NCBI RefSeq assembly: GCF_001953745.1
Contig: NZ_LWLN01000001.1
Coordinates: 806,001 to 870,000, forward strand
Length of the DNA stretch: 64,000 nucleotides
Source of the DNA: Natrinema saccharevitans
GTDB taxonomy: Archaea > Halobacteriota > Halobacteria > Halobacteriales > Natrialbaceae
Direction: 5' to 3'
Positions 1-64,000 of this stretch are shown in pieces. The notes below the pieces were generated by a model. That model saw only the letters and a list, made by a program, of their open reading frames with translations. It was not told the DNA's origin and did not search any database. Made by a program: the position numbers and the translations under genes. Each line of letters opens with the position of its first letter. Positions within the stretch are counted from its first letter, which is position 1.

Positions 1-1178
1 TCGTCGGAGAGTCGGTCCTCGACGAGTTCCATGAAGCCCAGTTGGGTCAGGTGGATCGGAACCTGATCCTTCTGGTAAGCGTCGAGGACGATCAGGTCGT
101 AGGTCTCGTCGGTCTCCTGCAGGAAGATCCGGCCGTCCTCGGTGTGGGCCGTCATGTTCTCGCCCTCCTCGAGGTGGAAGTAGTCCTTGGCCGCTTGCGT
201 CACCTCGGGGTCGAGTTCGACGACGTCGACGTCGACGTCGTAGGTCCGCTCGAAGTCCTTCGGGCCGGTGTAGCCGCCCCCGCCGATGAACAACACGTCG
301 TCGACCTCGTCGGGGTCGTCGGTCATCAGCATGGGCAGGTGGAAGTACCGCGTGTACTCGAAGACGTGTCGGTCCGGGTCCTCGAGGTCCATCGCGCTGT
401 GGCGCGCGCCGTCTAAATACAGCGTTCGCACGTCGCCGTCGTCGATGACCTCGAGGTCCTGATAGGCCGTCTGGGTCTCGTAGACGACGTCGCCGCGGTG
501 GTCGAACGCGACGGGACCGACGCCGCCGGCGACGATCAACAGCAGGGCGATACCGACGCTCGCGGCCGCGGGTCTGGGCGCGACCCGCGGGAGGGTCAGC
601 GCGAACGCGGTGCCGACGAGGATAAAGCCAAACAGCAGCCCGATCGCGTCGATTCCCAGCGTCGGAATCAGGAAGTACGTGGTCGCGCCCGCGCCGACGA
701 TGCTGCCGATAGTGCCCAGCGCGTAGACGTGGCCCGACGCCTCGCCGGTGCCCTCCTTCTCGGAGAGTTCGGCCGAGTAGGGGCTGATAAAGCCGAGCAG
801 ATAGGTCGGCGGCCCGAACAGGATCAGGACCGCCGGCAACGAGGCGTACCGAGCCGGCAACGGTAGCGTCGACGCCGAGAGCAGGAGTTGATCGCTGGCG
901 TAGACGACGATCGCGACGTAACCGGCCGTCCCCAGCAGGATCCAGCTCATCCGCGCATTCGAGGCGGTATCGGCGCGCTTGCCGCCCTGCCAGTAGCCGA
1001 GGCTCAGTGCGGCGAGGAAGACGGTGATGATACTTCCCCACGTGTAGATGCTGCTCCCGAACTGCGGGGCGATGATCCGGCCCGCGAGAATTTCCAGACC
1101 CATACTGGTAACGCCGGAGACGAACACCGCGACGTCGGGCTTCGTCGGGCGGTACGCGGAGGGCTGCCCCAGACTCAT
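1..1178 (-). CDS. Spermidine synthase-like membrane protein (3' end outside window)
   Basis: The gene starts at the ATG at 1178 and is still open at base 1, so only about 392 codons are visible. The N-terminal half is hydrophobic with several membrane segments and includes SMGLEILAGRIIAPQFG, typical of the membrane-fused spermidine/spermine synthase-like proteins. Around residues 290-300 the segment LFIGGGGYTGPKDF is the SAM-type nucleotide-binding loop, followed by VDVVELDPEV and, near the window edge, YDLIVLDAYQKDQVPIHLTQ, which is the synthase core. Family knowledge suggests an aminopropyltransferase fold on a membrane anchor; the substrate is unknown. It is divergent from the SRPBCC-like gene at 1316. 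Confidence 0.85.
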   Translation of the reverse strand, partial: MSLGQPSAYRPTKPDVAVFVSGVTSMGLEILAGRIIAPQFGSSIYTWGSIITVFLAALSLGYWQGGKRADTASNARMSWILLGTAGYVAIVVYASDQLLLSASTLPLPARYASLPAVLILFGPPTYLLGFISPYSAELSEKEGTGEASGHVYALGTIGSIVGAGATTYFLIPTLGIDAIGLLFGFILVGTAFALTLPRVAPRPAAASVGIALLLIVAGGVGPVAFDHRGDVVYETQTAYQDLEVIDDGDVRTLYLDGARHSAMDLEDPDRHVFEYTRYFHLPMLMTDDPDEVDDVLFIGGGGYTGPKDFERTYDVDVDVVELDPEVTQAAKDYFHLEEGENMTAHTEDGRIFLQETDETYDLIVLDAYQKDQVPIHLTQLGFMELVEDRLSD

Positions 1179-1283
1179 TACCGGGACATAGCGGGCCCGG
1201 CAGGAGAACTTGTCGCCTCGGTACGGATTCGTCGGGAGTCACGCGAGCGAAAGGACTCGCCGGGAGCCGGTCGGTAGTCCGGC

Positions 1284-1290
1284 GTTTTAT
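1284..1290 (+). promoter_or_regulatory. TATA-like box of the SRPBCC-like gene
   Basis: GTTTTAT is centred about 29 bases upstream of the ATG at 1316. This spacing fits a leaderless transcript and argues against the in-frame GTG at 1304 as the start. Confidence 0.5.
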
Positions 1291-1315
1291 CTCGGTCCCG
1301 TGCGTGCGGGTCGAT

Positions 1316-1726
1316 ATGCGCGAGGTGACGGTCTCTCGAGTCGTCGCTGCGGCCCCGACGGAGCTGTCGGCGTGGCTCGAGCCGGCGACGATCGTCGAAG
1401 CCGAGGGGAGTTTCGCGGTCGAACGCGTCGAGGAGCGAGACGGGACGACGGTCGTCGTCGCTAGCGGCCCGGGACTGCAACTGCCGCTGCGGTTCGAGGA
1501 CCGCGACGGGACGATCTACTACACGCAGGAGAGCGAGCGCGGTCCCTTCTCGGCGATGGAGACGTCGCTCGAGACCGACCCGGTCGACCACGGCCGGACC
1601 CGGCTCGCGGCCCGGTCGGCGGTCGAACTCGCCGCACCCCTGCCGTTCGGCGATCGGATCGCAGCCTGGAAGCGGCGGGGCGAACTCACGACCCTGCTCG
1701 AGTCGGCCGAGGCTGCTTTCGAGTAG
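1316..1726 (+). CDS. SRPBCC/polyketide-cyclase-like small protein
   Basis: A 136-residue acidic protein beginning MREVTVSRVVAAAPTELSAW. The opening strand, the AAP turn, and the alternating strand pattern through GTTVVVASGPGLQLPLRFED and TRLAARSAVELA match the START/SRPBCC ligand-binding fold often annotated as a polyketide cyclase-like protein in haloarchaea. It ends in a long helix (RIAAWKRRGELTTLLESAEAAFE), as the fold requires. No catalytic residues can be assigned, so ligand and role are unknown. The gene stands alone between divergent and co-directional neighbours. The ATG at 1316 is preferred because a TATA-like box lies 29 bases upstream. Confidence 0.7.
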   Translation: MREVTVSRVVAAAPTELSAWLEPATIVEAEGSFAVERVEERDGTTVVVASGPGLQLPLRFEDRDGTIYYTQESERGPFSAMETSLETDPVDHGRTRLAARSAVELAAPLPFGDRIAAWKRRGELTTLLESAEAAFE

Positions 1727-1829
1727 CGGATCGGGTATCGCCGGGAGGCGAGATCGCCGACCCCCACCTATTTCTGAGCCAGAATGTAATGAAAACCTAC
1801 TTGTAGTGTCGGAAACGAAAACGGATCGT

Positions 1830-3770
1830 ATGCCGCAGTATCCCCGCCGAACCCTCCTCGGTGGTATCGGGACGACGATAGCGCTCGGACTGGCAGGCAA
1901 CACCGTCAGTTCGACCGACGCAAACGGCGAACGCGACCCTGCCGACGCACCGAGTTTCGAGACCCTCCTCGATCACCTCCCGGCCTCGGTCGCGACCGAG
2001 TCGATGACGGTGTCGGTGATGGACCTCGAGCGCCGGCGCGAGGCGAACGAACCCCACGGACCCCACGCCGCCACCGGCGCGTTCCGGATCGACGACGAAG
2101 CCGTCACGAAACAGGCAGTCGTCTACGCGACGGGTGAGTCATTCACCCAGTCGGTGACGGTCCTCACTGGCGAGATCGACCTCGACGGTGACGGCGAGTC
2201 CCGCGAAACTGACGACGGCGTCGCGTACGACCGCTACGAGGCCGACGATCAGGTCGCCGCGGTCACGGACGAGGCCGTCGTCATCGCACAGGACGCGGAC
2301 GTCCTCTCCGACGCCGTCGCAGCGGGCGCGGGCGATGCCGACCGGCTCCTCGACGCGAAACCCCTCCTCGAGGAGGCGATCGACGTCCACGAGGGCGCCG
2401 ACGGGTACAGCGTCAACGTCGGTGACGATTTCCAGCCGCCGGAGACCGACGCGACCGCCGAATACGTCGTCCGGGCGATCACCGTCCGCGGTCCCGACAC
2501 GATCACGATGGACTTTGCGGTCTCCTTTACCGACGCGGACGACGTGACCGACGAACTCGCCGAACGCCTCGAAGGGGAGTTTGCCTACGTGGCGACGACC
2601 GACGAGCCGACAGCCGAAGTCGACGGCAGTCTCGTCACCGTCTCCGTGGAACGCGACCTCGCGGCCGAGCGGGCCGCCCGGGAACACGACAGCCCCGGGT
2701 CGCTTCGCGTCGAACGCGATATCGACCTCGAGGACGATCTCCTCGAGATCGAGATCGGCCGCGGCGATCCGACCCCGATCGAGGATCTCACGCTGGAAGT
2801 CGGCGACGAGGCCTACGACCGCGACATCTGGACCAACGGGCACGGTACCCTCGAGGAAGGCGATACGATCGTGATCGAGACCGACGATGTCGAACCGAAC
2901 CTCTCGGTGACGCTCACCCACGACCACGAGTACGGCTCCAGTTCGAGTACGACGACGGTCCTCGGACACTTCCGGTTCGAGTTCGCGTACGACCCCGACG
3001 CGACGGAACTCACCGTCGAGTACGCCGACGAGTTCCCGCTCGACGGCGACGAGGTGTGGCTCGCGGTCCACGAGGACCGGCCAACCTACGGCTTCCGTGA
3101 GGACGACCCCGAGCCGACGGCGACCGCCCAGCCCTGGGCGGGAACGACGATGGAGTCAGGCGACGACGCGACGATAGAGGGCGTCGATCCGGGCAGCGTG
3201 GTCTACGTCTGCTGGGGCGAGCCGAACTACCGGGAGAGTCTCGCGACCCATCGCACTCGGCCGCCAGGAACCGTCAAATTCGAGTACGACTACGAAGCGC
3301 AGTCGCTCTCGGCGACCCTCGAACTGGACGATGACACCGAACGGCCCGCCTCGGCCTACGAACTCCTGGTCGACGGTGAGCCGGCCGAGACGCAGTGGGC
3401 CGACGCGGCCGACACCGTTACCTCGGGTGCAACGATCGAGATCGACTCCGTTCCGGTCGGTGCCGACGTCGAGGTCGTCTGGGGCGAGGACGACGTCCGA
3501 GTCGGCAGCGCGTACCCGCAACCGACGGTCGACCTCGCGTTCACCGAGGACGGGACCGCGGTCGAACACGTCGGCGGCGACTCGGTGGACGCATCGAAAC
3601 TCGAAGCTCGCGTGTGGTCCGAGGACGGCTCCGTCGAGATCGACCTCGCGGACGAGGTCGACGGTGACTTCGAGAAGGGCGATACGATTCCCGTCGATGC
3701 GTCGGCAGCACGAGGCCTGTCGTTGGTCTACGAGGGACAGTACTACATCGGCTACGCCCACGAAGCGTAA
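1830..3770 (+). CDS. Tat-exported protein with tandem beta-rich repeats
   Basis: From the ATG at 1830 the protein opens MPQYPRRTLLGGIGTTIALG, a twin-arginine signal (RRTLLGG) followed by a short hydrophobic core, so export in folded form is likely. A GTG at 1806 would add eight residues. The first half has an unfamiliar fold. The second half holds four similar segments about 85-100 residues apart, with the pattern xxGDxIxIxxVxxGxxVxVxWGE: EEGDTIVIETDDVEPNLSV, ESGDDATIEGVDPGSVVYV, TSGATIEIDSVPVGADVEV and EKGDTIPVDASAARGLSLV. These look like Ig-like surface modules. No lipobox or PGF-CTERM anchor is visible. Function unknown. Confidence 0.8.
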   Translation: MPQYPRRTLLGGIGTTIALGLAGNTVSSTDANGERDPADAPSFETLLDHLPASVATESMTVSVMDLERRREANEPHGPHAATGAFRIDDEAVTKQAVVYATGESFTQSVTVLTGEIDLDGDGESRETDDGVAYDRYEADDQVAAVTDEAVVIAQDADVLSDAVAAGAGDADRLLDAKPLLEEAIDVHEGADGYSVNVGDDFQPPETDATAEYVVRAITVRGPDTITMDFAVSFTDADDVTDELAERLEGEFAYVATTDEPTAEVDGSLVTVSVERDLAAERAAREHDSPGSLRVERDIDLEDDLLEIEIGRGDPTPIEDLTLEVGDEAYDRDIWTNGHGTLEEGDTIVIETDDVEPNLSVTLTHDHEYGSSSSTTTVLGHFRFEFAYDPDATELTVEYADEFPLDGDEVWLAVHEDRPTYGFREDDPEPTATAQPWAGTTMESGDDATIEGVDPGSVVYVCWGEPNYRESLATHRTRPPGTVKFEYDYEAQSLSATLELDDDTERPASAYELLVDGEPAETQWADAADTVTSGATIEIDSVPVGADVEVVWGEDDVRVGSAYPQPTVDLAFTEDGTAVEHVGGDSVDASKLEARVWSEDGSVEIDLADEVDGDFEKGDTIPVDASAARGLSLVYEGQYYIGYAHEA

Positions 3771-3861
3771 GAAGCGGGCCCGCCCGTCCGCTCGTATCAG
3801 CCCGTTTACCGGCGGTGTAGCTGGTCGTCGAGTTGGAAACCGATGCTCGAGCCACGGCGTC

Positions 3862-4089
3862 TCAGGGACGCGAAACGACGTGTGTGAGCAGGAACACGAC
3901 GAGAGCCACTGCCACGATCGTCGTGGGCGTAAACGCAAGGATATCAAGCCGGCTGGCACCCCAGACGAACAGCGCGGCAAACAGCGTCGAGAGCGCGGCG
4001 TTCAGGACCAAGAGGACACGCGGATCTCCCTCCGACGACTCGAGACCGGCCTGGAGACCGTCGCTTCGCTCATCGTCGGGACCGGGCAT
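3862..4089 (-). CDS. Small two-helix membrane protein
   Basis: A 75-residue protein with a charged N-terminus (MPGPDDERSDG) and two hydrophobic stretches: VLLVLNAALSTLFAALFVWG and TPTTIVAVALVVFLLTHVV. The N-terminal acidic tail followed by a helical hairpin is common among small conserved haloarchaeal membrane proteins. A candidate TATA element (GGCTAAGTGA on the minus strand, near 4109-4118) is about 27 bases upstream of the ATG, suggesting a leaderless transcript. It is convergent with the repeat protein gene. No function can be assigned. Confidence 0.7.
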   Translation of the reverse strand: MPGPDDERSDGLQAGLESSEGDPRVLLVLNAALSTLFAALFVWGASRLDILAFTPTTIVAVALVVFLLTHVVSRP

Positions 4090-4178
4090 GGAACAAAACG
4101 GGGATGGCGGTCACTTAGCCGTTTCTGTGCGCGATCGACGCCGGGAGTCCCGCGGTCCCACCGAGACAGTAAACCGTA

Positions 4179-5408
4179 TCAGGGCTCCCGAAACACGACC
4201 GTCTCCGATTCGTCGCTGGGAAACGGGTTCGGTAGCTCGTCGGCTCGTGCCCACTCGTCGTCGGTGACCAGCCCGTCAGTCAGTCGCGACCGAAGCGCCG
4301 GTTCGTGGGTCTCGAGAGACGTCCCGATGACGACCAGTTCGGTCCGACGGTCGCCGTGTTCGTCGTGCCACTCGAGGTCGGGCCGGTTGGACCGATAGAG
4401 GTCCCGCCGGATCTCGGGGAGATCGGCGATCCACGGCCCGCGGACGGATGCGCGGACGGAGGGGCCCGCCTGAGAGATATCGACTCTCACGTCTCGGCCG
4501 GCGACCCACGCCGTTCCCTTCGATCGGACGATGTCGTCGGGCAGGTCTCGAAGGATCGACGCGAAGCGCTCGGGGTGGAACGGTCGGCGCGCGCGGAACA
4601 CGAAGGAGTCGACACCGTATATTTCGTCGGGATGGCTGTGGACGGCGTGGTCGTCGTGCGTTCCACCGTGATCGGTTGTCTCGCCGTTCGCGTCGTCCGA
4701 AAGCGCCCGTCGCCAGCCCGCCAGTTCACCCAGTTGCTCGGGATCGAACAGGTCGACCCCGAGGATCCGGTCCGGCGTCACCTCGCCGAACTCGGTGCGG
4801 ATCGTCTCCGCCGTCGGCCGAAGCGCACGGACGAGGCCCTCGGCCCGCTCGAGTTCCGTCTCGGTACACAGATCCGCCTTGTTACACAGCACGAGGTTCG
4901 CGACTTCGATCTGTTCGATCAGCAGGTCTGAGAGCGGTCGATCGCTCTCGTCCGCGTCGCCGCGGCGTTCGGGCGCCCCCTCGCCGGCGAAGGTATCGAG
5001 GAACAGCCGCGTGTCGAGGACGGTCACCAGCGCGTCGAGGTCGTAGCTGGCGGCGACCCGCGAGGACGTGGTGAAGAGCCTGGCGACGGGCGCGGGTTCG
5101 GAGATGCCCGAGGCTTCGACGACGAGGTGGTCGAACGCCCGCTCGCGGGCCAGCCGGACGACCGCCGTCTCGAGGTCGTCCTGGAGTTCACAGCAGATAC
5201 AGCCGTTCGAGAGTTCCGCGACACCGCCCTCGACGTCGATGTCCGAGCCGTCGGCGACGAGTTCGGCGTCGACGTTGACCGAGCCCATGTCGTTGACCAG
5301 CACCGCAAGCTCGCGGTCGGCGGTTCGCAGGAGGTGATTGAGCAGCGTTGTCTTCCCCGCACCGAGGCTCCCCGAGAGGACGGTGACCGGCGTCGTCTGC
5401 GATCCCAT
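4179..5408 (-). CDS. CobW/G3E-family GTPase, metal chaperone-like
   Basis: A 409-residue G3E GTPase. It begins MGSQTTPVTVLSGSLGAGKT with Walker A GSLGAGKTTLLNHLL, then the family metal-binding motif SNGCICCEL (CxCC), a switch segment in VVEASGISEPAP and the base-specificity motif NKAD. The C-terminal CobW domain contains a His-rich loop (DHGGTHDDHAVHSHPDE) that probably binds zinc or cobalt. Family members deliver metal to client enzymes; the client here is unknown. The frame stays open far upstream, but that extension is basic and unlike a halophilic protein, so the ATG at 5408 is chosen. It is divergent from the pair at 5502-6775. Confidence 0.85.
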   Translation of the reverse strand: MGSQTTPVTVLSGSLGAGKTTLLNHLLRTADRELAVLVNDMGSVNVDAELVADGSDIDVEGGVAELSNGCICCELQDDLETAVVRLARERAFDHLVVEASGISEPAPVARLFTTSSRVAASYDLDALVTVLDTRLFLDTFAGEGAPERRGDADESDRPLSDLLIEQIEVANLVLCNKADLCTETELERAEGLVRALRPTAETIRTEFGEVTPDRILGVDLFDPEQLGELAGWRRALSDDANGETTDHGGTHDDHAVHSHPDEIYGVDSFVFRARRPFHPERFASILRDLPDDIVRSKGTAWVAGRDVRVDISQAGPSVRASVRGPWIADLPEIRRDLYRSNRPDLEWHDEHGDRRTELVVIGTSLETHEPALRSRLTDGLVTDDEWARADELPNPFPSDESETVVFREP

Positions 5409-5501
5409 GGATGGCGTTGGAACTCGAGCGGCAAGAAGCATCGTATCACGGCGTCGCGGGACGCGACATATTTCCGTTTTCGGAACGGAGCATGTCGAAC
5501 G

Positions 5502-5798
5502 ATGACACTCGCCGATCGGATCGCGTCGTTTCGGGCCACGCTCGCGGAGTGGCTCCGGGGACTCTACCACGGGCTGATCGCTCATCCCGCCTACGAAAAG
5601 ATCGAAGCCGAGGCCGAGGACCTCGAGGACGCGTTCATGCTGGCGTGTTTCCCCGATGCCTTCGGCATCCCGTCGCCGGTCTCCTACTACACGGCCGAAC
5701 TCCTCCCCTACCTCGAGGACGAGTATCAGGCCTGGGAGCGTCGCATGTGGGATCGCCAGTCGATCCTCGAACGCAAGGGCCACCAGTACCACTTCTGA
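5502..5798 (+). CDS. Small conserved protein coupled to ArsA-type ATPase
   Basis: A 98-residue soluble protein starting MTLADRIASFRATLAEWLRG and ending ERKGHQYHF. It is mostly helical, with a conserved-looking centre (AFMLACFPDAFGIPSPVSYY). I do not recognise a named domain. Its TGA overlaps the ATG of the ArsA-type ATPase (TGATG at 5796-5800), so the two are translationally coupled and probably act together. A TATA-like element (ACATATTT) sits near 5466-5473. The start was chosen because upstream codons overlap the divergent CobW gene and are not protein-like. Confidence 0.75.
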   Translation: MTLADRIASFRATLAEWLRGLYHGLIAHPAYEKIEAEAEDLEDAFMLACFPDAFGIPSPVSYYTAELLPYLEDEYQAWERRMWDRQSILERKGHQYHF

Positions 5799-6775
5799 TG
5801 ACGACGTTTACCTTCTTCGGCGGAAAAGGCGGCGTGGGAAAGACCACCGTCTCGAGCGCGTACGCACTGGAGTGTACCGACGCCGGCAGCGAGACGCTGC
5901 TCGTTTCGACGGACCCGGCACACAGCACCGCCGACGTCTTCGATCAGTCGTTCGGCGACGATCCTCGGCCGGTCGACGGATACGACGGCCTCTCGGCGAT
6001 GGAAATCGACCCCGAGCGAGAGGTCCAGGACCACCTCTCGGAACTCAGGGGACAACTCGATTCGCAACTGAGCGCGACGATGGTAAACGAGGTCGACATC
6101 CAACTCGAGATGGCCCATCAGACGCCCGGTGCCTACGAGGCGGCCCTGTTCGACCGGTTCGTCGAGGTGATGCGGACCGCAGACGAGTACGACCGAGTCG
6201 TCTTCGATACCTCGCCGACCGGTTCGACGCTCAGGCTGCTCGCGTTGCCGGACCTCCTCGAGCGCTGGATCGACCGGCTGATGGACAAGCGCGAACGCAG
6301 CATCGATCTCTTCGAGAAGGCCGCGATCGGCAACAACGAGCCCCGGCGGGTGATGGACGGCGATCCGATCCTCGCACGCCTGCGAGAGCGCAAGGAGCGC
6401 TTCGAGTTCGCCGGGGAGACCTTGCGCGAGAACGCGGCCTTCTACCTCGTACTGAACCCAGATACACTCTCGATCCGCGAGACCAGACGGTCGGTCGAGC
6501 AGTTGGCCGAGGCGGATCTCCCCGTCAGGGGACTGGTCGTCAACCGGCTCACCCCCGAACCGGACCCGGACGAGGACGGCCGCGGCGCGACGTACCTCCG
6601 TCAGCGCGTCGCGACCGAGCGCGATCGCCTCGAGCGGATCGAACGGGAGTTCGACGTTCCGGTCGCCGCGACGATCGAGAGCCGCGTCGAGGAGGTTCGC
6701 GGGAGCCTGCTGGAAGATGTCGCGGTCGAACTCGAGATTCCGGTCGGTGACGACGACCGGCTTTCGGCGGCGTGA
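5798..6775 (+). CDS. ArsA/GET3-type ATPase
   Basis: A 325-residue P-loop ATPase of the ArsA/GET3 class. The deviant Walker A is FFGGKGGVGKTTVSSAYAL; LLVSTDPAHSTADVFDQ is the switch I region; VVFDTSPTGSTLRLLALPD is switch II; and LVVNRLTPEPD gives the adenine-binding segment. Length fits a single ArsA domain, so it should work as a homodimer. Archaeal members are candidates for tail-anchored membrane protein targeting or for metalloid export support. No arsenical pump gene is nearby, which favours the GET3-like role, but this is inference. It overlaps its upstream partner by one base. Confidence 0.88.
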   Translation: MTTFTFFGGKGGVGKTTVSSAYALECTDAGSETLLVSTDPAHSTADVFDQSFGDDPRPVDGYDGLSAMEIDPEREVQDHLSELRGQLDSQLSATMVNEVDIQLEMAHQTPGAYEAALFDRFVEVMRTADEYDRVVFDTSPTGSTLRLLALPDLLERWIDRLMDKRERSIDLFEKAAIGNNEPRRVMDGDPILARLRERKERFEFAGETLRENAAFYLVLNPDTLSIRETRRSVEQLAEADLPVRGLVVNRLTPEPDPDEDGRGATYLRQRVATERDRLERIEREFDVPVAATIESRVEEVRGSLLEDVAVELEIPVGDDDRLSAA

Positions 6776-6949
6776 GACGAGCGGCTCGCGGTGATCGATC
6801 GGTCACCGGACCGACCGGGCCGGTCGGGCGCGCGAGAGCGGGACGGGACGACGAGGCGAATCGACCCGCCTTCGGACGGCGGCCCGAACCGGGCATCGAT
6901 GTCGTACTTCGTACCGGAAAAACCGGAAATTCGTCCGACACTAGTACGG

Positions 6950-6970
6950 AATTCAATGAATTATATTTAT
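6950..6970 (+). promoter_or_regulatory. cstA promoter with palindrome abutting the TATA box
   Basis: AATTCA-A-TGAATT at 6950-6962 is a perfect 6-base inverted repeat that runs into the TATA-like TTATATTTAT at 6961-6970. The placement suits an operator blocking or recruiting factors at the promoter. No regulator has been tied to it. Confidence 0.45.
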
Positions 6971-7008
6971 GGTTGTGCCGTGAGAGCCACGACTAGAGGG
7001 TTGGTAAC

Positions 7009-8844
7009 ATGGCAGGAGTAATATGGATCGTCGCACTGGTGTTGGTACTGTTTTCGGTCGCGTACGTGGGGTACGGACGGTATCTGCAACAGTTCGTCGA
7101 TCTCGACGACAGCCGAGAGACACCGGCACACAAGTATCAGGACGGACAGGAGTACGTCCCGGCGAAGAAGCCGGTATTACTGGGGCATCACTACTCGAGT
7201 ATCGCGGGCGGCGCGCCGATCGTCGGCCCGATCACCGCGGCGCTGGTCTGGGGATGGGTCCCGGCGGTGCTGTGGGTCGCGATCGGGAATCCGCTGCTGG
7301 GCGCGGTCCACGACTTCGTCTCGCTGTCGAGTAGCCTCCGCCACGAGGGGAAGTCGATCGGCTACATCATCGGGGAGTACGTCGGCGAACGCGGCAAGAA
7401 CATGCTGCTGTGGTTCGCGTTCCTGTTGACGATCCTCGTCGTCGCCGTCTTCGCGCTGGTCATCGGGATCGTGTTCAACAGCTTTCCGCAGGCGGCGACC
7501 GCGAGCCTGGTCTACGTCGCACTCGCGTTCGTCTTCGGCGTCTGGCTGTACCAGCTGAACCTCCCGTTCTCGGTCGGGACGGTCGTCTTCGTGGCCGGCA
7601 TCTTCGCGTCGGTCTGGGTCGGTATCCAGTACCCGATCGCGCTGTTTGGCTCGAGCTTCGAGAACGCGCCGGATACGATCGTGCTGTTCGGAGAGACCGC
7701 ACCGTCGTTCGTTCCGGAACTCGGCTTCAACCCGAACGTCGGGGCGTGGGTCCTCGTGATGCTCGTTTACGGGGGGATGGCGAGCGTCCTACCGGTCTGG
7801 ATGCTGCTTCAGCCCCGTGATTACCTGTCGTCGTTTCTGCTGTACACCGGGGTCGGCGGTGCGCTGCTGGCGGTCATCGTCGGGACGTTCATCACCGACA
7901 CCAGTCAGCCGTTGACCTTCCAGATCGACGCGTGGTACGGAGCGATGGGCAGTAACAACGCGGCCTACGATCTGATGCCGCTGTTCCCGCTGCTGTTTAT
8001 TACGATCGCGTGCGGGACGATCAGCGGCTTCCACTCGCTGGTCTCCTCTGGGACCACCGCGAAACAGCTCGATAAGGAGACCGACGCTCGCCTGATCGGC
8101 TACGGCGGGATGCTCGGCGAGGGGCTGCTGGCGACGGTTGCCCTCTGTACGATCGGCGTCGCCGGCATCGCGAGCGCGTCCGGCGGGATCGGGCTCGCCC
8201 TGCCGAACTTCGCGACCGGCGGCGGCGTTATTCTCACCGCGTTCGGCATTCCCGAGAGCTACGGTGCGCCCTTCATGGCGCTGGTACTCGCCAGCTTCCT
8301 CCTGACGAGCATGGACACCGCGGTCCGACTCAGCCGGTATCTCGTCGAGGAACTCGTCGGAACGCCCCAGACCACCGTTCAGGAGTACGGTGCGAACCGG
8401 TATGTCAACACGAGCGTCGTCGTCGTCGCCGCCTTCGTCCTCCTGGGCTCCGGGAGCTGGGAGGACCTCTGGTTGCTGTTCGGCGGTGCGAACCAGCTGC
8501 TCGCCGGACTCGCACTGCTGACCGGAACGGTCTGGCTCGCCAACTGGAACAAGAACAAACAGCTGATCAGCACGGGCGTCCCGCTGGCCCTGATGGCGTT
8601 TATCACGGTCCTCGGGCTCCTGTGGGTCGCGTTCTATCAGGTACTGTACGTTCGACTCATCTCGGGTAGCCCCGGCATTTGGACCTGGATCTCCGGCGGT
8701 GGCCAGATCGTCATCAATCTGACGCTGATCGCGCTGGCCTTGGCCCTGCTTCGAATCGGCTACGGAAACATCAGCTCCACTCGCGGTGTCGGTGGCGAGG
8801 CCGTCGCGGCTGACGGCGGCGAACCGTCGGAGTCGGACGACTAA
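7009..8844 (+). CDS. cstA: CstA-family carbon starvation transporter
   Basis: A 611-residue polytopic membrane protein. The N-terminal region contains the CstA signatures AHKYQDGQEYVPAKK, LLGHHYSSIAGGAPIVGPI and GNPLLGAVHDFVSL, followed by many membrane helices to about residue 590 and a short acidic tail. The family transports peptides or pyruvate in bacteria; the haloarchaeal substrate is unproven. AGAGGG at 6995-7000 is a possible Shine-Dalgarno sequence 8 bases before the ATG, so this gene probably has a short leader. Its stop overlaps by four bases with the convergent gene at 8841. Confidence 0.92.
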   Translation: MAGVIWIVALVLVLFSVAYVGYGRYLQQFVDLDDSRETPAHKYQDGQEYVPAKKPVLLGHHYSSIAGGAPIVGPITAALVWGWVPAVLWVAIGNPLLGAVHDFVSLSSSLRHEGKSIGYIIGEYVGERGKNMLLWFAFLLTILVVAVFALVIGIVFNSFPQAATASLVYVALAFVFGVWLYQLNLPFSVGTVVFVAGIFASVWVGIQYPIALFGSSFENAPDTIVLFGETAPSFVPELGFNPNVGAWVLVMLVYGGMASVLPVWMLLQPRDYLSSFLLYTGVGGALLAVIVGTFITDTSQPLTFQIDAWYGAMGSNNAAYDLMPLFPLLFITIACGTISGFHSLVSSGTTAKQLDKETDARLIGYGGMLGEGLLATVALCTIGVAGIASASGGIGLALPNFATGGGVILTAFGIPESYGAPFMALVLASFLLTSMDTAVRLSRYLVEELVGTPQTTVQEYGANRYVNTSVVVVAAFVLLGSGSWEDLWLLFGGANQLLAGLALLTGTVWLANWNKNKQLISTGVPLALMAFITVLGLLWVAFYQVLYVRLISGSPGIWTWISGGGQIVINLTLIALALALLRIGYGNISSTRGVGGEAVAADGGEPSESDD

Positions 8845-9464
8845 AGCTGGAGTCGACGGGCGATCAACCCGAGCACACCGGCTTTTTTCCGCTCGATCGG
8901 TTCCCAGAGCCGGAAGGCCGTCGCGACGTCGGCGTTCTCGCTGGCGGCCAGCGTCTCGGTTTCCGGTGCGACGACGGCCAGGTTGATCTCGTAGTGGCCG
9001 TTGAAGCCGTACTTCAGCATGGTCCGGTCGTCGAACCCCGCGACGCGATCGCGCACGTCTCCGGGGACCGACGGCGCGACCGCGACGAACGTAAACTCCG
9101 TACTGTAGTGTTCCTCGTCGGGATCGATCCACTCGTCGGCCAGTCGATGGCCGAGATCGACGTATCGATCGAGCAGTCGGTCGTCGACGCGGTCGACTCG
9201 CTCGACGAAGAGGTGTTCCGTCGACTCGTGTTCGGCGATCGAAATCGCGGGATGGAGGAAGTGCTTCTGGCTCGTCAAGTCCATTCGTCCGTACAACGTG
9301 AACCGCTCGCCGTCGACAGCACGGTCCTTCTCGAGGTCGTAATTGTGCATGAGCCGGTCGCTGACTCGGTCGACGTACTCGTCGTCCCAATCGGGGACGG
9401 CCGCCGGCTCGGCGTCGCCACTCGAGTCCGCGGCGTCCTCGGATGGGGCCGTCCGGTCAGACAT
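8841..9464 (-). CDS. Conserved haloarchaeal protein of unknown function
   Basis: A 207-residue acidic soluble protein. From the chosen ATG it reads MSDRTAPSEDAADSSGDAEP, a disordered N-terminus, then a folded region containing DRLMHNYDLEKDRAVDGERF, FTLYGRMDLTSQKHFLHPA and KYGFNGHYEINLAVVAPE. No catalytic motif or membrane helix is visible and I cannot name the family. It is convergent with cstA and overlaps it by four bases, so the two may share a terminator region. A longer frame from 9506 adds 14 residues; the internal ATG gives a typical haloarchaeal start. Confidence 0.7.
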   Translation of the reverse strand: MSDRTAPSEDAADSSGDAEPAAVPDWDDEYVDRVSDRLMHNYDLEKDRAVDGERFTLYGRMDLTSQKHFLHPAISIAEHESTEHLFVERVDRVDDRLLDRYVDLGHRLADEWIDPDEEHYSTEFTFVAVAPSVPGDVRDRVAGFDDRTMLKYGFNGHYEINLAVVAPETETLAASENADVATAFRLWEPIERKKAGVLGLIARRLQL

Positions 9465-9704
9465 GGCTTGCTCGCCTCCCGATATCTCGCGTGGCTCGCC
9501 ACACACCGGACTGCCAGCGAGTAGTCACGGACGTGTCCATGGGGAAAGATACCACGTCGCGGGCAAAAGTCCGTCGGAGGGCCGTCCCGACACCGACCGC
9601 CGACACACGGCGTGTCGCCCATCGTGGATCGACGACGCCGCCAATTCCATCGGCATCGCGATCAGGCTTAAGTTCCGGGCGGTCGTAACGGTATGTAGAT
9701 ACCC

Positions 9705-9917
9705 ATGGGAACGGATCGCGAAGCCTGCGGCCGCTGTTCGATGTCAGTCGTCGTCGACGCCACGAGTGCGGACGCCGAGACCGATCACGATCCGTACGGC
9801 GAGGCGCGCATCGAGGTCGACGACGATCGGCTCCGGACCCTCTCGCCCGGTGCCTGGATCTCGCGACTGACGGCCCGAATCGACGACGCGGCCAGCCGAT
9901 TCGTCTGGGGACGATAG
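9705..9917 (+). CDS. Small acidic protein with one CxxC
   Basis: A 70-residue protein, MGTDREACGRCSMSVVVDAT, with a single CGRC knuckle followed by an acidic middle and a helical end (ARIDDAASRFVWGR). A TATA-like CTTAAG at 9667-9672 lies a suitable distance upstream. It is convergent with the YchF gene. It may belong to the many small zinc-knuckle proteins of haloarchaea, but with only one CxxC a dimeric site would be needed. Coding status is likely, not certain. Confidence 0.5.
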   Translation: MGTDREACGRCSMSVVVDATSADAETDHDPYGEARIEVDDDRLRTLSPGAWISRLTARIDDAASRFVWGR

Positions 9918-9941
9918 GACTGCCACAGCCGAAGTCCGCAC

Positions 9942-11141
9942 CTAGTTCGTCGTGATGACCTCGATGATGTCCCGGGACTCGACCTCGTAGTCCTTCCCGA
10001 GCTGGCGGTTCGTCCGGCAGTCGATCGCGTGCAGGAAGCCATCCCCGATGTCCGAGTGGAGGCTGTAGGCGAAGTCCTCCGCGGTCGAGTTCGGTGGGAT
10101 CAGATAACAGTCGGGCAACACTTCGCCGCGTTCGTTTCCCAGTCCGTTCGCGCCGCCGGGGAACACCGGTGTCACACCCAGCACGTCGAAGAGGGCGGTC
10201 TCGAGCGCCGCCTGGACGCCCGTCGCGCCGAACTCCTCGAGGAAGTCCCGGATCTGCTCTAGACCCTGCTCTTGCTCGCCGGAGACGTCGCCGGTAATGT
10301 CGAAGTCGGCGTCCCCGGGCCGGTAGTCGACGACGCCGGCCTGGTCGGCTGACTTCAGCGCCTTCTCCGCGTGGGCGCTACAGGGAACGATCGTCAGGTG
10401 ATCGTAGTCGGGATCGCTCGTGATCGCCTCGTAGTTTTCCTGTGCCTCGGGCGTGTCCATCTTGTTGGCCGCGATGACCATCGGCTTGGTCTCCTTGCGG
10501 ATCTCGCGGGCCAGTTCGAGTTCGTCCTCGTCGTCCCACGCCTCGGGCTCGAAACCGACGTCGACCCGTCGGATCAGCCGCTTGATCTCGTCGTCGCTGG
10601 TCTTGAACGCGCTCATCTGCTCGGCGAGTTCCTCTTCGATGGCGTCGTCCTCGGTCGTGTAGCCCGTCTCGTATCGCTCGATTCCCTTCTCGAGGACGTC
10701 GAGATACCACTGGTCGAGTTCCACCTCGAGGAAGTCGATATCGTCGCGGGGGTCGTGGCCCTCGGTTGGTTCTCCCTCGGCGTCGGTTTTGCCGGAGAAG
10801 TCGACGACGTGGACGAGGACGTCGGTCTCGTTCAGGTCGGTCAGAAACTGGTTGCCCAGTCCGTTGCCCTCGTGTGCGCCGGGGATGAGCCCAGCCACGT
10901 CGACGAGTTTCGTCGGGACGAAGCGAGTGCCATCGTCGCAGTAGCCCACGTTGGGCGTGCATTCCTCGTCGAACTCCGGGGCCGCACAGTCGACGCGGAC
11001 GTAGGCCTCGCCCACGCTGGGATCGATCGTCGTGAACGGGTAGGCTCCCTCTGGCACGTCGTTCATCGTGGCCGCGTTGAAAAAGGAGGACTTGCCGACC
11101 GAGGGTTTGCCGACGAGTCCGATGCGGTAACTCGTACTCAT
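9942..11141 (-). CDS. ychF: YchF/OLA1-type GTP-binding protein
   Basis: A 399-residue translation-associated P-loop NTPase. It begins MSTSYRIGLVGKPSVGKSSF with G1 GKPSVGKSS, G3 in DVAGLIPGAHEGNGLGNQFL and G4-like NKMD. The C-terminal TGS domain (about residues 315-399) ends DYEVESRDIIEVITTN. Length and domain order match archaeal YchF proteins, which bind ribosomes and hydrolyse nucleotide. The ATG at 11141 is clear because the G1 motif follows within ten residues; upstream codons are basic shadow sequence. The next gene upstream is the co-directional aminotransferase. Confidence 0.9.
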   Translation of the reverse strand: MSTSYRIGLVGKPSVGKSSFFNAATMNDVPEGAYPFTTIDPSVGEAYVRVDCAAPEFDEECTPNVGYCDDGTRFVPTKLVDVAGLIPGAHEGNGLGNQFLTDLNETDVLVHVVDFSGKTDAEGEPTEGHDPRDDIDFLEVELDQWYLDVLEKGIERYETGYTTEDDAIEEELAEQMSAFKTSDDEIKRLIRRVDVGFEPEAWDDEDELELAREIRKETKPMVIAANKMDTPEAQENYEAITSDPDYDHLTIVPCSAHAEKALKSADQAGVVDYRPGDADFDITGDVSGEQEQGLEQIRDFLEEFGATGVQAALETALFDVLGVTPVFPGGANGLGNERGEVLPDCYLIPPNSTAEDFAYSLHSDIGDGFLHAIDCRTNRQLGKDYEVESRDIIEVITTN

Positions 11142-11319
11142 TACCCCTTCTGGGCGGGGCCCGCCTAAACGGGTTTCCCTCCGGCGTTGCGGTGGTATGC
11201 GTCGACGTAGCAATTCCGCGGAACCGACTCGGTCGTCCCGGACGGGTAGTCGTCGACGGAGAGCGCGAAGGGAGACCCGAGGCGACTGCGGACACTCGCC
11301 GGCCGATCGGAGACTGCCG

Positions 11320-12393
11320 TCAGGACGACTCGAGGACGGTTTCGAGCGCGTCCATCGTTCGCTCGACCCGGTCGACCCGGGCGTTGTGTCCCATGTGGCC
11401 GACTCGGAGGACGTCGGCGGCGAGGTCGCCGAGACCGGTCGCGAGGACGACATCGTGATCGTCGGCTAGCGTCCGTTGCAGTTCCTCGGCCCGACCGGGG
11501 ACCTCGAGCGCGGTCACGGTCGGCGACGGTCGGGCGTCGTCGGGGTAGACCGACAGCCCGAGGTCGGCGGCCCGCTCGCGACACCGCCGTGCGGCCCGCT
11601 CGTGGCGCTCGAAGACGGTCTCGAGGCCCTCCTCGAGCAGCAGGTCGATCGCAGCGCCGAGCCCGTAGAGGTTCGCGGACAGGTGCGTGTAGGGGAACCA
11701 CTCCTCGTCGGCGGCGTCGCGCCAGGGCTCGAGGTCGGTGTAGAAGCCGCGGGTCTCGAACGATTCGATCGTCGCCCAGGCGCGGTCGCTGACCGAGGCG
11801 ACGGTCAGGCCCGGCGGCGCGCTGAAACACTTCTGGGAGGCCCCGAGGCAAACGTCGATCCGGTCGGTCGGCACCGCCGTGCCGCCGAGCGAGGAGACGG
11901 CGTCGACGACGCTGATGGTGCCGTGGTCCTCGAGCAGGTCCAGCACCGGCTCGAGGTCGTTCAGGACGCCGGTCGGCGTCTCGCAGTGGACCATCGTCGC
12001 CACGTCGAACGAGCCCTCCTCGAGGCGGGACTCGACGGCCTCCAGATCGATCGGGTCGCGCCACGAGGAGTCACAGACGACGGCCTCGCCGTCGTATGTT
12101 TCCACGAAGTCCGCGAAGCCCTCGCCGTACGGGCCGTTGGCGATACACAGCGCCCGATCTCCGGGTTCGACGAGCGAGGCGACCGCGGCCTCGAGGCCGA
12201 GGATGCCCTCGCCGCCGAGGATCACGACGTCGTCGTCGCCGTAGATCGCCCCGAGGTCGTCGGTCAACTTCCGGTAGAACTCGAAGAATTCGGGCTCGAC
12301 GTCGGGGTTGGGCGTCGGTTCGGCCATCCGATCGCGGACGGCGGCCGGCACCGCGGTCGGCCCCGGCGTCATGCGGAGTCGGTCGTCGCTCAT
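11320..12393 (-). CDS. Class V aminotransferase (serine/alanine-glyoxylate type)
   Basis: A 357-residue PLP enzyme. The opening MSDDRLRMTPGPTAVP is the TPGPT signature of the alanine/serine-glyoxylate and serine-pyruvate group. HCETPTGVLNDLEPV binds cofactor, VVDAVSSLGG holds the PLP aspartate, and the Schiff-base lysine is in GASQKCFSAPPGL. The C-terminal domain ends VGHMGHNARVDRVERTMDAL. It probably interconverts glyoxylate or hydroxypyruvate with glycine, serine or alanine; the exact substrate cannot be read from sequence. It lies upstream of ychF on the same strand with a 178-base gap. Confidence 0.85.
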   Translation of the reverse strand: MSDDRLRMTPGPTAVPAAVRDRMAEPTPNPDVEPEFFEFYRKLTDDLGAIYGDDDVVILGGEGILGLEAAVASLVEPGDRALCIANGPYGEGFADFVETYDGEAVVCDSSWRDPIDLEAVESRLEEGSFDVATMVHCETPTGVLNDLEPVLDLLEDHGTISVVDAVSSLGGTAVPTDRIDVCLGASQKCFSAPPGLTVASVSDRAWATIESFETRGFYTDLEPWRDAADEEWFPYTHLSANLYGLGAAIDLLLEEGLETVFERHERAARRCRERAADLGLSVYPDDARPSPTVTALEVPGRAEELQRTLADDHDVVLATGLGDLAADVLRVGHMGHNARVDRVERTMDALETVLESS

Positions 12394-12718
12394 ACAACGG
12401 CTACCGGGCGTTCGGGGATAAGCGACTCGAGAGCGACCGGCGGACGAGGGTCGCCCAGCACGGCACACCGAAAGAGCCACTGACGATCGTTGCCGACCGC
12501 ACGGTACCGTCGCGTCGGAATCGATTCACACGGGCTGTCGCCCCGATTCTCCGCCGGCAACCGCAGGCCGGTCGCGGGTACACCGGAACTGACGGGCGAC
12601 GGCCCGTCTGGGTGCTGCCAGGGGTGTTCGCCTCGGCGTGTAACGACGTCTGCGGAACTGCACAGCGGCTCTCACTCGGTCCCCGATATTTTATACATAC
12701 GCGAGCAATGCCGTGGTG
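12394..12718. other. Intergenic region with kinase promoter
   Basis: About 325 bases between the divergent aminotransferase and histidine kinase genes. The only recognisable element is the strong TATA stretch ATATTTTATA at 12686-12695, placed for a leaderless kinase transcript. I see no gene, repeat or RNA structure in the rest. Confidence 0.5.
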
Positions 12719-14149
12719 ATGGCCGATTCGAAGGGGGACGACGAACGACCCGCCGACCTTCATCAAAAACTCGTCGAGCAGTCCGGAGATATCGCGACGA
12801 TAATCGATCCTGACGGGACGATCACGTACGTGAGCCCGTCGGTCAAGCGTATCCTCGGCTACGAGCCCGAAGATTTGATCGGAGACCGTGGCTACGAGTA
12901 CGTCCATCCGGACGATAGAGCCGCAAACGCCCGCGCGGTCGAACGCGCCCAGGACCGGCCCGATTCGTCACACGTGGTTGAGGTCCGGTTCCGCCGCGCC
13001 GATGGCACGTGGTGCTGGATCGAGTCCACGCTGCGCGCTCGACTCGATGATCCGGTGATCGGCGGCATCCTCGCCACGAGCCGAGACATCACCGAGCGGA
13101 AAACTCAGGCCCAGTCGTATCGGAAACTCGCCGATGAGTACGAGACCCTCCTCGATAACGTCGAAGACGCGATATTCCTCCTCGACGTCCGATCTACGGA
13201 GGACGGCAAGTCGTTCGTGTTCGAGCGTTTGAGCCCGTCGTACGAGGAACAGACCGGATTCACGACCCAACACGTGCGGGGAAAAACCCCGCGTGAGGTG
13301 TTCGGAGCGGAACGCGGGGCCGAACTCGAGGCGAACTATCGTCGGTGTTTGCGGGCTCGTGAACCGATCTCGTATGGCGAAGAACTGCCCGTGGCCGAGG
13401 ACGCACACTTCTGGGACACGGTACTCGCGCCAGTGATCATCGATGGCGAGATAACCCGGATCGTCGGTATCACGCGGAACGTCACTGAGCGTGTCAGACG
13501 AGAGCGGCAACTCGAACGGCAAAACGATCGGTTACAGGAGTTTGCGAGCGTAGTCTCTCACGATTTGCGAAACCCGCTCAACGTCGCACAGGGTCGGATG
13601 GATCTCCTGAGTGACGCCGTCGAAAGCGAACACCTCGAGCCGACGAAGCAGGCGCTCGAGCGGATGGAGGAGATCATTCAAGATACGCTCACGCTTGCCA
13701 AGCAAGGGCAGGTCGTCTCCGATATGGAGGCGATCGATCTCGGCGCGTTGAGCAGTAGTTGCTGGCAGACGGTTGCCACGGACGACGCGACACTCGTGAT
13801 CGGAGACCAGTTGACGATCCGTGGGGACCGGAGTCGATTACGACACCTCTTCGAGAACCTGTTCCGGAACGCGGTCGAACACGGGGGAACAGCGGTATCC
13901 GTTCGCGTCGGCCGGTTCGGTGACCACGGTATCTACGTCGAAGACGACGGACGGGGAATCCCGGTAGAATCTCGTGATGCCGTTCTCGAACCGGGACAGA
14001 CGTCCGCGGCTGATGGGACGGGGTTCGGCCTCACGATCGTCAACCGCATCGCGGAAGCCCACGGCTGGACGCTTCGGATCAGGGACAGTGCCGACGGCGG
14101 AGCCCGATTCGAATTTCAGGACGTCGACATCGTCGAGCAGTGGGGCTGA
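12719..14149 (+). CDS. PAS-PAS histidine kinase
   Basis: A 476-residue soluble sensor kinase. First PAS domain near residues 25-125 (IIDPDGTITYVSPSVKRILG), second PAS near 135-265 (LLDNVEDAIFLLDVRS), then the HisKA box FASVVSHDLRNPLNVAQGRM with the phospho-accepting His, and an HATPase domain with N box HLFENLFRNAVEHGG, G1 VEDDGRGIP and G2 GTGFGLTIV. No membrane helices, so it senses an internal signal. No response regulator is adjacent, so it is an orphan kinase, as is common in haloarchaea. The ATG at 12719 is preferred to the GTG at 12713 because of TATA spacing. Confidence 0.92.
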   Translation: MADSKGDDERPADLHQKLVEQSGDIATIIDPDGTITYVSPSVKRILGYEPEDLIGDRGYEYVHPDDRAANARAVERAQDRPDSSHVVEVRFRRADGTWCWIESTLRARLDDPVIGGILATSRDITERKTQAQSYRKLADEYETLLDNVEDAIFLLDVRSTEDGKSFVFERLSPSYEEQTGFTTQHVRGKTPREVFGAERGAELEANYRRCLRAREPISYGEELPVAEDAHFWDTVLAPVIIDGEITRIVGITRNVTERVRRERQLERQNDRLQEFASVVSHDLRNPLNVAQGRMDLLSDAVESEHLEPTKQALERMEEIIQDTLTLAKQGQVVSDMEAIDLGALSSSCWQTVATDDATLVIGDQLTIRGDRSRLRHLFENLFRNAVEHGGTAVSVRVGRFGDHGIYVEDDGRGIPVESRDAVLEPGQTSAADGTGFGLTIVNRIAEAHGWTLRIRDSADGGARFEFQDVDIVEQWG

Positions 14150-14212
14150 ATTCGCGGGCGAAGCCGGCCAACGAGTATTACTCACCGGCCCGTCAGTGAG
14201 ACCGAGACGGAA

Positions 14213-14878
14213 ATGACCGACTCGAGTTCACGACGCACGATGGGCGAGCGACGGATCGATCATCCCCTCTTTGCGGCCCTCTACGACCGGTGCATGCCGG
14301 ACCGGTTGCTGGTCGGGCCCCACCGCGAGTACCTCGCGGCCGACTGCTCGGGGCGGGTCCTCGATCTGGGGGCGGGGACGGGCGCGATGATTCCCTACGT
14401 CGCCGCGGCCGGTGACGACGACCTCGAGTACCACGCCGTCGAGCCGGACCCGAACATGCGCCGGCGGGCGGCGGCGACGGCCGACCGGTCGCCCCTGCGG
14501 ACCTACGTTCGAGGCGACCGCGCGGAGTCGCTGCCGTACGTCGACGACGCGTTCGAGACCGTGATCTCGAGTCTGGTTTTCTGTACGATCGGGGAGCCGG
14601 ATCGAGCGCTGGACGAGGTCGCCCGCGTGCTGGAGCCGGGCGGGGAACTGCGATTTCTCGAACACGTCCGCAACGACGGCTGGCGCGCGCGGGTACAGGA
14701 CCGGCTGAACCCGGTCTGGGAACGCGCCGCCGGCGGCTGTCACCTGACCCGCGAGACCGTCGAGCGGTTCGTCGGCCACGACGCGTTCGACGTCCTCGAG
14801 GTCGACCGCACCCGACTCGGCGTCGTTCCGGCGACGCCGATCGTCCGGGGCCGGCTCCGACGACGGCGGGAGCCCTGA
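14213..14878 (+). CDS. Class I SAM-dependent methyltransferase
   Basis: A 221-residue methyltransferase with SAM-binding motif I GRVLDLGAGTGAMIPYVAAA near residues 46-65, the acidic ribose contact in YHAVEPDPNM, motif II-III in AFETVISSLVFCTIGEPDRA and a post-motif GGELRFLEHVRND. It resembles the UbiE/Methyltransf_11 group; the substrate is unknown. It follows the histidine kinase by 63 bases on the same strand but probably has its own start signals. It is convergent with the NAD(P)H-hydrate dehydratase gene. Confidence 0.85.
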   Translation: MTDSSSRRTMGERRIDHPLFAALYDRCMPDRLLVGPHREYLAADCSGRVLDLGAGTGAMIPYVAAAGDDDLEYHAVEPDPNMRRRAAATADRSPLRTYVRGDRAESLPYVDDAFETVISSLVFCTIGEPDRALDEVARVLEPGGELRFLEHVRNDGWRARVQDRLNPVWERAAGGCHLTRETVERFVGHDAFDVLEVDRTRLGVVPATPIVRGRLRRRREP

Positions 14879-14895
14879 TCGAGCGGCGCTCGCGG

Positions 14896-15672
14896 CTACC
14901 GGATCGCCTTCGGGATGCGCTCGATGACGTCGGTCGCGACGACGCCGAGGCCGTACGCCGCGGTCGCGAGTCCGCCGGTCTTGCCGAGGATCCACGCGCC
15001 CAACTCGGCGGCCTCTCGGCGGTCGGTCCCCTGCCCGAGCAGCGAGGCCGTGATTCCGGCCATCGTATCGCCGGTGCCGGCGACGGTCATGGCCGACGTG
15101 GCGGTCTCGTTTTCGATCCGCTCGCCGGCGGCGACGATCTCGTCGACCTCGCCCGTGAGCGTGACGACGGCGCCGGTCGCCTCCGAGACGGCCGCGAGCG
15201 AACCGGAAGCCTCGTAGCTCGGGTCGTCCTCGGCACCGCTGGCAGGTAGGATCGCGTTCGAGAGGTCCGCCTCGAGGGCTGGCTCGATCGCCAGCGCGTC
15301 GACGACGATCGGAGCCTCGATGCGGTCGACGGCTTCGCGGACGGCGTCGGGATCTGCGTCGACGAGACCGGGGCCGATCACGACGGCATCGGCCCACTCG
15401 GCTACCTCGAGCGTCCGTTCGATCGCGCCGTCCGAGGAGGCTTCGTGTCCGGAGCGGTCGACGAGCAGGTTCGGCAAGTGGCCCGCGACGGCCTCGTCGG
15501 TCGGTTCGGGGACGACCGCCCGGACGTGGTCGGAGCCGGTCCGCAGCGCCGCGCGCCCGACCAGCGCGGGCTGGTTCGGATACGCGACGCTGCCGCCGAC
15601 GATGCCGACGCGGCCGTTGTCCCGTCCCGTCTCGTCGCTGGCGTTCGAGAGCGGTTGCTGGAGGCGGCCCAT
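14896..15672 (-). CDS. nnrD: ADP-dependent NAD(P)H-hydrate dehydratase
   Basis: A 258-residue member of the YjeF C-terminal (ribokinase-like) family that repairs hydrated NADH or NADPH using ADP. Visible motifs include RVGIVGGSVAYPNQPALVG at the start, VIGPGLVDADPD, VVDALAIEP, VTLTGEVDEIVAAGE and the anion-hole segment VAGTGDTMAGITASLLGQG. It lacks the N-terminal epimerase domain found in fused archaeal forms, so it is a stand-alone dehydratase. The 85-base repeat at 15748 lies 75 bases upstream of its start. Confidence 0.85.
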   Translation of the reverse strand: MGRLQQPLSNASDETGRDNGRVGIVGGSVAYPNQPALVGRAALRTGSDHVRAVVPEPTDEAVAGHLPNLLVDRSGHEASSDGAIERTLEVAEWADAVVIGPGLVDADPDAVREAVDRIEAPIVVDALAIEPALEADLSNAILPASGAEDDPSYEASGSLAAVSEATGAVVTLTGEVDEIVAAGERIENETATSAMTVAGTGDTMAGITASLLGQGTDRREAAELGAWILGKTGGLATAAYGLGVVATDVIERIPKAIR

Positions 15673-15747
15673 ACCTCACGTCCCGAGCGTCCCGTGTAGC
15701 CGTTCGGCAGGCGATTCCGGTTCGCGCCCGGCACGGACGGCGGAAGC

Positions 15748-15832
15748 TACAGTAGCCACTGAACGTCACTGCACACACGATCGCACGACGGCTGTGCGAT
15801 CGGTGTGTAAATCGTTTCAGTTGTTACTATAA
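15748..15832 (+). repeat. 85-base palindromic repeat, copy 1
   Basis: This element aligns without gaps over 85 bases with 52501-52585 (72 identical by hand count). Its halves are nearly reverse complements around a loop reading CGACGGCTG, so the strand can fold into one long hairpin. The left terminus (TACAGTAGCC) has drifted from the copy 2 form (TATAGTAGCC). The right terminus CTATAATA forms the likely TATA box of the next gene. No coding capacity or transposase is present, so it resembles a MITE or REP-like element. Confidence 0.8.
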
Positions 15833-15834
15833 TA
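15826..15834 (+). promoter_or_regulatory. TATA box formed by the repeat end
   Basis: ACTATAATA is centred at 15830, 29 bases before the ATG at 15859. This is the expected spacing for a leaderless transcript, and no competing AT-rich element lies between it and the gene. Confidence 0.6.
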
Positions 15835-15858
15835 CGTGTCGCCGTCGTAGCTCGAGCC

Positions 15859-16479
15859 ATGTTCGAGGACAGAACCGACGCCGGCGACCGCCTCGCCGCA
15901 GCGCTCGAAGAGCGGGGACTCGCGGTCGACGTCGTCCTCGGGATTCCCCGCGGTGCCTTGCCCGTCGCGCGGCCGGTCGCCGACGCGCTCGGGGCCGACG
16001 TAGACGTCGTCGTCGCCCGCAAACTGGGTGCGCCGGAAAACCCCGAGGTTGCACTGGGGGCGGTCGCCAGCGACGGCAGCGTCTGGTACAACGACGGCCT
16101 GCTCGAGCGGCTCGATCCCGACGAAGAATACCTCGAGGAGATCCGCGCTGAGGAAGCCGCGAACGCCCGCGAGAAGGCCGACCGCTACCGCGAGGGCGAC
16201 GGGCTGCCCGATCTGGAGGGAAAACGCGTGCTGGTCGTCGACGACGGCGTCGCGACCGGCGCGACCGCGACCGCTTGCCTCCGGCAGGTCCGCGAGGCCG
16301 GCCCGGAGTGGGTCGGACTCGCCGTCCCCGTGGGCTCCCCGCGAGCGCTCGACGACCTCGAGCGGGAAGCCGACGACCTCATCGCACTGGAGACGCCGGC
16401 CGACTTTCGCGCCGTCGGCCAGTACTACCGGACTTTCGGGCAGGTCAGCGACGAGGAGGCGCTCGAATACCTCGAGTGA
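15859..16479 (+). CDS. Phosphoribosyltransferase-family protein
   Basis: A 206-residue type I PRTase-like protein. The PRPP-binding loop is KRVLVVDDGVATGATATACL near residues 120-139, and the N-terminal region VVLGIPRGALPVARPVADAL plus VVVARKLGAPENPE is typical of the subgroup often found as stand-alone or hydrolase-fused PRTases. A long helix (EYLEEIRAEEAANAREKADRY) forms the hood. Substrate unknown; it is not one of the standard purine or pyrimidine salvage enzymes. Its promoter appears to derive from the preceding palindromic repeat. Confidence 0.85.
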   Translation: MFEDRTDAGDRLAAALEERGLAVDVVLGIPRGALPVARPVADALGADVDVVVARKLGAPENPEVALGAVASDGSVWYNDGLLERLDPDEEYLEEIRAEEAANAREKADRYREGDGLPDLEGKRVLVVDDGVATGATATACLRQVREAGPEWVGLAVPVGSPRALDDLEREADDLIALETPADFRAVGQYYRTFGQVSDEEALEYLE

Positions 16480-16591
16480 GACAGTGGTGCCGACCCGGTG
16501 ATCGACTGCGAAGCGGGCAGACAACTCCAGACCGATCAATCGACGTGCGGTGGCGCGCGCCGGAGACGAAACCGCTACGTGAGTCGCTCGA

Positions 16592-17914
16592 TCACGGCCA
16601 CAGGCCGCGCGCCTCGTGGGCCTCGGCGACCCGATCGAGCGCGACGGCGTAGGCGGCGTCGCGCCACGAGATGTCCGCCCGTTCGACCTCGTCTTTCAGC
16701 GCGGCCCAGGCCCGGATCATCTCGGACTCGAGTTCCTCGTTGACGCGCTCGAGGGACCACTGGCGGCGGTTGATGTCCTGGAGCCACTCGAAGTAGGAGA
16801 CGGTGACGCCGCCCGCGTTCGCGAGGATGTCCGGGATCACCGGCACGTCCCGCTCCTCGAGGATGGCGTCGGCCGCGAACGTCGTCGGGCCGTTGGCCCC
16901 CTCGACGACGATGTCCGCGGCGATCGCGTCGGCGTTGTCGGCGGTGATGACGTTGCCGACCGCGGCCGGGATCAGGACGTCGACGTCGAGCTCGAGCAGG
17001 TCCTCGTTCGAAAGCCGGCGCGGACCGTCGTCTTCGGTGAGACCGGCCGCGAACCGGGTGACGGCTTCGGGCTCCTCGTCGTGGGAGGGGATCGCCGCGA
17101 CGTCGATCCCGTCCGGGTCGTAGACCCCGCCGTTGACGTCGCTGACGGCGATGACGGTCGCGCCCCAGTCGGCGAGCAGGCGGGCGGCGTTGGCACCGAC
17201 GCTGCCGAAGCCCTGGACGGCGACCGTCGTCTCGGAGAGGGGGTAGTCGTAGTACTCGCAGGTCTCCCGGGTGACGATGGCGACGCTTCGCCCCGGCGCT
17301 TCCTCGCGGCCGTAACTCCCGCCGATGACGGGCGGTTTGCCGGTGACGACGCCGGGGATGGTCTCGCCTTCCTGCATGCTGTAGGCGTCCATGAGCCAGG
17401 CCATCGCCTGCGGGTCGGTCCCCATGTCCGGCGCGGGGATGTCCGACTTCGGCCCGATCACGTCGCGCAGTTCCTGTGCGAACCGGCGCGTGAGCCGTTC
17501 GGTCTCGTCGTCGCTCAGCCGCTTGGGATCGACAACGATCCCGCCTTTCGCGCCGCCGAAGGGCAGGTCCATCACCGCGCACTTCCAGGTCATCCACATC
17601 GAGAGACCGACGCACTCGTCGCGGGTCACGTCGGGATGGTAGCGCAGGCCGCCCTTGAAGGGGCCGCGAACGCTGTCGTGTTGGGCCCGGTAACCGGTGA
17701 AGACCTCGACCGAGCCGTCGTCGCGCTCGAGGGGGACCGTTACCTCGTGGACCGACGCGGGGTGGCGCAGCCGCTCGAGGGCCGCGTCATCGACGTCCAG
17801 TCGGGCGGCGGCGCGGTCGAGTTGCCGGCGCGCCGTCTCGAGTGCGGTTTCCGACTCGGTCGATTCACCCGTCGCTTCCCGGTTCGAGGGCGAAGAACGG
17901 TTTTGCGATGCCAT
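16592..17914 (-). CDS. gdhB: Glutamate dehydrogenase
   Basis: A 440-residue Glu/Leu/Phe/Val dehydrogenase. The substrate-binding segment [14 protein letters not shown] and the catalytic region [15 protein letters not shown] (active-site Lys in GGAKGG) are intact, followed by the dinucleotide fold [20 protein letters not shown] and [18 protein letters not shown]. It interconverts 2-oxoglutarate plus ammonium and glutamate; cofactor preference is not decided here. Haloarchaea usually carry several paralogues, so the gene letter is tentative. A 48-residue zinc-ribbon gene lies directly upstream with only two bases between them, so the pair is probably co-transcribed. Confidence 0.9.
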
Positions 17915-17916
17915 CG

Positions 17917-18063
17917 TTACTCCATCGGTGTGCGCCGATTTCGCATTTCGGCCCCGCACTCGGGGCAGGCGTCCGGTGCGGCGGCGCGGACGACGGTCCC
18001 GCATTCGAAACACTCGTAGGTCGATTCCGTCTTGGGGTCGAGTTCGGCGTCTTTGTGTTGCAT
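17917..18063 (-). CDS. Rubrerythrin-like zinc-ribbon protein
   Basis: A 48-residue protein that starts [20 protein letters not shown]. It has two knuckles, CFECG and CPECG, the rubredoxin/rubrerythrin-like zinc ribbon found as a free-standing small protein in haloarchaea. It should bind one zinc or iron. Its stop is two bases from the glutamate dehydrogenase start, which suggests an operon and perhaps a regulatory or redox link to that enzyme. It is shorter than common gene-calling cut-offs. Confidence 0.75.
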
Positions 18064-18175
18064 GTGAGAGATGACGAGCGCGGCTGATCGTGCGTTCGTC
18101 GCACTTAGGAATAATAGGGATATTAGGATGAACTTATTCGTCAGATAACTAGCGTCGACGATTTGTTGGGGTTCA

Positions 18176-21130
18176 CTATTCAACCCTCCCCGATGGGTTT
18201 GCCGGCAGCCCGATCTCGTCGAACACGATCTCGAAGAGCTTCCGCTGGACGGTTCGCACGTGCCGGTAAAACGCTGCGGGCGAGATGTCGAGCGTCTCGG
18301 CGATCGATTCGCCGGACTGCGCGCGCGGCGACTCGAAGTAGCCGCCGTAGTACGCGAGCCGGACGACCTCGAGCTGGCGGTCGGTGAGCCGGTCGCGGAG
18401 GCTCGCGTGGAAGTCACGCGGGGTCGTCCGCTCGACGGATCGCTTCGACCGGAGTTCGACCGCGGAGAACACCGTCGAGACGACGTCGGCACCGCCCCGC
18501 GCGTCGACGGTACTTGGGACGTCCACGACGACGCGCGTGTCGTCGGGGGTCGCTTCCACGCCGCGCAGCAGTATCCCGTGGTCCGCGAGTTGCAGTGCGA
18601 GAACCGGTCGCGAGAGATCGAGCAGGACCGCCCCGCCGACGTCCTCGTCGGCGCCGTCCGCGTCGCCCTCGCGGCCGATGACTCGCGCCCCATCGACGGT
18701 GACGAGGTCCGTGGCCGCGGCGGCGACGTCGTCGGGCGACGCGCCCGCGACCGTCACGACGACGGTCGCGCCGTCCTCGCGGTGGCGAACGCCGCCGTCG
18801 AACGACACGGTGCAATCGGTCCGTCGGGCGAGGCGAGTAAAGAGGACCGTCTCGTCGCCCACCGCGAACTCGAGGCGCGTACTCGAGTTCGAGAGGAGCG
18901 CGCGCTTGCGCTCGACGGCGGCGATCGCGGCGGCGATCGTCTCTCCGAGTTCGGCGAGGACGGTCCGGACCATCTCGTCGAACGCGTCGGACCGATCGGC
19001 GTAGACGGTCAGGACGCCGTACGTGAAGTCGTCGTAGGACAGCGGGACGCTCACGACGGACTGGAACTCACAGGCGAGCGCTTCCGACCGCCACGGTTCC
19101 TCGCGGAGCCCGTCGGCGACGTTCGCGACGCCGGTTACCGCCCGGTCGGCCGCGGTCCTGACCCCGGGTTCGGTGCCCTCGGTCAGCGAGAGCGACACGC
19201 TGTCGAGATACGCCCGTCCCTCGGTCGCGCCGCCGTCGGCGCGGACCGCGAGTCGGTCGTCGCCGGCGTCGGCCGCCCCGATCCAGGCGAACGAAAATCG
19301 ATCCGCGGTCGTGAGTCGATCACAGACGGCGCGTTCGATCTCGTCGCGAGTCTCCGCGCCGACCAGCGCCTGATCGAGGTCCCTGATGATCTCGTTGATT
19401 CCGTTCAGACGGGTGAGCTGGCGGTTGCGCCGCTCGAGTTCGCGGTCGCGTTCGCGCAACGTTCGCTCGCGCCCGATGCGATCGAGCGCGGCCTCGGCGG
19501 TCGCGGCCAGCAGGGCCGTCAACTCGCGGGCGACGTCGTCGAAGGCGTCCGGCTCGCTCGAGCCCGCGACGAAGACGCCGTGGTCCCCGAGCGGAACGGA
19601 CGCGACGCTTCGCAGTTCCGTGCCCGGGTTCGAGAGCAACGGCGACTCGTGGACGTCCGCGAAGAACCGGCTCTCGCCGTCGACGAAGACGCGACCGGGA
19701 ACGCTGTCGTCCGTCGCCCGGTGGTCCCGGACCGGCCCGTGTAACCGCTCCATGGCCGGCGAGGACGCGGCCGGCCGCAGGACGTTCTCGTCCGTGTCGA
19801 ACAGGTACGCGGCGGTGGCCTCGAGATCGAGGACGTCCGCCGCGTCGTCGACGACGATATCGGCGATCTCGCGGTCCGTCTCGGCGTACAGCAGCTTGCG
19901 GGTGGTTCGGTGCAGCGCCGTCAGCGCCTCCTCGCGGCGTTTCCGCGTCGTCACGTCGCGGCAACTGTAGAGTGTCGTCCCGCCCTGAATCGAGACTTCG
20001 CGAACGTTGACCAGCAGCGTGTGTTCCCGGCCCGCCCTGTCGGTGGCGGTACACTCGATGTTGGTCAGGACGCCGGCCGCCTCGAGTTCGTCGCGGTCGA
20101 AGAGGTCCGGTCCGAGCAGTTCGTCGATGGTCCCCATCTCGTGGATCTCGTCGTCGGAGTAGCCGAAGACGAAGTGAACGTTCGGACAGACGTAGGTGAA
20201 CGCCCCGTCGTCGTCGGTGATGAGGACCGTGTCGGTCATGTTGTTGAGCGTCACGCGATGTAACTGCTCGGATTCGCGTAACTCCCGCTCGAGGCGGGCG
20301 CGCTCGGTGACGTCGTCCGCCCGTGCGAACAGCGAGACGACGGTCCCGGACTCGTCACGGATCGGGTGGACGGTCACGTCGAACGTTCGCTCCCGGTCGG
20401 GATCGGCCCTCTCTCCCGCCGCGTCGCTCCCGTCTCGAGCGGTCGTACCGTCGGCGCGGACACACGTCAGCTCTCGGTGTGTGATCTCCCCGCTCGCGGC
20501 CGCGTCGATCGCGTCCCGGAGGACCGCTTCCCCGTCGACGGCCGACTCCCACCACGGGAGTTCCGCGAAGGGGCGGCCGCGGACGTCGGTCGCGGTCGCG
20601 TCGATCGCCCCGAGCGCGGGCTCGTTGGCCCGCCGCACGGTCCCGTCCGGCGCGAGCAGCCAGCCGTACGTCTCCGGATCGTCGAAGACGGCGTCGAACG
20701 CTCGAGCGCGGTCCCGCCGCCACCGGCGATCGGCGGCGGCCGACAGCGCCCGTTCGATCGCCGGTCGGAGGCCCTCGTCCGGTCCGTCGGCGGAGCCGTC
20801 GAGGGGGACGTACGCCGAGACGTCCGCGGCGATCGCCGCGCTCGCGACCGACTCGTCGCCGTCGACCGGCGCGAGGACGACCGGCAGGTCGGGCGCGCGC
20901 TCCCTGACCGCCTCGAGGAGGGCGAGGCCGCTCCGATCCGGGAGCGACTGGACGGTCAAAAGACAGTCGACGGGTGTCGTTTCGAGGCGCTCGAGCGCCG
21001 CCGCGGCGGTCGACACCGCGGTCGCGTCGAGCGCGCCGTCGTCGAGGACGCTCGCCAGCGGCTCGGGTCTCGTTTCGGTGGGCGCGACGACGAGGAGCCG
21101 AGCGCCGTCGAGCGGCCGTTCGGAAGCCAT
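18176..21130 (-). CDS. HTH-10 (bat-like) multi-domain regulator
   Basis: A 984-residue haloarchaeal regulator. Order: a receiver-like domain (1-125), a PAS region (about 150-270), a second PAS (TDTVLITDDDGAFTYVCPNV), a GAF domain (about 410-560), a coiled segment, a second GAF (about 595-750), the bat-type domain, and the C-terminal HTH_10 (LTDRQLEVVRLAYYGGYFES... ETLDISPAAFYRHVRTVQRK). The receiver lacks the usual acidic pair (LLVVAPTET) and the phospho-Asp position reads TVQ in DCLLTVQSLPD, so it is probably a pseudo-receiver. Light, redox or gas sensing by the PAS/GAF parts is inference. Confidence 0.92.
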   Translation of the reverse strand: MASERPLDGARLLVVAPTETRPEPLASVLDDGALDATAVSTAAAALERLETTPVDCLLTVQSLPDRSGLALLEAVRERAPDLPVVLAPVDGDESVASAAIAADVSAYVPLDGSADGPDEGLRPAIERALSAAADRRWRRDRARAFDAVFDDPETYGWLLAPDGTVRRANEPALGAIDATATDVRGRPFAELPWWESAVDGEAVLRDAIDAAASGEITHRELTCVRADGTTARDGSDAAGERADPDRERTFDVTVHPIRDESGTVVSLFARADDVTERARLERELRESEQLHRVTLNNMTDTVLITDDDGAFTYVCPNVHFVFGYSDDEIHEMGTIDELLGPDLFDRDELEAAGVLTNIECTATDRAGREHTLLVNVREVSIQGGTTLYSCRDVTTRKRREEALTALHRTTRKLLYAETDREIADIVVDDAADVLDLEATAAYLFDTDENVLRPAASSPAMERLHGPVRDHRATDDSVPGRVFVDGESRFFADVHESPLLSNPGTELRSVASVPLGDHGVFVAGSSEPDAFDDVARELTALLAATAEAALDRIGRERTLRERDRELERRNRQLTRLNGINEIIRDLDQALVGAETRDEIERAVCDRLTTADRFSFAWIGAADAGDDRLAVRADGGATEGRAYLDSVSLSLTEGTEPGVRTAADRAVTGVANVADGLREEPWRSEALACEFQSVVSVPLSYDDFTYGVLTVYADRSDAFDEMVRTVLAELGETIAAAIAAVERKRALLSNSSTRLEFAVGDETVLFTRLARRTDCTVSFDGGVRHREDGATVVVTVAGASPDDVAAAATDLVTVDGARVIGREGDADGADEDVGGAVLLDLSRPVLALQLADHGILLRGVEATPDDTRVVVDVPSTVDARGGADVVSTVFSAVELRSKRSVERTTPRDFHASLRDRLTDRQLEVVRLAYYGGYFESPRAQSGESIAETLDISPAAFYRHVRTVQRKLFEIVFDEIGLPANPSGRVE

Positions 21131-21322
21131 CGTTCCCGTTACGACCTCCGGCCGATAGAACCCATCGTTCCGGTCGCACTCGCCGGGACCGGCACGCCGT
21201 CACGGATCGAATCCGTTCGGACGACGTCCGTGTCGCCGTCACCGTCGACGATCTATGCGGCGCTTCGCGAGATCGACGGCGGTCGCTGACGGAGCCCTCG
21301 ACGGCGGAAAATCCCGAGCGGT

Positions 21323-21496
21323 CTACCGGTGGTCTTCGACGGTGACGGCCGCCGATTCGGCCATCGCGACCCACGCGTCGTCTCGAGCGATGTCGGCGAT
21401 CACGAGGTGCGGCTGACCGTCGATCTCGTCGACCGCGGCGACGACGTCGCTCGCCCTGTCCGCCTCTCGTCCGACCGGTGTCGCTTCGGGCGTCAT
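21323..21496 (-). CDS. 57-residue conserved-type small protein
   Basis: A small acidic protein: MTPEATPVGREADRASDVVA, then VDEIDGQPHLVIADIARDDA and WVAMAESAAVTVEDHR. The pattern (short disordered start, two strands around VIADI, a Trp-Val-Ala segment) resembles a haloarchaeal small-protein family of unknown function (DUF7556-like, from memory). A TATA-like CATACTGTATG (minus strand, near 21512-21522) has leaderless spacing. It lies divergently 192 bases from the large HTH-10 gene. It is below usual length cut-offs. Confidence 0.65.
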   Translation of the reverse strand: MTPEATPVGREADRASDVVAAVDEIDGQPHLVIADIARDDAWVAMAESAAVTVEDHR

Positions 21497-21636
21497 GGTC
21501 GGTCCTTTCGCTACATACAGTATGAATGTTCCGGAAGAAGCTCGATAGGTGGTTGAGTACTGGATATAATGTGCCGATTTCGTTTAGATACCGATCTCAG
21601 TTGCTACTCGAGTTGAACCTCGGAACTCGGTGGTCG

Positions 21637-21843
21637 CTACCGGTCGGGCGCGATCGACCGGACGTGCCCGACGATACCGCTTTTCAGTTTCACGTGCGGG
21701 CCGTCCGGATCGTCGCCGTAGATCGTCCCGACTTCGCCGACGATCGGTTTCGTGTCCTCGGACTGCGGGTCCGCGTCGTCCTGGACGATCTCGACGGTCA
21801 TCCCCTGCCGTAGTTCCTCGGCCGTCGGTCGTTCACCCGACAT
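21637..21843 (-). CDS. YwbE-like (DUF2196) protein
   Basis: A 68-residue protein beginning MSGERPTAEELRQGMTVEIV. The GMTVEIVQDD, GEVGTIYGDDPDGPHVKLKS and GIVGHVRSIAPDR segments match the small YwbE family, predicted to form a KOW/SH3-like barrel of unknown function. The ATG at 21843 is chosen because the family starts just before the MTVEIV strand; codons further upstream belong to the MsrB shadow frame. It lies 53 bases downstream of msrB on the same strand, so the two may be co-transcribed. Confidence 0.75.
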   Translation of the reverse strand: MSGERPTAEELRQGMTVEIVQDDADPQSEDTKPIVGEVGTIYGDDPDGPHVKLKSGIVGHVRSIAPDR

Positions 21844-21896
21844 GGGCGGTGATGGGGCAGGGGTTTCGAAAACCGTGCTGCCTGCAGTCGCTACCG

Positions 21897-22298
21897 TCAC
21901 TCGTCGTCGAACTCGAGCGCGACGGAGTTGATGCAGTATCGCTTCCCGGTCGGTTCGGGACCGTCGTCGAAGACGTGACCCAGGTGGCCGCCGCAGTTCG
22001 CACACAGCACTTCCGTCCGTCGCATCCCGTGACTCGTATCGAGGCGGGTTTCGACCCGGTCGCTGTCGGTGTCGTAGAAGCTGGGCCAGCCGCAGCCGGA
22101 CTCGAACTTCGTCTCGGAGTCGAACAGTTCGGCACCGCAGCCGGCACAGGCGTAGGTGCCGTCCTCCTTGTGGTCGACGTACTCGCCGCTGAACGCCGGC
22201 TCGGTTCCCGCTTCTCGGAGGATCCGGTACTCCTCGTCGGTCAGCCGCTCGCGCCACTCCTCGTCGGCCGACGGGGTGTCCGCTGGTTCGTTGCTCAT
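21897..22298 (-). CDS. msrB: Peptide-methionine (R)-S-oxide reductase
   Basis: A 133-residue MsrB. It has both zinc-binding pairs (CAGCG and CANCG), the substrate segment [11 protein letters not shown], and the resolving and catalytic end [20 protein letters not shown] ... [11 protein letters not shown] with the catalytic Cys in RYCINS. It reduces the R isomer of methionine sulfoxide in oxidised proteins. The ATG at 22298 gives a short acidic N-terminus before [20 protein letters not shown], the usual family start. Neighbours are small zinc and YwbE-like proteins. Confidence 0.93.
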
Positions 22299-22368
22299 AC
22301 CGACAGTAGGGGCGAGCCGTTGAAGAGTCTGTTCGTAGTCACGGCCCACTCTGGGAGGACCGGCCCTC

Positions 22369-22530
22369 TCAGCGGGTGGTGATGACGTCCGTACTCTCAC
22401 AGTCCGGACACTGGGTCATTCGGCCCAGTTTCGGGACGTCGATCCGCCGCCAGTCGTCGTCCCCGCCGGGCGCTTCGAAGCCGCAATTGCGACACCGTGA
22501 CTGTCCGCGCGTCGCCTGATCCTGTGCCAT
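22369..22530 (-). CDS. Small zinc-ribbon protein
   Basis: A 53-residue protein from the ATG at 22530: [20 protein letters not shown] with a second knuckle in [16 protein letters not shown]. The CRNCG and CPDC pair should bind one zinc. A TATA-like stretch (TATGTATGA on the minus strand, 22552-22560) is about 26 bases upstream, supporting a leaderless start at 22530 rather than 22563. Many such small zinc proteins exist in haloarchaea and some affect regulation or biofilm growth; this one is uncharacterised. Confidence 0.7.
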
Positions 22531-22560
22531 AGGCTGATCTATGCGATGATCATACATAGG

Positions 22561-23004
22561 CATTTGTTCACATTTGGAGATCTCTCACCGGTTCCGACGG
22601 GTCGAGCGGCCGATCGGGACGATCGGCCGCGACCGCGTCTGACAGGGTTGAGCGCGGACGGCGCGACCCGTGGGCCGGCGAACGAACGCCGATCGCGACC
22701 GCGAGTCGCGCTGACGAGTTCGGAGATCGGCTCGACGGATCGGCCACCGTCCTCGAGCGCCCGTCGACGAGCGAGCCGTGTCCGGCAAAACGCCCGATCT
22801 AGCGCTCGAATCGTCGGTTCGGCGGCCCGGGACGCCGGATCTCCGTGGGGTTCGTCCACGAACGGCGATAAAAGCGTTATCGAACCTATCAAAAACCAAT
22901 TAAATAGATCGAACCCGTAAATTTCGTCGGACGGCCGTCCCATTCAGGGTGGGAAATACGGGTCGGTAAGCGTCGGTACATCGCTGATTATGATCGGATG
23001 ATAA
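22561..23004. other. Non-coding stretch with AT-rich core
   Basis: About 440 bases without a convincing gene. An AT-rich core at 22868-22920 (GATAAAAGC, CCAATTAAATAG) could be a promoter for the remnant that follows, but the reading frame there lacks a start codon. No repeat or RNA structure was recognised. Confidence 0.4.
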
Positions 23005-23226
23005 CTGCTTTACGACGCCGAGGCGACGGCACCGGCGGAGTACCGGAGCGACATCATCGAGTTGTCCTGTTACACCAGCGCGTTGCACGAGGGAGCGAAG
23101 TACTACGAGCGGGGCTCCCGAGCGCTCGAGGACGGTGATAGTCGACAAGCCAACGAGTACTTCCAGCAGAGTCAGCAGGAACTGAACCGCTGTGAAAGCA
23201 GCGATCGGTCCCTATCGCTTCGCTGA
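23005..23226 (+). pseudogene. 5'-truncated remnant of a helical protein gene
   Basis: The frame after a TAA at 23002-23004 reads LLYDAEATAPAEYRSDIIEL, then SALHEGAKYYERGSRALEDG and NEYFQQSQQELNRCESSDRS to a TGA at 23224. The heptad-like helical pattern and acidic composition look like genuine halophilic coding sequence, but no ATG, GTG or TTG precedes the conserved part. It resembles the C-terminal helical region of small secreted or lipoprotein-type haloarchaeal proteins. I read it as a gene fragment left after loss of the 5' part. Confidence 0.5.
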
Positions 23227-23369
23227 CGTCGTCCGCGTTCCGTCGATCGGCCGCGACGCTCGGAAACCGACCGATGGGGTACGGAGCGGCGAGTCCGCGG
23301 GTCCGAGCGCCTCGATATAGCACGTGCCGTCCAATCGTGTTAAGGGGGCTAATCCCCTACGTCGGACCG

Positions 23370-24971
23370 ATGGGCACTCGGAACGAACTCGCTGCGTCGG
23401 CGCTCGAGGACCTTCCGATCACCGTCGCACTCATCGACGAGGACGGAGAGATTCTGTTGACCAATCGTTCGTGGCGCGAGTTCGGTCCCGCGGACGGCCC
23501 CGCGGACCACGTCGGCGTCGACTACCTCGCGAACGCCGCGACGGCCGATGACGAACACGCCCGGCGGGCGGTCGCGGGGATCGAGGCCGTCCTCGCGGGC
23601 GACCGGGACGCGTTTTCGATGGAGTACCCGTGTCACTCGCCCGACCAGAAGCGCTGGTTCCTGATGCGCGTCACCCGGTTTTCACACGGGGGCCGGCGAC
23701 TGGCCTCGCTGGTCCACCTCGAGATCACCGATCGGAAACTGGCCGAGATCGCCGCCGAGGAGAACGCCGAGCAGGTACGCGCGAAACGGGAAGACATCGA
23801 ACACGTCCTCGAGCGAGTCGACGGACTGGTCAGCGAGATCACCGACGCGGCGGTCGGCGCGGAGACCCGGGCGGCCCTCGAGCGCGACGTCTGTACGCGA
23901 CTGACCGACACCGATCCGTACGTCCTCGCATGGACCGGCCGGGTCGACGTCACGAGACGGCGGCTCTCGCCTCGCGAGTGGGCCAGTCGTGACGACGTCC
24001 CGCTCGAGGACGACGAACTCGTCCTCGAGAGCGACGAGTCCCACCCCGCGGTCCGGACGTTCGTCGACCGGGAGCCGCAGGTGATCGACGATATCGACGC
24101 GTTCGACGACGCCGACCGCTGGTGGCCCGTGGGGGCCAGCGAGCGGTTCCGGTCGGTCGCCGCGTTGCCGCTGGCCTACGGCGACGTGACCTACGGCGTC
24201 CTCGTGGTGTTCGCCGACGAACCCGGCGTCTTCGACGAGCGGGAATCGCTGGTTCTCGAGTCGCTCGCCGGGACGGTCGCGACCGCGATGAACGCCCTCG
24301 AGGCCAGACGGATGCTCACGAGCGAGGCCGTCGTCTCGATCGAGGTCGCCGTCGAGGACCCGTCGCTGTTCGTCACGTCGCTGTCCGAGCGCCTCGACGC
24401 GACGATCAGCTACCGCGGGTTGACCTACGACGCCGACGAGACGCCGCGGTTGATCCTCCACGCCGATCGCGAGTTCGACGAGGAGACGACCCTCCTACCG
24501 GACGCGGACGCCCGTGACCTCTCGGTCCTCTCGGAGAACGACGGCGGGATCCTCCTCGAGGTCACAGCCGGGGACGGGCCGGTGACGGCGCTGAACGAAC
24601 ACGGTGCGGTGGTTCAGGGACTGTCGGTCAGCGACGGCGTCGCCGACCTCGCCGTCGAGTTGCCCGACAGCCGGTCCGCTCGCTCCGCGTACGACCTCCT
24701 CGAGCGTCGGTACGACCGGGTCGAACTGATCAGCTACCACGAACGGGAAGAGCCGAGCCAACGGCCACACGACGTCTCGGCGCGGCTCGAGTCGTCGCTG
24801 ACCGACCGACAGTTGCTGGCGTTGCGAAAGGCCTACCACGCGAATTACTTCGAGTGGCCTCGCGACATCTCCGGCGAGGAACTGGCCGACTCGATGGACA
24901 TCTCCCGGTCGACGTTCCACCAGCACCTCCGGACCGCCCAGCGGAAGGTCCTCGAGGAACTGTTCGACTGA
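23370..24971 (+). CDS. HTH-10 (bat-like) regulator next to crtB
   Basis: A 533-residue regulator: PAS domain (LPITVALIDEDGEILLTNRS) in the first 115 residues, coiled linker, GAF domain (about 150-315; FRSVAALPLAYGDVTYGVLV), bat-type domain (about 325-460) and C-terminal HTH_10 (SLTDRQLLALRKAYHANYFE ... MDISRSTFHQHLRTAQRKVL). The ATG at 23370 is 29 bases after a TATA-like GTTAAG at 23338-23343. In Halobacterium the related Bat protein controls bop, brp and crtB1, so this gene, which lies immediately upstream of crtB, is a candidate regulator of carotenoid synthesis (inference). Confidence 0.92.
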   Translation: MGTRNELAASALEDLPITVALIDEDGEILLTNRSWREFGPADGPADHVGVDYLANAATADDEHARRAVAGIEAVLAGDRDAFSMEYPCHSPDQKRWFLMRVTRFSHGGRRLASLVHLEITDRKLAEIAAEENAEQVRAKREDIEHVLERVDGLVSEITDAAVGAETRAALERDVCTRLTDTDPYVLAWTGRVDVTRRRLSPREWASRDDVPLEDDELVLESDESHPAVRTFVDREPQVIDDIDAFDDADRWWPVGASERFRSVAALPLAYGDVTYGVLVVFADEPGVFDERESLVLESLAGTVATAMNALEARRMLTSEAVVSIEVAVEDPSLFVTSLSERLDATISYRGLTYDADETPRLILHADREFDEETTLLPDADARDLSVLSENDGGILLEVTAGDGPVTALNEHGAVVQGLSVSDGVADLAVELPDSRSARSAYDLLERRYDRVELISYHEREEPSQRPHDVSARLESSLTDRQLLALRKAYHANYFEWPRDISGEELADSMDISRSTFHQHLRTAQRKVLEELFD

Positions 24972-25125
24972 GACGGATCGGTGTCTCGAGGTCCCGGTGC
25001 GACCGTCTCCGTCCCGCAGTCACACCGGAGCCGACTCGGGGCGATCCGACCCGTCGATCGATTGGACTGTGCCGGGAGCGAGACCGTCGTCCGACAACGA
25101 TTCTGAACATAGTGAGGGTATGCTA

Positions 25126-25134
25126 CTTTATACT
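25126..25134 (+). promoter_or_regulatory. crtB TATA-like box
   Basis: CTTTATACT lies about 59 bases before the crtB ATG, predicting a 5' leader near 30 bases, unlike the leaderless neighbours. A leader leaves room for post-transcriptional control. Confidence 0.45.
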
Positions 25135-25188
25135 CTCCTGTCGTACCGTATACATCCGTTCGCCGGCGGGTAGGGTCAGCAACAGAGA

Positions 25189-26139
25189 ATGCAACAGGAA
25201 CACATCGACGCAGGCAAGGCGATACAGAAGCGGACCGGGAAGACGTTCTATCTCGCGACGCGGTTTCTCCCCGAGCGAGTGCGACACGCCACGCACGTCC
25301 TCTACGCGTTCTTTCGAATCGCCGACGAGGTCGTCGACGACGCCGCGGGCGTCGACCCGGCCCAACAGCGCGCACGACTCGAGGACCTCCGGGCACAGGC
25401 ACTGGGAGAACGGGACTCCGGCGATCCGGTCCTCGAGGCGTTCGTCGAGCTTCGGGAGCGATACGACATCAGCGACCGCGAGGTCGACGTCTTCATCGAC
25501 GCGATGGCGACGGACATCGACACCCACCGGTACGAGACCTACGCGGAACTGGAGTCGTACATGCGCGGGTCGGCGGCGGCGGTCGGCGTGATGATGACCG
25601 CCATTATGGAGCCCGAGGCCGAGGAGACGGCGATTCCTCACGCGGTGAAACTCGGTGAGGCGTTCCAAATGACGAACTTCCTGCGGGACGTTCGGGAAGA
25701 CGTCGTCGAACGGGATCGGATCTACATCCCACAGGAGACGCTCCGGGAACACGGCGTCGATCCGGCCCAGATCGAACGCCTCGAACACTCCGAGTCGTTC
25801 GCGGCGGCGATGGCGGCCGAACTCAAGCGAACCGAGGAACTCTATCGCGAGGGGGTCGCCGGCATCCGGTATCTCCCCGAGGACTGTCAGCTACCCGTGT
25901 TGCTGGCGGCGGTCCTCTATGCGGAACACCACTCGCTCATCCGGGCCCAGGAGTACGACGTCCTCTCCGCAGAGCCGTCGCTGTCGACGACCCGGAAGCT
26001 GTGGTGTCTCGCGAAGACGCGCTGGCACTGGCACTGGAACCGGGATCCGGAAGCGGTGTTCCAGCGAGTGTCGGCGGTGCCGGCCGGCGAGCCCAGCCGT
26101 CACGGACCCGAACACGGCGACGGCGTCCCGACGCGGTAG
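25189..26139 (+). CDS. crtB: Phytoene synthase
   Basis: A 316-residue squalene/phytoene synthase that condenses two geranylgeranyl diphosphates into phytoene, the first committed step to bacterioruberin. Motifs: TFYLATRFLPERVRHATHVL, first Asp-rich motif in ADEVVDDAAG, YMRGSAAAVGVMM, and second Asp-rich motif in LGEAFQMTNFLRDVREDV with RIYIPQETL. Full length for the family. It is preceded by an HTH-10 regulator on the same strand and followed, after small genes, by the opposite-strand crtD-lyeJ-cruF operon. Confidence 0.95.
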   Translation: MQQEHIDAGKAIQKRTGKTFYLATRFLPERVRHATHVLYAFFRIADEVVDDAAGVDPAQQRARLEDLRAQALGERDSGDPVLEAFVELRERYDISDREVDVFIDAMATDIDTHRYETYAELESYMRGSAAAVGVMMTAIMEPEAEETAIPHAVKLGEAFQMTNFLRDVREDVVERDRIYIPQETLREHGVDPAQIERLEHSESFAAAMAAELKRTEELYREGVAGIRYLPEDCQLPVLLAAVLYAEHHSLIRAQEYDVLSAEPSLSTTRKLWCLAKTRWHWHWNRDPEAVFQRVSAVPAGEPSRHGPEHGDGVPTR

Positions 26140-26201
26140 TCTTTCAACCCCCTCGATATGGTGGCTACTCTTTCGTTGTGATCGGTCCCGTACCCGACGG
26201 T

Positions 26202-26354
26202 ATGTCAACGGACACGGGGTCCGACATCACCGGCAACGACAGACGCATGGCCCGGACGACGGCGATCGGTCTCGGCGTCTGGCTCGCGATTACCGTCGCC
26301 GCGGTAGTGCTGTTGCTCCTGCTGGGCGACGCCATCTCGAGCCTGTTCGTCTGA
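26202..26354 (+). CDS. 50-residue single-helix membrane protein
   Basis: From the ATG at 26202: MSTDTGSDITGNDRRMARTT, then one strongly hydrophobic helix (IGLGVWLAITVAAVVLLLLL) and a short tail GDAISSLFV. The charged start and single C-terminal helix give a tail-anchored topology. Its stop is directly adjacent to the convergent zinc-finger gene at 26355. It is too short for routine gene calling, but composition and sharp hydrophobic boundary support coding. Function unknown. Confidence 0.6.
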   Translation: MSTDTGSDITGNDRRMARTTAIGLGVWLAITVAAVVLLLLLGDAISSLFV

Positions 26355-26516
26355 TCACTCCGAGACGTCGTCGGTCGTCAGCGCCGCCGTCTCGGCGACG
26401 ATGAACTTCGCCAGCTTGCGCTTTTCGTGTTCGTCGACCAGGTGGTCCTCGAGTTGCCGATCGGTCCCGGGCGGCTCGCGACAGACGGGACACTCGAGGG
26501 GTTCTTTGGTCGCCAT
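26355..26516 (-). CDS. Small C2H2-like zinc-finger protein
   Basis: A 53-residue protein: MATKEPLECPVCREPPGTDR then QLEDHLVDEHEKRKLAKFIV. CPVC plus the two His residues in HLVDEH make a C2H2-type zinc finger. The helical tail ends AETAALTTDDVSE. It may bind nucleic acid or protein; role unknown. It abuts the convergent 50-residue membrane protein gene with no gap, and lies downstream of the carotenoid operon on the same strand. Confidence 0.7.
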   Translation of the reverse strand: MATKEPLECPVCREPPGTDRQLEDHLVDEHEKRKLAKFIVAETAALTTDDVSE

Positions 26517-26611
26517 ACGGTGGCCACGGGGGCCACGAGCAAAAGCGGGGGGCCGGCATACTCGGCCGCGTTCGACGCGGGCCGGAACCCGCGGTCGCGT
26601 TCGCGGGACCG

Positions 26612-27511
26612 TCACGTTCCCCGGAACATCCCGAGGTCGTAGCGGTCGGTCCGGAGCAGGCCGAGACAGAACGCGCCGGCCACCCCGGTTGCGAGCCAGT
26701 TTCCGTAGAGGAGGTTGATCGATCCCCACAGGAGGACGAAACTCACCAGGTCGTCCAGCGCGAACTCGCAGGCTCGGACGCGTTCGACGAGCGCTCGTCG
26801 GTCGAAGGCGATTTCCACGAGGACGACGGCGACCGTCCCCGAGAGGAGCCAGCCCCGGTAGTTCGAGAGGGGGACGCCGTAGTAGCCGCCGGGCGGGACG
26901 TACGACCAGAAGCCGATGGCGACGGCCGCCGGATCGAGGACCAGATCGACCGCCACCACGGCGGCGATCGCGCCGAGCAGTCGGGGAACGAGCCGAGCCC
27001 CACGGTCGCCCAGCGCCAGCAGCGTCAGCAGGTACGCGTTCAACACCAGCGGGACGAAAAACAGCGGCAGGGCAAGCGGCACCTCGCCGCCGAGCATCGG
27101 TCCGAGGCTGATCCCGTACTCGAAGGCTCCGTAGGGCCAGTCAGTCCGAACGCCCAGCAGTTCGATCCCGTAAGTGTAGGCGACCAGAATCGACAGCGGC
27201 AAGGCCGCCCGTCGGTCGATCTGCGGTAACAGGGCGACGACCAGCGGCGACCGCATCACCAGCGTCCCGAACAGGATCAGGAACGGGTTGTACGACAGCG
27301 CCGGCGGGAGCAGTTCCTCGGCGCTGGCGACCAGCGTCACCGCGCCGACGACCGGGAAGACGACCGCGATGGTAAACCGGTTCTCTCGGATCAGCGCCTC
27401 GAGGCGGCGCTGGACGGTCCCCCGGATCGAATCGTCGAAGGCCGCGTCGCCGGGACGCGGACTCGAGGCGTCGGCCTCTGACCCCGGCGCGGTCGGCTCG
27501 CTGCTATCCAT
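26612..27511 (-). CDS. cruF: Bisanhydrobacterioruberin hydratase CruF
   Basis: A 299-residue polytopic membrane protein of the carotenoid biosynthesis (CruF/DUF422) family. After an acidic N-terminus it has about seven hydrophobic segments; PLPLSILVAYTYGIELLGVR-type and TDWPYGAFEYGISLGPMLGG segments plus FWSYVPPGGYYGVPLSNYRG are characteristic. It hydrates the ends of bisanhydrobacterioruberin to give bacterioruberin, the C50 membrane pigment. It overlaps the 3' end of lyeJ by eight bases and is the last gene of crtD-lyeJ-cruF, the same three genes described in Haloarcula japonica. Confidence 0.9.
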   Translation of the reverse strand: MDSSEPTAPGSEADASSPRPGDAAFDDSIRGTVQRRLEALIRENRFTIAVVFPVVGAVTLVASAEELLPPALSYNPFLILFGTLVMRSPLVVALLPQIDRRAALPLSILVAYTYGIELLGVRTDWPYGAFEYGISLGPMLGGEVPLALPLFFVPLVLNAYLLTLLALGDRGARLVPRLLGAIAAVVAVDLVLDPAAVAIGFWSYVPPGGYYGVPLSNYRGWLLSGTVAVVLVEIAFDRRALVERVRACEFALDDLVSFVLLWGSINLLYGNWLATGVAGAFCLGLLRTDRYDLGMFRGT

Positions 27512-28376
27512 ACAGCAGCCTCCAGAGCCCGCCCATCGTCAGCACGGCCCCGACGACGGTGTTGATCGCCGGGAACCACCAGTACGCGCGGTCGACGGCG
27601 ACGCTCGCGGTCGCGATGGCGGCCACGAGCGCGGGATAGACGAGCAGGAGGGCCCCCATCCGAACGTCGATCGCGCCGAAGGCGGCCGCGCCGGCGAGCC
27701 AGCACGCGCCGCAGTAGGCGTAGGTTCGCCGTTCGCCGAGGACCGTCGCTGTCGTGCGAATGCCCGTCTCGCGGTCGGGCCCGATGTCGGGGATCGCGGA
27801 GAAGGTGTGCATCCCCATGGCCCAGAGCCAGCCGCCGACGATCGCGAGGAGCGGCGGTGCCGTCCCGGCGACGGTCGCGTACGCGGCGATCCCGGGCGTG
27901 ACGTAGAGCCCGTTCGAGACGGAATCGAGCAACGGCGTCGTCTTGAGCCGTGCCGGCGGGGCGCTGTAGGCCGCCCCGAGAGCGAGGAAAGCCACGAGCC
28001 ACGGCACCGCGGCCGTCCCGACCAGCGGGACGAGCAGGATCGGCAGCGCCGCACAGAGGCCGACAGCCGCCGGGACGTATCGCTGGCCGCGATACCGCAC
28101 CTCACGCGCTCCCTTTTTCGGGTTCGCGGCGTCGATCTCCCGGTCGTAGAGGTCGTTGATGCCGTAGAGGAAGACGTTCCCCGGCAGGAGGAAGTAGGCA
28201 AACAGCGCGACCGTGGCCGGCGTGAACAATTCGGCGGGCGCGTCGGCGGCGTAGGCGACGCCGACGACGACCGGTCCCGCGAGATAGAGCCAGAACCGCG
28301 GCCGCGAGAGCGACAGCAGGTACGACAGCTGTTCGCCGAGATCGGTCTCGCCCGCCGCGGTCGGTTCCGAAGTCAT
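27504..28376 (-). CDS. lyeJ: Lycopene elongase/hydratase (UbiA family)
   Basis: A 290-residue UbiA prenyltransferase. The first Asp-rich motif is NDLYDREIDAANPKKG and the second is DIGPDRETGIRTTATVLG; the rest consists of eight or so membrane helices. It adds C5 isoprenoid units to both ends of lycopene with hydration, giving the C50 skeleton of bacterioruberin. It lies between crtD (112 bases upstream) and cruF (overlapping), which fixes the assignment better than sequence alone, since other UbiA enzymes share these motifs. Confidence 0.9.
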   Translation of the reverse strand: MTSEPTAAGETDLGEQLSYLLSLSRPRFWLYLAGPVVVGVAYAADAPAELFTPATVALFAYFLLPGNVFLYGINDLYDREIDAANPKKGAREVRYRGQRYVPAAVGLCAALPILLVPLVGTAAVPWLVAFLALGAAYSAPPARLKTTPLLDSVSNGLYVTPGIAAYATVAGTAPPLLAIVGGWLWAMGMHTFSAIPDIGPDRETGIRTTATVLGERRTYAYCGACWLAGAAAFGAIDVRMGALLLVYPALVAAIATASVAVDRAYWWFPAINTVVGAVLTMGGLWRLLYG

Positions 28377-28488
28377 CGATCGGGTCTCGAGGCTGGCCCG
28401 CGCCGACGTCCGCGGCGCGGTCGGTCGTCTCGCTCCGAGCGAACGAGTCGCCCGGTGCGTTCGGTCCGCCGGACTGCTCGAGCGGCCG

Positions 28489-29985
28489 TCACGGCGTGTG
28501 TGCGGTCCCGTGATCGTCGAGGACCGCCTCGGCGGTCAGTTCGCCGCTGATGAGACACATGGGCATGCCGATTCCGGGCGTAGTATCGCCGCCGACGAAG
28601 TAGAGTCCGTCGACTTCTTTCGAGCGGTGGGGCGGCCGGAAGAGCGCCGTCTGGCGGAGGGTGTGGGCCATCCCCAGCGCCGTCCCGTCGTGGCTGTTGT
28701 ACCGGTTCGCGAAGTCGGAGACGGTGAACCGCTCCTCGAGGACGATCCGGTCCCGGAGGTCGGTGCCCGTGTTCGCGGCGATGTCCGCGAGGACTCGGTC
28801 GCGGTACTCCTCGCGGGTTTCGGGGGTGTCCTCGAGACCGGGCGCGATCGGAACGAGGGCAAAGAGGGTGCTGTGGCCCTCGGGCGCGACGGTGTCGTCG
28901 GTCTTGGAGGGCACACAGAGGTAGTAGGCGGGATCGTCGGGCCACTGGGGGTCCTCGAAGATCCGATCGAAGTGGTCCTGCCAGTCGGTCGGCAGGACGA
29001 GCGTATGGTGTGCGAGGTTCTCGACCTCGCCCTCGACGCCCAGATAGAGCAAGAACGCGGAGGGCGCGTAGGTTCGCTCTTCCCAGTAGTCGGCGTCGTA
29101 GCCGCGTCGTTCGGGGGTGAGCAGTTCCTGTTCCGTGTGGGCGTAGTCGGCGTTGCTGACGACCAGATCCGCCGGGATCGGTCCGGAGGTGGTCTCGATC
29201 TCGAATCCGCCCGTGCGGCCCTTGATCTCCGTCGCCGGACGGTCCGTCTCGTACTCGACGCCGAGTTCCCGCCCGAGGTCGACGATTCCGTCGATGACCG
29301 CCCCGATCCCGCCGTCGGGGTACCAGACGCCGAGGTTGAAATCGACGTGACTCATCAGGTTGTACAGCGCGGGCGTGTTCGTCGGCGAGCCGCCCAAAAA
29401 GACGAGCGTGTACTGCATGATCTGCTGGAGCTTCGGATGGTCGAAGTAGCCCTCGACGTGGCCCTGCATCGACCCCAGCAAGGAGAGGCCGCGAGCCTGT
29501 CGAGCGACGTCGAGGTCGAGGTAGTCCCGCAGTCGCGGGCGGTCCTCGTAGACGAAGTGTTCCATCCCGACCTCGTAGTTCTCCTTCGACTTCTCGAGAT
29601 AGCGCTCGAGGGCCTCGCCCGCTCCCCGTTCGTACTCCTCGAAGATGGCTTTCGTCCGCTCGAGATCGGGCGTGATGTCCACCTGATCGCCGTCCTTGAA
29701 GAAAATCCGATAGTGGGGGTCGAGGTGTTCGAGGTCGTAGTAGTCGCCCGGCGTCCGGCCGAAATTGGCGAAGAACCGCTCGAAAACGTCGGGCATCAGA
29801 TACCACGAGGGCCCCATATCGAACCGGAACCCGTCTTTTTCGAGGCGACTCGCCCGACCGCCGAGCTGTTCGTTCTTTTCGATGACGCGTACGTCGGCAC
29901 CCGCATCGGCGAGGTAACAGGCCGTCGAAAGCCCACCGATCCCGCCCCCGATCACGACGACCGACTCACCGGCCAGCGATTCCAT
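28489..29985 (-). CDS. crtD: Carotenoid 3,4-desaturase (CrtI/CrtD family)
   Basis: A 498-residue FAD amine oxidase of the phytoene desaturase family. The N-terminal dinucleotide fold is VVVIGGGIGGLSTACYLADA with VIEKNEQLGGRASRLEKDGF, and the C-terminal FAD contact is GLYFVGGDTTPGIGMPMCL. In haloarchaea the copy beside lyeJ and cruF is the 3,4-desaturase CrtD acting on the hydrated C50 intermediates; a separate CrtI does phytoene desaturation, and none is in this window. The ATG at 29985 places the FAD fold seven residues in and has a TATA-like CGTTTAAC about 30 bases upstream. Confidence 0.85.
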   Translation of the reverse strand: MESLAGESVVVIGGGIGGLSTACYLADAGADVRVIEKNEQLGGRASRLEKDGFRFDMGPSWYLMPDVFERFFANFGRTPGDYYDLEHLDPHYRIFFKDGDQVDITPDLERTKAIFEEYERGAGEALERYLEKSKENYEVGMEHFVYEDRPRLRDYLDLDVARQARGLSLLGSMQGHVEGYFDHPKLQQIMQYTLVFLGGSPTNTPALYNLMSHVDFNLGVWYPDGGIGAVIDGIVDLGRELGVEYETDRPATEIKGRTGGFEIETTSGPIPADLVVSNADYAHTEQELLTPERRGYDADYWEERTYAPSAFLLYLGVEGEVENLAHHTLVLPTDWQDHFDRIFEDPQWPDDPAYYLCVPSKTDDTVAPEGHSTLFALVPIAPGLEDTPETREEYRDRVLADIAANTGTDLRDRIVLEERFTVSDFANRYNSHDGTALGMAHTLRQTALFRPPHRSKEVDGLYFVGGDTTPGIGMPMCLISGELTAEAVLDDHGTAHTP

Positions 29986-30142
29986 GGTCGTACGTGAGTA
30001 GCGGCCCGGTGTTAAACGTGTGTCATACATAGGTAGGGAACCCGATCGGTTATCGGGGAGGGGTTCGCGTAGCCGGGGCGACGTGACGGATCGGCGTCTG
30101 GCCGTCCCGGGGATTCCTGTGGTTCAGTCCCGTAAGTGAAGT

Positions 30143-30841
30143 ATGGACGGAACGACAGCCGTCGTGACCGGCGGCACTCGCGGAATCGGCCGGGCCGTCG
30201 CCGAGGCGTTCGCGGCCGACGGAGCGACCGTCGTCGTCGGCGCTCGAAACGCCGAGGAGGTCACAGCGACCGTCGACGAACTCGAGCGCGCGGGCGCGAC
30301 CGCCGACGGGCACCGAACCGATGTCCGGGACGAGTACGACGTGGAGCGGCTGACCGAGACCGCCGCGCGGGCGGGAACCGCGAGCGGGATCGACGTCGTC
30401 GTCCCCGCGGCGGGCGTCTATCACGGCGAGCCGGGGGAGACGCCGACGGACGACGAGTCGTACGCGGCGTTCGACGATCACTGGCGGACGAACGGCCGCG
30501 GCGCGTACGCGACGATCCGCGAGTCGCTGCCCCACCTGACCGACGGCGCGCGGGTCCTCGTGCCGACGGGCGCGGTCGCTCGAGACGGGAGTGCGGGCTA
30601 CGGTTCCTACGCGATCTCGAAGGCGACGGCGGAGGCGGTTGCCCGCGGGTTCGCCGCCGACACCGAGTACGTCGTCGGCTGTCTAGATCCGGGCATCGTC
30701 GCGACGGAACTCTCGGGCGGGACCGGCCGCGATCCGGCGTCGGTCGCGCCGATGTTCGTCTGGGCGGCGACCGAGGCCGCGCCGGAGACCGTCGACGGGG
30801 AGATCGTCGGGCTCCGAGAGTGGAAAGGGACGACGCGGTGA
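30143..30841 (+). CDS. Short-chain dehydrogenase/reductase
   Basis: A 232-residue SDR. It has the cofactor motif TGGTRGIGRAVAEAFA, the DVRD segment, a variant NAG motif (VVVPAAGVYHG) and the catalytic Y-x-x-x-K in YGSYAISKATAEAVA. The serine expected about 13 residues before the Tyr is not obvious; LVPTGAVARDGSAGYG offers Thr or Ser nearby. PGIVATELSGGTGRD closes the active site. Substrate unknown. It is divergent from crtD and convergent with the TauE remnant. Confidence 0.88.
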   Translation: MDGTTAVVTGGTRGIGRAVAEAFAADGATVVVGARNAEEVTATVDELERAGATADGHRTDVRDEYDVERLTETAARAGTASGIDVVVPAAGVYHGEPGETPTDDESYAAFDDHWRTNGRGAYATIRESLPHLTDGARVLVPTGAVARDGSAGYGSYAISKATAEAVARGFAADTEYVVGCLDPGIVATELSGGTGRDPASVAPMFVWAATEAAPETVDGEIVGLREWKGTTR

Positions 30842-30906
30842 GGCGCCACGGCAGTCGGCGCTTCGAGGTCGCTCCCCGGCCGCGAGGCGAGTAGCGAACG
30901 GCGCGC

Positions 30907-31320
30907 TCAGAAGCCGCCGACGGCCATCAGGAACAGCGCGACGGCGATGATCGCGAACAGGCCGCCGACGCCTTTCTTGATCGTACTCGTGTCGAGCGCC
31001 GCCGAGACGTAGGGGGCGATCTGTCCGCCCAGCGTCGTCGCCGGCACCGTTCAGACGACTATGTTCCACGGCGTCGAGGCGAGGTCCATCGTGTGCCCGC
31101 CGGGTACGAGCCCGCCGCCGAAGACGTGAACGACCGAGGCCAACACGGCCGTCGTCGCGACGACGATGTGGTTGGTCCCGATCGCGACGCGAACGGGGAC
31201 GTCGGTTCGAAGTATCGAGATGATACCCAGTTCACCGATTCCGAACCCGGCGAGCCCCTGAAAGACGCCGCCGACGCTGTAGTTGGCGAACCGCTCGAGG
31301 TAGCCGCTCCGGGAGTAACT
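30907..31320 (-). pseudogene. Decayed TauE/SafE-family exporter gene
   Basis: On the minus strand the frame from about 31320 reads SYSRSGYLERFANYSVGGVF, QGLAGFGIGELGIISILRTD and VPVRVAIGTNHIVVATTAVL, then TPWNIVV, an in-frame TGA at 31051-31053, and TVPATTLGGQIAPYVSAALD to a stop at 30907. This matches the C-terminal half of sulfite exporter TauE/SafE proteins, where the TGA position carries a hydrophobic residue or Trp. No start codon exists after the upstream TAG at 31363. Both 5' loss and a nonsense change mark it as a pseudogene. Confidence 0.75.
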
Positions 31321-31447
31321 GGCCCCCGCGGCTGTCCGATCGGTACGGCCTCTGTTCCCCGGCTACGAGCGGGGGACCACCTCTGTCGGTCGGATCGCGA
31401 CGAACAGTTATGCTACCCCGTGCCGTATGGTACCACGGGAAACGAAC

Positions 31448-31621
31448 ATGCAAGAAATAGCGACGGAAACGGTCAGCTGTCCGCACTGTGGGACGAACGC
31501 GACGGTCGCACTTCCCGCAACGGACGTCGAGGTGAAAGTGCGGCAATCGGTCGCGGCGTTTGGCGACTACACGACCGTTACCTGTTCACAGGGCCACACC
31601 TACTGGGTGTACTTCTGTTAG
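31448..31621 (+). CDS. Small zinc-ribbon protein, HTYWVYFC end
   Basis: A 57-residue protein: MQEIATETVSCPHCGTNATV, then VRQSVAAFGDYTTVTCSQGH and TYWVYFC. CPHCG and the CxxGH plus terminal Cys form a zinc-ribbon-like site. The WVYFC terminus recurs in small haloarchaeal zinc proteins (family memory). An ATG at 31427 would add seven residues (MVPRETN); the upstream TATA-like GTTATGC at about 31407-31413 does not decide between them. Function unknown. Confidence 0.7.
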   Translation: MQEIATETVSCPHCGTNATVALPATDVEVKVRQSVAAFGDYTTVTCSQGHTYWVYFC

Positions 31622-31735
31622 CAGTTCGGTTCCGCCGTCCGAGTTTCCGTGGCCGAAGCGACGTGCCAGTGCCGTTGCTACGGAGCGGTGTCGTCTCGAG
31701 AGAAAGCTAGTAGTTGTCGGACCCGGTCGCGTGGT

Positions 31736-32020
31736 TCAATCGATGTGGCCTTCGCGACGCAGTTGATCCGCGTCCTGGCCGGTGTAGCGCCACTCGATGG
31801 TGGCTTTCTCGTCCTGCCAGTCCCACGGCTCGGCGACGACGATGTCGTCTTGCTCGATCCAGGTGCGGTATTTCATGCGCCCGGGGATGCGGCCGAGCCG
31901 TTCCTTGCCGTCTTCACACCGCAGTTGGACGTGGTTGCCACCGAGGTGTTCGGTTACGACGGCGAATACTTCATCGTTGTTGGGCATACGGAGGTTCCGT
32001 CGCCCGGAGTCTTCTGTCAC
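31736..32020 (-). CDS. eif1A: Translation initiation factor eIF1A
   Basis: A 94-residue S1-like OB-fold protein. [20 protein letters not shown] is the archaeal eIF1A N-terminus, followed by [40 protein letters not shown] and the conserved [20 protein letters not shown] end. It binds the small ribosomal subunit A site during initiation. A TATA-like GCTTAAAGG (minus strand, about 32042-32050) is placed for a leaderless transcript from 32020. Confidence 0.93.
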
Positions 32021-32163
32021 AGTTTAACTACGTGCGGCAACCCTTTAAGCGCTTGGAGAGTCGCGGTAGCGTCCCCCACGATACTGTTCGACTATTTACC
32101 GATCAGGAGATGTGAGTACACGATCGGTCGTCGTCCCGCGAGCGGGGCCGATCCGGACCGCGG

Positions 32164-32673
32164 CTACAGTTCCCGATCCGAGTCGGGGTTTTCGAGTTCC
32201 CACAGCACTTCCGGCAGGAACGCCTCGAGGTTGTCGATGACCGACCGCTCGCTGACGTTCAACCCGTCGCAGTGATCGTGGGCCGAGTCCCTGATATCGA
32301 CGTGGAGGTCGCCGTCCTCGAGCCGGACGGCGAGCGGAAAGACCGAACACCGGGCCGGCTTCCAGTCCTCCTCGAGATGGAGCGTACAGAGGCCGTCCTC
32401 GCGCAGGAAGGCACAGGCGTGGCCGTCCTCGGCGACGTGGTCGTCGCGGTCCTTGGGCTCGCGGGTGACGAACTTCTCGCCGCGGAAGTCGGTCGTCGTC
32501 TCCGCGAGGTTCGCCCGCTGGGCCAGCTCGAGGAGGTCCCGGTCGTACAGCAACACGCCGTGGTGACAGCACCACGTGCAGTCGTCGACGCACTCGAAGG
32601 TGAGGTCGGGGTCGAACTCGACGACGACCTCGCGGCCGGGGTAGACCTCGACGCGTCGGGTGTCGGCGCTCAC
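32164..32673 (-). CDS. YkgJ-type cysteine-cluster protein
   Basis: A protein of about 169 residues from a GTG at 32673 (VSADTRRVEVYPGREVVVEF). The cluster is ECVDDCTWCCHHGVLLYDRD, with later Cys residues in ACAFLREDGLCTLH and ARCSVFPL: the CxxxCxxCC...C...C pattern of the YkgJ family, predicted to bind zinc or an iron-sulfur cluster. An ATG at 32775 would add 34 residues that are basic and unlike the rest, so the GTG is preferred. Reaction and partner are unknown. Confidence 0.72.
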   Translation of the reverse strand: MSADTRRVEVYPGREVVVEFDPDLTFECVDDCTWCCHHGVLLYDRDLLELAQRANLAETTTDFRGEKFVTREPKDRDDHVAEDGHACAFLREDGLCTLHLEEDWKPARCSVFPLAVRLEDGDLHVDIRDSAHDHCDGLNVSERSVIDNLEAFLPEVLWELENPDSDREL

Positions 32674-32913
32674 GTGTCGTCGGTGGGCGGTCGTCGTGAA
32701 GTGCCTTTCTACCCCGGATTTGTGGCTGTAGTTAGAGTCCACGTTTCGTCCACGCTTTCTCGAAAGCCCCGACATCGCTCGAGTCGGGCGGCTCGCTGCG
32801 CGCTTCCCTCCGGTCAGTGCTTGCGTCGCCGTCCTTCCTCGAGCGATGTCGCCCCTTTCAGTCCCGCCCGGCGGTGGGTTGGTGGGGCCGTCGCACGTCC
32901 TAGCCGAGGCCGC

Positions 32914-33675
32914 CTATGCGCGGATCGTTTCGGTTTCGAGCGGCAGGGTCTCGCGCTCGCTCGCGTCGACGACGGTGTTGCGGAGCGTCCCGACGCCCTC
33001 GTAGGTGATCTCGACGGTGTCGCCGGGTTCGACGAGGCCGGGATTGGCGGGACTGCCGAACGAGACCACGTCGCCGGGTCGGAAGGTGAACCGCTCGGAG
33101 AGATACGAGATGATCTCGTCGGGGTCGAACAGCATCAGTTCGGTGTTTGCCTCCTGGCGGCGCTCGCCGGCCACGTCGGTGTGCATGTCGATCCCGGTCG
33201 GGTCGACGGCCGTCTCGATCCACGGGCCCAGCGGACCGGAGGCGTCAAAGGCCTTCCGGGGCGTGCGCTCGCCCTGATCGAGCGCGTCCATATCGTTCAT
33301 GATCGTGTAGCCCCGGACGACCTCGGAGACCTCGTCCTCGGAGAGGTTTCGGCAGGGCTCGTCGATGACGGCTGCGAGTTCGCCGGCGTATGTCACCTCG
33401 TCGCTGAACGACGGGTACGGCACCGGATCCCGGTGGCCGACCAGCGACGCCGGCGGCTTGATGAAGAAGTCCGGTTCGTCCGGGCGCTCGTACTCCATCT
33501 GGTCGATGGTCGCCGCGAAGTTCCGGCCGACACAGTACAGCGCCGAAGGCTCACAGGGCGGCAGGAAGTCCGCGTCCGTTCCCACCTCGTGGACGCCGTC
33601 GTCCGTATGCACGACGCCGTCCTCGTACCGTCCCGATACCGGTCCGTCGTCGGTCGCGATCCGCGCGAGTTTCAT
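32914..33675 (-). CDS. Fumarylacetoacetate hydrolase-family protein
   Basis: A 253-residue FAH-fold enzyme. The family core is clear: PSALYCVGRNFAATIDQMEY, PDFFIKPPASLVGHRDPVPY, the metal-binding Glu/Asp set in TYAGELAAVID and YTIMNDMDALDQGE, and FRPGDVVSFGSPANPGLVEP with GDTVEITYEGVGTLRNTV. Members act as hydrolases, decarboxylases or isomerases on 2-oxo acids and related acylpyruvates; the substrate here is not defined. A TATA-like CGACTAATC (minus, near 33698-33706) supports the ATG at 33675. It is divergent from the PRC-barrel-like gene. Confidence 0.85.
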   Translation of the reverse strand: MKLARIATDDGPVSGRYEDGVVHTDDGVHEVGTDADFLPPCEPSALYCVGRNFAATIDQMEYERPDEPDFFIKPPASLVGHRDPVPYPSFSDEVTYAGELAAVIDEPCRNLSEDEVSEVVRGYTIMNDMDALDQGERTPRKAFDASGPLGPWIETAVDPTGIDMHTDVAGERRQEANTELMLFDPDEIISYLSERFTFRPGDVVSFGSPANPGLVEPGDTVEITYEGVGTLRNTVVDASERETLPLETETIRA

Positions 33676-33798
33676 TACCGGCGCTCTCGGTCCCTGCCGA
33701 TTAGTCGTACCGGTTCCAGTTCGAATCGACCGACTCGGCCGCAACCGGGCAGATGCAGGCCCAGTCTATACGCCGCCGCCCGGCGGAGGGGAACTCGC

Positions 33799-34038
33799 AT
33801 GTCCGCACACTTCACCGACGACGACGAGGGGAAACGGGTCGTCAACGCCAACGGCGACGAAATCGGGATGATCAAAACGGTCAGCGGCGGGACCGCCCAC
33901 ATCGAGCCCGATCCGGGAATGACCGACACGATCAAGTCGAAACTCGGCTGGGGCGACCGCGACGAGGACACCTACCCGCTCGACGACGACCACGTCGAGT
34001 CGATCTCCGACGACGAGGTCCGACTGCAGCGCCTCTAA
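33799..34038 (+). CDS. PRC-barrel-like small protein
   Basis: A 79-residue protein: MSAHFTDDDEGKRVVNANGD then EIGMIKTVSGGTAHIEPDPG, KLGWGDRDEDTYPLDDDHVE and SISDDEVRLQRL. The GKRVVNANGDEIGMIKTV opening is the PRC-barrel beta pattern, a fold used for protein or RNA contacts. A TATA-like TCTATAC near 33765-33771 would give a near-leaderless transcript; GGAGGGG just upstream of the ATG could instead be a Shine-Dalgarno sequence if transcription starts earlier. Function unknown. Confidence 0.8.
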   Translation: MSAHFTDDDEGKRVVNANGDEIGMIKTVSGGTAHIEPDPGMTDTIKSKLGWGDRDEDTYPLDDDHVESISDDEVRLQRL

Positions 34039-34122
34039 GGGGGCCTCTTCCGGTCACGTCGAGACGATGTATACGGGACGACAGCGGCCGCTCGAGCGAC
34101 AACGGGTCGCGACTCCCCGAGG

Positions 34123-34344
34123 TCAGTCCTCGAGCAGCAGGTAGGTCCGACCGCCGCGGTGTTCGAGCGAGACGGCGTCGGCCTCGACGTTCGTCCGGAC
34201 GAACTCCTCGAGTCCCGCTGCGTGGAGGTCGGTGACGTCGATGCGGCGTCGCTGTCGTCCGGACGGATCCGCGGCCGCAGTGACGGCAGTGTCGGCCTCG
34301 CTGCGCTCGGCCCGATCGTCTGTCCGCTCGACTGTCAGTTGCAT
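34123..34344 (-). CDS. Small haloarchaeal protein
   Basis: A 73-residue protein starting MQLTVERTDDRAERSEADTA. The second half, RIDVTDLHAAGLEEFVRTNV followed by EADAVSLEHRGGRTYLLLED, has a compact alpha/beta pattern and ends on a strand. I do not recognise a named family. It is flanked by the PRC-barrel-like gene and by another unknown gene on its own strand, 132 bases upstream. Confidence 0.6.
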   Translation of the reverse strand: MQLTVERTDDRAERSEADTAVTAAADPSGRQRRRIDVTDLHAAGLEEFVRTNVEADAVSLEHRGGRTYLLLED

Positions 34345-34476
34345 ACCGTTCAGTTGGACCGAGTGTTCATCAAACCGATCCGTCCGGAGTGAAAGTGAAA
34401 GTGCGGGACGGAGCGGCGCTCGGGGCGGAGGAGTTGCGTCTCGGTTCGGGCCGGCCGGGGATACGGTCGCGCCGTG

Positions 34477-34926
34477 TTACCCCAGCGTCTTGACCTCGAC
34501 TTGCTGTGGCCCCTCGTCGGTCTCGAGGGTAACCGTCTCGACGATCGCCTCGCGGGCGCGCTCTCGCCACGCCGCGACCGAGTCGGCGTGTCGCTCGCGG
34601 AGCCGTTCGGCCTCGTCGGGGTCGGCGTCCGCGTCGGCCAGCGCCGACTCGAGGTCGGGGTAGTCGGCGACGACGTCGTCGGCGATGACGTCGGCCGGCG
34701 AGAGATGGATTGCACCGGTCAGTTCGGCGTCGTCGCGGCGGTAGACGTGGATCCGGGCCCGCATCCGGCCGTGAAACGGCGGCGTGACCCGGAGGACGGC
34801 GTCGCCGGGGTTCTCTCGCCCGTAGACGTAGGCGTCGACGGCGTCCTCCGGTGACAGTGCGATCGACCGGATGGCCCCCGGGTCGTCCTCGCCCGGCTGG
34901 TCGTCGGTGCCTGACGGATCGTCCAT
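34477..34926 (-). CDS. Conserved-type haloarchaeal protein of unknown function
   Basis: A 149-residue acidic protein from the ATG at 34926. After a disordered start (MDDPSGTDDQPGEDDPGAIR) it reads ALSPEDAVDAYVYGRENPGD, VLRVTPPFHGRMRARIHVYR and IHLSPADVIADDVVADYPDL, with a long helix (AERLRERHADSVAAWRERAR) and a final strand. No catalytic motif is obvious. The frame continues upstream but with basic, Arg-rich codons that look like shadow sequence. It is a single gene opposite the microprotein at 35056. Confidence 0.65.
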   Translation of the reverse strand: MDDPSGTDDQPGEDDPGAIRSIALSPEDAVDAYVYGRENPGDAVLRVTPPFHGRMRARIHVYRRDDAELTGAIHLSPADVIADDVVADYPDLESALADADADPDEAERLRERHADSVAAWRERAREAIVETVTLETDEGPQQVEVKTLG

Positions 34927-35055
34927 CGGCCGATGGTTGGACTCGAGGCGGATTAACTGTCGGATTCGAACCGCCGCCGTACTGGCACCGACCGCCGGTG
35001 GTTCGCGCTCGGAACCCGACCGAAGACTATTGGGATAGAAACGACAGCATTCCGT

Positions 35056-35166
35056 ATGGACTGGGGCCTCCGAATCCGGAAGGACGTTCCGCCCTGGCTG
35101 TTCAAAGTCGTCTTGATCGTCGCGATCCTGCTGATCGCGGGCCTGCAGTACGTCGGCGTCCTGTAG
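35056..35166 (+). CDS. 36-residue membrane microprotein
   Basis: A complete small frame beginning MDWGLRIRKDVPPWLFKVVL and continuing as one hydrophobic helix (IVAILLIAGLQYVGVL) to a TAG at 35164-35166. Amphipathic charged N-terminus followed by a single helix suggests a membrane microprotein inserted by its C-terminal half. A weak TATA-like CTATTGGGATA lies near 35025-35035. It is convergent with cbiZ. It is short enough to be missed by standard gene callers; conservation has to be tested. Confidence 0.55.
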   Translation: MDWGLRIRKDVPPWLFKVVLIVAILLIAGLQYVGVL

Positions 35167-35201
35167 CCGACGCCGAACCGGCGCGTCCGCGCTCGGGGAT
35201 T

Positions 35202-35987
35202 TCACTCGAGCCGCGGCCGAAAGACCGCGGCGCGGCCGTCGGTGGAGACGCCGTAGGTCGCGTCGGCGACCGAATCCGGAGCGTCCGCGTCGCGGTCGGC
35301 GTAGTGGGCCCGGAGCGACGCCCGAACGGCGTCCCGAACGCAGGCGCGGGTCGCGCCACCGACCTCGGTCCCGCTACCGGAGAACTCGGCCGACCGGCCC
35401 TCGGGATCGTGGCCGACCACGATCGCGTCGGTCGTGGTCCCCGGAAACCCGGTTTCGGAAAGCAGCGTCGCGGCCTTTGCCTCCGCGGCGACGGCGATCA
35501 GGTTCTCGAGCGCGCCCGGCGCGAGCGCTCGCGTCGTGCCGACGACGACGTTGACGGTCCCCAGGCCCTGCCCGCAAGCCGACTCGTCGGACGCGAGGTC
35601 GTCGGGGTCGCTCCCGTCGGCTCGGCCCGTCGCCTCGCTGGACCGCTCGATCGGTAACGCGGCCGGGTTCGAGATCCCGGCGGTCGCGTAGACCGTGACC
35701 GGCCCGCGGCACGCGCCGCGCGCGTCGGCGATATCGACGCCGGTCAGCAGGGCCGGCCCGCGGCGCGTCGCGCCCGGCGGATCGAAGCCCGCCCGCTCGA
35801 GGCGTTCCCCGACGTAGGCGGCCAGATCCGTCCGTTCCCACCCCTCGGGCACCGAGAGGTTGTAGGCGTGATCGGCCGTCCGACGCCCGCCGTTCGGCCC
35901 GGTCGAGAGCCACTCGGCGTCCGGCCGGCTGACGCGGAGGACGCCGTCGCGCCGGACCGCGTCGTAGGCCGGGTCGGGTTCGGACAT
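35202..35987 (-). CDS. cbiZ: Adenosylcobinamide amidohydrolase CbiZ
   Basis: A 261-residue CbiZ. The family segments TVYATAGISNPAALPIE, TVNVVVGTTRALAPGALENL and TLLSETGFPGTTTDAIVVG are intact. CbiZ cleaves the aminopropanol side chain of adenosylcobinamide to adenosylcobyric acid, the archaeal route for salvaging scavenged corrinoid. It is the last gene of the cobalamin operon, two bases downstream of cobD. Its 3' end faces the microprotein gene at 35056. Confidence 0.92.
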   Translation of the reverse strand: MSEPDPAYDAVRRDGVLRVSRPDAEWLSTGPNGGRRTADHAYNLSVPEGWERTDLAAYVGERLERAGFDPPGATRRGPALLTGVDIADARGACRGPVTVYATAGISNPAALPIERSSEATGRADGSDPDDLASDESACGQGLGTVNVVVGTTRALAPGALENLIAVAAEAKAATLLSETGFPGTTTDAIVVGHDPEGRSAEFSGSGTEVGGATRACVRDAVRASLRAHYADRDADAPDSVADATYGVSTDGRAAVFRPRLE

Positions 35988-35989
35988 CG

Positions 35990-37039
35990 TCAGCCCTCGC
36001 TGCCCTCGTCGGCGTCGCGAACGCCCAGCGCCGCGAGCAGTCGGTCGTTCGCCGCGCGGTCCTTGACGGCGACGCGGACGTGTGCGTCCAGTCCGCGGAA
36101 CGTCGTCGCGTCGCGGACGGCGACGCCGGCGGCCCGCGCGTCGGCGATCACCGTCGCCGCGTCGCGGTCACCAACGTCACACAGCAGGTAGGGGGCGTCC
36201 GAGGGGCGAACGTCGAACCGTTCCTCGAGGGCCTCGCGCAGCCGATCGCGCTCGTCCGCGACCCGCTCGCGCGTCTCGCGGACGAACTCGTCCCGTCGGA
36301 GGCAGTGGGCACCGACGCGAGCCGCCGGCGTGCCGAGCGACCACGATCGACGGGCGGTCTCGAGCGCGTCGCGTCGGTCGCCGCTCGCCACGGCGAACCC
36401 GGCCCGCAGTCCCGGCAGCCCGAAGAGCTTGGTGAGCGAGCGCGCGACGACGACGTTCTCGCGGTCCAGCCGCGCCGTCGACGGCCGGTCGGTGAACCCG
36501 AGGAACGCCTCGTCGACGAGCAGCGTCGTGTCGGCGGCGACACAGCGGGCCGCGAACGACGCGAGCGCGTCCGGGTCGACGGCGTCGCCGGTCGGGTTGT
36601 TCGGCGTACAGACGACCGCCAGCGCGCACGGCTCGAGGGTGGTCGGCCCGAGGTCGAGGAGGTCGTCGTAGCGGACGAACCGCGGGGCTGCGCCCTGTAG
36701 CCGGACCTCCCGGGCGTACTCGCCGAAGCTCGGGTACGGCACCAGCGCCTCGTCGCCCGGCTCGAGGACGGCCTCCATCGCCAGCCGGATCGCGGCGAGT
36801 CCGCCGGGGGTCGGGAGCACCCGCTCGGCCTCACAGCCGACGAACTCGCCTGCAGCGGCCCGGAAGTCGGGATAGTCGTCGTCCGGATAGCGCCGGGCCT
36901 CCGCGAGCGCGTCGCCGTACACCTCGGCCGCGCCGTCGGGGGTCCGAGGGTTGGTGTTGGCCGAGAAGTCGAGCAGGTCCCGGTCGGGCTCGCCGCCGTG
37001 GGGGACCCGCTCCCCTTCTCGGATCGCGTCAGGGTCCAC
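35990..37039 (-). CDS. cobD: L-threonine-O-3-phosphate decarboxylase CobD
   Basis: A PLP aminotransferase-fold protein of about 349 residues from a GTG at 37039. LLDFSANTNPRTPDGAAEVY is the CobD/HisC-type opening, LAVVCTPNNPTGDAVDPDAL and LLVDEAFLGFTD bind cofactor, and the lysine is in RSLTKLFGLPGLRAGF. The resemblance to HisC is strong, but position among cobT and cbiZ indicates CobD, which makes aminopropanol phosphate for the nucleotide loop. The GTG overlaps cobT by 11 bases; the ATG at 37111 would overlap by 83 and add Arg-rich residues. Confidence 0.82.
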   Translation of the reverse strand: MDPDAIREGERVPHGGEPDRDLLDFSANTNPRTPDGAAEVYGDALAEARRYPDDDYPDFRAAAGEFVGCEAERVLPTPGGLAAIRLAMEAVLEPGDEALVPYPSFGEYAREVRLQGAAPRFVRYDDLLDLGPTTLEPCALAVVCTPNNPTGDAVDPDALASFAARCVAADTTLLVDEAFLGFTDRPSTARLDRENVVVARSLTKLFGLPGLRAGFAVASGDRRDALETARRSWSLGTPAARVGAHCLRRDEFVRETRERVADERDRLREALEERFDVRPSDAPYLLCDVGDRDAATVIADARAAGVAVRDATTFRGLDAHVRVAVKDRAANDRLLAALGVRDADEGSEG

Positions 37040-38072
37040 GACCGTCCTCCGTCGCGTCGGCGCTCGGGTCGCCGCCCGCGTCCCCCTCGGCTTCGATCCC
37101 GAGGCGGGCACAGACCGCCTCGAGCCGGTCCCTGACCGCGGCCATCTCGCCGTCGGGGACCAGCGAGAGCGCGCCGCCCATGGCGACGCCCTCCTTGGCC
37201 TCGCCGGCGCAGTAGCGTTCCATCGCGACGTGGTCCCGTCCGTCGAAGCCGGGGTCCGTGACGGTGAGATCGCAGTCGACCCGCTCGCAGGCCGCCTCGA
37301 GTCGGTCGCCCTGCTCGTCGGCCACGAACGACGTGGTCGCGATCGACAGCGGGGCCTCGATCCCGGCGTGGCGCAGGGCGGCGGCGACGGCGATCATCTG
37401 CGTGCCGCCGGCCAGCGTCACCGCGGTCCCGGACTCGAGCGCGCCGGCGGCGATCCCGGCCACCGTCGGCTGGACGGGGTCCCCGACCGCTTCGATCGCC
37501 TCGAGCGGGCGGCCCTCGCAGTCGCCGGGCTCGAGATCGCTCGCGGTCAGGGCCTCGTCGACGACGCGGCGCTTGCGCTCCAGGGGGTTCTCGGGCAGCG
37601 ACGAGGAGACGGCGGTCGGCTCGCCGAGCGCGGTGAGGACGCCGAGCGCGGTCGTCGTTCCGCCGGGGACCGTCTCGCCGATCAGCAGTTCGTCGTCGGG
37701 CAGACTCGCGCCGTAGTCGTAGGCGCGGTCGAAGGCCGCGTCCGCGCCCGGAACGGCGGCCGACTCGCGGACGTCCGCCCCGGGGTCGGCCCCGATCTCG
37801 ACGGTCGGTGCGGCCGTCGACCGGACGAGCCCCGCGTCGACGATCGAGACGTCGAAGCCGACGACCTCGCGAACGGCGCGGGTCACGGCCGCGGGCGTCG
37901 GACAGCCGTTCGGGCTCACCGGCGTCACCGGCGACGCGACGGGTTCCCCGTACTCGAGGATCTCGACGTCCGCGGAGGGTGTGTGTTCCATCAGCTCCGG
38001 GGCGGCCCCGGCGGCGCTGATGCCGTCGATCAGGGCCGTCTCCGTCGTCCCGGCGGGGAGGACCACGCGCAT
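37029..38072 (-). CDS. cobT: Archaeal CobT-type nicotinate-nucleotide:DMB phosphoribosyltransferase
   Basis: A 347-residue archaeal CobT-family protein. MRVVLPAGTTETALIDGISA and HTPSADVEILEYGEPVASP are followed by LPDDELLIGETVPGGTTTAL, AVTLAGGTQMIAVAAALRHA and the C-terminal GEAKEGVAMGGALSLV. It activates the lower-ligand base as its ribotide for attachment to cobamide. It overlaps cobD at its 3' end and lies two bases from cobY at its 5' end, so the operon is translationally coupled. Base specificity is not evident from sequence. Confidence 0.88.
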   Translation of the reverse strand: MRVVLPAGTTETALIDGISAAGAAPELMEHTPSADVEILEYGEPVASPVTPVSPNGCPTPAAVTRAVREVVGFDVSIVDAGLVRSTAAPTVEIGADPGADVRESAAVPGADAAFDRAYDYGASLPDDELLIGETVPGGTTTALGVLTALGEPTAVSSSLPENPLERKRRVVDEALTASDLEPGDCEGRPLEAIEAVGDPVQPTVAGIAAGALESGTAVTLAGGTQMIAVAAALRHAGIEAPLSIATTSFVADEQGDRLEAACERVDCDLTVTDPGFDGRDHVAMERYCAGEAKEGVAMGGALSLVPDGEMAAVRDRLEAVCARLGIEAEGDAGGDPSADATEDGRGP

Positions 38073-38074
38073 GG

Positions 38075-38677
38075 TCAGCGCCCCTCCCCGTCTCCGGTCC
38101 GCAGCCGGTCGGCCGCGAGCCGTGCGTCTTCGCGTCGGTTCACGTTCACCGCGAGTCGTGGGTCGTAGGAGACGTCGGTCATGGATGGTGAATCGTCAGT
38201 CGTGCCGACCACGTTGACCCCGGTCGGCGCGAGGTGGTCGTCGGGCGCGAGTCGCGAGTCGATGCTGACGCCCAGTCGGCGCTTGAGCGCTGCTGGGACG
38301 CAGACGGTCCGCGAACCGCAACCGTCGCCGTGGGCCGCGAGGATCCGGTCGACGACAGTGGCCTCGAGCAGCGGCAGGTCCGCGGCGACGGTCAGGATCG
38401 GCGGGTCGAGGGCGGGACGCTCGAGGACGGCCACGAGATCGGCCACGTAGCCGTCGCCGGCCGTCTCGATCGTCCGGACGCCGTCGCGGCCCTCGAGATG
38501 GGTTCGCGTTTCGGGTGCGTTCGGCGAAACGGCGGCGTAGACGGTCTCGACCCGGCTCCCGCCGAGCGCCGACAGGACGCGATCGATCATGGCGGTCCCG
38601 GCGATCGGGTACAGGGGCTTCTCGCGGGGGCTCTCGAGGCGGGTCCCCTCGCCGCCGCACATCACGACAGCGTCCAC
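38075..38677 (-). CDS. cobY: Adenosylcobinamide-phosphate guanylyltransferase CobY
   Basis: A 200-residue nucleotidyltransferase from a GTG at 38677: VDAVVMCGGEGTRLESPREK is the GTP-binding loop, followed by LTVAADLPLLEATVVDRIL with the metal-binding Asp, and a C-terminal NVNRREDARLAADRL. Archaeal CobY replaces the bacterial CobU for GMP transfer to adenosylcobinamide phosphate. The GTG start overlaps cobS by 16 bases. An alternative longer start is not supported since the family begins immediately before MCGGEG. Confidence 0.9.
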   Translation of the reverse strand: MDAVVMCGGEGTRLESPREKPLYPIAGTAMIDRVLSALGGSRVETVYAAVSPNAPETRTHLEGRDGVRTIETAGDGYVADLVAVLERPALDPPILTVAADLPLLEATVVDRILAAHGDGCGSRTVCVPAALKRRLGVSIDSRLAPDDHLAPTGVNVVGTTDDSPSMTDVSYDPRLAVNVNRREDARLAADRLRTGDGEGR

Positions 38678-39441
38678 GCGATCACCCCCAGGTGGACGCC
38701 GGCGACGCGACCGATCTCGTTGGCCGCGCCGAAGATATCGCCGTTGATTCCGCCGAGGTTGCGGTCGGCCCAGTACCACGGCAGGCCGATCCCGGCGACG
38801 GCACCGGCCAGCGCGACGGCGACGGGGAGCGGCCGGGCGAGTGCAGCGCCGACGCCGGCGGCCGCGGCGACGGCGATCGCGAGGGGCGACAGGAACGAGC
38901 CCGGCGCGGACGCGTCGGTGAATCCCTTGCCCATCCCGTCGTACGCGGCGCGGCCGAAACAGGCCATGGCGGCCATCCCGAGTTTCGTGCCGGTCTCGGC
39001 ACCGATCGCGACGCCGACCGCCACGCGGACCGACAGCCCGGCCAGCCCGAGCCCGCCGAGCGCGAGCGCGACGATGGCGATCGCGACCGCGAGCAGCGCC
39101 CCGACGCCGGTCGTCGTGTCCTTCAGGACCTCGCGGCGCCGGTCGATATCACCGTGGACGACTGAGGCGTCGCCCAGATCCGCGATCCCGTCGAGGTGGT
39201 GGATCCCCGTCACGGCGTAGACCGAGAGCAAATAGCCCAGCGCGACGGTCGGCCCCCCGAGCGTCTCGACGGCGAGCAGCGGCAGCGCCGCGAGCACTCC
39301 GGCCACGAGACCGACGACCGGAAACGCCGCCGGCGTCGTCCGAAACGCCGTCCAGTCCCCGTCGCGGTAGCCGACGGGCAGCCGGGTCAGAAAACCCAGC
39401 CCGCCGCGGACGGCACCGATCCAGCGGCTGATCAGGCCCAC
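38662..39441 (-). CDS. cobS: Cobalamin-5'-phosphate synthase CobS
   Basis: A 259-residue polytopic membrane protein from a GTG at 39441 (VGLISRWIGAVRGGLGFLTR). The CobS signatures are present: FLTRLPVGYRDGD, GIHHLDGIADLGDASVVHGD with the metal-binding Asp residues, and MGKGFTDASAPGSFLSPLAI. It joins adenosylcobinamide-GDP to the activated lower base. The start overlaps the cbiB 3' end by ten bases. Both it and cbiB place the late pathway in the membrane. Confidence 0.9.
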   Translation of the reverse strand: MGLISRWIGAVRGGLGFLTRLPVGYRDGDWTAFRTTPAAFPVVGLVAGVLAALPLLAVETLGGPTVALGYLLSVYAVTGIHHLDGIADLGDASVVHGDIDRRREVLKDTTTGVGALLAVAIAIVALALGGLGLAGLSVRVAVGVAIGAETGTKLGMAAMACFGRAAYDGMGKGFTDASAPGSFLSPLAIAVAAAAGVGAALARPLPVAVALAGAVAGIGLPWYWADRNLGGINGDIFGAANEIGRVAGVHLGVIAWTLS

Positions 39442-40442
39442 TCGATCACCTCCGCCGGGGCGGTATCGTCGGTCGTCGGTACGGCCATCAACGGCTCGAG
39501 GTCGGGGACGAACGGCGTCGCCACGGTCGCGACGACGGCCGCCAGCGCGACCGCGACGGCGATCGAGACGACGGCCGCGCGACCGACGACGGCGACGGCC
39601 CGCTCGCCCTCGGCCAGCGTCGGCAGCTCGGTCTCGGGGTTGAGCGTGTAGACGCCCGCTTTCTCGAGGCGGACGCCGAGCGCGCAGGAAAGCGTCGCCA
39701 TCGGCCAGCCGGAGTTGGGCGACGGCGGGGTCCGCGCCCACGCTCGAGCGCGGGCGAACGCGAGCGGGTCGACCGCGGCGACGGCGATCGAGACGGCCGC
39801 GAGGCGCGCGGGGAGGTACATGACGAGGTCGTCCAGCCGGGCGCTGGCGGTCCCGATCGGCTTCGAGGGGTAGCCCAGCATCGAGTCGAGGGTGTTGACG
39901 CCCTTGACCCAGGCGGCGGCCGCCGCGGCGGCCGGCAGCGAGACCGGCGCGAGGACGGCGAAGGGGACCAGCGTCGCGACCAGCCCGTCGGCGAGGTTCT
40001 CGGCCGCGCTCTCGACGGCCGCGCTGCGGATCCCGGCCGGCGAGAGGTCGCTCGTGTCCCGACCGACCAGCCCGCGGACCCGCTCGCGGGCGCGGTCGGG
40101 GTCCCCGTCGGTCGCCGCTACCACGTCCTCGGTCAACTCGAGCAGCGAGCGCAGGCTGGTCGTCAGAAAGAGGCCGAGCGCGGCGGCGACGGGGCCGGCC
40201 GTCGGATGCAACGGCGTCGCGCCGAGGACGAGGCCGCCCGCGACGGCGGCGGGGACCAGCGGCGCGAGGGCGGCGACGGCGACCCCGACCAGCCGCTGTC
40301 CCCGCTCGCCGTCGGTCCAGTCCCGGTCGACGGCGTCGACGAGTCGGCCGAACCAGGCCACCGGATGGACGGCCGTCGGCGGCTCCCCGACGAGCAGGTC
40401 GAGGCTGAACGCCAGCCCGAGAACCGCGAGTGTCGTTAACAC
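39432..40442 (-). CDS. cbiB: Adenosylcobinamide-phosphate synthase CbiB
   Basis: A 336-residue membrane protein from a GTG at 40442 (first residues MLTTLAVLGLAFSLDLLVGE). It carries family motifs EPPTAVHPVAWFGRLVDAVD, SAAVESAAENLADGLVATLV and NTLDSMLGYPSKPIGTASAR-LDDLVMYLPARL (split here for length), and TPPSPNSGWPMATLSCALGV. It attaches aminopropanol or its phosphate to cobyric acid. It begins the run of six overlapping or nearly touching cobalamin genes; the HAD phosphatase gene ends 39 bases upstream. Confidence 0.92.
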   Translation of the reverse strand: MLTTLAVLGLAFSLDLLVGEPPTAVHPVAWFGRLVDAVDRDWTDGERGQRLVGVAVAALAPLVPAAVAGGLVLGATPLHPTAGPVAAALGLFLTTSLRSLLELTEDVVAATDGDPDRARERVRGLVGRDTSDLSPAGIRSAAVESAAENLADGLVATLVPFAVLAPVSLPAAAAAAAWVKGVNTLDSMLGYPSKPIGTASARLDDLVMYLPARLAAVSIAVAAVDPLAFARARAWARTPPSPNSGWPMATLSCALGVRLEKAGVYTLNPETELPTLAEGERAVAVVGRAAVVSIAVAVALAAVVATVATPFVPDLEPLMAVPTTDDTAPAEVIEWA

Positions 40443-40481
40443 ACAGGCGTCGCCTCCATGCTAGTCGGAGAGGGGTAGCGC

Positions 40482-41129
40482 TCAGTCATTACTGCTGCGT
40501 TCGTCGGCCGACGACGCGGCCAGTCGGGCGGGAACGTCCGCGAGCGACAGTTCTTCGAGGAGCAACGCCGTGCCGCCGACGGCCTCGACCCCGCCGTCGG
40601 TTCGGGGGTCGTCGCCGACGTGAACGAGGTCGGCGGGCGCGACGCCGAGTTCCTCGGCGGTCAGTTCGAAGATTTCGGGGGCGGGCTTGCGCCAGCCACA
40701 GCCCACGCTCGAGACGACGGCGTCGAAGTCGTCGCGGTCGAACGCCGAGCGGACGAGCGTGCGGCCGACGAGTTCCGGCACGCTGCAGTTCGAGCAGATC
40801 GCGACGGGGCCGCGGTCGCGGGCGGCCGCGACCGCCTCGAGCGCGCCCGGCCGGGTCTCGACCGCGGGATCGAACGCCGCGACGACGGCCCGCCTGGCCG
40901 CGTTGCCATCGTAGTCGACGCCGCGGCTCGCGAGCGCCCGCGAGACGTGGGCCGGCAACGGTACCTCCGCGCCCTCGGGCGCGTCGACGTGTGGCTCCGC
41001 GTAGGCCGCGGCCCAGTCGTCGGGCACCCGAACGTCCCGTTTCTCGAGTTCGGCCGCGACCGCGGCGGCCGGATCGGCGGGTCGATCGGCGTCTACCAGC
41101 GTCCCGAAGAGGTCGAACGATACTCCCAC
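40482..41129 (-). CDS. HAD-family phosphatase upstream of cobalamin operon
   Basis: A 215-residue HAD hydrolase from a GTG at 41129: VGVSFDLFGTLVDADRPADP has motif I (DLFGT, with the usual second Asp replaced by Gly-Thr context as in haloacid-dehalogenase-type members), motif II Ser/Cys region VAICSNCSVPELV, motif III Lys in GWRKPAPEIFELTAEELG and motif IV VHVGDDPRTDGGVE. The helical cap is of the C1 type. Its promoter (41153-41162) is the nearest upstream of the whole cobalamin run, so it may supply a missing phosphatase step; this is inference. Confidence 0.82.
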   Translation of the reverse strand: MGVSFDLFGTLVDADRPADPAAAVAAELEKRDVRVPDDWAAAYAEPHVDAPEGAEVPLPAHVSRALASRGVDYDGNAARRAVVAAFDPAVETRPGALEAVAAARDRGPVAICSNCSVPELVGRTLVRSAFDRDDFDAVVSSVGCGWRKPAPEIFELTAEELGVAPADLVHVGDDPRTDGGVEAVGGTALLLEELSLADVPARLAASSADERSSND

Positions 41130-41152
41130 GGTGGTGTGACTACCACAAGTCG

Positions 41153-41162
41153 ACTTTAATTT
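41153..41162 (-). promoter_or_regulatory. Promoter of HAD gene and perhaps the cobalamin operon
   Basis: On the minus strand AAATTAAAGT is centred 28 bases before the GTG at 41129, giving a leaderless start. No clear TATA element occurs in the 39 bases between the HAD gene and cbiB. Confidence 0.55.
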
Positions 41163-41464
41163 CGCGATCCGCCGGCGGGGCCGGTGCCCGCTGGATAGGT
41201 CCGCATCCGTCGGTACCGTCGCGGCCAGTCGAACGGACGGTCGGTGCGATCGACCGCTCGCGGCCGCCTCGAGTCTGGTCGGGTCGGCTCGAACAGCGGC
41301 GGTTCGCCGACCGGGACGGCCGGTCGGCGGCGTCGTCACTGCGGTCGGAGTCGTCGAAACCGCGACCGCGACGAAAACGAGGCCCCAGCCGGTCTCCGGT
41401 CCGTCATTGCCGGCGACGGCAGGACGGCCGCGGTCCGACCGGGCGATCGGTACGGCGAATCGGC
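41163..41464. other. Intergenic region between aIF2-beta and HAD genes
   Basis: About 300 GC-rich bases between two minus-strand genes. I see no gene, T-tract terminator, repeat or RNA fold here. Confidence 0.4.
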
Positions 41465-42076
41465 TCAGTCGAGCCGGGCGAACGCGAGGTTGCCCGAGAT
41501 GTTCTTGATGTAGATGTCGACGACGTCGCCCTCGTCCGCGCCGGGGACGAAAATCGTGTACTCGCCTTTCTCCGCGACGCCGTCGCCCTTGCGGCCGGTG
41601 CCGGTGATCTCGACGGTGTAGGTCTTGCCCTCTTCGACGGCCTCCTGCTGTTGTTGCTGCTGGCTGGCCGTCGAGCGCTTGGTCACCGGACGGAAGGCAC
41701 CGCAGGCGTCACAGCGCAGCATCGGCGTCCGGTCCTCGCGGACGAGGCGGGTGTCGGGCAGGCCACACTCCGAACAGAGGACGTACTCGTCGACGTAGGC
41801 GTCGATCGCCGCGTCGAAGTCCTTCTGGGAGAAGGTGCCGTTGTACCGGCCGCGGCCGTTCTCGAGTTTGCCGCTGGTACCGAGTTCGCGCTGGATGAAC
41901 CGGTGGAGATGTTCGGTGTCCCGCGAGAGGACGTCCGCGATCTCGTCGAGGTTGGTAAAACGGGTGAACGCCCCGTCCTTCTGGGGCTCGGGATCGGGGA
42001 TCTGCAGCCGCTGTTCGTCGCCCCCGATATCGGGGACCTCCTCCATCGCTCGGTCGAGGCTCGATTCGTAATCCAT
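41465..42076 (-). CDS. eif2B: Translation initiation factor aIF2 subunit beta with TRAM domain
   Basis: A 203-residue protein. Residues 1-135 are the aIF2-beta core: FTNLDEIADVLSRDTEHLHR, FIQRELGTSGKLENGRGRYN and the zinc ribbon CSECG...CDACG. A Gln-rich linker (about residues 140-147) leads to a C-terminal TRAM-like domain, GKTYTVEITGTGRKGDGVAE ... YIKNISGNLAFARLD. Fusion of aIF2-beta with TRAM is a haloarchaeal arrangement and probably adds RNA binding. The ATG at 42076 starts MDYESSLDRAMEEVPDIGG. Confidence 0.92.
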   Translation of the reverse strand: MDYESSLDRAMEEVPDIGGDEQRLQIPDPEPQKDGAFTRFTNLDEIADVLSRDTEHLHRFIQRELGTSGKLENGRGRYNGTFSQKDFDAAIDAYVDEYVLCSECGLPDTRLVREDRTPMLRCDACGAFRPVTKRSTASQQQQQQEAVEEGKTYTVEITGTGRKGDGVAEKGEYTIFVPGADEGDVVDIYIKNISGNLAFARLD

Positions 42077-42177
42077 ACTCAAGGGAAGACGACGGGAACG
42101 TAAATCCGTTCTGCTATCACGATCCGACCGCGAGAGCGGCCGCGTGACGGCCGTCAGCGCCGGGCGCCGACTGTCGG

Positions 42178-42453
42178 TCACTCGCCGTCGGCCGCCTCCC
42201 GGACCTCCTCCGGCGAGTCGAACCGCTCGCCGGCCAGTCGATCGAAGGCGCTGCCTAACGATTCCGTCTCGTTGGGCATGTCGATCGGCTCGGTGGCGTA
42301 CTCCGTCGCCAACTCCTCGCCGGTGACCGGATACTCGAGGTCGCCGAGGTCGCGTTCGACTTCCTCGAGGATCGATTCGGTGTGGTCGACCCGTTCGGCT
42401 TTCCGTGCTTCCGCGCTGTCCTGTGCCCGGTCGCGGTTCGGTCCGTCGCTCAT
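42178..42453 (-). CDS. DUF5789-like small protein
   Basis: A 91-residue acidic protein: MSDGPNRDRAQDSAEARKAE, then SILEEVERDLGDLEYPVTGE and ELATEYATEPIDMPNETESL, ending FDSPEEVREAADGE. The LEYPVTGEEL segment followed by a helical end is typical of a haloarchaeal small family annotated DUF5789 (from memory). Function unknown. It is divergent from the zinc-ribbon gene at 42641 with an inverted repeat in between. Confidence 0.65.
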   Translation of the reverse strand: MSDGPNRDRAQDSAEARKAERVDHTESILEEVERDLGDLEYPVTGEELATEYATEPIDMPNETESLGSAFDRLAGERFDSPEEVREAADGE

Positions 42454-42560
42454 GGCTCGAGCAATCCCGACCCGACCGAAAAGCGGCGGGCCGACGATGG
42501 CGTGGCGGAGGTTGTGATCGAGTCATATTCTTCGCGCGGCCGTATTGCGTTGTTACTAAG

Positions 42561-42617
42561 ATGACAACAGAGTTGTTGTCACTCGCGTCCTCACACTGGA
42601 TACTTGACCGGGGGTAG
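42561..42617 (+). CDS. Possible 18-residue leader peptide
   Basis: A short frame, MTTELLSLASSHWILDRG, ends 23 bases before the zinc-ribbon gene at 42641. A TATA-like CATATTCTT at 42524-42532 would start transcripts near the ATG at 42561. The first codons overlap the inverted repeat at 42562-42581. Coding is uncertain. Confidence 0.3.
   Translation: MTTELLSLASSHWILDRG
42562..42581. repeat. 8-base inverted repeat (operator or hairpin)
   Basis: TGACAACA and TGTTGTCA are perfect complements separated by GAGT. It lies just downstream of a TATA-like box between two divergent small genes, so it could be a protein-binding site or the hairpin of a leader. Confidence 0.5.
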
Positions 42618-42640
42618 CCACGTCGCGGTGCGCCGCGCCG

Positions 42641-42835
42641 ATGGACGAAACGGAAGACAACCGGCGAACGATCGCCGCCTGCAAAGAGTGTGGAGCACTC
42701 TACGCGGCGCTCGAACTGGGCGCGGGCAAGCTCCACCCGATCGGTCGCCAGGACGGCTGTCAGTGTGGATGTACCGAGTTCACCAGTGTCGACGGCTCGC
42801 TCGCTGGGCTTTCCCGCGGGGAGGGCGACGACTGA
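42641..42835 (+). CDS. Small zinc-ribbon protein
   Basis: A 64-residue protein: MDETEDNRRTIAACKECGAL, YAALELGAGKLHPIGRQDGC and QCGCTEFTSVDGSLAGLSRG. CKECG and CQCGC make a zinc ribbon. It resembles other small haloarchaeal zinc proteins in this window but is not a close copy of them. No TATA box has leaderless spacing, so transcription probably begins upstream, across the inverted repeat at 42562. Function unknown. Confidence 0.7.
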   Translation: MDETEDNRRTIAACKECGALYAALELGAGKLHPIGRQDGCQCGCTEFTSVDGSLAGLSRGEGDD

Positions 42836-43021
42836 GCGCGACGACTCGGCGGATGTTCCCGATCGGGTACTCGCCGGTCGCGAGCCTGCCGTCGAACCGC
42901 CGATCCGTCGGACCCCGTTCTACTATTATTTCAGGTTCGAACTAAATTCGACATATCTGTACAATGTGGGCTCGAGACCAATACCTATTCATAGCTGAAC
43001 TCTGAATTGTCATCGCAAGGC

Positions 43022-43924
43022 ATGGACGACGAACGTATTACACCCGTAGAACTTCCCGAACCGAGATACGAGTACGGGGGAGACGACCACGTGTTCGTCG
43101 AACTCGCGGAGGAAATGAGCTTCACGGCCAATTTCAAGGCCATGGCGATCACCCAACAGGTCGCCGATCGAGACATCGAGGGGGTCGTGGAGAACTGTCC
43201 GGCCAACGCGTCCTACATGCTTCGCATCGATCCGGACGTCATCCGGCCGGACGATCTGATCGACGAACTGAAAGCGATCGAGGCGGAGACCGACATCGAG
43301 AACTACGAGTGGGAGACGCGGGTCATCGACGTCCCGGTCCTGTTCGAGGACCCGTGGACCCACGAGACGCTCATGGAGTTTCGCGACCGCCATCAGGACC
43401 CGGACTCGACGGACCTCGAGTACTCTGCTCAGCTCAACGGGTTCGACGACGTCGACTCGTTCATCGACGCGTTCGTCGGCGCACCGCATATGGTGACGAT
43501 GGTCGGGTTCGTTCCGGGACTCCCGTGGTGTTTCCAGATGGTGCCGCGCAGTCAACAGCTGGAAGTGCCCAAATACGTCGAACCGCGGACCGACACGCCC
43601 GGACGCGCGGTCGGTTTCGGTGGCGCGTTCTCGGTCATCTACCCGGTTCAGGGGGCCGGCGGCTACCAGCTGTTCGGTCGCACGCCGGTCGAAGTGCTGG
43701 ACACCGACCGGACGCTGCCCGACTTCCGCGATTCGATGGTGTTCCCGAACCCAGGTGACATCTTGAACTACAGACGGATCGATCGGGCGGAGTACGACGA
43801 AATCCGCGAGGCCGTCGAAGACGGGACCTACGAGTTCGAGTACGAGACGGTGACCTTCTCGCCCGACGAGTTCTTCGAGTCGCCACGCGAATACAACGCC
43901 CGGCTCGTGGAGGGGGAAGCATGA
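43022..43924 (+). CDS. pxpB: 5-oxoprolinase subunit PxpB (KipI family)
   Basis: A 300-residue KipI/allophanate-hydrolase-subunit-1 protein. MVTMVGFVPGLPWCFQMVPR and PGRAVGFGGAFSVIYPVQGA, then GYQLFGRTPVEVLDTDRTLP are the conserved cyclophilin-like core. With PxpC and PxpA it forms the ATP-dependent 5-oxoprolinase that opens pyroglutamate to glutamate. The protein is longer than the roughly 220-residue bacterial forms, with an extended N-terminus. The ATG at 43022 is 26-34 bases after an AT-rich CTATTCATAG, so it is preferred to the TTG at 43007. It overlaps pxpC by four bases (ATGA). Confidence 0.9.
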   Translation: MDDERITPVELPEPRYEYGGDDHVFVELAEEMSFTANFKAMAITQQVADRDIEGVVENCPANASYMLRIDPDVIRPDDLIDELKAIEAETDIENYEWETRVIDVPVLFEDPWTHETLMEFRDRHQDPDSTDLEYSAQLNGFDDVDSFIDAFVGAPHMVTMVGFVPGLPWCFQMVPRSQQLEVPKYVEPRTDTPGRAVGFGGAFSVIYPVQGAGGYQLFGRTPVEVLDTDRTLPDFRDSMVFPNPGDILNYRRIDRAEYDEIREAVEDGTYEFEYETVTFSPDEFFESPREYNARLVEGEA

Positions 43925-44895
43925 TCGAGATCGAAGAGGGCGGTATCGCGACGACGATACAAGATCTCGGACGCACCGGCCACTACCACATCGGAATGCC
44001 GCCGTCGGGCGCGATGGACCGGTACGCACACACGGTCGCCAACTACCTCGTCGGAAACGACGCCGACGCCGCGACCGTCGAGATGACCTATCAGGGCATC
44101 ACGGCGACGTTCCGAGAGGACGCCGTGATCGCGATCACCGGCGCGGACATGTCGCCGAGAGTCAACGGCGATCCGATCGAGACGTGGCGGTCCGTCGCCG
44201 TCGAGGCCGGCGACGAACTCGCCCTCTCGTTCGCGACCGAAGGGGCGCGGGCGTATCTCGCCGTCGCCGGCGGTATCGACGTACCGAAGGTGATGGGCAG
44301 CGGGTCGACGTACACGCTCGTCGGCATCGGTGGCCACGAGGGTCGCGCCCTCGAGGCGGGCGACGAACTGTCGATCGGCGAGTCCAACGACGGCGACGAA
44401 CTGGTCGGAACGCGAGTCGGCGACGAGTACGTCCCCACGTACGCGGACGAGGAGACCGTCCGGATCGTCCTCGGACTGACCGACTACCGGCTGACCGAGG
44501 CGGCGAAGGAGACGCTTTGCAACGCCGAATGGACGGTCTCGTCGGAGGCCGATCGCGTCGGCTACCGGCTCGAGGGACCGGACCTCGAGTTCGAGGAGCG
44601 CGAACAGCCGTTCGGTGCCGGGACCGATCCGTCGAACGTCGTCGATCTCGGCTACCCAATCGGCTCGATCCAGGTACCGAACCAGCCGATCGTCCTGATG
44701 CAGGACGCGGTCACTGGCGGAGGCTACGCGACCGTCGGGACGGTCATCAGCGCCGACCGCGGACTGCTCGCACAGCGACAGACCCACGATTCGGTGTACT
44801 TCGAGGCCGTCGACGTCGACGACGCACACGCCGCCCGCGAGGAGCGCAACGAACGCCTCGAAGCCGTTCGCGCGGCGATCGATGGCGGGATCTGA
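43921..44895 (+). CDS. pxpC: 5-oxoprolinase subunit PxpC (KipA family)
   Basis: A 324-residue KipA/allophanate-hydrolase-subunit-2 protein. Its hallmark opening is IATTIQDLGRTGHYHIGMPP with SGAMDRYAHTVANYLVGNDA; the end PIVLMQDAVTGGGYATVGTV and DRGLLAQRQTHDSVYFEAV is also typical. It pairs with PxpB; in urea carboxylase the homologous parts are fused as the carboxyltransferase domain. Translation is coupled to pxpB through the ATGA overlap. A 7-base-stem hairpin follows the stop. Confidence 0.92.
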   Translation: MIEIEEGGIATTIQDLGRTGHYHIGMPPSGAMDRYAHTVANYLVGNDADAATVEMTYQGITATFREDAVIAITGADMSPRVNGDPIETWRSVAVEAGDELALSFATEGARAYLAVAGGIDVPKVMGSGSTYTLVGIGGHEGRALEAGDELSIGESNDGDELVGTRVGDEYVPTYADEETVRIVLGLTDYRLTEAAKETLCNAEWTVSSEADRVGYRLEGPDLEFEEREQPFGAGTDPSNVVDLGYPIGSIQVPNQPIVLMQDAVTGGGYATVGTVISADRGLLAQRQTHDSVYFEAVDVDDAHAAREERNERLEAVRAAIDGGI

Positions 44896-44898
44896 CAT

Positions 44899-44916
44899 TC
44901 AACTCTCTCGAGTTGA
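44899..44916. terminator. Hairpin after pxpC
   Basis: TCAACTC, a TCTC loop, and GAGTTGA form a perfect 7-base stem four bases after the pxpC stop. It may be a partial terminator, an RNA-processing site or an operator for the biotin-carrier gene. There is no T-run. Confidence 0.4.
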
Positions 44917-44938
44917 CTGAAACAGAGAACAGAACAAA

Positions 44939-44959
44939 GGATATATTCGGTACTGAATA
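44939..44959 (+). promoter_or_regulatory. Biotin-carrier promoter with inverted half-sites
   Basis: The TATA stretch ATATATT (44941-44947) overlaps TATTC-GGTACT-GAATA (44944-44959), an inverted repeat with 5-base arms. The same TATTC/GAATA core is in the lrp operator at 49196-49232. Confidence 0.45.
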
Positions 44960-44976
44960 CAATACGGACGCACACC

Positions 44977-45219
44977 ATGTCCGACAAGACCACGATTACG
45001 TCACCGATGCCGGGCGTCTTCTACCGCCGTCCCGATCCCGATGACCCGCCGTTCGTCGAGCCGGGAGACGAGGTCGAGGAGGGCGAGACGGTCGGACTCG
45101 TCGAAGTCATGAAGAACTTCCACGATATCGAGGCCGACAGTTCGGGGACCGTCGGCGAGTTCCTCGTCGAGGACGAGGCCGAGATCGAGGCCGACCAGCC
45201 GCTCGTCGAGGTCGAGTAA
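44977..45219 (+). CDS. Biotin carboxyl carrier protein-like (80 residues)
   Basis: A single biotinyl/lipoyl domain of 80 residues. It begins MSDKTTITSPMPGVFYRRPD, has EEGETVGLVEVMKNFHDIEA with the candidate biotinyl Lys in EVMK, and closes SSGTVGEFLVEDEAEIEADQ. The residue after the Lys is Asn where acetyl-CoA carboxylase carriers have Met or Leu, a variation I associate with pxp-linked carriers. It lacks the long N-terminal region of usual AccB. It lies between pxpC and pxpA with its own TATA box, and should be loaded by the biotin carboxylase at 46232. Confidence 0.85.
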   Translation: MSDKTTITSPMPGVFYRRPDPDDPPFVEPGDEVEEGETVGLVEVMKNFHDIEADSSGTVGEFLVEDEAEIEADQPLVEVE

Positions 45220-45430
45220 CCGTCCTCGCGGCGTCGCCACAGCGACCGAACCGCCGTCGGCCGACTCCGATCGCGGACTCGAGCCGAGATGGCTCGCCTG
45301 TCGAACCCGCGCTTTCGCTCAGATATATCACCTTCGAGCAATACCGCCTTCTTCACACCTATATTTCATCACCGATTCAGAAGTCGGACAGCGTCCGAAT
45401 TTTTCCGATTCTGTAGACGGGGCGACGGAA

Positions 45431-45438
45431 GATATATG
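45431..45438 (+). promoter_or_regulatory. pxpA TATA box deciding the start codon
   Basis: GATATATG at 45431-45438 is 26-28 bases before the GTG at 45463. It makes the GTG the probable leaderless start and rules out the ATG at 45436, which lies inside the box. Confidence 0.5.
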
Positions 45439-45462
45439 CGAAATCCTGCTATAATTACGCCC

Positions 45463-46224
45463 GTGACGACGATAGACATCAACTGCGATATGGGAGAGAG
45501 TTTCGGGAACTGGCAGATGGGGCGGGACGAGGAAGTCATGCCCTATATCACGTCAGCGAACATCGCAGGGGGGTTCCACGCCGGCGACCCCCACGTCATG
45601 CGCGAGACGGTCTCGCTCGCCGCCGAACACGACGTGGCGATCGGCGTCCATCCGGGACTCCCCGACAGGATGGGGTTCGGCCGGCGGAAGATCGATGCCA
45701 GTCCCGAAGCGGTTCGGGACTACGTCGTGTATCAACTCGGTGCGCTCACCGCGTTCGCGCGCCGCCACGGTGCCGCGGTGCAACACGTCAAGCCCCACGG
45801 CGCGATGTATTCGATGCTCTCGGAGAGCCCGGAACACGCCCGCGCCGCCATGGAGGGGATGCTCGAGGTCGACGACGACCTGATCTACCTCGCGACCGAT
45901 ATGAACATCTACGAGGTCGCACAGGAGGTCGACGGGCTCCGGGCCGTCTTCGAGGGGTACGTCGACTTGGATTACCGGGCCGACCGCTCGCTCATCGTCG
46001 AACGGGAACTCGCGGACCGCGATCCCGAACTCGTGGCCGACCGATTCGTCTCGATCGCGACGGACGGCGTCGTCGAGGCGGCCAACGGGGAAGAGATCGC
46101 CGTCCCCGCCGACAGTATCTGTATCCACGGCGACAATCCGAACGCCGTCGCGATCCTCGAGGCGATCCACGAGCGAGTCGGCGAACACGGGATCGAACTC
46201 GAGTCGCTGTCGGCGATCGCGTAA
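45463..46224 (+). CDS. pxpA: 5-oxoprolinase subunit PxpA (LamB/YcsF family)
   Basis: A 253-residue YcsF-family protein. The GTG start gives VTTIDINCDMGESFGNWQMG, the invariant family opening; then YITSANIAGGFHAGDPHVMR, HPGLPDRMGFGRRKIDASPE, VQHVKPHGAMYSMLSESPEH and the end CIHGDNPNAVAILEAIHERV. It is the likely catalytic or phosphoryl-transfer partner of PxpB/PxpC in ring opening of 5-oxoproline. About 240 bases separate it from the carrier gene, so it has an independent promoter. It is convergent with the biotin carboxylase gene. Confidence 0.93.
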   Translation: MTTIDINCDMGESFGNWQMGRDEEVMPYITSANIAGGFHAGDPHVMRETVSLAAEHDVAIGVHPGLPDRMGFGRRKIDASPEAVRDYVVYQLGALTAFARRHGAAVQHVKPHGAMYSMLSESPEHARAAMEGMLEVDDDLIYLATDMNIYEVAQEVDGLRAVFEGYVDLDYRADRSLIVERELADRDPELVADRFVSIATDGVVEAANGEEIAVPADSICIHGDNPNAVAILEAIHERVGEHGIELESLSAIA

Positions 46225-46231
46225 CGACCGG

Positions 46232-47575
46232 CTACTCGCCCACGAGTTCCCGATCCACGTACTTGGTCGTGTGATCGTTCGCCAGGAACCCCTCGTCTTC
46301 GAGCAACTCGCGGTGGAACGGAACCGTCGTCGGGACGCCCTCGATGGCCGTTTCGTCGAGCGCGCGCTTGCCGCGAGCGATCACCTCCGCTCTGTCTCGC
46401 CCGGTGACGATCAGTTTGCCGAACATCGAGTCGTAGAACGGCGCGATCGAATCGCCCTCGTCGACGCCGTCGTCGACGCGGACGCCGATCCCTCGGGGCG
46501 GTTCGTACGTCGAGAGCGTCCCCGGGAGCGGCGTGAAATCGTTGTCCGGATCCTCGGCGTTGAGTCGGAACTCCATGGCGGCACCTCGCGGTTCGATCTC
46601 GTCTTGGGAAAATGGGAGTTCCTCGCCGGCCGCGACCCGGAGCTGCCACTTCACCAGATCGATTCCAGTGAGTTCCTCCGTCACGGTGTGTTCGACCTGG
46701 ATCCGAGCGTTGACCTCGATGAAGTAGAAGTCGCCGTCTTCGTAGAGGAACTCGACCGTCCCGGCGTTGACGTAGTCCGCTGCCGCCGCGCCGCGACGGG
46801 CCGCCGCACAGATCGCGTCGCGGGTCTCGTCGTCCAGCACGGGGGAGGGCGACTCCTCGACGAGTTTCTGCTGGCGGCGCTGAACGGTGCAGTCCCGTTC
46901 GCCGAAATGGCGGACGTTCCCGTGTTCGTCGCCCATGATCTGGACCTCGATGTGACGCGGCCCCTCGAGGAAGCGCTCGAGATAGACGTTGGGATTGTCG
47001 AAGTACGCGTCCCCTTCTCGGATCGCTTCCTGTAGCTTCGATTCGATCTGTGACGGCTCGTGAACGATTTTGAGCCCGCGGCCGCCGCCACCGCCGTCGG
47101 CCTTGATCGCGACCGGGTACCCGTGTTCGTCCGCGAACGCTTCGACCGCCTCCGGCGACGTGATCGGCTCGGTCGTCCCCGGAACGATGGGAACGTCGGC
47201 CTCGGCCATGATCTTGCGCGCTTTGGTCTTCTCGCCGAAGTCGGCCATCACGTCGCTCGGCGGCCCGATCCACTCGAACTCGCTTTCCTCGACGGCGGCC
47301 GCGAACGACTCGTTCTCCGCGAGGAACCCGTATCCAGGATGGATCGCGTCGGCGTCGGCCGCCCGTGCGGCCTCGAGCAACGCGTCCTGGTCCAAGTAGC
47401 TCTCCTTCGCCTTCGAGGGACCGATATGGTAGGCCTCGTCAGCCAGTCGGACGTGTTTCGCGTCCTCGTCCGCATCGCTGTAGACGGCGACCGAGTCGAT
47501 TCCGAGATCCGCACACGCCTGCGCGATTCGAACGGCGATCTCCTCGCGGTTCGCGATCAGGACCTTTTCGAACAC
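46232..47575 (-). CDS. Biotin carboxylase (AccC-like)
   Basis: A 447-residue ATP-grasp biotin carboxylase from a GTG at 47575 ([20 protein letters not shown]). Motifs: [14 protein letters not shown], the ATP-binding glycine loop [40 protein letters not shown], and the catalytic [20 protein letters not shown]. It is complete and unfused: no carrier or carboxyltransferase domain. It should charge the 80-residue carrier with CO2. No acyl-CoA carboxyltransferase gene is present nearby, which points to PxpB/PxpC as transferase partners (inference). TATA-like ATTTATCATTTAA lies at 47596-47608. Confidence 0.88.
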
Positions 47576-47736
47576 AATATGGGACGAGACTCGCTATTAA
47601 ATGATAAATCTAACCTTACTCGGATTCTCGGATGTCGTTCATAATTGGGACGGTCCGCGGCCGCGTTCGACCAGTCGGCTCGTTCCGCGACGCGACCCGG
47701 CCGGACGCAGACGGTCTATCGCGAGTACGACCCGTA

Positions 47737-49071
47737 TCAGGCGACCGTCTCGAGCGCGGCCCTGAGTTCGTCGACGGCGTACTGAAGCTGCTCGCGCGAG
47801 ATGGAAAGCGGCGGCTGGAAGCGCATGACGTTCTTGTAGTAGCCGCCGACCCCCATCACGACGTTCGATTCGTCGCGGAGGTAGTCGCTGACGGCCGACG
47901 CCAGCTCGGGGTCCGGCTTCGGGGCGACGTTCTGTGGCCCCGTCGTCCCCGGCTCGACGAGTTCGACGCCCCACATCAGTCCGAGCCCGCGGGTCTGACC
48001 GACGACCTCGTACTCGCCCTCGAGCGCGCCGAGTTCGTCGGCGAGCCACCGGCCCTGCTCGCGGGCGTCGTCGACGATCCCGTCCTGCAGTTCGTCGATC
48101 GTCGCCAGCGCGGCGGCGCAGGCGACCGGGTTGCCGCCGAACGTCGAGAGGTGGTCGCCGGACTCGAAGGCGTCAGCGATCTCCGCGGGGGCGGTAAAGG
48201 CCCCGAGCGGCAGCCCGTTCGCGATCCCCTTGGCCTGGGTCAGGATGTCCGGTTCGACGTCGAAGTGGCTGCTCGCGAACAGCTCGCCCGTCCGGCCGTA
48301 GCCGGTCTGGACCTCGTCGACGATCAGCAACGCCCCGTGGTCGTGGGCGACTTCCTGGACTCGTTCGAGCCAGCCCTCCGGCGGGACGACGATTCCGGCT
48401 TCGCCCATGACCGGTTCGACGACGATCGCCGCCAGGTCGCCGCTCGTATGCGATCCGATGACACGCTCGAGTTCGTCGGCGCAGTCGGCGTCGCACTCCC
48501 CGCCGTCACAGCGCGGGCACCGGTAGCCGTAGGGTGGTGCGGTGTGGGCGACGTCGTTGAGCGTCGGGGCCATCCCCTGCTTGTAGGACTTGTTGCCCGT
48601 CAGCGCGAGACTGCCAAGCGTCCGGCCGTGAAACCCCATTTCGAGGGCGATGACCTCCTTCGACCCGGTGTACTTCCGTGCGAGTTTGACCGCGCCCTCG
48701 ACCGACTCCGTCCCGGAGTTACAGAAGAACGTCTTCTCGAGGTCGCCCGGCGTCACCTCCGCGATCCGCTCGGCGAGGTCGGCGACCGGCTCGTTGGGAT
48801 GGACGTACGAACAGCCGTGGACGAACTCCTCGAGCTGGGCTTTGGCGGCGTCGACGACGGCCTCGTTCCCGTGGCCGACGTTCGTCACTGCGATCCCCGC
48901 GAAGACGTCGAGGTACTCGTTGCCCTCGACGTCCTCGAGCGTACAGCCCGAGGCCCGTTTGACGGGGATATCGAGCGATTTCCAGATCGGCATCATGTGG
49001 TCGTCGTAGCTCGAGACGACGGCCGCGTTCGAGTCCCGACCGTCGGACGGCTCGAATTTCTGCTCGGACAT
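47737..49071 (-). CDS. Class III aminotransferase (GABA/ornithine-type)
   Basis: A 444-residue PLP enzyme. TFFCNSGTESVEGAVKLARK, LEMGFHGRTLGSLALTGNKS, LLIVDEVQTGYGRTGELFAS, the lysine in LTQAKGIANGLPLGAFTAPA and HLSTFGGNPVACAAALATID are standard for the class. A cysteine-bearing insertion (YRCPRCDGGECDADCADELE) is an oddity that may bind zinc. Adjacent to the 5-oxoproline genes it could move the amino group of the glutamate formed, or act on GABA. A TATA-like stretch TATAATTTATTA at 49095-49106 precedes it. Confidence 0.85.
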   Translation of the reverse strand: MSEQKFEPSDGRDSNAAVVSSYDDHMMPIWKSLDIPVKRASGCTLEDVEGNEYLDVFAGIAVTNVGHGNEAVVDAAKAQLEEFVHGCSYVHPNEPVADLAERIAEVTPGDLEKTFFCNSGTESVEGAVKLARKYTGSKEVIALEMGFHGRTLGSLALTGNKSYKQGMAPTLNDVAHTAPPYGYRCPRCDGGECDADCADELERVIGSHTSGDLAAIVVEPVMGEAGIVVPPEGWLERVQEVAHDHGALLIVDEVQTGYGRTGELFASSHFDVEPDILTQAKGIANGLPLGAFTAPAEIADAFESGDHLSTFGGNPVACAAALATIDELQDGIVDDAREQGRWLADELGALEGEYEVVGQTRGLGLMWGVELVEPGTTGPQNVAPKPDPELASAVSDYLRDESNVVMGVGGYYKNVMRFQPPLSISREQLQYAVDELRAALETVA

Positions 49072-49195
49072 ACCACATATCTCTAGACCCAGTCCTAATA
49101 AATTATAGCTACTAGAACACAGTTCGCGCCCTCGGCCGAGCGGCTGACGGCTCGGTCGGTCGTACTGTATCCGACTTTCGTCCTGAGGCGGGCCC

Positions 49196-49232
49196 GGTAT
49201 TCGAATGTTGTTTATCGGCGTGGGCGAATACC
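49196..49232 (+). promoter_or_regulatory. lrp promoter with flanking inverted repeat (operator)
   Basis: GGTATTCG (49196-49203) and CGAATACC (49225-49232) are perfect reverse complements on either side of the TATA-like GTTTATCG (49210-49217). The half-sites are 29 bases centre to centre, close to three helical turns. This is a strong candidate for autoregulation. Confidence 0.6.
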
Positions 49233-49238
49233 CGTGCC

Positions 49239-49730
49239 ATGGACGAGCGAAACGTTCGTATCCTCCAGGCCGTGGCGGAACTCGGGACGGGGAGTCCCGA
49301 CGAGATCTCGGAGTACACGGACATTCCGAAATCGACCGTCCACTACCGGCTCACGAAGCTCAAGGAAGACGGCGTCGTGAGCAACGACCTCTTGGACGTC
49401 GACCTCGAGGCGTTGGGACTGGAGATCACGGTCGTCACGGAGGTCATCGCCGAGTACGACGAACAGTATCACGAGGACGTCGGGGAGCAACTCGCCGCCA
49501 TCGAGGGGGTCAATCAGGTGTATTTCACGATGGGCGATACCGATTTCATCGTCATCGCGCATCTGGCGGACCGGGAGATGGTCCACCGTCTCATCAGCGA
49601 TTACGAGGCGATCGACGAGGTCGTTCGCACGAGTTCGCAGTTCGTGGTCGAAACGGTCAAGGACGAACCGCATCCGCTGAACGACTTCGAACTCGAGACG
49701 GTAGTCGAGTCGATCGCGGACGAGGACTGA
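49239..49730 (+). CDS. Lrp/AsnC-family regulator
   Basis: A 163-residue regulator. The N-terminal winged helix (MDERNVRILQAVAELGTGSP, then ISEYTDIPKSTVHYRLTKLK) is followed by a RAM-type ligand domain (LEITVVTEVIAEYDEQYHED ... VYFTMGDTDFIVIAHLADRE). Such proteins sense amino acids. It sits between the aminotransferase and permease genes of the 5-oxoproline locus and has an inverted repeat around its own TATA box, so it probably controls this locus and itself. Ligand is unknown; 5-oxoproline or glutamate are natural candidates. Confidence 0.92.
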   Translation: MDERNVRILQAVAELGTGSPDEISEYTDIPKSTVHYRLTKLKEDGVVSNDLLDVDLEALGLEITVVTEVIAEYDEQYHEDVGEQLAAIEGVNQVYFTMGDTDFIVIAHLADREMVHRLISDYEAIDEVVRTSSQFVVETVKDEPHPLNDFELETVVESIADED

Positions 49731-49749
49731 CGCCGCCGGTCTCGCGCGT

Positions 49750-51147
49750 TTACTCGAGTTCGCTCGGCTCCAGATCGGCCAGTTCGATCTCCGAGTCCGT
49801 CGAGGAGATTCCATACAGCACGACGCCGAGGAGCGCCCAGCAGAGGACGATCGCCCACTCGTAGGGCCAGACGAGCGCCGACGGCCCGCCCGGAAGATAG
49901 AGGCCGATGAAGCCGAGCGTCAGGACCAGCCCCGCGGCCCCGAACGCGTATCCGAACGGGAGCTTCAGCGGGCGGTTCAGGCCGGGCTCTCGGTAGCGGA
50001 GAACGAGGAACGAGACGACGACGAGGAACCAGGCGACGACGAGGCCGAGCCCGCTCGCGTTGACGATCCAGACCAGCATCTGTTCGCCGAACAGCGGCGC
50101 GAAGATCGAGAGCCCGCCGATGAGGACGATCGCGGTCGAGGGCGTGTTGTACTCGGGGTGGAGCGCGTTGATCCGTCGCGGAATCATCCCCGAATCGGCG
50201 AGCGCGAAGACGGCGCGACTGGCCCCCAGCAGGAAGGAGTTCCAGCTCGTGAGGATGCCCGCGATGCCAGCAAGCGCCATGATACGGCCGATCAGCTGAC
50301 TGCTGAAGATCGTTTCCATGGCCGCGGCGGCCGGCAGCGGGCTCTCGACGAGTTCGACGCCGGGCATGGCCTGCCCGGACGCCCAGATCACGCCGATGTA
50401 AAACAGCGCGGCAAGCGAGACTGCCGCCGGAATGAGAAGTCCGATGACGCGGGGCGGGACGTCGGCTTCCTCGGCGGACTGGGGAATGACGTCGAAGCCG
50501 ACGAACATGAACGGCGTCATGATCGCGACCGTGGCGACGCCGGCCGTCCCGACGTCCGACAGCGGCGGGTTCGGCTGGGTCTGTCCGTTGAACAGGGCCC
50601 CGATGACGAGCATGACACCCGCGAGGCCGATGACGAGCGTTAGCAGCGTCTGGAACTGTGCCGCGGGTTTCACGCCGCGGTAGTTGAGCCCCGTCATCAC
50701 GATCGCGCCGATCCCGCCGACGAGGATCCAGGACGCGTACACCGGCTCCCCGGCGACCGTCCAGAGTTCGAGGACGTTGAATCCGGGCACGATAAACGCC
50801 ATCGCGGACGGCAGCGCCACGACCTCGAAAACGACGACACCGACGTAGCCGAGGACGAGCGACCACGTACACACGAACGACCAGAGCGGGCCGAGCGCGC
50901 GGAAACTGTACACGTGTTCGCCGCCGACGAACGGCATCGCGGACGTGAGTTCACCGTATATCAGTCCGACGACGCATACCATGATCGCGCCCACGACGAA
51001 GCCGAGTACCGATCCGGCCACGCCCGCTTCGTCGATCCAGAACCCGGTCTGGATGATCCATCCCCAGCCGATCATCGCGCCGAACGCGAGGACGAAGAGG
51101 TCTTTTTTCGTCAGGATCCGCTCGAAGTCACTGTCGTTTCCTGCCAT
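49750..51147 (-). CDS. APC-family amino acid permease
   Basis: A 465-residue permease with about 12 membrane helices. LTKKDLFVLAFGAMIGWGWI is the APC first-helix signature with the unwound GxG-type ligand segment, and later AIMTPFMFVGFDVIPQSAEE, GILTSWNSFLLGASRAVFAL and SGMIPRRINALHPEYNTPST are conserved. The location suggests uptake of glutamate-family compounds or 5-oxoproline (inference). The ATG at 51147 (MAGNDSDFERILTKKDLFVL) is preferred to 51186. It is convergent with lrp, 19 bases away. Confidence 0.9.
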   Translation of the reverse strand: MAGNDSDFERILTKKDLFVLAFGAMIGWGWIIQTGFWIDEAGVAGSVLGFVVGAIMVCVVGLIYGELTSAMPFVGGEHVYSFRALGPLWSFVCTWSLVLGYVGVVVFEVVALPSAMAFIVPGFNVLELWTVAGEPVYASWILVGGIGAIVMTGLNYRGVKPAAQFQTLLTLVIGLAGVMLVIGALFNGQTQPNPPLSDVGTAGVATVAIMTPFMFVGFDVIPQSAEEADVPPRVIGLLIPAAVSLAALFYIGVIWASGQAMPGVELVESPLPAAAAMETIFSSQLIGRIMALAGIAGILTSWNSFLLGASRAVFALADSGMIPRRINALHPEYNTPSTAIVLIGGLSIFAPLFGEQMLVWIVNASGLGLVVAWFLVVVSFLVLRYREPGLNRPLKLPFGYAFGAAGLVLTLGFIGLYLPGGPSALVWPYEWAIVLCWALLGVVLYGISSTDSEIELADLEPSELE

Positions 51148-51464
51148 ACCACTCAGTGCCAAATGATGGGTGTTAAGTCTAACCATTCAAAAGCGACCAG
51201 GATAATATTCCATATAATCACTACATATTGGACAATGCACAACTCTCACCGATCGTACCGGCAATCGAAGCCGACGGACCGACGGACCGGCCGTCGTCTC
51301 GCCACCGGAGTCGTGGCCGGGCGGATCGAGCGTCGAAGGGACGGCAGTAGGTGTCGGCTTCGACGGCCACCGTTACTCAAACGACCGCCTACTCCGCGTA
51401 ACCACCTGCTACCGCTCGAGTAGCAAACTCATATATAGGATAGCCGATCCGGTATCGCAGGTCG
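51148..51464. other. Intergenic region with divergent promoters
   Basis: About 317 bases. Near the permease it holds the AT-rich GGATAATATTCC and CATATAATC (51209-51230), and near the other end CATATATAGG (51430-51439), the likely promoter of the leader frame at 51465. Nothing else was recognised. Confidence 0.4.
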
Positions 51465-51560
51465 ATGACACGTACGATAGAACGACAGTCATCGACGCTG
51501 ATCGATCGCCTGCTCGATTCCCGGCGAGTCGAACCCGGAGAGGTGTATAATCATGGCTGA
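51465..51560 (+). CDS. Possible 31-residue leader peptide
   Basis: A frame beginning MTRTIERQSSTLIDRLLDSR and ending VEPGEVYNHG overlaps the start of the PGF-CTERM gene by eight bases. The TATA stretch ATATATAGG (51431-51439) is about 30 bases before its ATG, so a leaderless transcript would begin here and not at 51553. GGAGAGGTG (51536-51544) is a plausible Shine-Dalgarno sequence for the downstream gene. Coding is inferred from arrangement alone. Confidence 0.4.
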   Translation: MTRTIERQSSTLIDRLLDSRRVEPGEVYNHG

Positions 51561-52515
51561 AGTACGCGGCTCGAGCGGTCCGGAGCGGTGGCAAACACTT
51601 CTCGCGGTCGGGCTCGGACTGGCCGTGATCGGCAGCCTCGTCGCGGCGGGTGCCGGGACGGTCGCCGCGCAAGCCGATCCGGACGACAACGGGACCGTTT
51701 CGGAGGCGGCATACGTCGACCCCGCACCAGAGAAGGGAGACCCCTACTACGAAGCGGCGGCCGACGACGGCAGCTGGGTCAGTTACGAGAACCCGCGCGA
51801 CGAGTACCGGAGTCCCTATCTCGGCGACGGCTCCGGAAAGATCTGCGTCTCGCTGGTCAACGAAAACGGCGACCCGGTCATCGGCGAGTCGGTGCCGAAC
51901 ACGTCCGTGACCGTCCCGACCGGCGGCGCGACGACGTGGCACTCCGACGCCGATCCGATGACCGTCCAGTTCCCCATGGACGACCACCACGAGTTCCCGC
52001 TCGACGGCGATCAGTTCGGCACCAGTCCGGACGTCGCACAGGGCGACGGCTATATGGACTCCCACTGTCTCGAGTTCCACGGGAACCCCGAAGACGCGAC
52101 CCTCACCTACGGCGAAGCCGAAATCAGCGGCGAACACGCCGATCGAATCGATGTCGCTGGCTATATCCAACAGGAACCAGCAGGCGACGGCTGGGACACC
52201 GATATCGATCCGATCGCCGCCGCGGAGCCCTACGAAGAGGCGGGCGGCGGCTGGACCTACGACGCGGCCGAGAACTCGACCCACGGTCAGGCCGTCGTCG
52301 TCCTGCAGCTCGACGCCCCCGCCGACGAGCGGTTCGACCCCGACGGCTCGAACGGCCCGTCGAACGCGTCCGACCCGGCATCGGCCGGCGAAAACGATGA
52401 TGACGACGAAAACGCCGAGAGCGGCGACCAGATGCCCGGCTTCGGCGTCGTCGGTGCGCTCGTCGCGCTGTCCGTCGCCGTCCTCGCTCGCCGTCGCGGC
52501 TATAGTAGCCGCTGA
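51553..52515 (+). CDS. PGF-CTERM-anchored surface protein
   Basis: A 320-residue secreted protein. Residues 1-41 form a Sec signal (LLAVGLGLAVIGSLVAAGAG TVAAQA region). The body is acidic with two well-separated Cys residues (KICVSLVNENG, DSHCLEFHGNP) and His-rich GDQ/DDHHEFPLD. The C-terminus has an Asp/Glu/Asn linker (ENDDDDENAESGDQ) and the archaeosortase signal MPGFGVVGALVALSVAVLAR followed by Arg residues. It should be lipid-anchored on the surface. The last codons (GYSSR) and the TGA come from the 85-base repeat at 52501. Confidence 0.85.
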   Translation: MAEVRGSSGPERWQTLLAVGLGLAVIGSLVAAGAGTVAAQADPDDNGTVSEAAYVDPAPEKGDPYYEAAADDGSWVSYENPRDEYRSPYLGDGSGKICVSLVNENGDPVIGESVPNTSVTVPTGGATTWHSDADPMTVQFPMDDHHEFPLDGDQFGTSPDVAQGDGYMDSHCLEFHGNPEDATLTYGEAEISGEHADRIDVAGYIQQEPAGDGWDTDIDPIAAAEPYEEAGGGWTYDAAENSTHGQAVVVLQLDAPADERFDPDGSNGPSNASDPASAGENDDDDENAESGDQMPGFGVVGALVALSVAVLARRRGYSSR

Positions 52516-52585
52516 ACGTCATTGCACACCTGATCGCACGACGGCGCTGCGATCAGTGTGTGAATCGTTGCAGCGGCTACTATAA
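52501..52585 (+). repeat. 85-base palindromic repeat, copy 2
   Basis: This copy has perfect 14-base terminal inverted repeats (TATAGTAGCCGCTG and CAGCGGCTACTATA) and a second inner stem (CTGATCGCA with TGCGATCAG) around the loop CGACGGCGC. It differs from copy 1 at 13 of 85 positions with no gaps. It begins inside the last codons of the PGF-CTERM gene and supplies its TGA. Confidence 0.8.
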
Positions 52586-52976
52586 GACGGGCGGGCACCG
52601 GGACGCGTCGCTACCGGACTCGCGGAGACGAAAGACAGGGAACGGCTACCGGATGTAGCCGGGAACCATGGAGCTCCGTTGTGTGATGACGGGGTGACGA
52701 TCGAGTGGGTGACCCCACCGACAGACTGTCGTACTCCCGTCTACCCGACGATTGGTTCGAACCACAATAATTCTGCTGGCCAACGCGTCGAGAACGATGC
52801 GAAAACCGCCGGTAGAATCCCCCACACGGAAGATATGGGTTCTCATATCACACCTGTCGAACGCCCGATCGCGACGGGCTGGCGGCCCCGTGATACAGTC
52901 GGTCTCGAGCGACGTTCGCACCGGCCGGCCGCCGGAATCAATTAGGTTTTGACCGTCGACGCGAGACACCCGAGAA
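52586..52976. other. Intergenic region after the repeat
   Basis: About 390 bases with lower GC than its surroundings. Short frames exist on both strands, but none has halophilic composition or recognisable motifs. CAATTAGGTTTTGA near 52938-52951 is the probable promoter of the next gene. Confidence 0.4.
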
Positions 52977-53201
52977 ATGACGACCCCGAACGATTCGGAC
53001 GATGCCCCCCGCGTTCCCATCGTCTGCCCCGACTGCGAGACCACCTCTCGCGTCCCGCTCTCGGACGTGGCCGACGCGATCGAACGACACAACGACCAGC
53101 TTCACGACGGCGATGCCGTCGCGGAAGTCGACCCGGAAATCGCCGATCGGATCGCGGACTTGGTCGCGGACGAACTCGGACTGCTCGAGAACGCGGAGTG
53201 A
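52977..53201 (+). CDS. Small CPDC-containing acidic protein
   Basis: A 74-residue protein: MTTPNDSDDAPRVPIVCPDC, then ETTSRVPLSDVADAIERHND and PEIADRIADLVADELGLLEN. One CPDC knuckle precedes two helices; a second pair of ligands is missing, so metal binding would need dimerisation. The helical part with His residues (ERHNDQLHDGD) is typical of small haloarchaeal proteins that bind partners. An AT-rich element 26-35 bases upstream supports the start. Confidence 0.65.
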   Translation: MTTPNDSDDAPRVPIVCPDCETTSRVPLSDVADAIERHNDQLHDGDAVAEVDPEIADRIADLVADELGLLENAE

Positions 53202-53700
53202 CCGCCGACTGGCCCGTCAGCGGCCAACGAGCCCGCGGACCTGTCGACGAGCGAGTCCGACGAGCCCTCGCGTTTCCGCGCGGTGACGCGTCCCTCCTCG
53301 TCGGGCGCTTCGTCGAGTCGAACGTCGGGTCGTTTCGAGTCCATCCCCCGAACACGGCGACCGGTGGCACAGTCGTTTCCCCTGTAAGCTCACCCCGCCG
53401 CGCCGACGACCGGCGGCGCCCCGTCCGGATAGCCGCACCGATACGACCGGTCGTGAAAGTCCGCTCGCTTCCGGCTCGAGCAGTTATATTTCGGGTTTCC
53501 GTACCGTTAGTTCAGTGGGACGGCTTATGCTGGTCTCCTCGACTGGGTCCGCTGTCTGCCACGCCAGAACGCGACGGTCGACGAAGGGAGACGGTCCACC
53601 GAGACGGCCGACGGACCGCGGTCGTAGCGCCGGCGCGTCGGATCGGCGTCGACGACCGATACGCAAACATACTCCCGAACGGGACCCGTCACGTACGCTC
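53202..53700. other. 500-base region without a clear gene
   Basis: GC-rich and without a convincing frame. GTTATATTTCGG at 53481-53492 looks like a promoter, so a transcript may run toward 53701 with a long leader, or a non-coding RNA may start near 53515. A tRNA-like D-arm at 53508-53520 has no matching T-arm. Confidence 0.35.
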
Positions 53701-54021
53701 ATGGACGACGCAACCCCCGACGACGCGAACGTCGACGGATCGGACGAGGCCGAGCCGGACGAGCCGGAAACCGACGCCGAGTGGATGGACCCCGCCGACG
53801 AACGGATCCTCGAGTACATGCAGGCCGAAGACGTGTTCGAACCGAACCAGTTCGACGAGGCGGGGATCTGTCCGGCGGACTTCGCCGCCTATCGCTGCCG
53901 GGAACTGACCAAGTACGGACTCATGACGCGCTACATGCCCGGCGTCTACGAAGTCAGCGACGCGGGCGAGCGGTACCTCGCGGGCGACCTCGACCCCAGC
54001 GAACTCGAGCCCGACGAGTAG
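53701..54021 (+). CDS. PhiH1-repressor-like winged-helix protein
   Basis: A 106-residue protein with an acidic tail (MDDATPDDANVDGSDEAEPD) and a winged helix: WMDPADERILEYMQAEDVFE, QFDEAGICPADFAAYRCREL and TKYGLMTRYMPGVYEVSDAG, ending ERYLAGDLDPSELEPDE. The WMDPADERILEYL-type opening is characteristic of the haloarchaeal PhiH1 repressor-like family, found in both viruses and chromosomes. No viral genes are nearby. It is convergent with the helicase gene, with only three bases between stops. Confidence 0.78.
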   Translation: MDDATPDDANVDGSDEAEPDEPETDAEWMDPADERILEYMQAEDVFEPNQFDEAGICPADFAAYRCRELTKYGLMTRYMPGVYEVSDAGERYLAGDLDPSELEPDE

Positions 54022-54024
54022 CCG

Positions 54025-56550
54025 CTACGAGACCGACGCGGGCGGGCGGCGCTCGTCGCGGTCCCCGTCCGTGCGGTCGGGTCGCGGGGCGGCACTGCCT
54101 TCGTCCAGTACCGCGTCGAGCACGTCCCTCGCCGCCGGCCCGTACAGGGGCCGATTGTCGTTCCCACAGCGGTCGCTCATGAGACAGGCGGGACAGCCCT
54201 CGTCGCGACCGCAGTCGCAGTCGACCCAGAGGTCGCGGGCCCGCCGCGCGACCGCCTCGTACTCCTCGTAGATGCGCCGGGAAAAGCCCAGCCCGCCCTC
54301 GATCCCGTCGTAGATGAACCAGCCGCTCGCGTCGGTCCCGTCGGGGAGCCGGTTGGTTGCGAGCCCGCCGAGGTCCGCCGCGTCGACGGTCAACTCGAGC
54401 GGAGCCACGGCGATCATCGCGTGCTCGACGGCGTGGATCCCCCCGAGGTAGCCGTGGAGCCGCGGAGGCAGGTCCTCGCACTCGTCGTTGTGGTAGTCGC
54501 TGTGAGCGGCCGTCACCGCTCGCTCGACGCCGTCGGGGACCTCCGTCCAGCACAACTGGGTGCGCATCTCCAGCGGCGGGACGCCGGTCTCGAGGCCGAC
54601 TTCCCGGACGTCGCCCGACTCGAGGTCGCGTTTCACGAACGTCCCGTGGTGGACCGTGACCGTCCCGTACCCCCAGTTGAGTCGGAAATCGCCGACCTCG
54701 CGGGACGCTCGGATTTCGGTGTCGTAGATCGTCGTCCGGCGCTGGGACTGCGTGTAGTAGTCGAGGTCGGCGGCCTGGAGTGTCACGTACGGCTGCGGCC
54801 GGTCCTCACGGAGTTCGATCACCTCGTACTGGTCGCCCCGATACAGCACCGTCGCGCCCTCGTGATAGTCCCGGTACGCGCGTGCGCGACCGATCGGCTG
54901 GTGATCGATCGAGCCCTCGCCCGCCAGCCGGATCTCGAAGGCGTTCCCGCCGGCGGCGTAGAGGCTGATCTCGTCCTGTGGCCGATCGCGGTGGGCGTAG
55001 GTGATCCCGCCCGCGAGCGAGCCCTCGAAATCGCCCGTCCGGCGGCCGTACTCGACGGCTCGCTCGAGCCGATCGCGCCCGCCGAAACGGGCCGCGTCCT
55101 CGCGGCGCAGGGGCAGCTCCTGGGCCGCACACCGCAGGTGCTGCAGGTAGACCGGATTGTTCTCGAGGTCGACGACGGCGCTTTCCGGACCCTCCTCGAG
55201 CAGGTACTCGGGGTGATTGCAAACGTACTGATCGAGCGTCGAGTGGCTCGGGACGAACACCGACAGGGCCTCTCGCTCGCCACGGCCCGACCGGCCGATC
55301 CGCTGCCAGAACGACTGTCTCGAGCCGGGATACCCCAGCAGGACGGTGCCGTCGATCCCGCCGACGTCGATGCCGACCTCGAGCGCGCTGGTCGTCGCGA
55401 CGCCGTCGAGGGCGCCGCTCTTGAGCCGGTTCTCGGTACTCCGACGCGAGCGCTTGCCGTGGCCGGCGTTGTAGGCGGCGAGGTCGGCGCCGCCGCGATA
55501 GGGAAGCGACGGGGTCTCGAGGTAGTCACGCGCGCGGCTGACGGCGAGTTCCGTCCCCTTCCGCGAGTCACAGAACAGCAGCGAGGGAACGCCGTGGTAG
55601 CAACAGTGGGCCCACACCTCGGGGGCCTCGACGGTGGCGGGTCGTTTGCTCGGCCGCCAGTTTGCCTCGTCGTCCTCGCCACCGCTGCCGCCGTACTCGC
55701 CCGCGTCGCCGTCGGTCGGTGGATCCCAGAAGACGAGGTGGCGGCGGCCGCTCGGGGAGCCGTCCTCGTCGATCACCGTCGCCGGCTCGCCCGTCAGCGC
55801 CTCGGCGTGGTCGGCCGGGTTGCCGATCGTCGCGCTCGTCAGGACGTACTGGGGGTCGCCGCCGTACCACTCGATCACCCGTCGGGCCCGTCGGAGGATC
55901 CAGGCGGCGTGCATCCCGCTGACGCCGGTCCACGCGTGGGCCTCGTCGACGACGAGCAGGTCGCAGTTCGCGTGGAACGCGGCCCAGCGGTGGTGGCCCT
56001 CGAGGTACCGGTTCAACCCCGCGAAGTTCGTGATGACGACGTTCGCTTCCTCGCGGATGCGGGACTTCTCCCGGCGCTTGGTGTCGCCGTCGTAGACGCC
56101 GACCGCGACGTCCAGTCCGAGGTCGTCGAACAGATCGTTGAGTTCCCGCTCCTGATCGCGACTGAGCGCCTTCGTCGGGTAGACCAGCAGCGCGCGCACG
56201 TCGGAACCTTCGCGGAACCGCCGCGCGATCTCCAGCGCGTAGACGTAGGTCTTCCCCGAGGACGTCGACGTCGTGACGCAGACGTTCTCGCCGCGCTCGA
56301 GCGCCGCGAGCGCCTCGGCCTGATGGCGCCAGGGATCGACCGCGAGTGTCGCGGCGAGGTCGGGCGGCAGAACTTCCTCCGCGGGGACGTGGTCGGCGGG
56401 TTCGGCCGGCAGCGTGAACCGTTCGCGGCACTGTCCGGCATAGCGGGCGTCGGGATACGTCTCGCGGAGTTGCGCGCCGGTCAGCGCGAGGGCGTCCGAG
56501 TCGGTGTCGCCCCGGCCGCCGATCGGTCCGTCGGTGTCTTGCGGTGGCAT
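54025..56550 (-). CDS. MrfA/Hrq1-type DEAD/DEAH helicase with DUF1998
   Basis: An 841-residue superfamily 2 helicase. Walker A is in VCVTTSTSSGKTYVYALEIA (about residue 92), motif Ia in LLVYPTKALSRDQERELNDL, DEAH in CDLLVVDEAHAWTGVSGMHA, motif III SATIG, and motif VI QRIGRSGRGE. The C-terminal DUF1998-type region ends with the cysteine set CDCGRDEGCPACLMSDRCGN, a zinc site seen in MrfA and Hrq1. In Bacillus, MrfA with the exonuclease MrfB excises mitomycin adducts. The nuclease gene ends one base upstream, making an archaeal MrfAB-like pair. Confidence 0.88.
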   Translation of the reverse strand: MPPQDTDGPIGGRGDTDSDALALTGAQLRETYPDARYAGQCRERFTLPAEPADHVPAEEVLPPDLAATLAVDPWRHQAEALAALERGENVCVTTSTSSGKTYVYALEIARRFREGSDVRALLVYPTKALSRDQERELNDLFDDLGLDVAVGVYDGDTKRREKSRIREEANVVITNFAGLNRYLEGHHRWAAFHANCDLLVVDEAHAWTGVSGMHAAWILRRARRVIEWYGGDPQYVLTSATIGNPADHAEALTGEPATVIDEDGSPSGRRHLVFWDPPTDGDAGEYGGSGGEDDEANWRPSKRPATVEAPEVWAHCCYHGVPSLLFCDSRKGTELAVSRARDYLETPSLPYRGGADLAAYNAGHGKRSRRSTENRLKSGALDGVATTSALEVGIDVGGIDGTVLLGYPGSRQSFWQRIGRSGRGEREALSVFVPSHSTLDQYVCNHPEYLLEEGPESAVVDLENNPVYLQHLRCAAQELPLRREDAARFGGRDRLERAVEYGRRTGDFEGSLAGGITYAHRDRPQDEISLYAAGGNAFEIRLAGEGSIDHQPIGRARAYRDYHEGATVLYRGDQYEVIELREDRPQPYVTLQAADLDYYTQSQRRTTIYDTEIRASREVGDFRLNWGYGTVTVHHGTFVKRDLESGDVREVGLETGVPPLEMRTQLCWTEVPDGVERAVTAAHSDYHNDECEDLPPRLHGYLGGIHAVEHAMIAVAPLELTVDAADLGGLATNRLPDGTDASGWFIYDGIEGGLGFSRRIYEEYEAVARRARDLWVDCDCGRDEGCPACLMSDRCGNDNRPLYGPAARDVLDAVLDEGSAAPRPDRTDGDRDERRPPASVS

Positions 56551-56551
56551 A

Positions 56552-58003
56552 CTAGAAATCAGTGAGTCCGGTCTGTGTCGGTTCCGCCGTGGAGCCGTCC
56601 GCTTTCTCTCCCGACGATTCCGTCTCGATCGGGGCCGCCGCGATCGCCTCGTAGACCGCGGCCAGTTCGCGAACGTCCGCCTCGCAGTACCGGCGGACGA
56701 CCGTCCAGTCGATGGCCGGCGCTTCGGACGCGCTCGAGGCCTCGAGCAGCCGCCGGAGCCGCTCGGCGAACGTCTTCCCGTCGAGCGCGGCCGCGGCCCC
56801 CTCGAGATCGTGGCCCAGCGCCGCGGCCACGTCTTCGAGGCGGTTCGTTCGGCCCGGCAGGACGGCGTTGTCCCGGCGGACCGCCCAGTCGTAGGGGTCG
56901 TACGTCGAGACGCGATCGCGCCAGTACGCGCGGTACTCGGGCGCGTAGCGGGCGACGAAGCGCTCGAGGTGGTCGTAGTCGAACCCGCGGCCGTTCCACG
57001 CGACCAGCGAGGGGGCGTCGTACTCGGCGGCCAGCCACGAGACGAACTCGCGGGTCGCTCGCCCCGGGTCCTCGCGGGAGGGGGCGGTGTCGACGAAGTC
57101 GACGTATTCGTCGCGGACGGGATCGTAGACGCCGATTAGCGGGATCGTCGTTGGTTGGAGCCCGTCGGTTTCGATGTCGACGAACAGCGGCGTCGCGTCG
57201 CCGGCCGGCGGGAGCGGGTCCGCCGTCGTCCGGACGACGCGGCCGTCGGATAGCGCCCGCGCGCTGTGGACGATCTCGCGGGCCGTCGACGGGCCGATCC
57301 CGTCGATCGCGGACAGCGCCGTCGCCGACGCCGCTGCGACGGCCGCTCGGGTCTGGTAGCCGCTTTCCCGGAGCCGTCGGGTCGTCGTCGGACCGACACC
57401 CGACAGCGCCCCCAGTCCGAACCTGTCGGCAGGGACCGACGACACCGCGACCGAGCCGGCCCGACCGCAGGTGAGGCAAGCGAGTTCGGCCGCTCCGGAC
57501 CGCTCCAGCGGGGCGAGCCCGCGGACCGGTAGCCGGACCGATTCGCCGTCGACGATCGCCTCCCAGACGTGGTCGTAACTCGCGGGGAGCGCACCGGTCA
57601 GGAACGTCGGTTCGCGACTCGAGCGGGCTCGGTAGCGCGCGGCCGCCTCGCGGCCGGCGAGCGTCGCCTCGAGCGCGACGGCGTCGGTCGTCGACTCGAG
57701 GTCGTCACAGACGAGGTAGCCGGCCGCCGGCGCGTCCGCGAGCAGCGACGTCGAACCCGCGAAACAGAACGAGATCTCCCCGACGGTTTCGGTCCGGATC
57801 TCCGCGGGACCGGCGGCGGCGACGACGGGACAGTCGGCGGCCCGTCGGACCCGGCTCACGACGCGGCCGTCAGACGACTCCCGGACGACGTAGACGAGGG
57901 CCGGCTCGAAGTACTCAAGGGCGTCGCGGACCGCCGCCTCGTCCAGTTCGGCGACGGCGTCACAGCGGAGCGCGAGCAGGTCGGCCCCTCCCTCGTCGGG
58001 CAT
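56552..58003 (-). CDS. MrfB-like HhH and RNase H-fold exonuclease
   Basis: A 483-residue protein. N-terminal region (1-185) of unknown fold, a cysteine pair (LACLTCGRAGS), two helix-hairpin-helix motifs near 190-245 (ALSGVGPTTTRRLRESGYQT, AIDGIGPSTAREIVHSARAL), then a DnaQ/YprB-like nuclease: motif I LFVDIETDGL, motif II LVAWNGRGFDYDHLERF and motif III RRYCEADVRELAAVYEA. All acidic catalytic positions are present. It is one base upstream of the helicase, so the two are almost certainly co-translated. The HhH-plus-nuclease order differs from the Bacillus MrfB, which has C-terminal TPRs. Confidence 0.85.
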   Translation of the reverse strand: MPDEGGADLLALRCDAVAELDEAAVRDALEYFEPALVYVVRESSDGRVVSRVRRAADCPVVAAAGPAEIRTETVGEISFCFAGSTSLLADAPAAGYLVCDDLESTTDAVALEATLAGREAAARYRARSSREPTFLTGALPASYDHVWEAIVDGESVRLPVRGLAPLERSGAAELACLTCGRAGSVAVSSVPADRFGLGALSGVGPTTTRRLRESGYQTRAAVAAASATALSAIDGIGPSTAREIVHSARALSDGRVVRTTADPLPPAGDATPLFVDIETDGLQPTTIPLIGVYDPVRDEYVDFVDTAPSREDPGRATREFVSWLAAEYDAPSLVAWNGRGFDYDHLERFVARYAPEYRAYWRDRVSTYDPYDWAVRRDNAVLPGRTNRLEDVAAALGHDLEGAAAALDGKTFAERLRRLLEASSASEAPAIDWTVVRRYCEADVRELAAVYEAIAAAPIETESSGEKADGSTAEPTQTGLTDF

Positions 58004-58069
58004 AGGAAAGGCATGCGAGCGAGCGGGCATAAGGGTTCTCGGACGCCGGGCGGCGACCGGCCGGGCCCG

Positions 58070-58420
58070 TCAGTCGGCGTCGACGGCGGTGGGCACGTTC
58101 GACGCGAGGAAGTCGGTCACGGCGTCGCCGCCCTGGAACCCGTCAGCCAGCCGCGCAGTCTCCTCGCCGTCCTCGAACAGGAGCAGGGTCGGCACCGACC
58201 GGATGTCGAACCGGTCGACGAGACCGATGTCGTCGCCGGGGTTGACCATGCCGATCGCGACGTCGGTCGCGCGAGCGACGTTGCCGAGGACCGGTTCCAT
58301 CGCCTGACACAGTGCACAGCCGCTCGTGTAGAACTCCACGAGCGCGACGTCGTGGCTCGCCACGAACTCGTCTACGTCGTCGCCGGTCTCGAGCCGGCTC
58401 GGTTTGCTGGTCGCGGCCAT
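58070..58420 (-). CDS. Thioredoxin-family protein
   Basis: A 116-residue thioredoxin fold. The active site is VALVEFYTSGCALCQAMEPV (CALC instead of CGPC), followed by IRSVPTLLLFEDGEETARLA with the cis-Pro. It is probably cytoplasmic: there is no signal peptide. The altered CxxC dipeptide changes redox potential and suggests a dedicated partner. It lies 66 bases upstream of the MrfB-like gene on the same strand, but an operon link is not certain. The ATG at 58420 gives MAATSKPSRLETGDDVDEFV. Confidence 0.88.
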   Translation of the reverse strand: MAATSKPSRLETGDDVDEFVASHDVALVEFYTSGCALCQAMEPVLGNVARATDVAIGMVNPGDDIGLVDRFDIRSVPTLLLFEDGEETARLADGFQGGDAVTDFLASNVPTAVDAD

Positions 58421-58629
58421 ACGCGTGGTACGCCTCGATCGCTGAAACCACTGACGGACGGGGACCGTCGGACGGCGGACGCGTCGGACGGTCACGCGGC
58501 TGTCCAGTGTGAACGCGTCTCATTTCAAACGCGTGATGACGTTATTACTGGACGGATTCACCGTTTCGGTGTATTGTGTGAATGCTGCACGGAGTGTAAC
58601 TTTATGCGTCGGTCCTGTACCCACGCTCG

Positions 58630-58995
58630 ATGACCCGGCCCACAACTGACCACGACGACGGCACGCCGACGCTGCGGAAGGCGACGCTGTTTTGCTGGGA
58701 GTGTGATCACTCGAGCCCGGTCGACGGCGACTGGGCGGTACAGTCCCGCGAGGACCGCATCGCGTACGTCTGTCCGGGCTGTGAGACGACGCTCACGACG
58801 CGACCGCATCGGGAGGAGTCGCGCGAGGGAGCGACGGCCGAGCCGCTGGCGGCGTGGCGGCGAGCGATCCGGTCGTCGGCGACCGTCTGGCGGGCGAGCG
58901 TCGACCTCGGCCTCTCGAATCTCGCCGCGCTGCTGGAGGCGGGGCCGACCGCCGGCACCCGGTCCCGTTCCGAGCGCGAGTATCCGTCGGTCTGA
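58630..58995 (+). CDS. Zinc-ribbon protein of unknown function
   Basis: A 121-residue protein with MTRPTTDHDDGTPTLRKATL, FCWECDHSSPVDGDWAVQSR and AYVCPGCETTLTTRPHREES: the CWEC and CPGC pairs form a zinc ribbon. A helical C-terminal half (WRRAIRSSATVWRASVDLGL) follows. Such N-terminal ribbons plus helices are common unnamed haloarchaeal proteins. A TATA-like CTTTATG (58599-58605) is 29 bases from the ATG, indicating a leaderless transcript. It is divergent from the thioredoxin gene. Confidence 0.75.
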   Translation: MTRPTTDHDDGTPTLRKATLFCWECDHSSPVDGDWAVQSREDRIAYVCPGCETTLTTRPHREESREGATAEPLAAWRRAIRSSATVWRASVDLGLSNLAALLEAGPTAGTRSRSEREYPSV

Positions 58996-59174
58996 TCGGT
59001 TTCGATCCGGATCCGGATCAGTGTTCGCCGTCGGAAACCGAGCGTTGCTAAACGAATATTCAATTCCCGAGCTATTTTTCGGGTGTTGTCAGTCAGTCAC
59101 CGAACACACCATTTTATAAACAACGCTTGACCATTTTTCTGACTATTTGCGGATATTCGCCCACAACAGTAGAA

Positions 59175-59183
59175 CTTTAATAG
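59175..59183 (+). promoter_or_regulatory. glnA TATA-like box
   Basis: CTTTAATAG lies 30-38 bases before the ATG at 59213 within a long AT-rich upstream region (59050-59190), predicting a leader of a few bases. The AT-rich segment may hold activator sites. Confidence 0.5.
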
Positions 59184-59212
59184 TAGAATCCATTGGCTTA
59201 GGCGAGCAGAAG

Positions 59213-60565
59213 ATGACGAACGGGAACCTAACTGCTGCCGAAGAGGAGGTACTGGACGAAATCGAGGCGGAGGACATCGACTTCCTCCGCCTGCAGTTCA
59301 CGGACATTCTGGGGACGGTCAAGAACGTCTCCGTGCCGGCCCGACAGGCCGAGAAGGCCTTCACCGAGGGGATCTACTTCGACGGCTCCTCGATCGAGGG
59401 CTTCGTCCGCATTCAGGAGTCGGACATGCGACTCAAACCCGACCCCGAGACGTTCGCGATCCTGCCGTGGCAAAACCGCGAGGACGGGGCGTCGGCCCGG
59501 ATGATCTGTGACGTCATCGACACCTCGACGGGCGAACCCTTCGAGGGCGACCCGCGTCGCGTTCTGAAGAACACCCTCGAACGCGCCGACGAAATGGGCT
59601 ACACGGTCAACGCCGCGCCCGAACCGGAGTTCTTCCTCTTCGAGGAGGACGACGACGGCCGCGCCACGACCGAGACCGGCGATCACGGGGGCTACTTCGA
59701 CCTCGCGCCGAAGGATCTCGCCAGCGACGTCCGCCGCGACATCATCTACGGGCTCGAGGACATGGGCTTCGAGATCGAGGCGAGCCACCACGAGGTCGCC
59801 CGCGGCCAACACGAGATCAACTTCGAGTACGACGACGCGCTCGCGACGGCCGACAACGTCGCGACGTTTCGCACGGTCGTCCGCGCGATCGCCGCCCAGC
59901 ACGACCAGCACGCGACCTTCATGCCCAAGCCGATCCCGCGGATCAACGGCTCGGGAATGCACACGCACCTCTCGCTGTTCGAGGACGGCGAGAACGCCTT
60001 CCACGACGAGGACGGTCAGTTCGACCTCTCGGAGACTGCACAGTCTTTCGTCGCCGGGATCCTCGAACACGCGCCGGCGATCACGGCCGTCTCGAACCCG
60101 ACGGTCAACAGCTACAAACGCCTGGTACCGGGCTACGAAGCGCCGGTCTACGTCGCCTGGTCCGACCGCAACCGCTCGGCGCTGATCCGCAAGCCGGCCG
60201 CGCGGATCCCGGCGGCCTCCCGCATCGAGGCGCGCTTCCCCGACCCGTCCTGTAACCCCTATCTCGCGCTCGCCGCGCTCATCAGCGCCGGCCTCGACGG
60301 CATCGAACGCGACCTCGAGTGTCCCGACCCGATCCGGGAGAACATCTACGAGTTCGACGAGGCAAAACGCGAGGAGTACGGCATCGAGACGCTCCCGACC
60401 AACCTCGGCGAAGCCGTCGACGCTCTCGAGGAAGACGAGGTCATCTACGAGACGCTGGGCGACCACGTCGGGCCGAAGTTCGTCGAGGCCAAGAGCCAGG
60501 AGTTCGAGGACTACCTCGTCGACGTCTCCGACTGGGAACTCGAGCGCTACCTCGAGACCTTCTGA
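59213..60565 (+). CDS. glnA: Glutamine synthetase type I
   Basis: A 450-residue GSI. Signatures: [20 protein letters not shown], the metal-ligand [33 protein letters not shown]-site [32 protein letters not shown], and a C-terminal region without the adenylylation Tyr loop of enteric enzymes. It makes glutamine from glutamate and ammonium. The ATG at 59213 ([20 protein letters not shown]) fits the promoter; the frame upstream is an AT-rich control region. The small HTH gene downstream is convergent. Confidence 0.95.
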
Positions 60566-60646
60566 CGACGTCGCCGCGACGGCCCACCGAGGTCCCGATT
60601 CGTTCGACCCCGTTCGTCACAGGGGCGTCGATCCCGCCGTCGCCGG

Positions 60647-60877
60647 TCAGTTCGCGACGGCGTAGGCCGACTCCCGTTTTTCCACGTGGCCGGCCTCGAC
60701 CAGCGAGCCCAGCACGCTCAGGACGTTGATCTTTTTCATCGCCAGTCTCTCCCCGACTTCCTCGACCGTCGCGCCCCCGGCCACCTCGAGGTAGAGGTAC
60801 ACGAGTTTCGCACGGGCCGACTCGAGGTCGTCCGGAATCGGATCGAACGCTTTTTGACGCTGCGTCTGTGAAACCAT
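60647..60877 (-). CDS. Small helix-turn-helix regulator near glnA
   Basis: A 76-residue protein: MVSQTQRQKAFDPIPDDLES, then ARAKLVYLYLEVAGGATVEE, VGERLAMKKINVLSVLGSLV and EAGHVEKRESAYAVAN. It is a minimal winged helix with the recognition helix near KKINVLSVLGSL. The convergent position beside glutamine synthetase suggests a nitrogen-related role, but this is inference. The ATG at 60877 has leaderless spacing to TATATAAAT-type sequence that is embedded in an inverted repeat at 60900-60919. Confidence 0.8.
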   Translation of the reverse strand: MVSQTQRQKAFDPIPDDLESARAKLVYLYLEVAGGATVEEVGERLAMKKINVLSVLGSLVEAGHVEKRESAYAVAN

Positions 60878-60899
60878 CGTCACTCCCAGCGACCCCGTT

Positions 60900-60919
60900 C
60901 GTGTATATAAATTCACACG
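60900..60919 (-). promoter_or_regulatory. Promoter of HTH gene inside an inverted repeat
   Basis: CGTGT (60900-60904) and ACACG (60915-60919) are complementary arms enclosing TATATAAATT, which is the TATA box of the gene starting at 60877. Binding here would occlude the promoter, so it is an autoregulatory operator candidate. Confidence 0.5.
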
Positions 60920-61043
60920 TAGTTGGCGTACTAATGGATACTAGGACCTGATATGGGTCGTGACATCGTATCACTGACCGATCTCGGACACCGACTCGAG
61001 CGGAACGACGAGTTTTAGGGCCCGTCGGGTCCCAGCGGCGAGT

Positions 61044-61358
61044 ATGACCGCGGACGAGCGACCGAGCCCACCGACGGAGCTAGATCGCGTTGGCCACGAG
61101 GCACTCGACGAACTCGCGACTCGAGAGCCGGCGGCGCTCCGCGCGGCGAGCGAGTACCTCGAGAAACTGGCGGCGTGGAAAGCGGGCGGGACCGAGGGGG
61201 GAGGCGAACCGTCCCCGGCGGACGGCGAGCCGGCCGCGTATCCCGACGGCGTCCCAGAGCGGGCGAGCGTCTCTGTGACTGAAATCGCCGGCACCGAGTA
61301 CTACTACTTCCAGTGGCGCGAGGGCGACGAGATCAGATCGGAGACGGTCCGACGGTAG
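61044..61358 (+). CDS. Haloarchaeal protein of unknown function
   Basis: A 104-residue protein. MTADERPSPPTELDRVGHEA and LDELATREPAALRAASEYLE with KLAAWKAGGTEGGGEPSPAD form a helical start and flexible linker; RASVSVTEIAGTEYYYFQWR, then EGDEIRSETVRR gives two strands at the end. The YYYFQWREGDEI segment is distinctive and may recur in haloarchaea. A TATA-like GAGTTTTAG near 61010-61018 supports the start. No function assigned. Confidence 0.7.
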   Translation: MTADERPSPPTELDRVGHEALDELATREPAALRAASEYLEKLAAWKAGGTEGGGEPSPADGEPAAYPDGVPERASVSVTEIAGTEYYYFQWREGDEIRSETVRR

Positions 61359-61389
61359 GCGGTCCGCCGCCCGATACGGTGGAAGGGCG

Positions 61390-62217
61390 TCAGTCGGCCG
61401 CCGGAGCGGACTCGAGGACCCGCTCGAGCGCGTCCGCGACCCGCTCCGGGCGGGCCATCGTCGTCGTGGCACACCGGATCGGGAGCGGCCACGGAAGCCC
61501 GCGTCCGATCTCGAGTCGGTCGGCGGCGAGGTCGACCGTCCGTAACTGCGATCGGGGAACGAACTGGTAGTTGATCGTCCCCGACCGGTGGACGCACAGT
61601 CCGCTTTCGAACAGCGTGTAGGTTCGCGGTCGGCCGGCGGTGATCGCCTGTCCGATCAAGGCACCGCCGAACGCGGGCAGCGGATTGACGCTCGGCTCGA
61701 GGACGAAGACGAGCGCGAACCCGACGACGAGGAGGCTGCAGCCGAGAACGAGCCCGCCAGCGCGAAGCAGCCGCCGATACCGACGGTCCGGCCGCGCGTG
61801 CCACTCGGCCAGTACCGACTCTCGGTCGCGGAGCGCGGTGACGTGGCGGTTTACCGTGACCAGATAGACGGCCGCGCCGCCGAAACTGAAGACGACGATC
61901 TCCACGAACCACTCGCGTAGCCACGGCTCGAGGCCGCGCACGCCGGCCGCCGGGAGGACCGGGACGACGGCGGCCCCGGCGACGATCACCGCGACCGGGA
62001 GGACGTACAACCGCGTTCGGGCGAGTGTCGTCGCGAGCGCGGGCCGCCTATGGCACCAGCCGGCCGCGATCAGCCCGGCACACGCACCGATCGCGACGGG
62101 CCCGATCGCCGTGTACTCCGCGGCGAGGACGCGACTGGTCGCACACAGCGCGAGTACCCCGACGTACCCGCCGAGGACGACCGAGAAGAACGCGGCCGAC
62201 GGGTTCCGGAGAGACAT
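61390..62217 (-). CDS. Membrane protein of unknown function
   Basis: A 275-residue protein with four clear membrane segments in residues 1-130 (AAFFSVVLGGYVGVLALC, AIGPVAIGACAGLIAAGW, LYVLPVAVIVAGAAVVPV, VVFSFGGAAVYLVTV) and two more near 160-200. The C-terminal 75 residues are a soluble PH-like beta domain (YTLFESGLCVHRSGTINYQF, then VPRSQLRTVDLAADRLEIGR). Such membrane-plus-PH proteins are common in haloarchaea without known role. The ATG at 62217 is chosen; the frame upstream is basic shadow sequence. Confidence 0.75.
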   Translation of the reverse strand: MSLRNPSAAFFSVVLGGYVGVLALCATSRVLAAEYTAIGPVAIGACAGLIAAGWCHRRPALATTLARTRLYVLPVAVIVAGAAVVPVLPAAGVRGLEPWLREWFVEIVVFSFGGAAVYLVTVNRHVTALRDRESVLAEWHARPDRRYRRLLRAGGLVLGCSLLVVGFALVFVLEPSVNPLPAFGGALIGQAITAGRPRTYTLFESGLCVHRSGTINYQFVPRSQLRTVDLAADRLEIGRGLPWPLPIRCATTTMARPERVADALERVLESAPAAD

Positions 62218-62294
62218 ATTCCACGTTGGGTCTCTCTCGCCAAAATAGTTTTTAAGTTGAAACGTTTCGGTCGGGCCGCGCTCCCGCCGTCGAA

Positions 62295-63131
62295 TCAGAC
62301 CGACTCGTAGGGCCCGAGTCGGGTCCCGTCGAGCAGGTACGCCTCGCCGTCGGCCAGCCCCGCGGGGAGGAACGGCGAGAGAAACGACTGTCCGGAGAGG
62401 TTGGTCCACGTCCCGCCGACCAGGTCGTTGAACGCGGGGATCACCACCGAACGCGGCGGCTCGGTCGCCCCCTCGAGCCACGATACGCCCTCGTACTCCG
62501 GGCGGTCGCGAAACGGTTCCGGAGCGAGTCGTCCCCGCAGCCACGCCCGCTCGACGCGGCTGCCGCCGACCTCGTCCTCGAGGAGGACGCAGGGGTGTTC
62601 GTGGCCCAGACAGACGACCGCGCTCTCGAGGACGGCCGGCGCGGGCCAGGTGTGGCCGTGACAGACGCCGACGTCGCCGAGGGCGACGCCCGCGCCGGGG
62701 ACGACCGCGACCGTCGCATCGACGTCGTCGCTCTCGCCGAGCCAGGTCTCGATCCGGCCGTCGTGGTTGCCCTTGACGACGGAGACCGCGAGGTCGCTCG
62801 GGAACGACTCGAAAAGCACCTCGAGTTCGCCGCGTTCGGCCCCGCCCGGCTCGCCGATCGAGTGCATCAGGTCGCCGCAGACGACCAGCCGGTCGGCTCG
62901 AGTCCGCTCGAGCAGGGCAGTGAGCCGCTCCCGTCGGTCCGGGGCCCGACTGGGAACGTCGACGCCGCGCTCGTCCCGCAACGCCGCCTCGTAGCCGGCG
63001 TGGTAGTCGGCGATTAGCAGGGCGCGCTCGTGGCCGATCGTCGCGGTCGCGGCCGGTTCGCCGGGGACGGGCTCGACCAGCGGCTGCGTCGACGGTGCGG
63101 CCCCGTCGCGTCGGCGGGAATCGTCGCGCAT
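62295..63131 (-). CDS. Metallophosphoesterase (RPA-associated type)
   Basis: A 278-residue calcineurin-like phosphoesterase. Metal-binding motifs are ALLIADYHAGYEAALRDE (D-x-H), LVVCGDLMHSIG (GD), VVKGNHDGRIETWL (GNH[DE]) and VCHGHTWPAP plus LGHEHPCVLL (GH-x-H). It belongs to the Icc/SbcD-like archaeal group. It follows the acidic protein at 63142 by ten bases on the same strand, an order that matches the rpa1-rpap1-rpe operon reported for Haloferax, so it may process nucleic acid ends with RPA. The operon assignment depends on the partial upstream gene. Confidence 0.82.
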   Translation of the reverse strand: MRDDSRRRDGAAPSTQPLVEPVPGEPAATATIGHERALLIADYHAGYEAALRDERGVDVPSRAPDRRERLTALLERTRADRLVVCGDLMHSIGEPGGAERGELEVLFESFPSDLAVSVVKGNHDGRIETWLGESDDVDATVAVVPGAGVALGDVGVCHGHTWPAPAVLESAVVCLGHEHPCVLLEDEVGGSRVERAWLRGRLAPEPFRDRPEYEGVSWLEGATEPPRSVVIPAFNDLVGGTWTNLSGQSFLSPFLPAGLADGEAYLLDGTRLGPYESV

Positions 63132-63141
63132 CCGTTCGCGA

Positions 63142-64000
63142 TCAGATCGCCTTCAGCGTCTCGTCGTCGGGTTCGTAACACTGCCCGCCCATCAGCGCGT
63201 CCTGGATTGCCTCCTCGACGTCCTCGGGGGCGGCCCCGGTGTCGTCGGCGACTGCCTCGACCAGTTCCGTCCGGTCGGCCCCGTCGCCGTCGTCGAGGTC
63301 CTCCATCGTCTCAACGACGTAGTCCTCGAGGTCGACGTCGTCGGCGGGCTCGTCGCCGCCCCCGGCGTCGTCTCCCTCGGGCTCTGTTTCGCCGGTCGAC
63401 TCGTCCGCGGCCGGCTCCACCGCTTTCGCCTCGGTTTCGGGTTCCGGCTCGGCTCCATCGCTTTCGGCGTCGGAATCGGCTCCCTCGAGGCCGGACTCGG
63501 GCGGTGCGCCGATCCCGTCGTCGTCGGGTTCGTTACTCGCGGCGGCGTCGGCCGCGGGCTCGGGCTCGGCCGCCGAGTCCGGCGCGTCGTCGAGGTCGTC
63601 GGCCGGTTCGTCGGGCTCGGGCACGTCGATCTCCGCCTCGCCGGGCTCCTCGACCTCGCTGCCGGTCGTGAACTCCGCGCCGAACTCCGCCTCGAGCTGC
63701 TCGCGCTCCTCGTCGTCCATCTCGTACATCCCGCCGTCGTCGGCCGCGCCGGCGTCGAAGTCGCCGAGGTCGTTCCCGTCGGCGGTCGCCGATCCGTCGG
63801 GCTCGGCAGGGGTCGTTTCGGCTTCGGTTTCGTCGTCCCCTGTCTCGAGCGATCCGGTGTCGGGCTCGGCGTCGTCGACCGCCGGCTCCGCGTCCGCTTC
63901 GGCCTCCGCGGGCTCGTCGCCCGCCGAACCGGCTGCCGCGGGGTCGGCCGTCTCGGCGTCGGTCGCCGGGTCGGCGTCCGCCTCGAGATCCGCCGTCGTC
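63142..64000 (-). CDS. RPA-associated protein-like, C-terminal part (5' end outside window)
   Basis: The frame ends at 63142 and is open through base 64000, giving about 286 codons. Nearly all of the visible N-terminal part is a Glu/Asp/Ala/Pro-rich linker; the last 60 residues fold (DLEDYVVETMEDLDDGDGAD, RTELVEAVADDTGAAPEDVE, EAIQDALMGGQCYEPDDETL) as a winged-helix-like domain. This end and the long acidic linker are typical of the RPA-family (COG3390-like) proteins of haloarchaea, but the OB fold is outside the window, so the name is provisional. Confidence 0.6.
   Translation of the reverse strand, partial: TTADLEADADPATDAETADPAAAGSAGDEPAEAEADAEPAVDDAEPDTGSLETGDDETEAETTPAEPDGSATADGNDLGDFDAGAADDGGMYEMDDEEREQLEAEFGAEFTTGSEVEEPGEAEIDVPEPDEPADDLDDAPDSAAEPEPAADAAASNEPDDDGIGAPPESGLEGADSDAESDGAEPEPETEAKAVEPAADESTGETEPEGDDAGGGDEPADDVDLEDYVVETMEDLDDGDGADRTELVEAVADDTGAAPEDVEEAIQDALMGGQCYEPDDETLKAI

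Follow-up and report, generated by a model that had tools for sequence, protein, structure and literature searches.

The five contiguous genes considered here lie on a stretch of 64,000 nt (hereafter the window) from the haloarchaeon Natrinema saccharevitans and encode a PxpB-like and a PxpC-like protein, a small biotin carboxyl carrier protein, a PxpA-like hydrolase and an unfused biotin carboxylase (BC) (Table 1). An earlier note, made from the letters alone, had pointed to this contiguity, and a search with Pfam and curated profiles confirms all five genes as intact. Four of them occupy the forward strand from 43022 to 46224, the PxpB-like and PxpC-like reading frames sharing a 4 nt overlap and the PxpA-like frame starting at either a GTG (45463) or an ATG (45436). 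The BC gene lies on the opposite strand and converges on pxpA with a gap of 7 nt, so that the five are contiguous but do not form one operon in this genome. The class III aminotransferase gene also adjoins BC in three relatives (L052, L054, L056), the Lrp/AsnC-type regulator is kept in L052, L053, L054 and L056, and the permease family transporter in L054. Annotation currently lists the genes of the cluster piecemeal, as “acetyl-CoA carboxylase” and “5-oxoprolinase”.

Table 1. Genes of the cluster and its neighbourhood, in positions of the window, with the profile matches on which each assignment is based.
Feature	Position	Strand	Evidence and remarks
PxpB-like, carboxyltransferase (CT) C/D subunit, 300 aa	43022..43924	+	PF02682, E 1e-37; Lys184 in VPKYVEPRT
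PxpC-like, CT A/B subunit, 324 aa	43921..44895	+	PF02626, E 1e-89; insert around GAGTDPSN
Biotin carboxyl carrier protein, 80 aa	44977..45219	+	EVMK (Lys46); NF005457, 108.5 (cut-off 87); PF00364
PxpA-like (LamB/YcsF) hydrolase	about 45463..46224	+	PF03746, E 6e-88; NF003814, 298.5 (cut-off 226)
Unfused BC, 447 aa	46232..47575	-	NF006367, 615 (cut-off 597); PF00289/02786/02785
Class III aminotransferase	47737..49071	- (as BC)	PF00202, E 2.5e-114; probable pathway partner
Lrp/AsnC-type regulator	49239..49730	+	PF01037; probable pathway regulator
Amino acid permease family transporter	49750..51186	-	PF13520; possible pathway partner

All 12 catalytic positions checked in the BC, which we take to be the counterparts of those in the E. 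coli enzyme, are intact, and the protein has no fused carrier. It matches the AccC-group profile NF006367 better than the urea carboxylase profile TIGR02712 (615 vs 495 bits). The V-M-K biotinylation motif of the separate carrier is invariant in 77 relatives (EVMK in 67, GVMK in 10), a biotin ligase family gene is present in the N. saccharevitans genome, and a BioY biotin transporter gene occurs in five of six Rubrobacter loci. The names of the BC and carrier profiles refer to acetyl-CoA carboxylase, which favours an explanation in which the two serve acetyl- or propionyl-CoA carboxylation as parts of an acyl-CoA carboxylase and only happen to adjoin an ordinary 5-oxoprolinase. The same genome also holds one orphan acyl-CoA carboxyltransferase, unlinked on contig C2, which keeps a small doubt over the partner of the BC. 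The earlier note had, however, seen no acyl-CoA carboxyltransferase gene at the locus, and tblastn with the three such enzymes of the genome indeed found none in the window; likewise none (PF01039) occurs in 103 loci. Nor was a dedicated carboxyltransferase found for this BC, a partner that would count against the reading of the note: both further BCs of the genome carry a fused carrier (BC-BCCP), and near each of them lies a carboxyltransferase of its own. Archaeal lipids do not require fatty acid synthesis, and the linkage of BC to a urea-carboxylase-type pair is kept across several phyla while gene order is reshuffled. An acyl-CoA carboxylase is therefore very improbable here.

The PxpB-like protein falls below the cut-off of the PxpB equivalog TIGR00370 (70 bits, cut-off 145.55), as does the PxpC-like protein for the PxpC equivalog NF045499 (222 bits), the cut-off of the latter, 500, being high enough that distant true PxpC members could miss it. 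Against the urea carboxylase profile the PxpB-like protein reaches 104 bits, and in the trees of both subunits the family groups with urea carboxylase (SH-aLRT 99 each). Two insertions are common to the pair and urea carboxylase, with both absent from the canonical proteins; one of them, around GAGTDPSN in the PxpC-like protein, is found in urea carboxylase and is missing from canonical PxpC. In K. lactis urea amidolyase, Lys1605 is the likely general base and its loss cripples urea carboxylase (PMC5770610). Lys184 of the PxpB-like protein aligns with this residue, and the position is Lys in 81/81 relatives, 18/18 surveyed haloarchaea and 11/11 urea carboxylases but Arg in 36/36 canonical PxpB proteins, these residue counts, like the locus counts given below, being raw and drawn from relatives that share descent. 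Both carboxyltransferase parts (A/B, PF02626; C/D, PF02682) are accordingly present with a general-base lysine (K184) of the urea carboxylase type. They do not belong to the single BC-CT-carrier chain described by TIGR02712, as there are four separate proteins, the best part of which scores 495 of the 1303.85 bits needed.

The structural comparison favours urea carboxylase for one subunit. The model of the PxpB-like protein is best matched by urea carboxylase (Z 24.5 over 279 residues; E. coli YbgJ, Z 18.0 over 200 residues), whereas for the PxpC-like model YbgK (Z 38.4) and urea carboxylase (Z 37.7) score nearly alike. By the sequence criteria above, the pair is not the canonical one and is set apart from PxpB/PxpC. 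Canonical PxpB/PxpC has the same fold and reportedly opens 5-oxoproline with ATP and without biotin; the fold alone is thus no proof of carboxylation. The common fold also lends itself to a different explanation, namely that the pair is an ordinary ATP-dependent 5-oxoprolinase to which BC and carrier contribute regulation, or a source of carboxyphosphate or CO2 without biotin transfer, and for caprolactamase, an unrelated enzyme, a route through carboxyphosphate has been put forward (PMC8453981). This is difficult to reconcile with a strictly conserved carrier whose V-M-K site never varies, with the lysine and inserts of the urea carboxylase type and with the BioY neighbours, and we consider it highly unlikely.

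The gene association itself is widespread. One genome collection holds 555 or more relatives, of which the best 80 were fetched, and in 68 of these 80 all five genes lie within about 8 kb, which argues that the arrangement in the window is not chance. The clustered relatives belong to haloarchaea, Rubrobacter, other Actinomycetota, Bacillota and Proteobacteria, and the order of the genes varies among them. The earlier note had asked for a survey of pxp loci; in the one made here, every full-length locus of the present type (60/60) has a BC or carrier beside it, as against 9/36 canonical pxp loci in those genomes. Lys or Arg at the general-base position was also considered as a perfect predictor of BC neighbours and rejected, since those nine Arg loci have a BC or carrier and for the Lys pairs L217 and L219 neither was seen within 7 kb. 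Among haloarchaea, the PxpB-like gene occurs in 19 of 194 genomes, and the unfused BC orthologue is present in every one of these 19. Each of the 18 best BC matches, in turn, comes from a genome that has the PxpB-like gene.

The cluster probably encodes a five-part biotin-dependent lactam carboxylase/hydrolase, that is, a split urea carboxylase with a LamB-type hydrolase. This agrees with the proposal of the earlier note that four of the proteins make up a split urea-carboxylase-like enzyme working with PxpA, a proposal strengthened by the linkage, the lysine and insertions, the two trees and the structure match. The sequences establish the five parts and their linkage, the catalytic site of the urea carboxylase type and the separation from the canonical pair; we infer that the parts form one enzyme and that the carboxyl group goes to a lactam. 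In such a scheme BC would carboxylate biotin on the small carrier, using ATP and bicarbonate. The PxpB-like/PxpC-like CT would then transfer the carboxyl group onto a cyclic amide, Lys184 acting as the general base in the manner of urea carboxylase, after which the PxpA-like protein would hydrolyse the activated ring and the resulting N-carboxy amino acid would lose CO2. The net reaction would be lactam + ATP + water to open-chain amino acid + ADP + phosphate. In some hosts the lactam may be made by a molybdenum hydroxylase, and the product would presumably pass on to the class III aminotransferase.

With regards to the substrate, the earlier note had named 5-oxoproline, and this part of its reading is not supported as it stands. 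In its favour, the PxpA-like protein, single copy in the genome and assigned as the PxpA (LamB/YcsF) subunit, exceeds the cut-off of the PxpA subfamily model NF003814 and keeps the His/Asp/Lys positions common to E. coli PxpA. Five haloarchaeal genomes checked hold no canonical PxpB, and in N. saccharevitans the PxpB-like gene of the window is the only PxpB family member. The same machine could on this basis be a biotin-dependent 5-oxoprolinase in place of plain PxpABC, giving glutamate. Against this, 22 of 35 genomes with the present system also hold a canonical PxpB over the cut-off, and the source genome has three hydantoinase B/oxoprolinase genes. A pathway to glutamate could do without the class III aminotransferase, the aldehyde dehydrogenase and the Mo hydroxylase, all of which recur beside the five-gene system (aminotransferase in 27 and Mo hydroxylase in 30 of 102 loci), with neighbours differing by lineage. 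As a set these three are nearly absent from canonical loci, 36 of which contain neither class III aminotransferase nor Mo hydroxylase. Since the curated cut-offs are failed, canonical PxpB is co-present in most genomes and the neighbours point to another lactam that yields an omega-amino acid, 5-oxoproline appears unlikely, and some other lactam or cyclic amide is the likelier substrate. In haloarchaea, where canonical PxpB was not found, 5-oxoproline may still serve. A neutral lactam of the 2-pyrrolidinone type, giving an omega-amino acid, would fit best; GABA as the product is a guess. For the locus in the window, a Mo hydroxylase link was looked for but not found, the two MoCoBD_1 matches of the genome both lying on contig C2, and the aminotransferase beside BC was not accepted as a curated GABA transaminase (TIGR00700, 344.5; cut-off 506.65).

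Known systems resemble the cluster in part. Urea carboxylase (K. lactis urea amidolyase, Oleomonas, bacterial Uca; TIGR02712) has the same BC, carrier and carboxyltransferase fold, the general-base lysine, the two insertions and the joint grouping in both trees, but it is one chain rather than four proteins, its partner is allophanate hydrolase rather than a LamB-type hydrolase with a putative cyclic substrate, and the BC found here is closer to the AccC group. Canonical PxpABC (E. coli YbgJKL, B. subtilis) clusters the three homologous families and has the same PxpA site, yet differs by Arg in PxpB, where Lys, extra insertions, BC and carrier and failed equivalog cut-offs mark the present system. 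The same five gene kinds also stand together in the Arg-type pxp loci of R. etli p42c and Lactiplantibacillus, which have a canonical-type PxpB, no urea carboxylase insert and a different branch. An operon with these gene kinds has been reported in S. aureus (PMC11315280); the residue comparison leaves out a broken plasmid fragment of that species (L070). In M. smegmatis, the PxpC/PxpB homologues MSMEG_0435-0436 are docked on a long chain acyl-CoA carboxylase complex (PDB 9yx5), setting a precedent for such homologues bound to a biotin-dependent carboxylase complex; these, however, have an Arg-type PxpB and borrow a shared BC-carrier subunit. CapAB caprolactamase and the HyuAB hydantoinase/oxoprolinase family likewise drive lactam opening with ATP, but are unrelated proteins without biotin (PMC8453981). 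The literature search on biotin with pxp or lactam, which did not cover the 2017 PxpABC paper, returned the S. aureus operon and caprolactamase only and no description of a five-gene lactam carboxylase.

A broader proposal, about as likely as not, is that of a new and widespread biotin enzyme class, in which lactams would be primed for hydrolysis by biotin-dependent carboxylation during N-heterocycle breakdown, by means of a split transferase of the urea carboxylase type together with a LamB hydrolase (Mo hydroxylase, then the five-gene system, then aminotransferase and aldehyde dehydrogenase). In some Bacilli two transferase pairs might serve different substrates with one BC, carrier and PxpA. 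To our knowledge, the substrates of biotin-dependent carboxylases comprise acyl-CoA thioesters, 2-oxo acids such as pyruvate, and urea. If the proposal is true, lactams would be added as a substrate class, together with a new way of breaking very stable amide bonds, and one protein fold would offer a biotin and a biotin-free solution with Lys vs Arg at one position as the contrast. Labels at 555 loci or more (acetyl-CoA carboxylase, 5-oxoprolinase, allophanate hydrolase) would be corrected, with a bearing on how lactam solvents and nylon monomers are broken down, and the view of which archaea and bacteria need a second acetyl-CoA carboxylase would be revised.

The five genes that the earlier note reported in this haloarchaeal genome of 3.98 Mb, encoding PxpB-like and PxpC-like proteins, a biotin carrier, PxpA and an unfused biotin carboxylase (BC), are real and intact at the positions listed below. 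Since the BC gene is convergent with pxpA, across a gap of 7 nt, the two are neighbours in the window rather than parts of one operon. The aminotransferase and Lrp-type regulator beyond them also adjoin the cluster in related Natrialbaceae (loci L052, L054 and L056), the permease likewise in L054, and in L053 of the same family the regulator is kept and the aminotransferase is a remnant.

The five-gene cluster and its neighbours in the window
Feature	Position	Strand	Remarks
PxpB-like	43022-43924	+	intact
PxpC-like	43921-44895	+	intact; overlaps PxpB-like gene by 4 nt
Biotin carrier	44977-45219	+	intact
PxpA	about 45463-46224	+	intact
Biotin carboxylase (BC)	46232-47575	-	intact
Aminotransferase	47737-49071	-	beyond BC
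Lrp-type regulator	49239-49730	+	after aminotransferase
Amino acid permease	49750-51186	-	after Lrp-type regulator

The window pair is distinct from canonical PxpB and PxpC. In profile searches the PxpB-like protein falls below the cut-off of TIGR00370 (70 bits against 145.55) and the PxpC-like protein below that of NF045499 (222 against 500), and against the urea carboxylase profile they reach 104 and 239, respectively. Loss of Lys1605, the probable general base of the carboxyltransferase in K. lactis urea amidolyase, severely impairs that enzyme (PMC5770610). Lys184 of the PxpB-like protein, within VPKYVEPRT, aligns with this residue; lysine holds the position in 81/81 relatives, 18/18 surveyed haloarchaea and 11/11 bacterial urea carboxylases (Lys-type), and arginine in all 36 canonical PxpB (Arg-type) and in M. 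smegmatis. Two insertions, one in the PxpB-like protein around PWTHETLMEFRDRHQDP and one in the PxpC-like protein around GAGTDPSN, have counterparts in urea carboxylase and are missing from canonical proteins. In quick trees made without bootstrap, one per subunit, urea carboxylase groups with the family and with two divergent Lys-type pairs, apart from all canonical sequences (SH-aLRT 99 in both). For the PxpB-like protein, the AlphaFold2 model (pLDDT 84.5) has urea carboxylase 3va7 as its best match (Z 24.5, 279 residues, rmsd 3.2), ahead of E. coli YbgJ (Z 18.0, 200 residues); YbgK and urea amidolyase fit the PxpC-like model equally (Z 38.4 and 37.7).

When one genome collection was searched for the PxpB-like family, at least 555 relatives came up, and among the best 80, which were fetched, 68 have all five genes together; many of the remaining loci are cut by contig ends. 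The set occurs in Halobacteria, Rubrobacter and other Actinomycetota, Bacillota, and Alpha- and Betaproteobacteria, with the order B-C-carrier-BC-A in Bacilli, A-carrier-BC-B-C in Proteobacteria and many arrangements in haloarchaea, annotated plasmid-borne examples being tight operons. Across the haloarchaeal loci L040-L057 the genes stay together, their order and strand reshuffled almost freely. BC or carrier is found at 60/60 full-length loci (BC itself at 57/60) versus 9/36 canonical pxp loci of the same genomes (Fisher p 2e-16, uncorrected for descent). The PxpB-like gene is present in 19 of 194 Halobacteria genomes, a 20th match being under the cut-off; all 19 have an unfused BC orthologue, the 18 best BC matches all lie within them, and PxpA occurs in 23 genomes, these 19 included. 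Haloarchaea G017, G072, G086 and G173 have a PxpA homologue (69-72% identical) and no PxpB match.

Other combinations were seen. Lys-type pairs in Pseudonocardia and Bacillus norwichensis (L217, L219) lack both BC and carrier within 7 kb and, by analogy with PDB 9yx5, may borrow another BC. In Brevibacillus/Aneurinibacillus (L092, L096, L097, L100, L220) a second, divergent Lys-type pair lies ~5-7 kb away from the five genes, as though a single BC, carrier and PxpA served both transferases. Arg-type canonical loci with BC, mostly also carrier (L063, L065, L194, L197, L200, L203, L204, L207, L208, L212), represent a further, distinct pairing of 5-oxoprolinase genes with biotin carboxylase.

The counter-evidence foreseen in the earlier note, a dedicated carboxyltransferase elsewhere that pairs with this BC and carrier, did not turn up: neither the window nor any of 103 related loci contains an acyl-CoA carboxyltransferase. 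Of the three BCs in the genome, two are fused to a carrier, and each of these lies close to an acyl-CoA carboxyltransferase; the third, in the cluster, is the only unfused one, and the 80-aa carrier beside it is the genome's only stand-alone carrier of its type. An additional carboxyltransferase on another contig (C2:99005-100471, L019) has an AMP-ligase and an IclR-type regulator as neighbours, and neither BC nor carrier lies next to it; this orphan acyl-CoA enzyme probably borrows a fused BC-carrier. V-M-K at the biotinylation site is the same in all 77 carriers, a gene for the biotin transporter BioY adjoins 5/6 Rubrobacter loci and one Bacilli locus, and a gene of the biotin ligase family is present in the window's genome. 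The window carrier scores above the cut-off of NCBIfam NF005457 (PRK07051), whose name, acetyl-CoA carboxylase, looks wrong for carriers of this type. Homologues of the window pair, MSMEG_0435-MSMEG_0436, are docked onto a biotin carboxylase complex in PDB 9yx5 ('Structure of the long chain acyl-CoA carboxylase complex from Mycobacterium smegmatis with MSMEG_0435-MSMEG_0436 bound').

A split two-gene urea carboxylase transferase was noted in 2011 in bacteria and Thermococcales, its function then unknown (PMC3199775), and an S. aureus six-gene operon includes pxpB, pxpC, pxpA, accB and accC, whose accBC was ascribed to fatty acid synthesis (PMC11315280). NCBI already annotates the PxpC-like protein as a biotin-dependent carboxyltransferase family protein. 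No description of the five-part enzyme was found in the literature searched, which did not cover the key 2017 5-oxoprolinase paper.

The five parts, their conserved residues, their linkage and an ancestry common with urea carboxylase are shown, and the earlier reading of a biotin-dependent carboxylase is well supported. BC would carboxylate the carrier's biotin, the PxpB/PxpC-like pair would pass the carboxyl to a lactam amide with Lys184 as base, and PxpA would hydrolyse the activated ring, the N-carboxy amino acid then decarboxylating; this order parallels urea carboxylase followed by allophanate hydrolase. The proposed substrate, 5-oxoproline, fared less well: PxpB above the curated cut-off is additionally present in 22/35 genomes with the five-gene system, which argues for a second substrate. 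5-oxoproline is the less likely of two live options. The three hydantoinase B/oxoprolinase genes of the window's genome could handle 5-oxoproline or hydantoins.

LamB is named after the use of a lactam, 2-pyrrolidinone, in Aspergillus. A periplasmic binding protein annotated TorT, which may be a substrate importer, lies downstream of the cluster at L060, L061, L136 and 18 other proteobacterial or actinobacterial loci, followed at L060 and L061 by a sugar-type ABC transporter. Neighbours of 102 five-gene loci include molybdenum hydroxylase at 30 (13/17 Bacilli), class III aminotransferases at 27 and aldehyde dehydrogenases at a few; at 36 canonical loci neither of the first two was found, and aldehyde dehydrogenase once. 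The aminotransferase of L087, an actinobacterial locus grouped with Rubrobacter, scores 562 against a GABA transaminase cut-off of 506.65, and in Ruegeria annotated GABA transaminase and succinate-semialdehyde dehydrogenase adjoin the cluster. The link is weaker for the window, because the molybdenum hydroxylases of its genome sit on another contig and its aminotransferase is, by profile search, not a curated GABA transaminase. A pathway fits in which molybdenum hydroxylase would form the lactam next to the ring nitrogen, the five-gene system would open it, and aminotransferase and dehydrogenase would finish.
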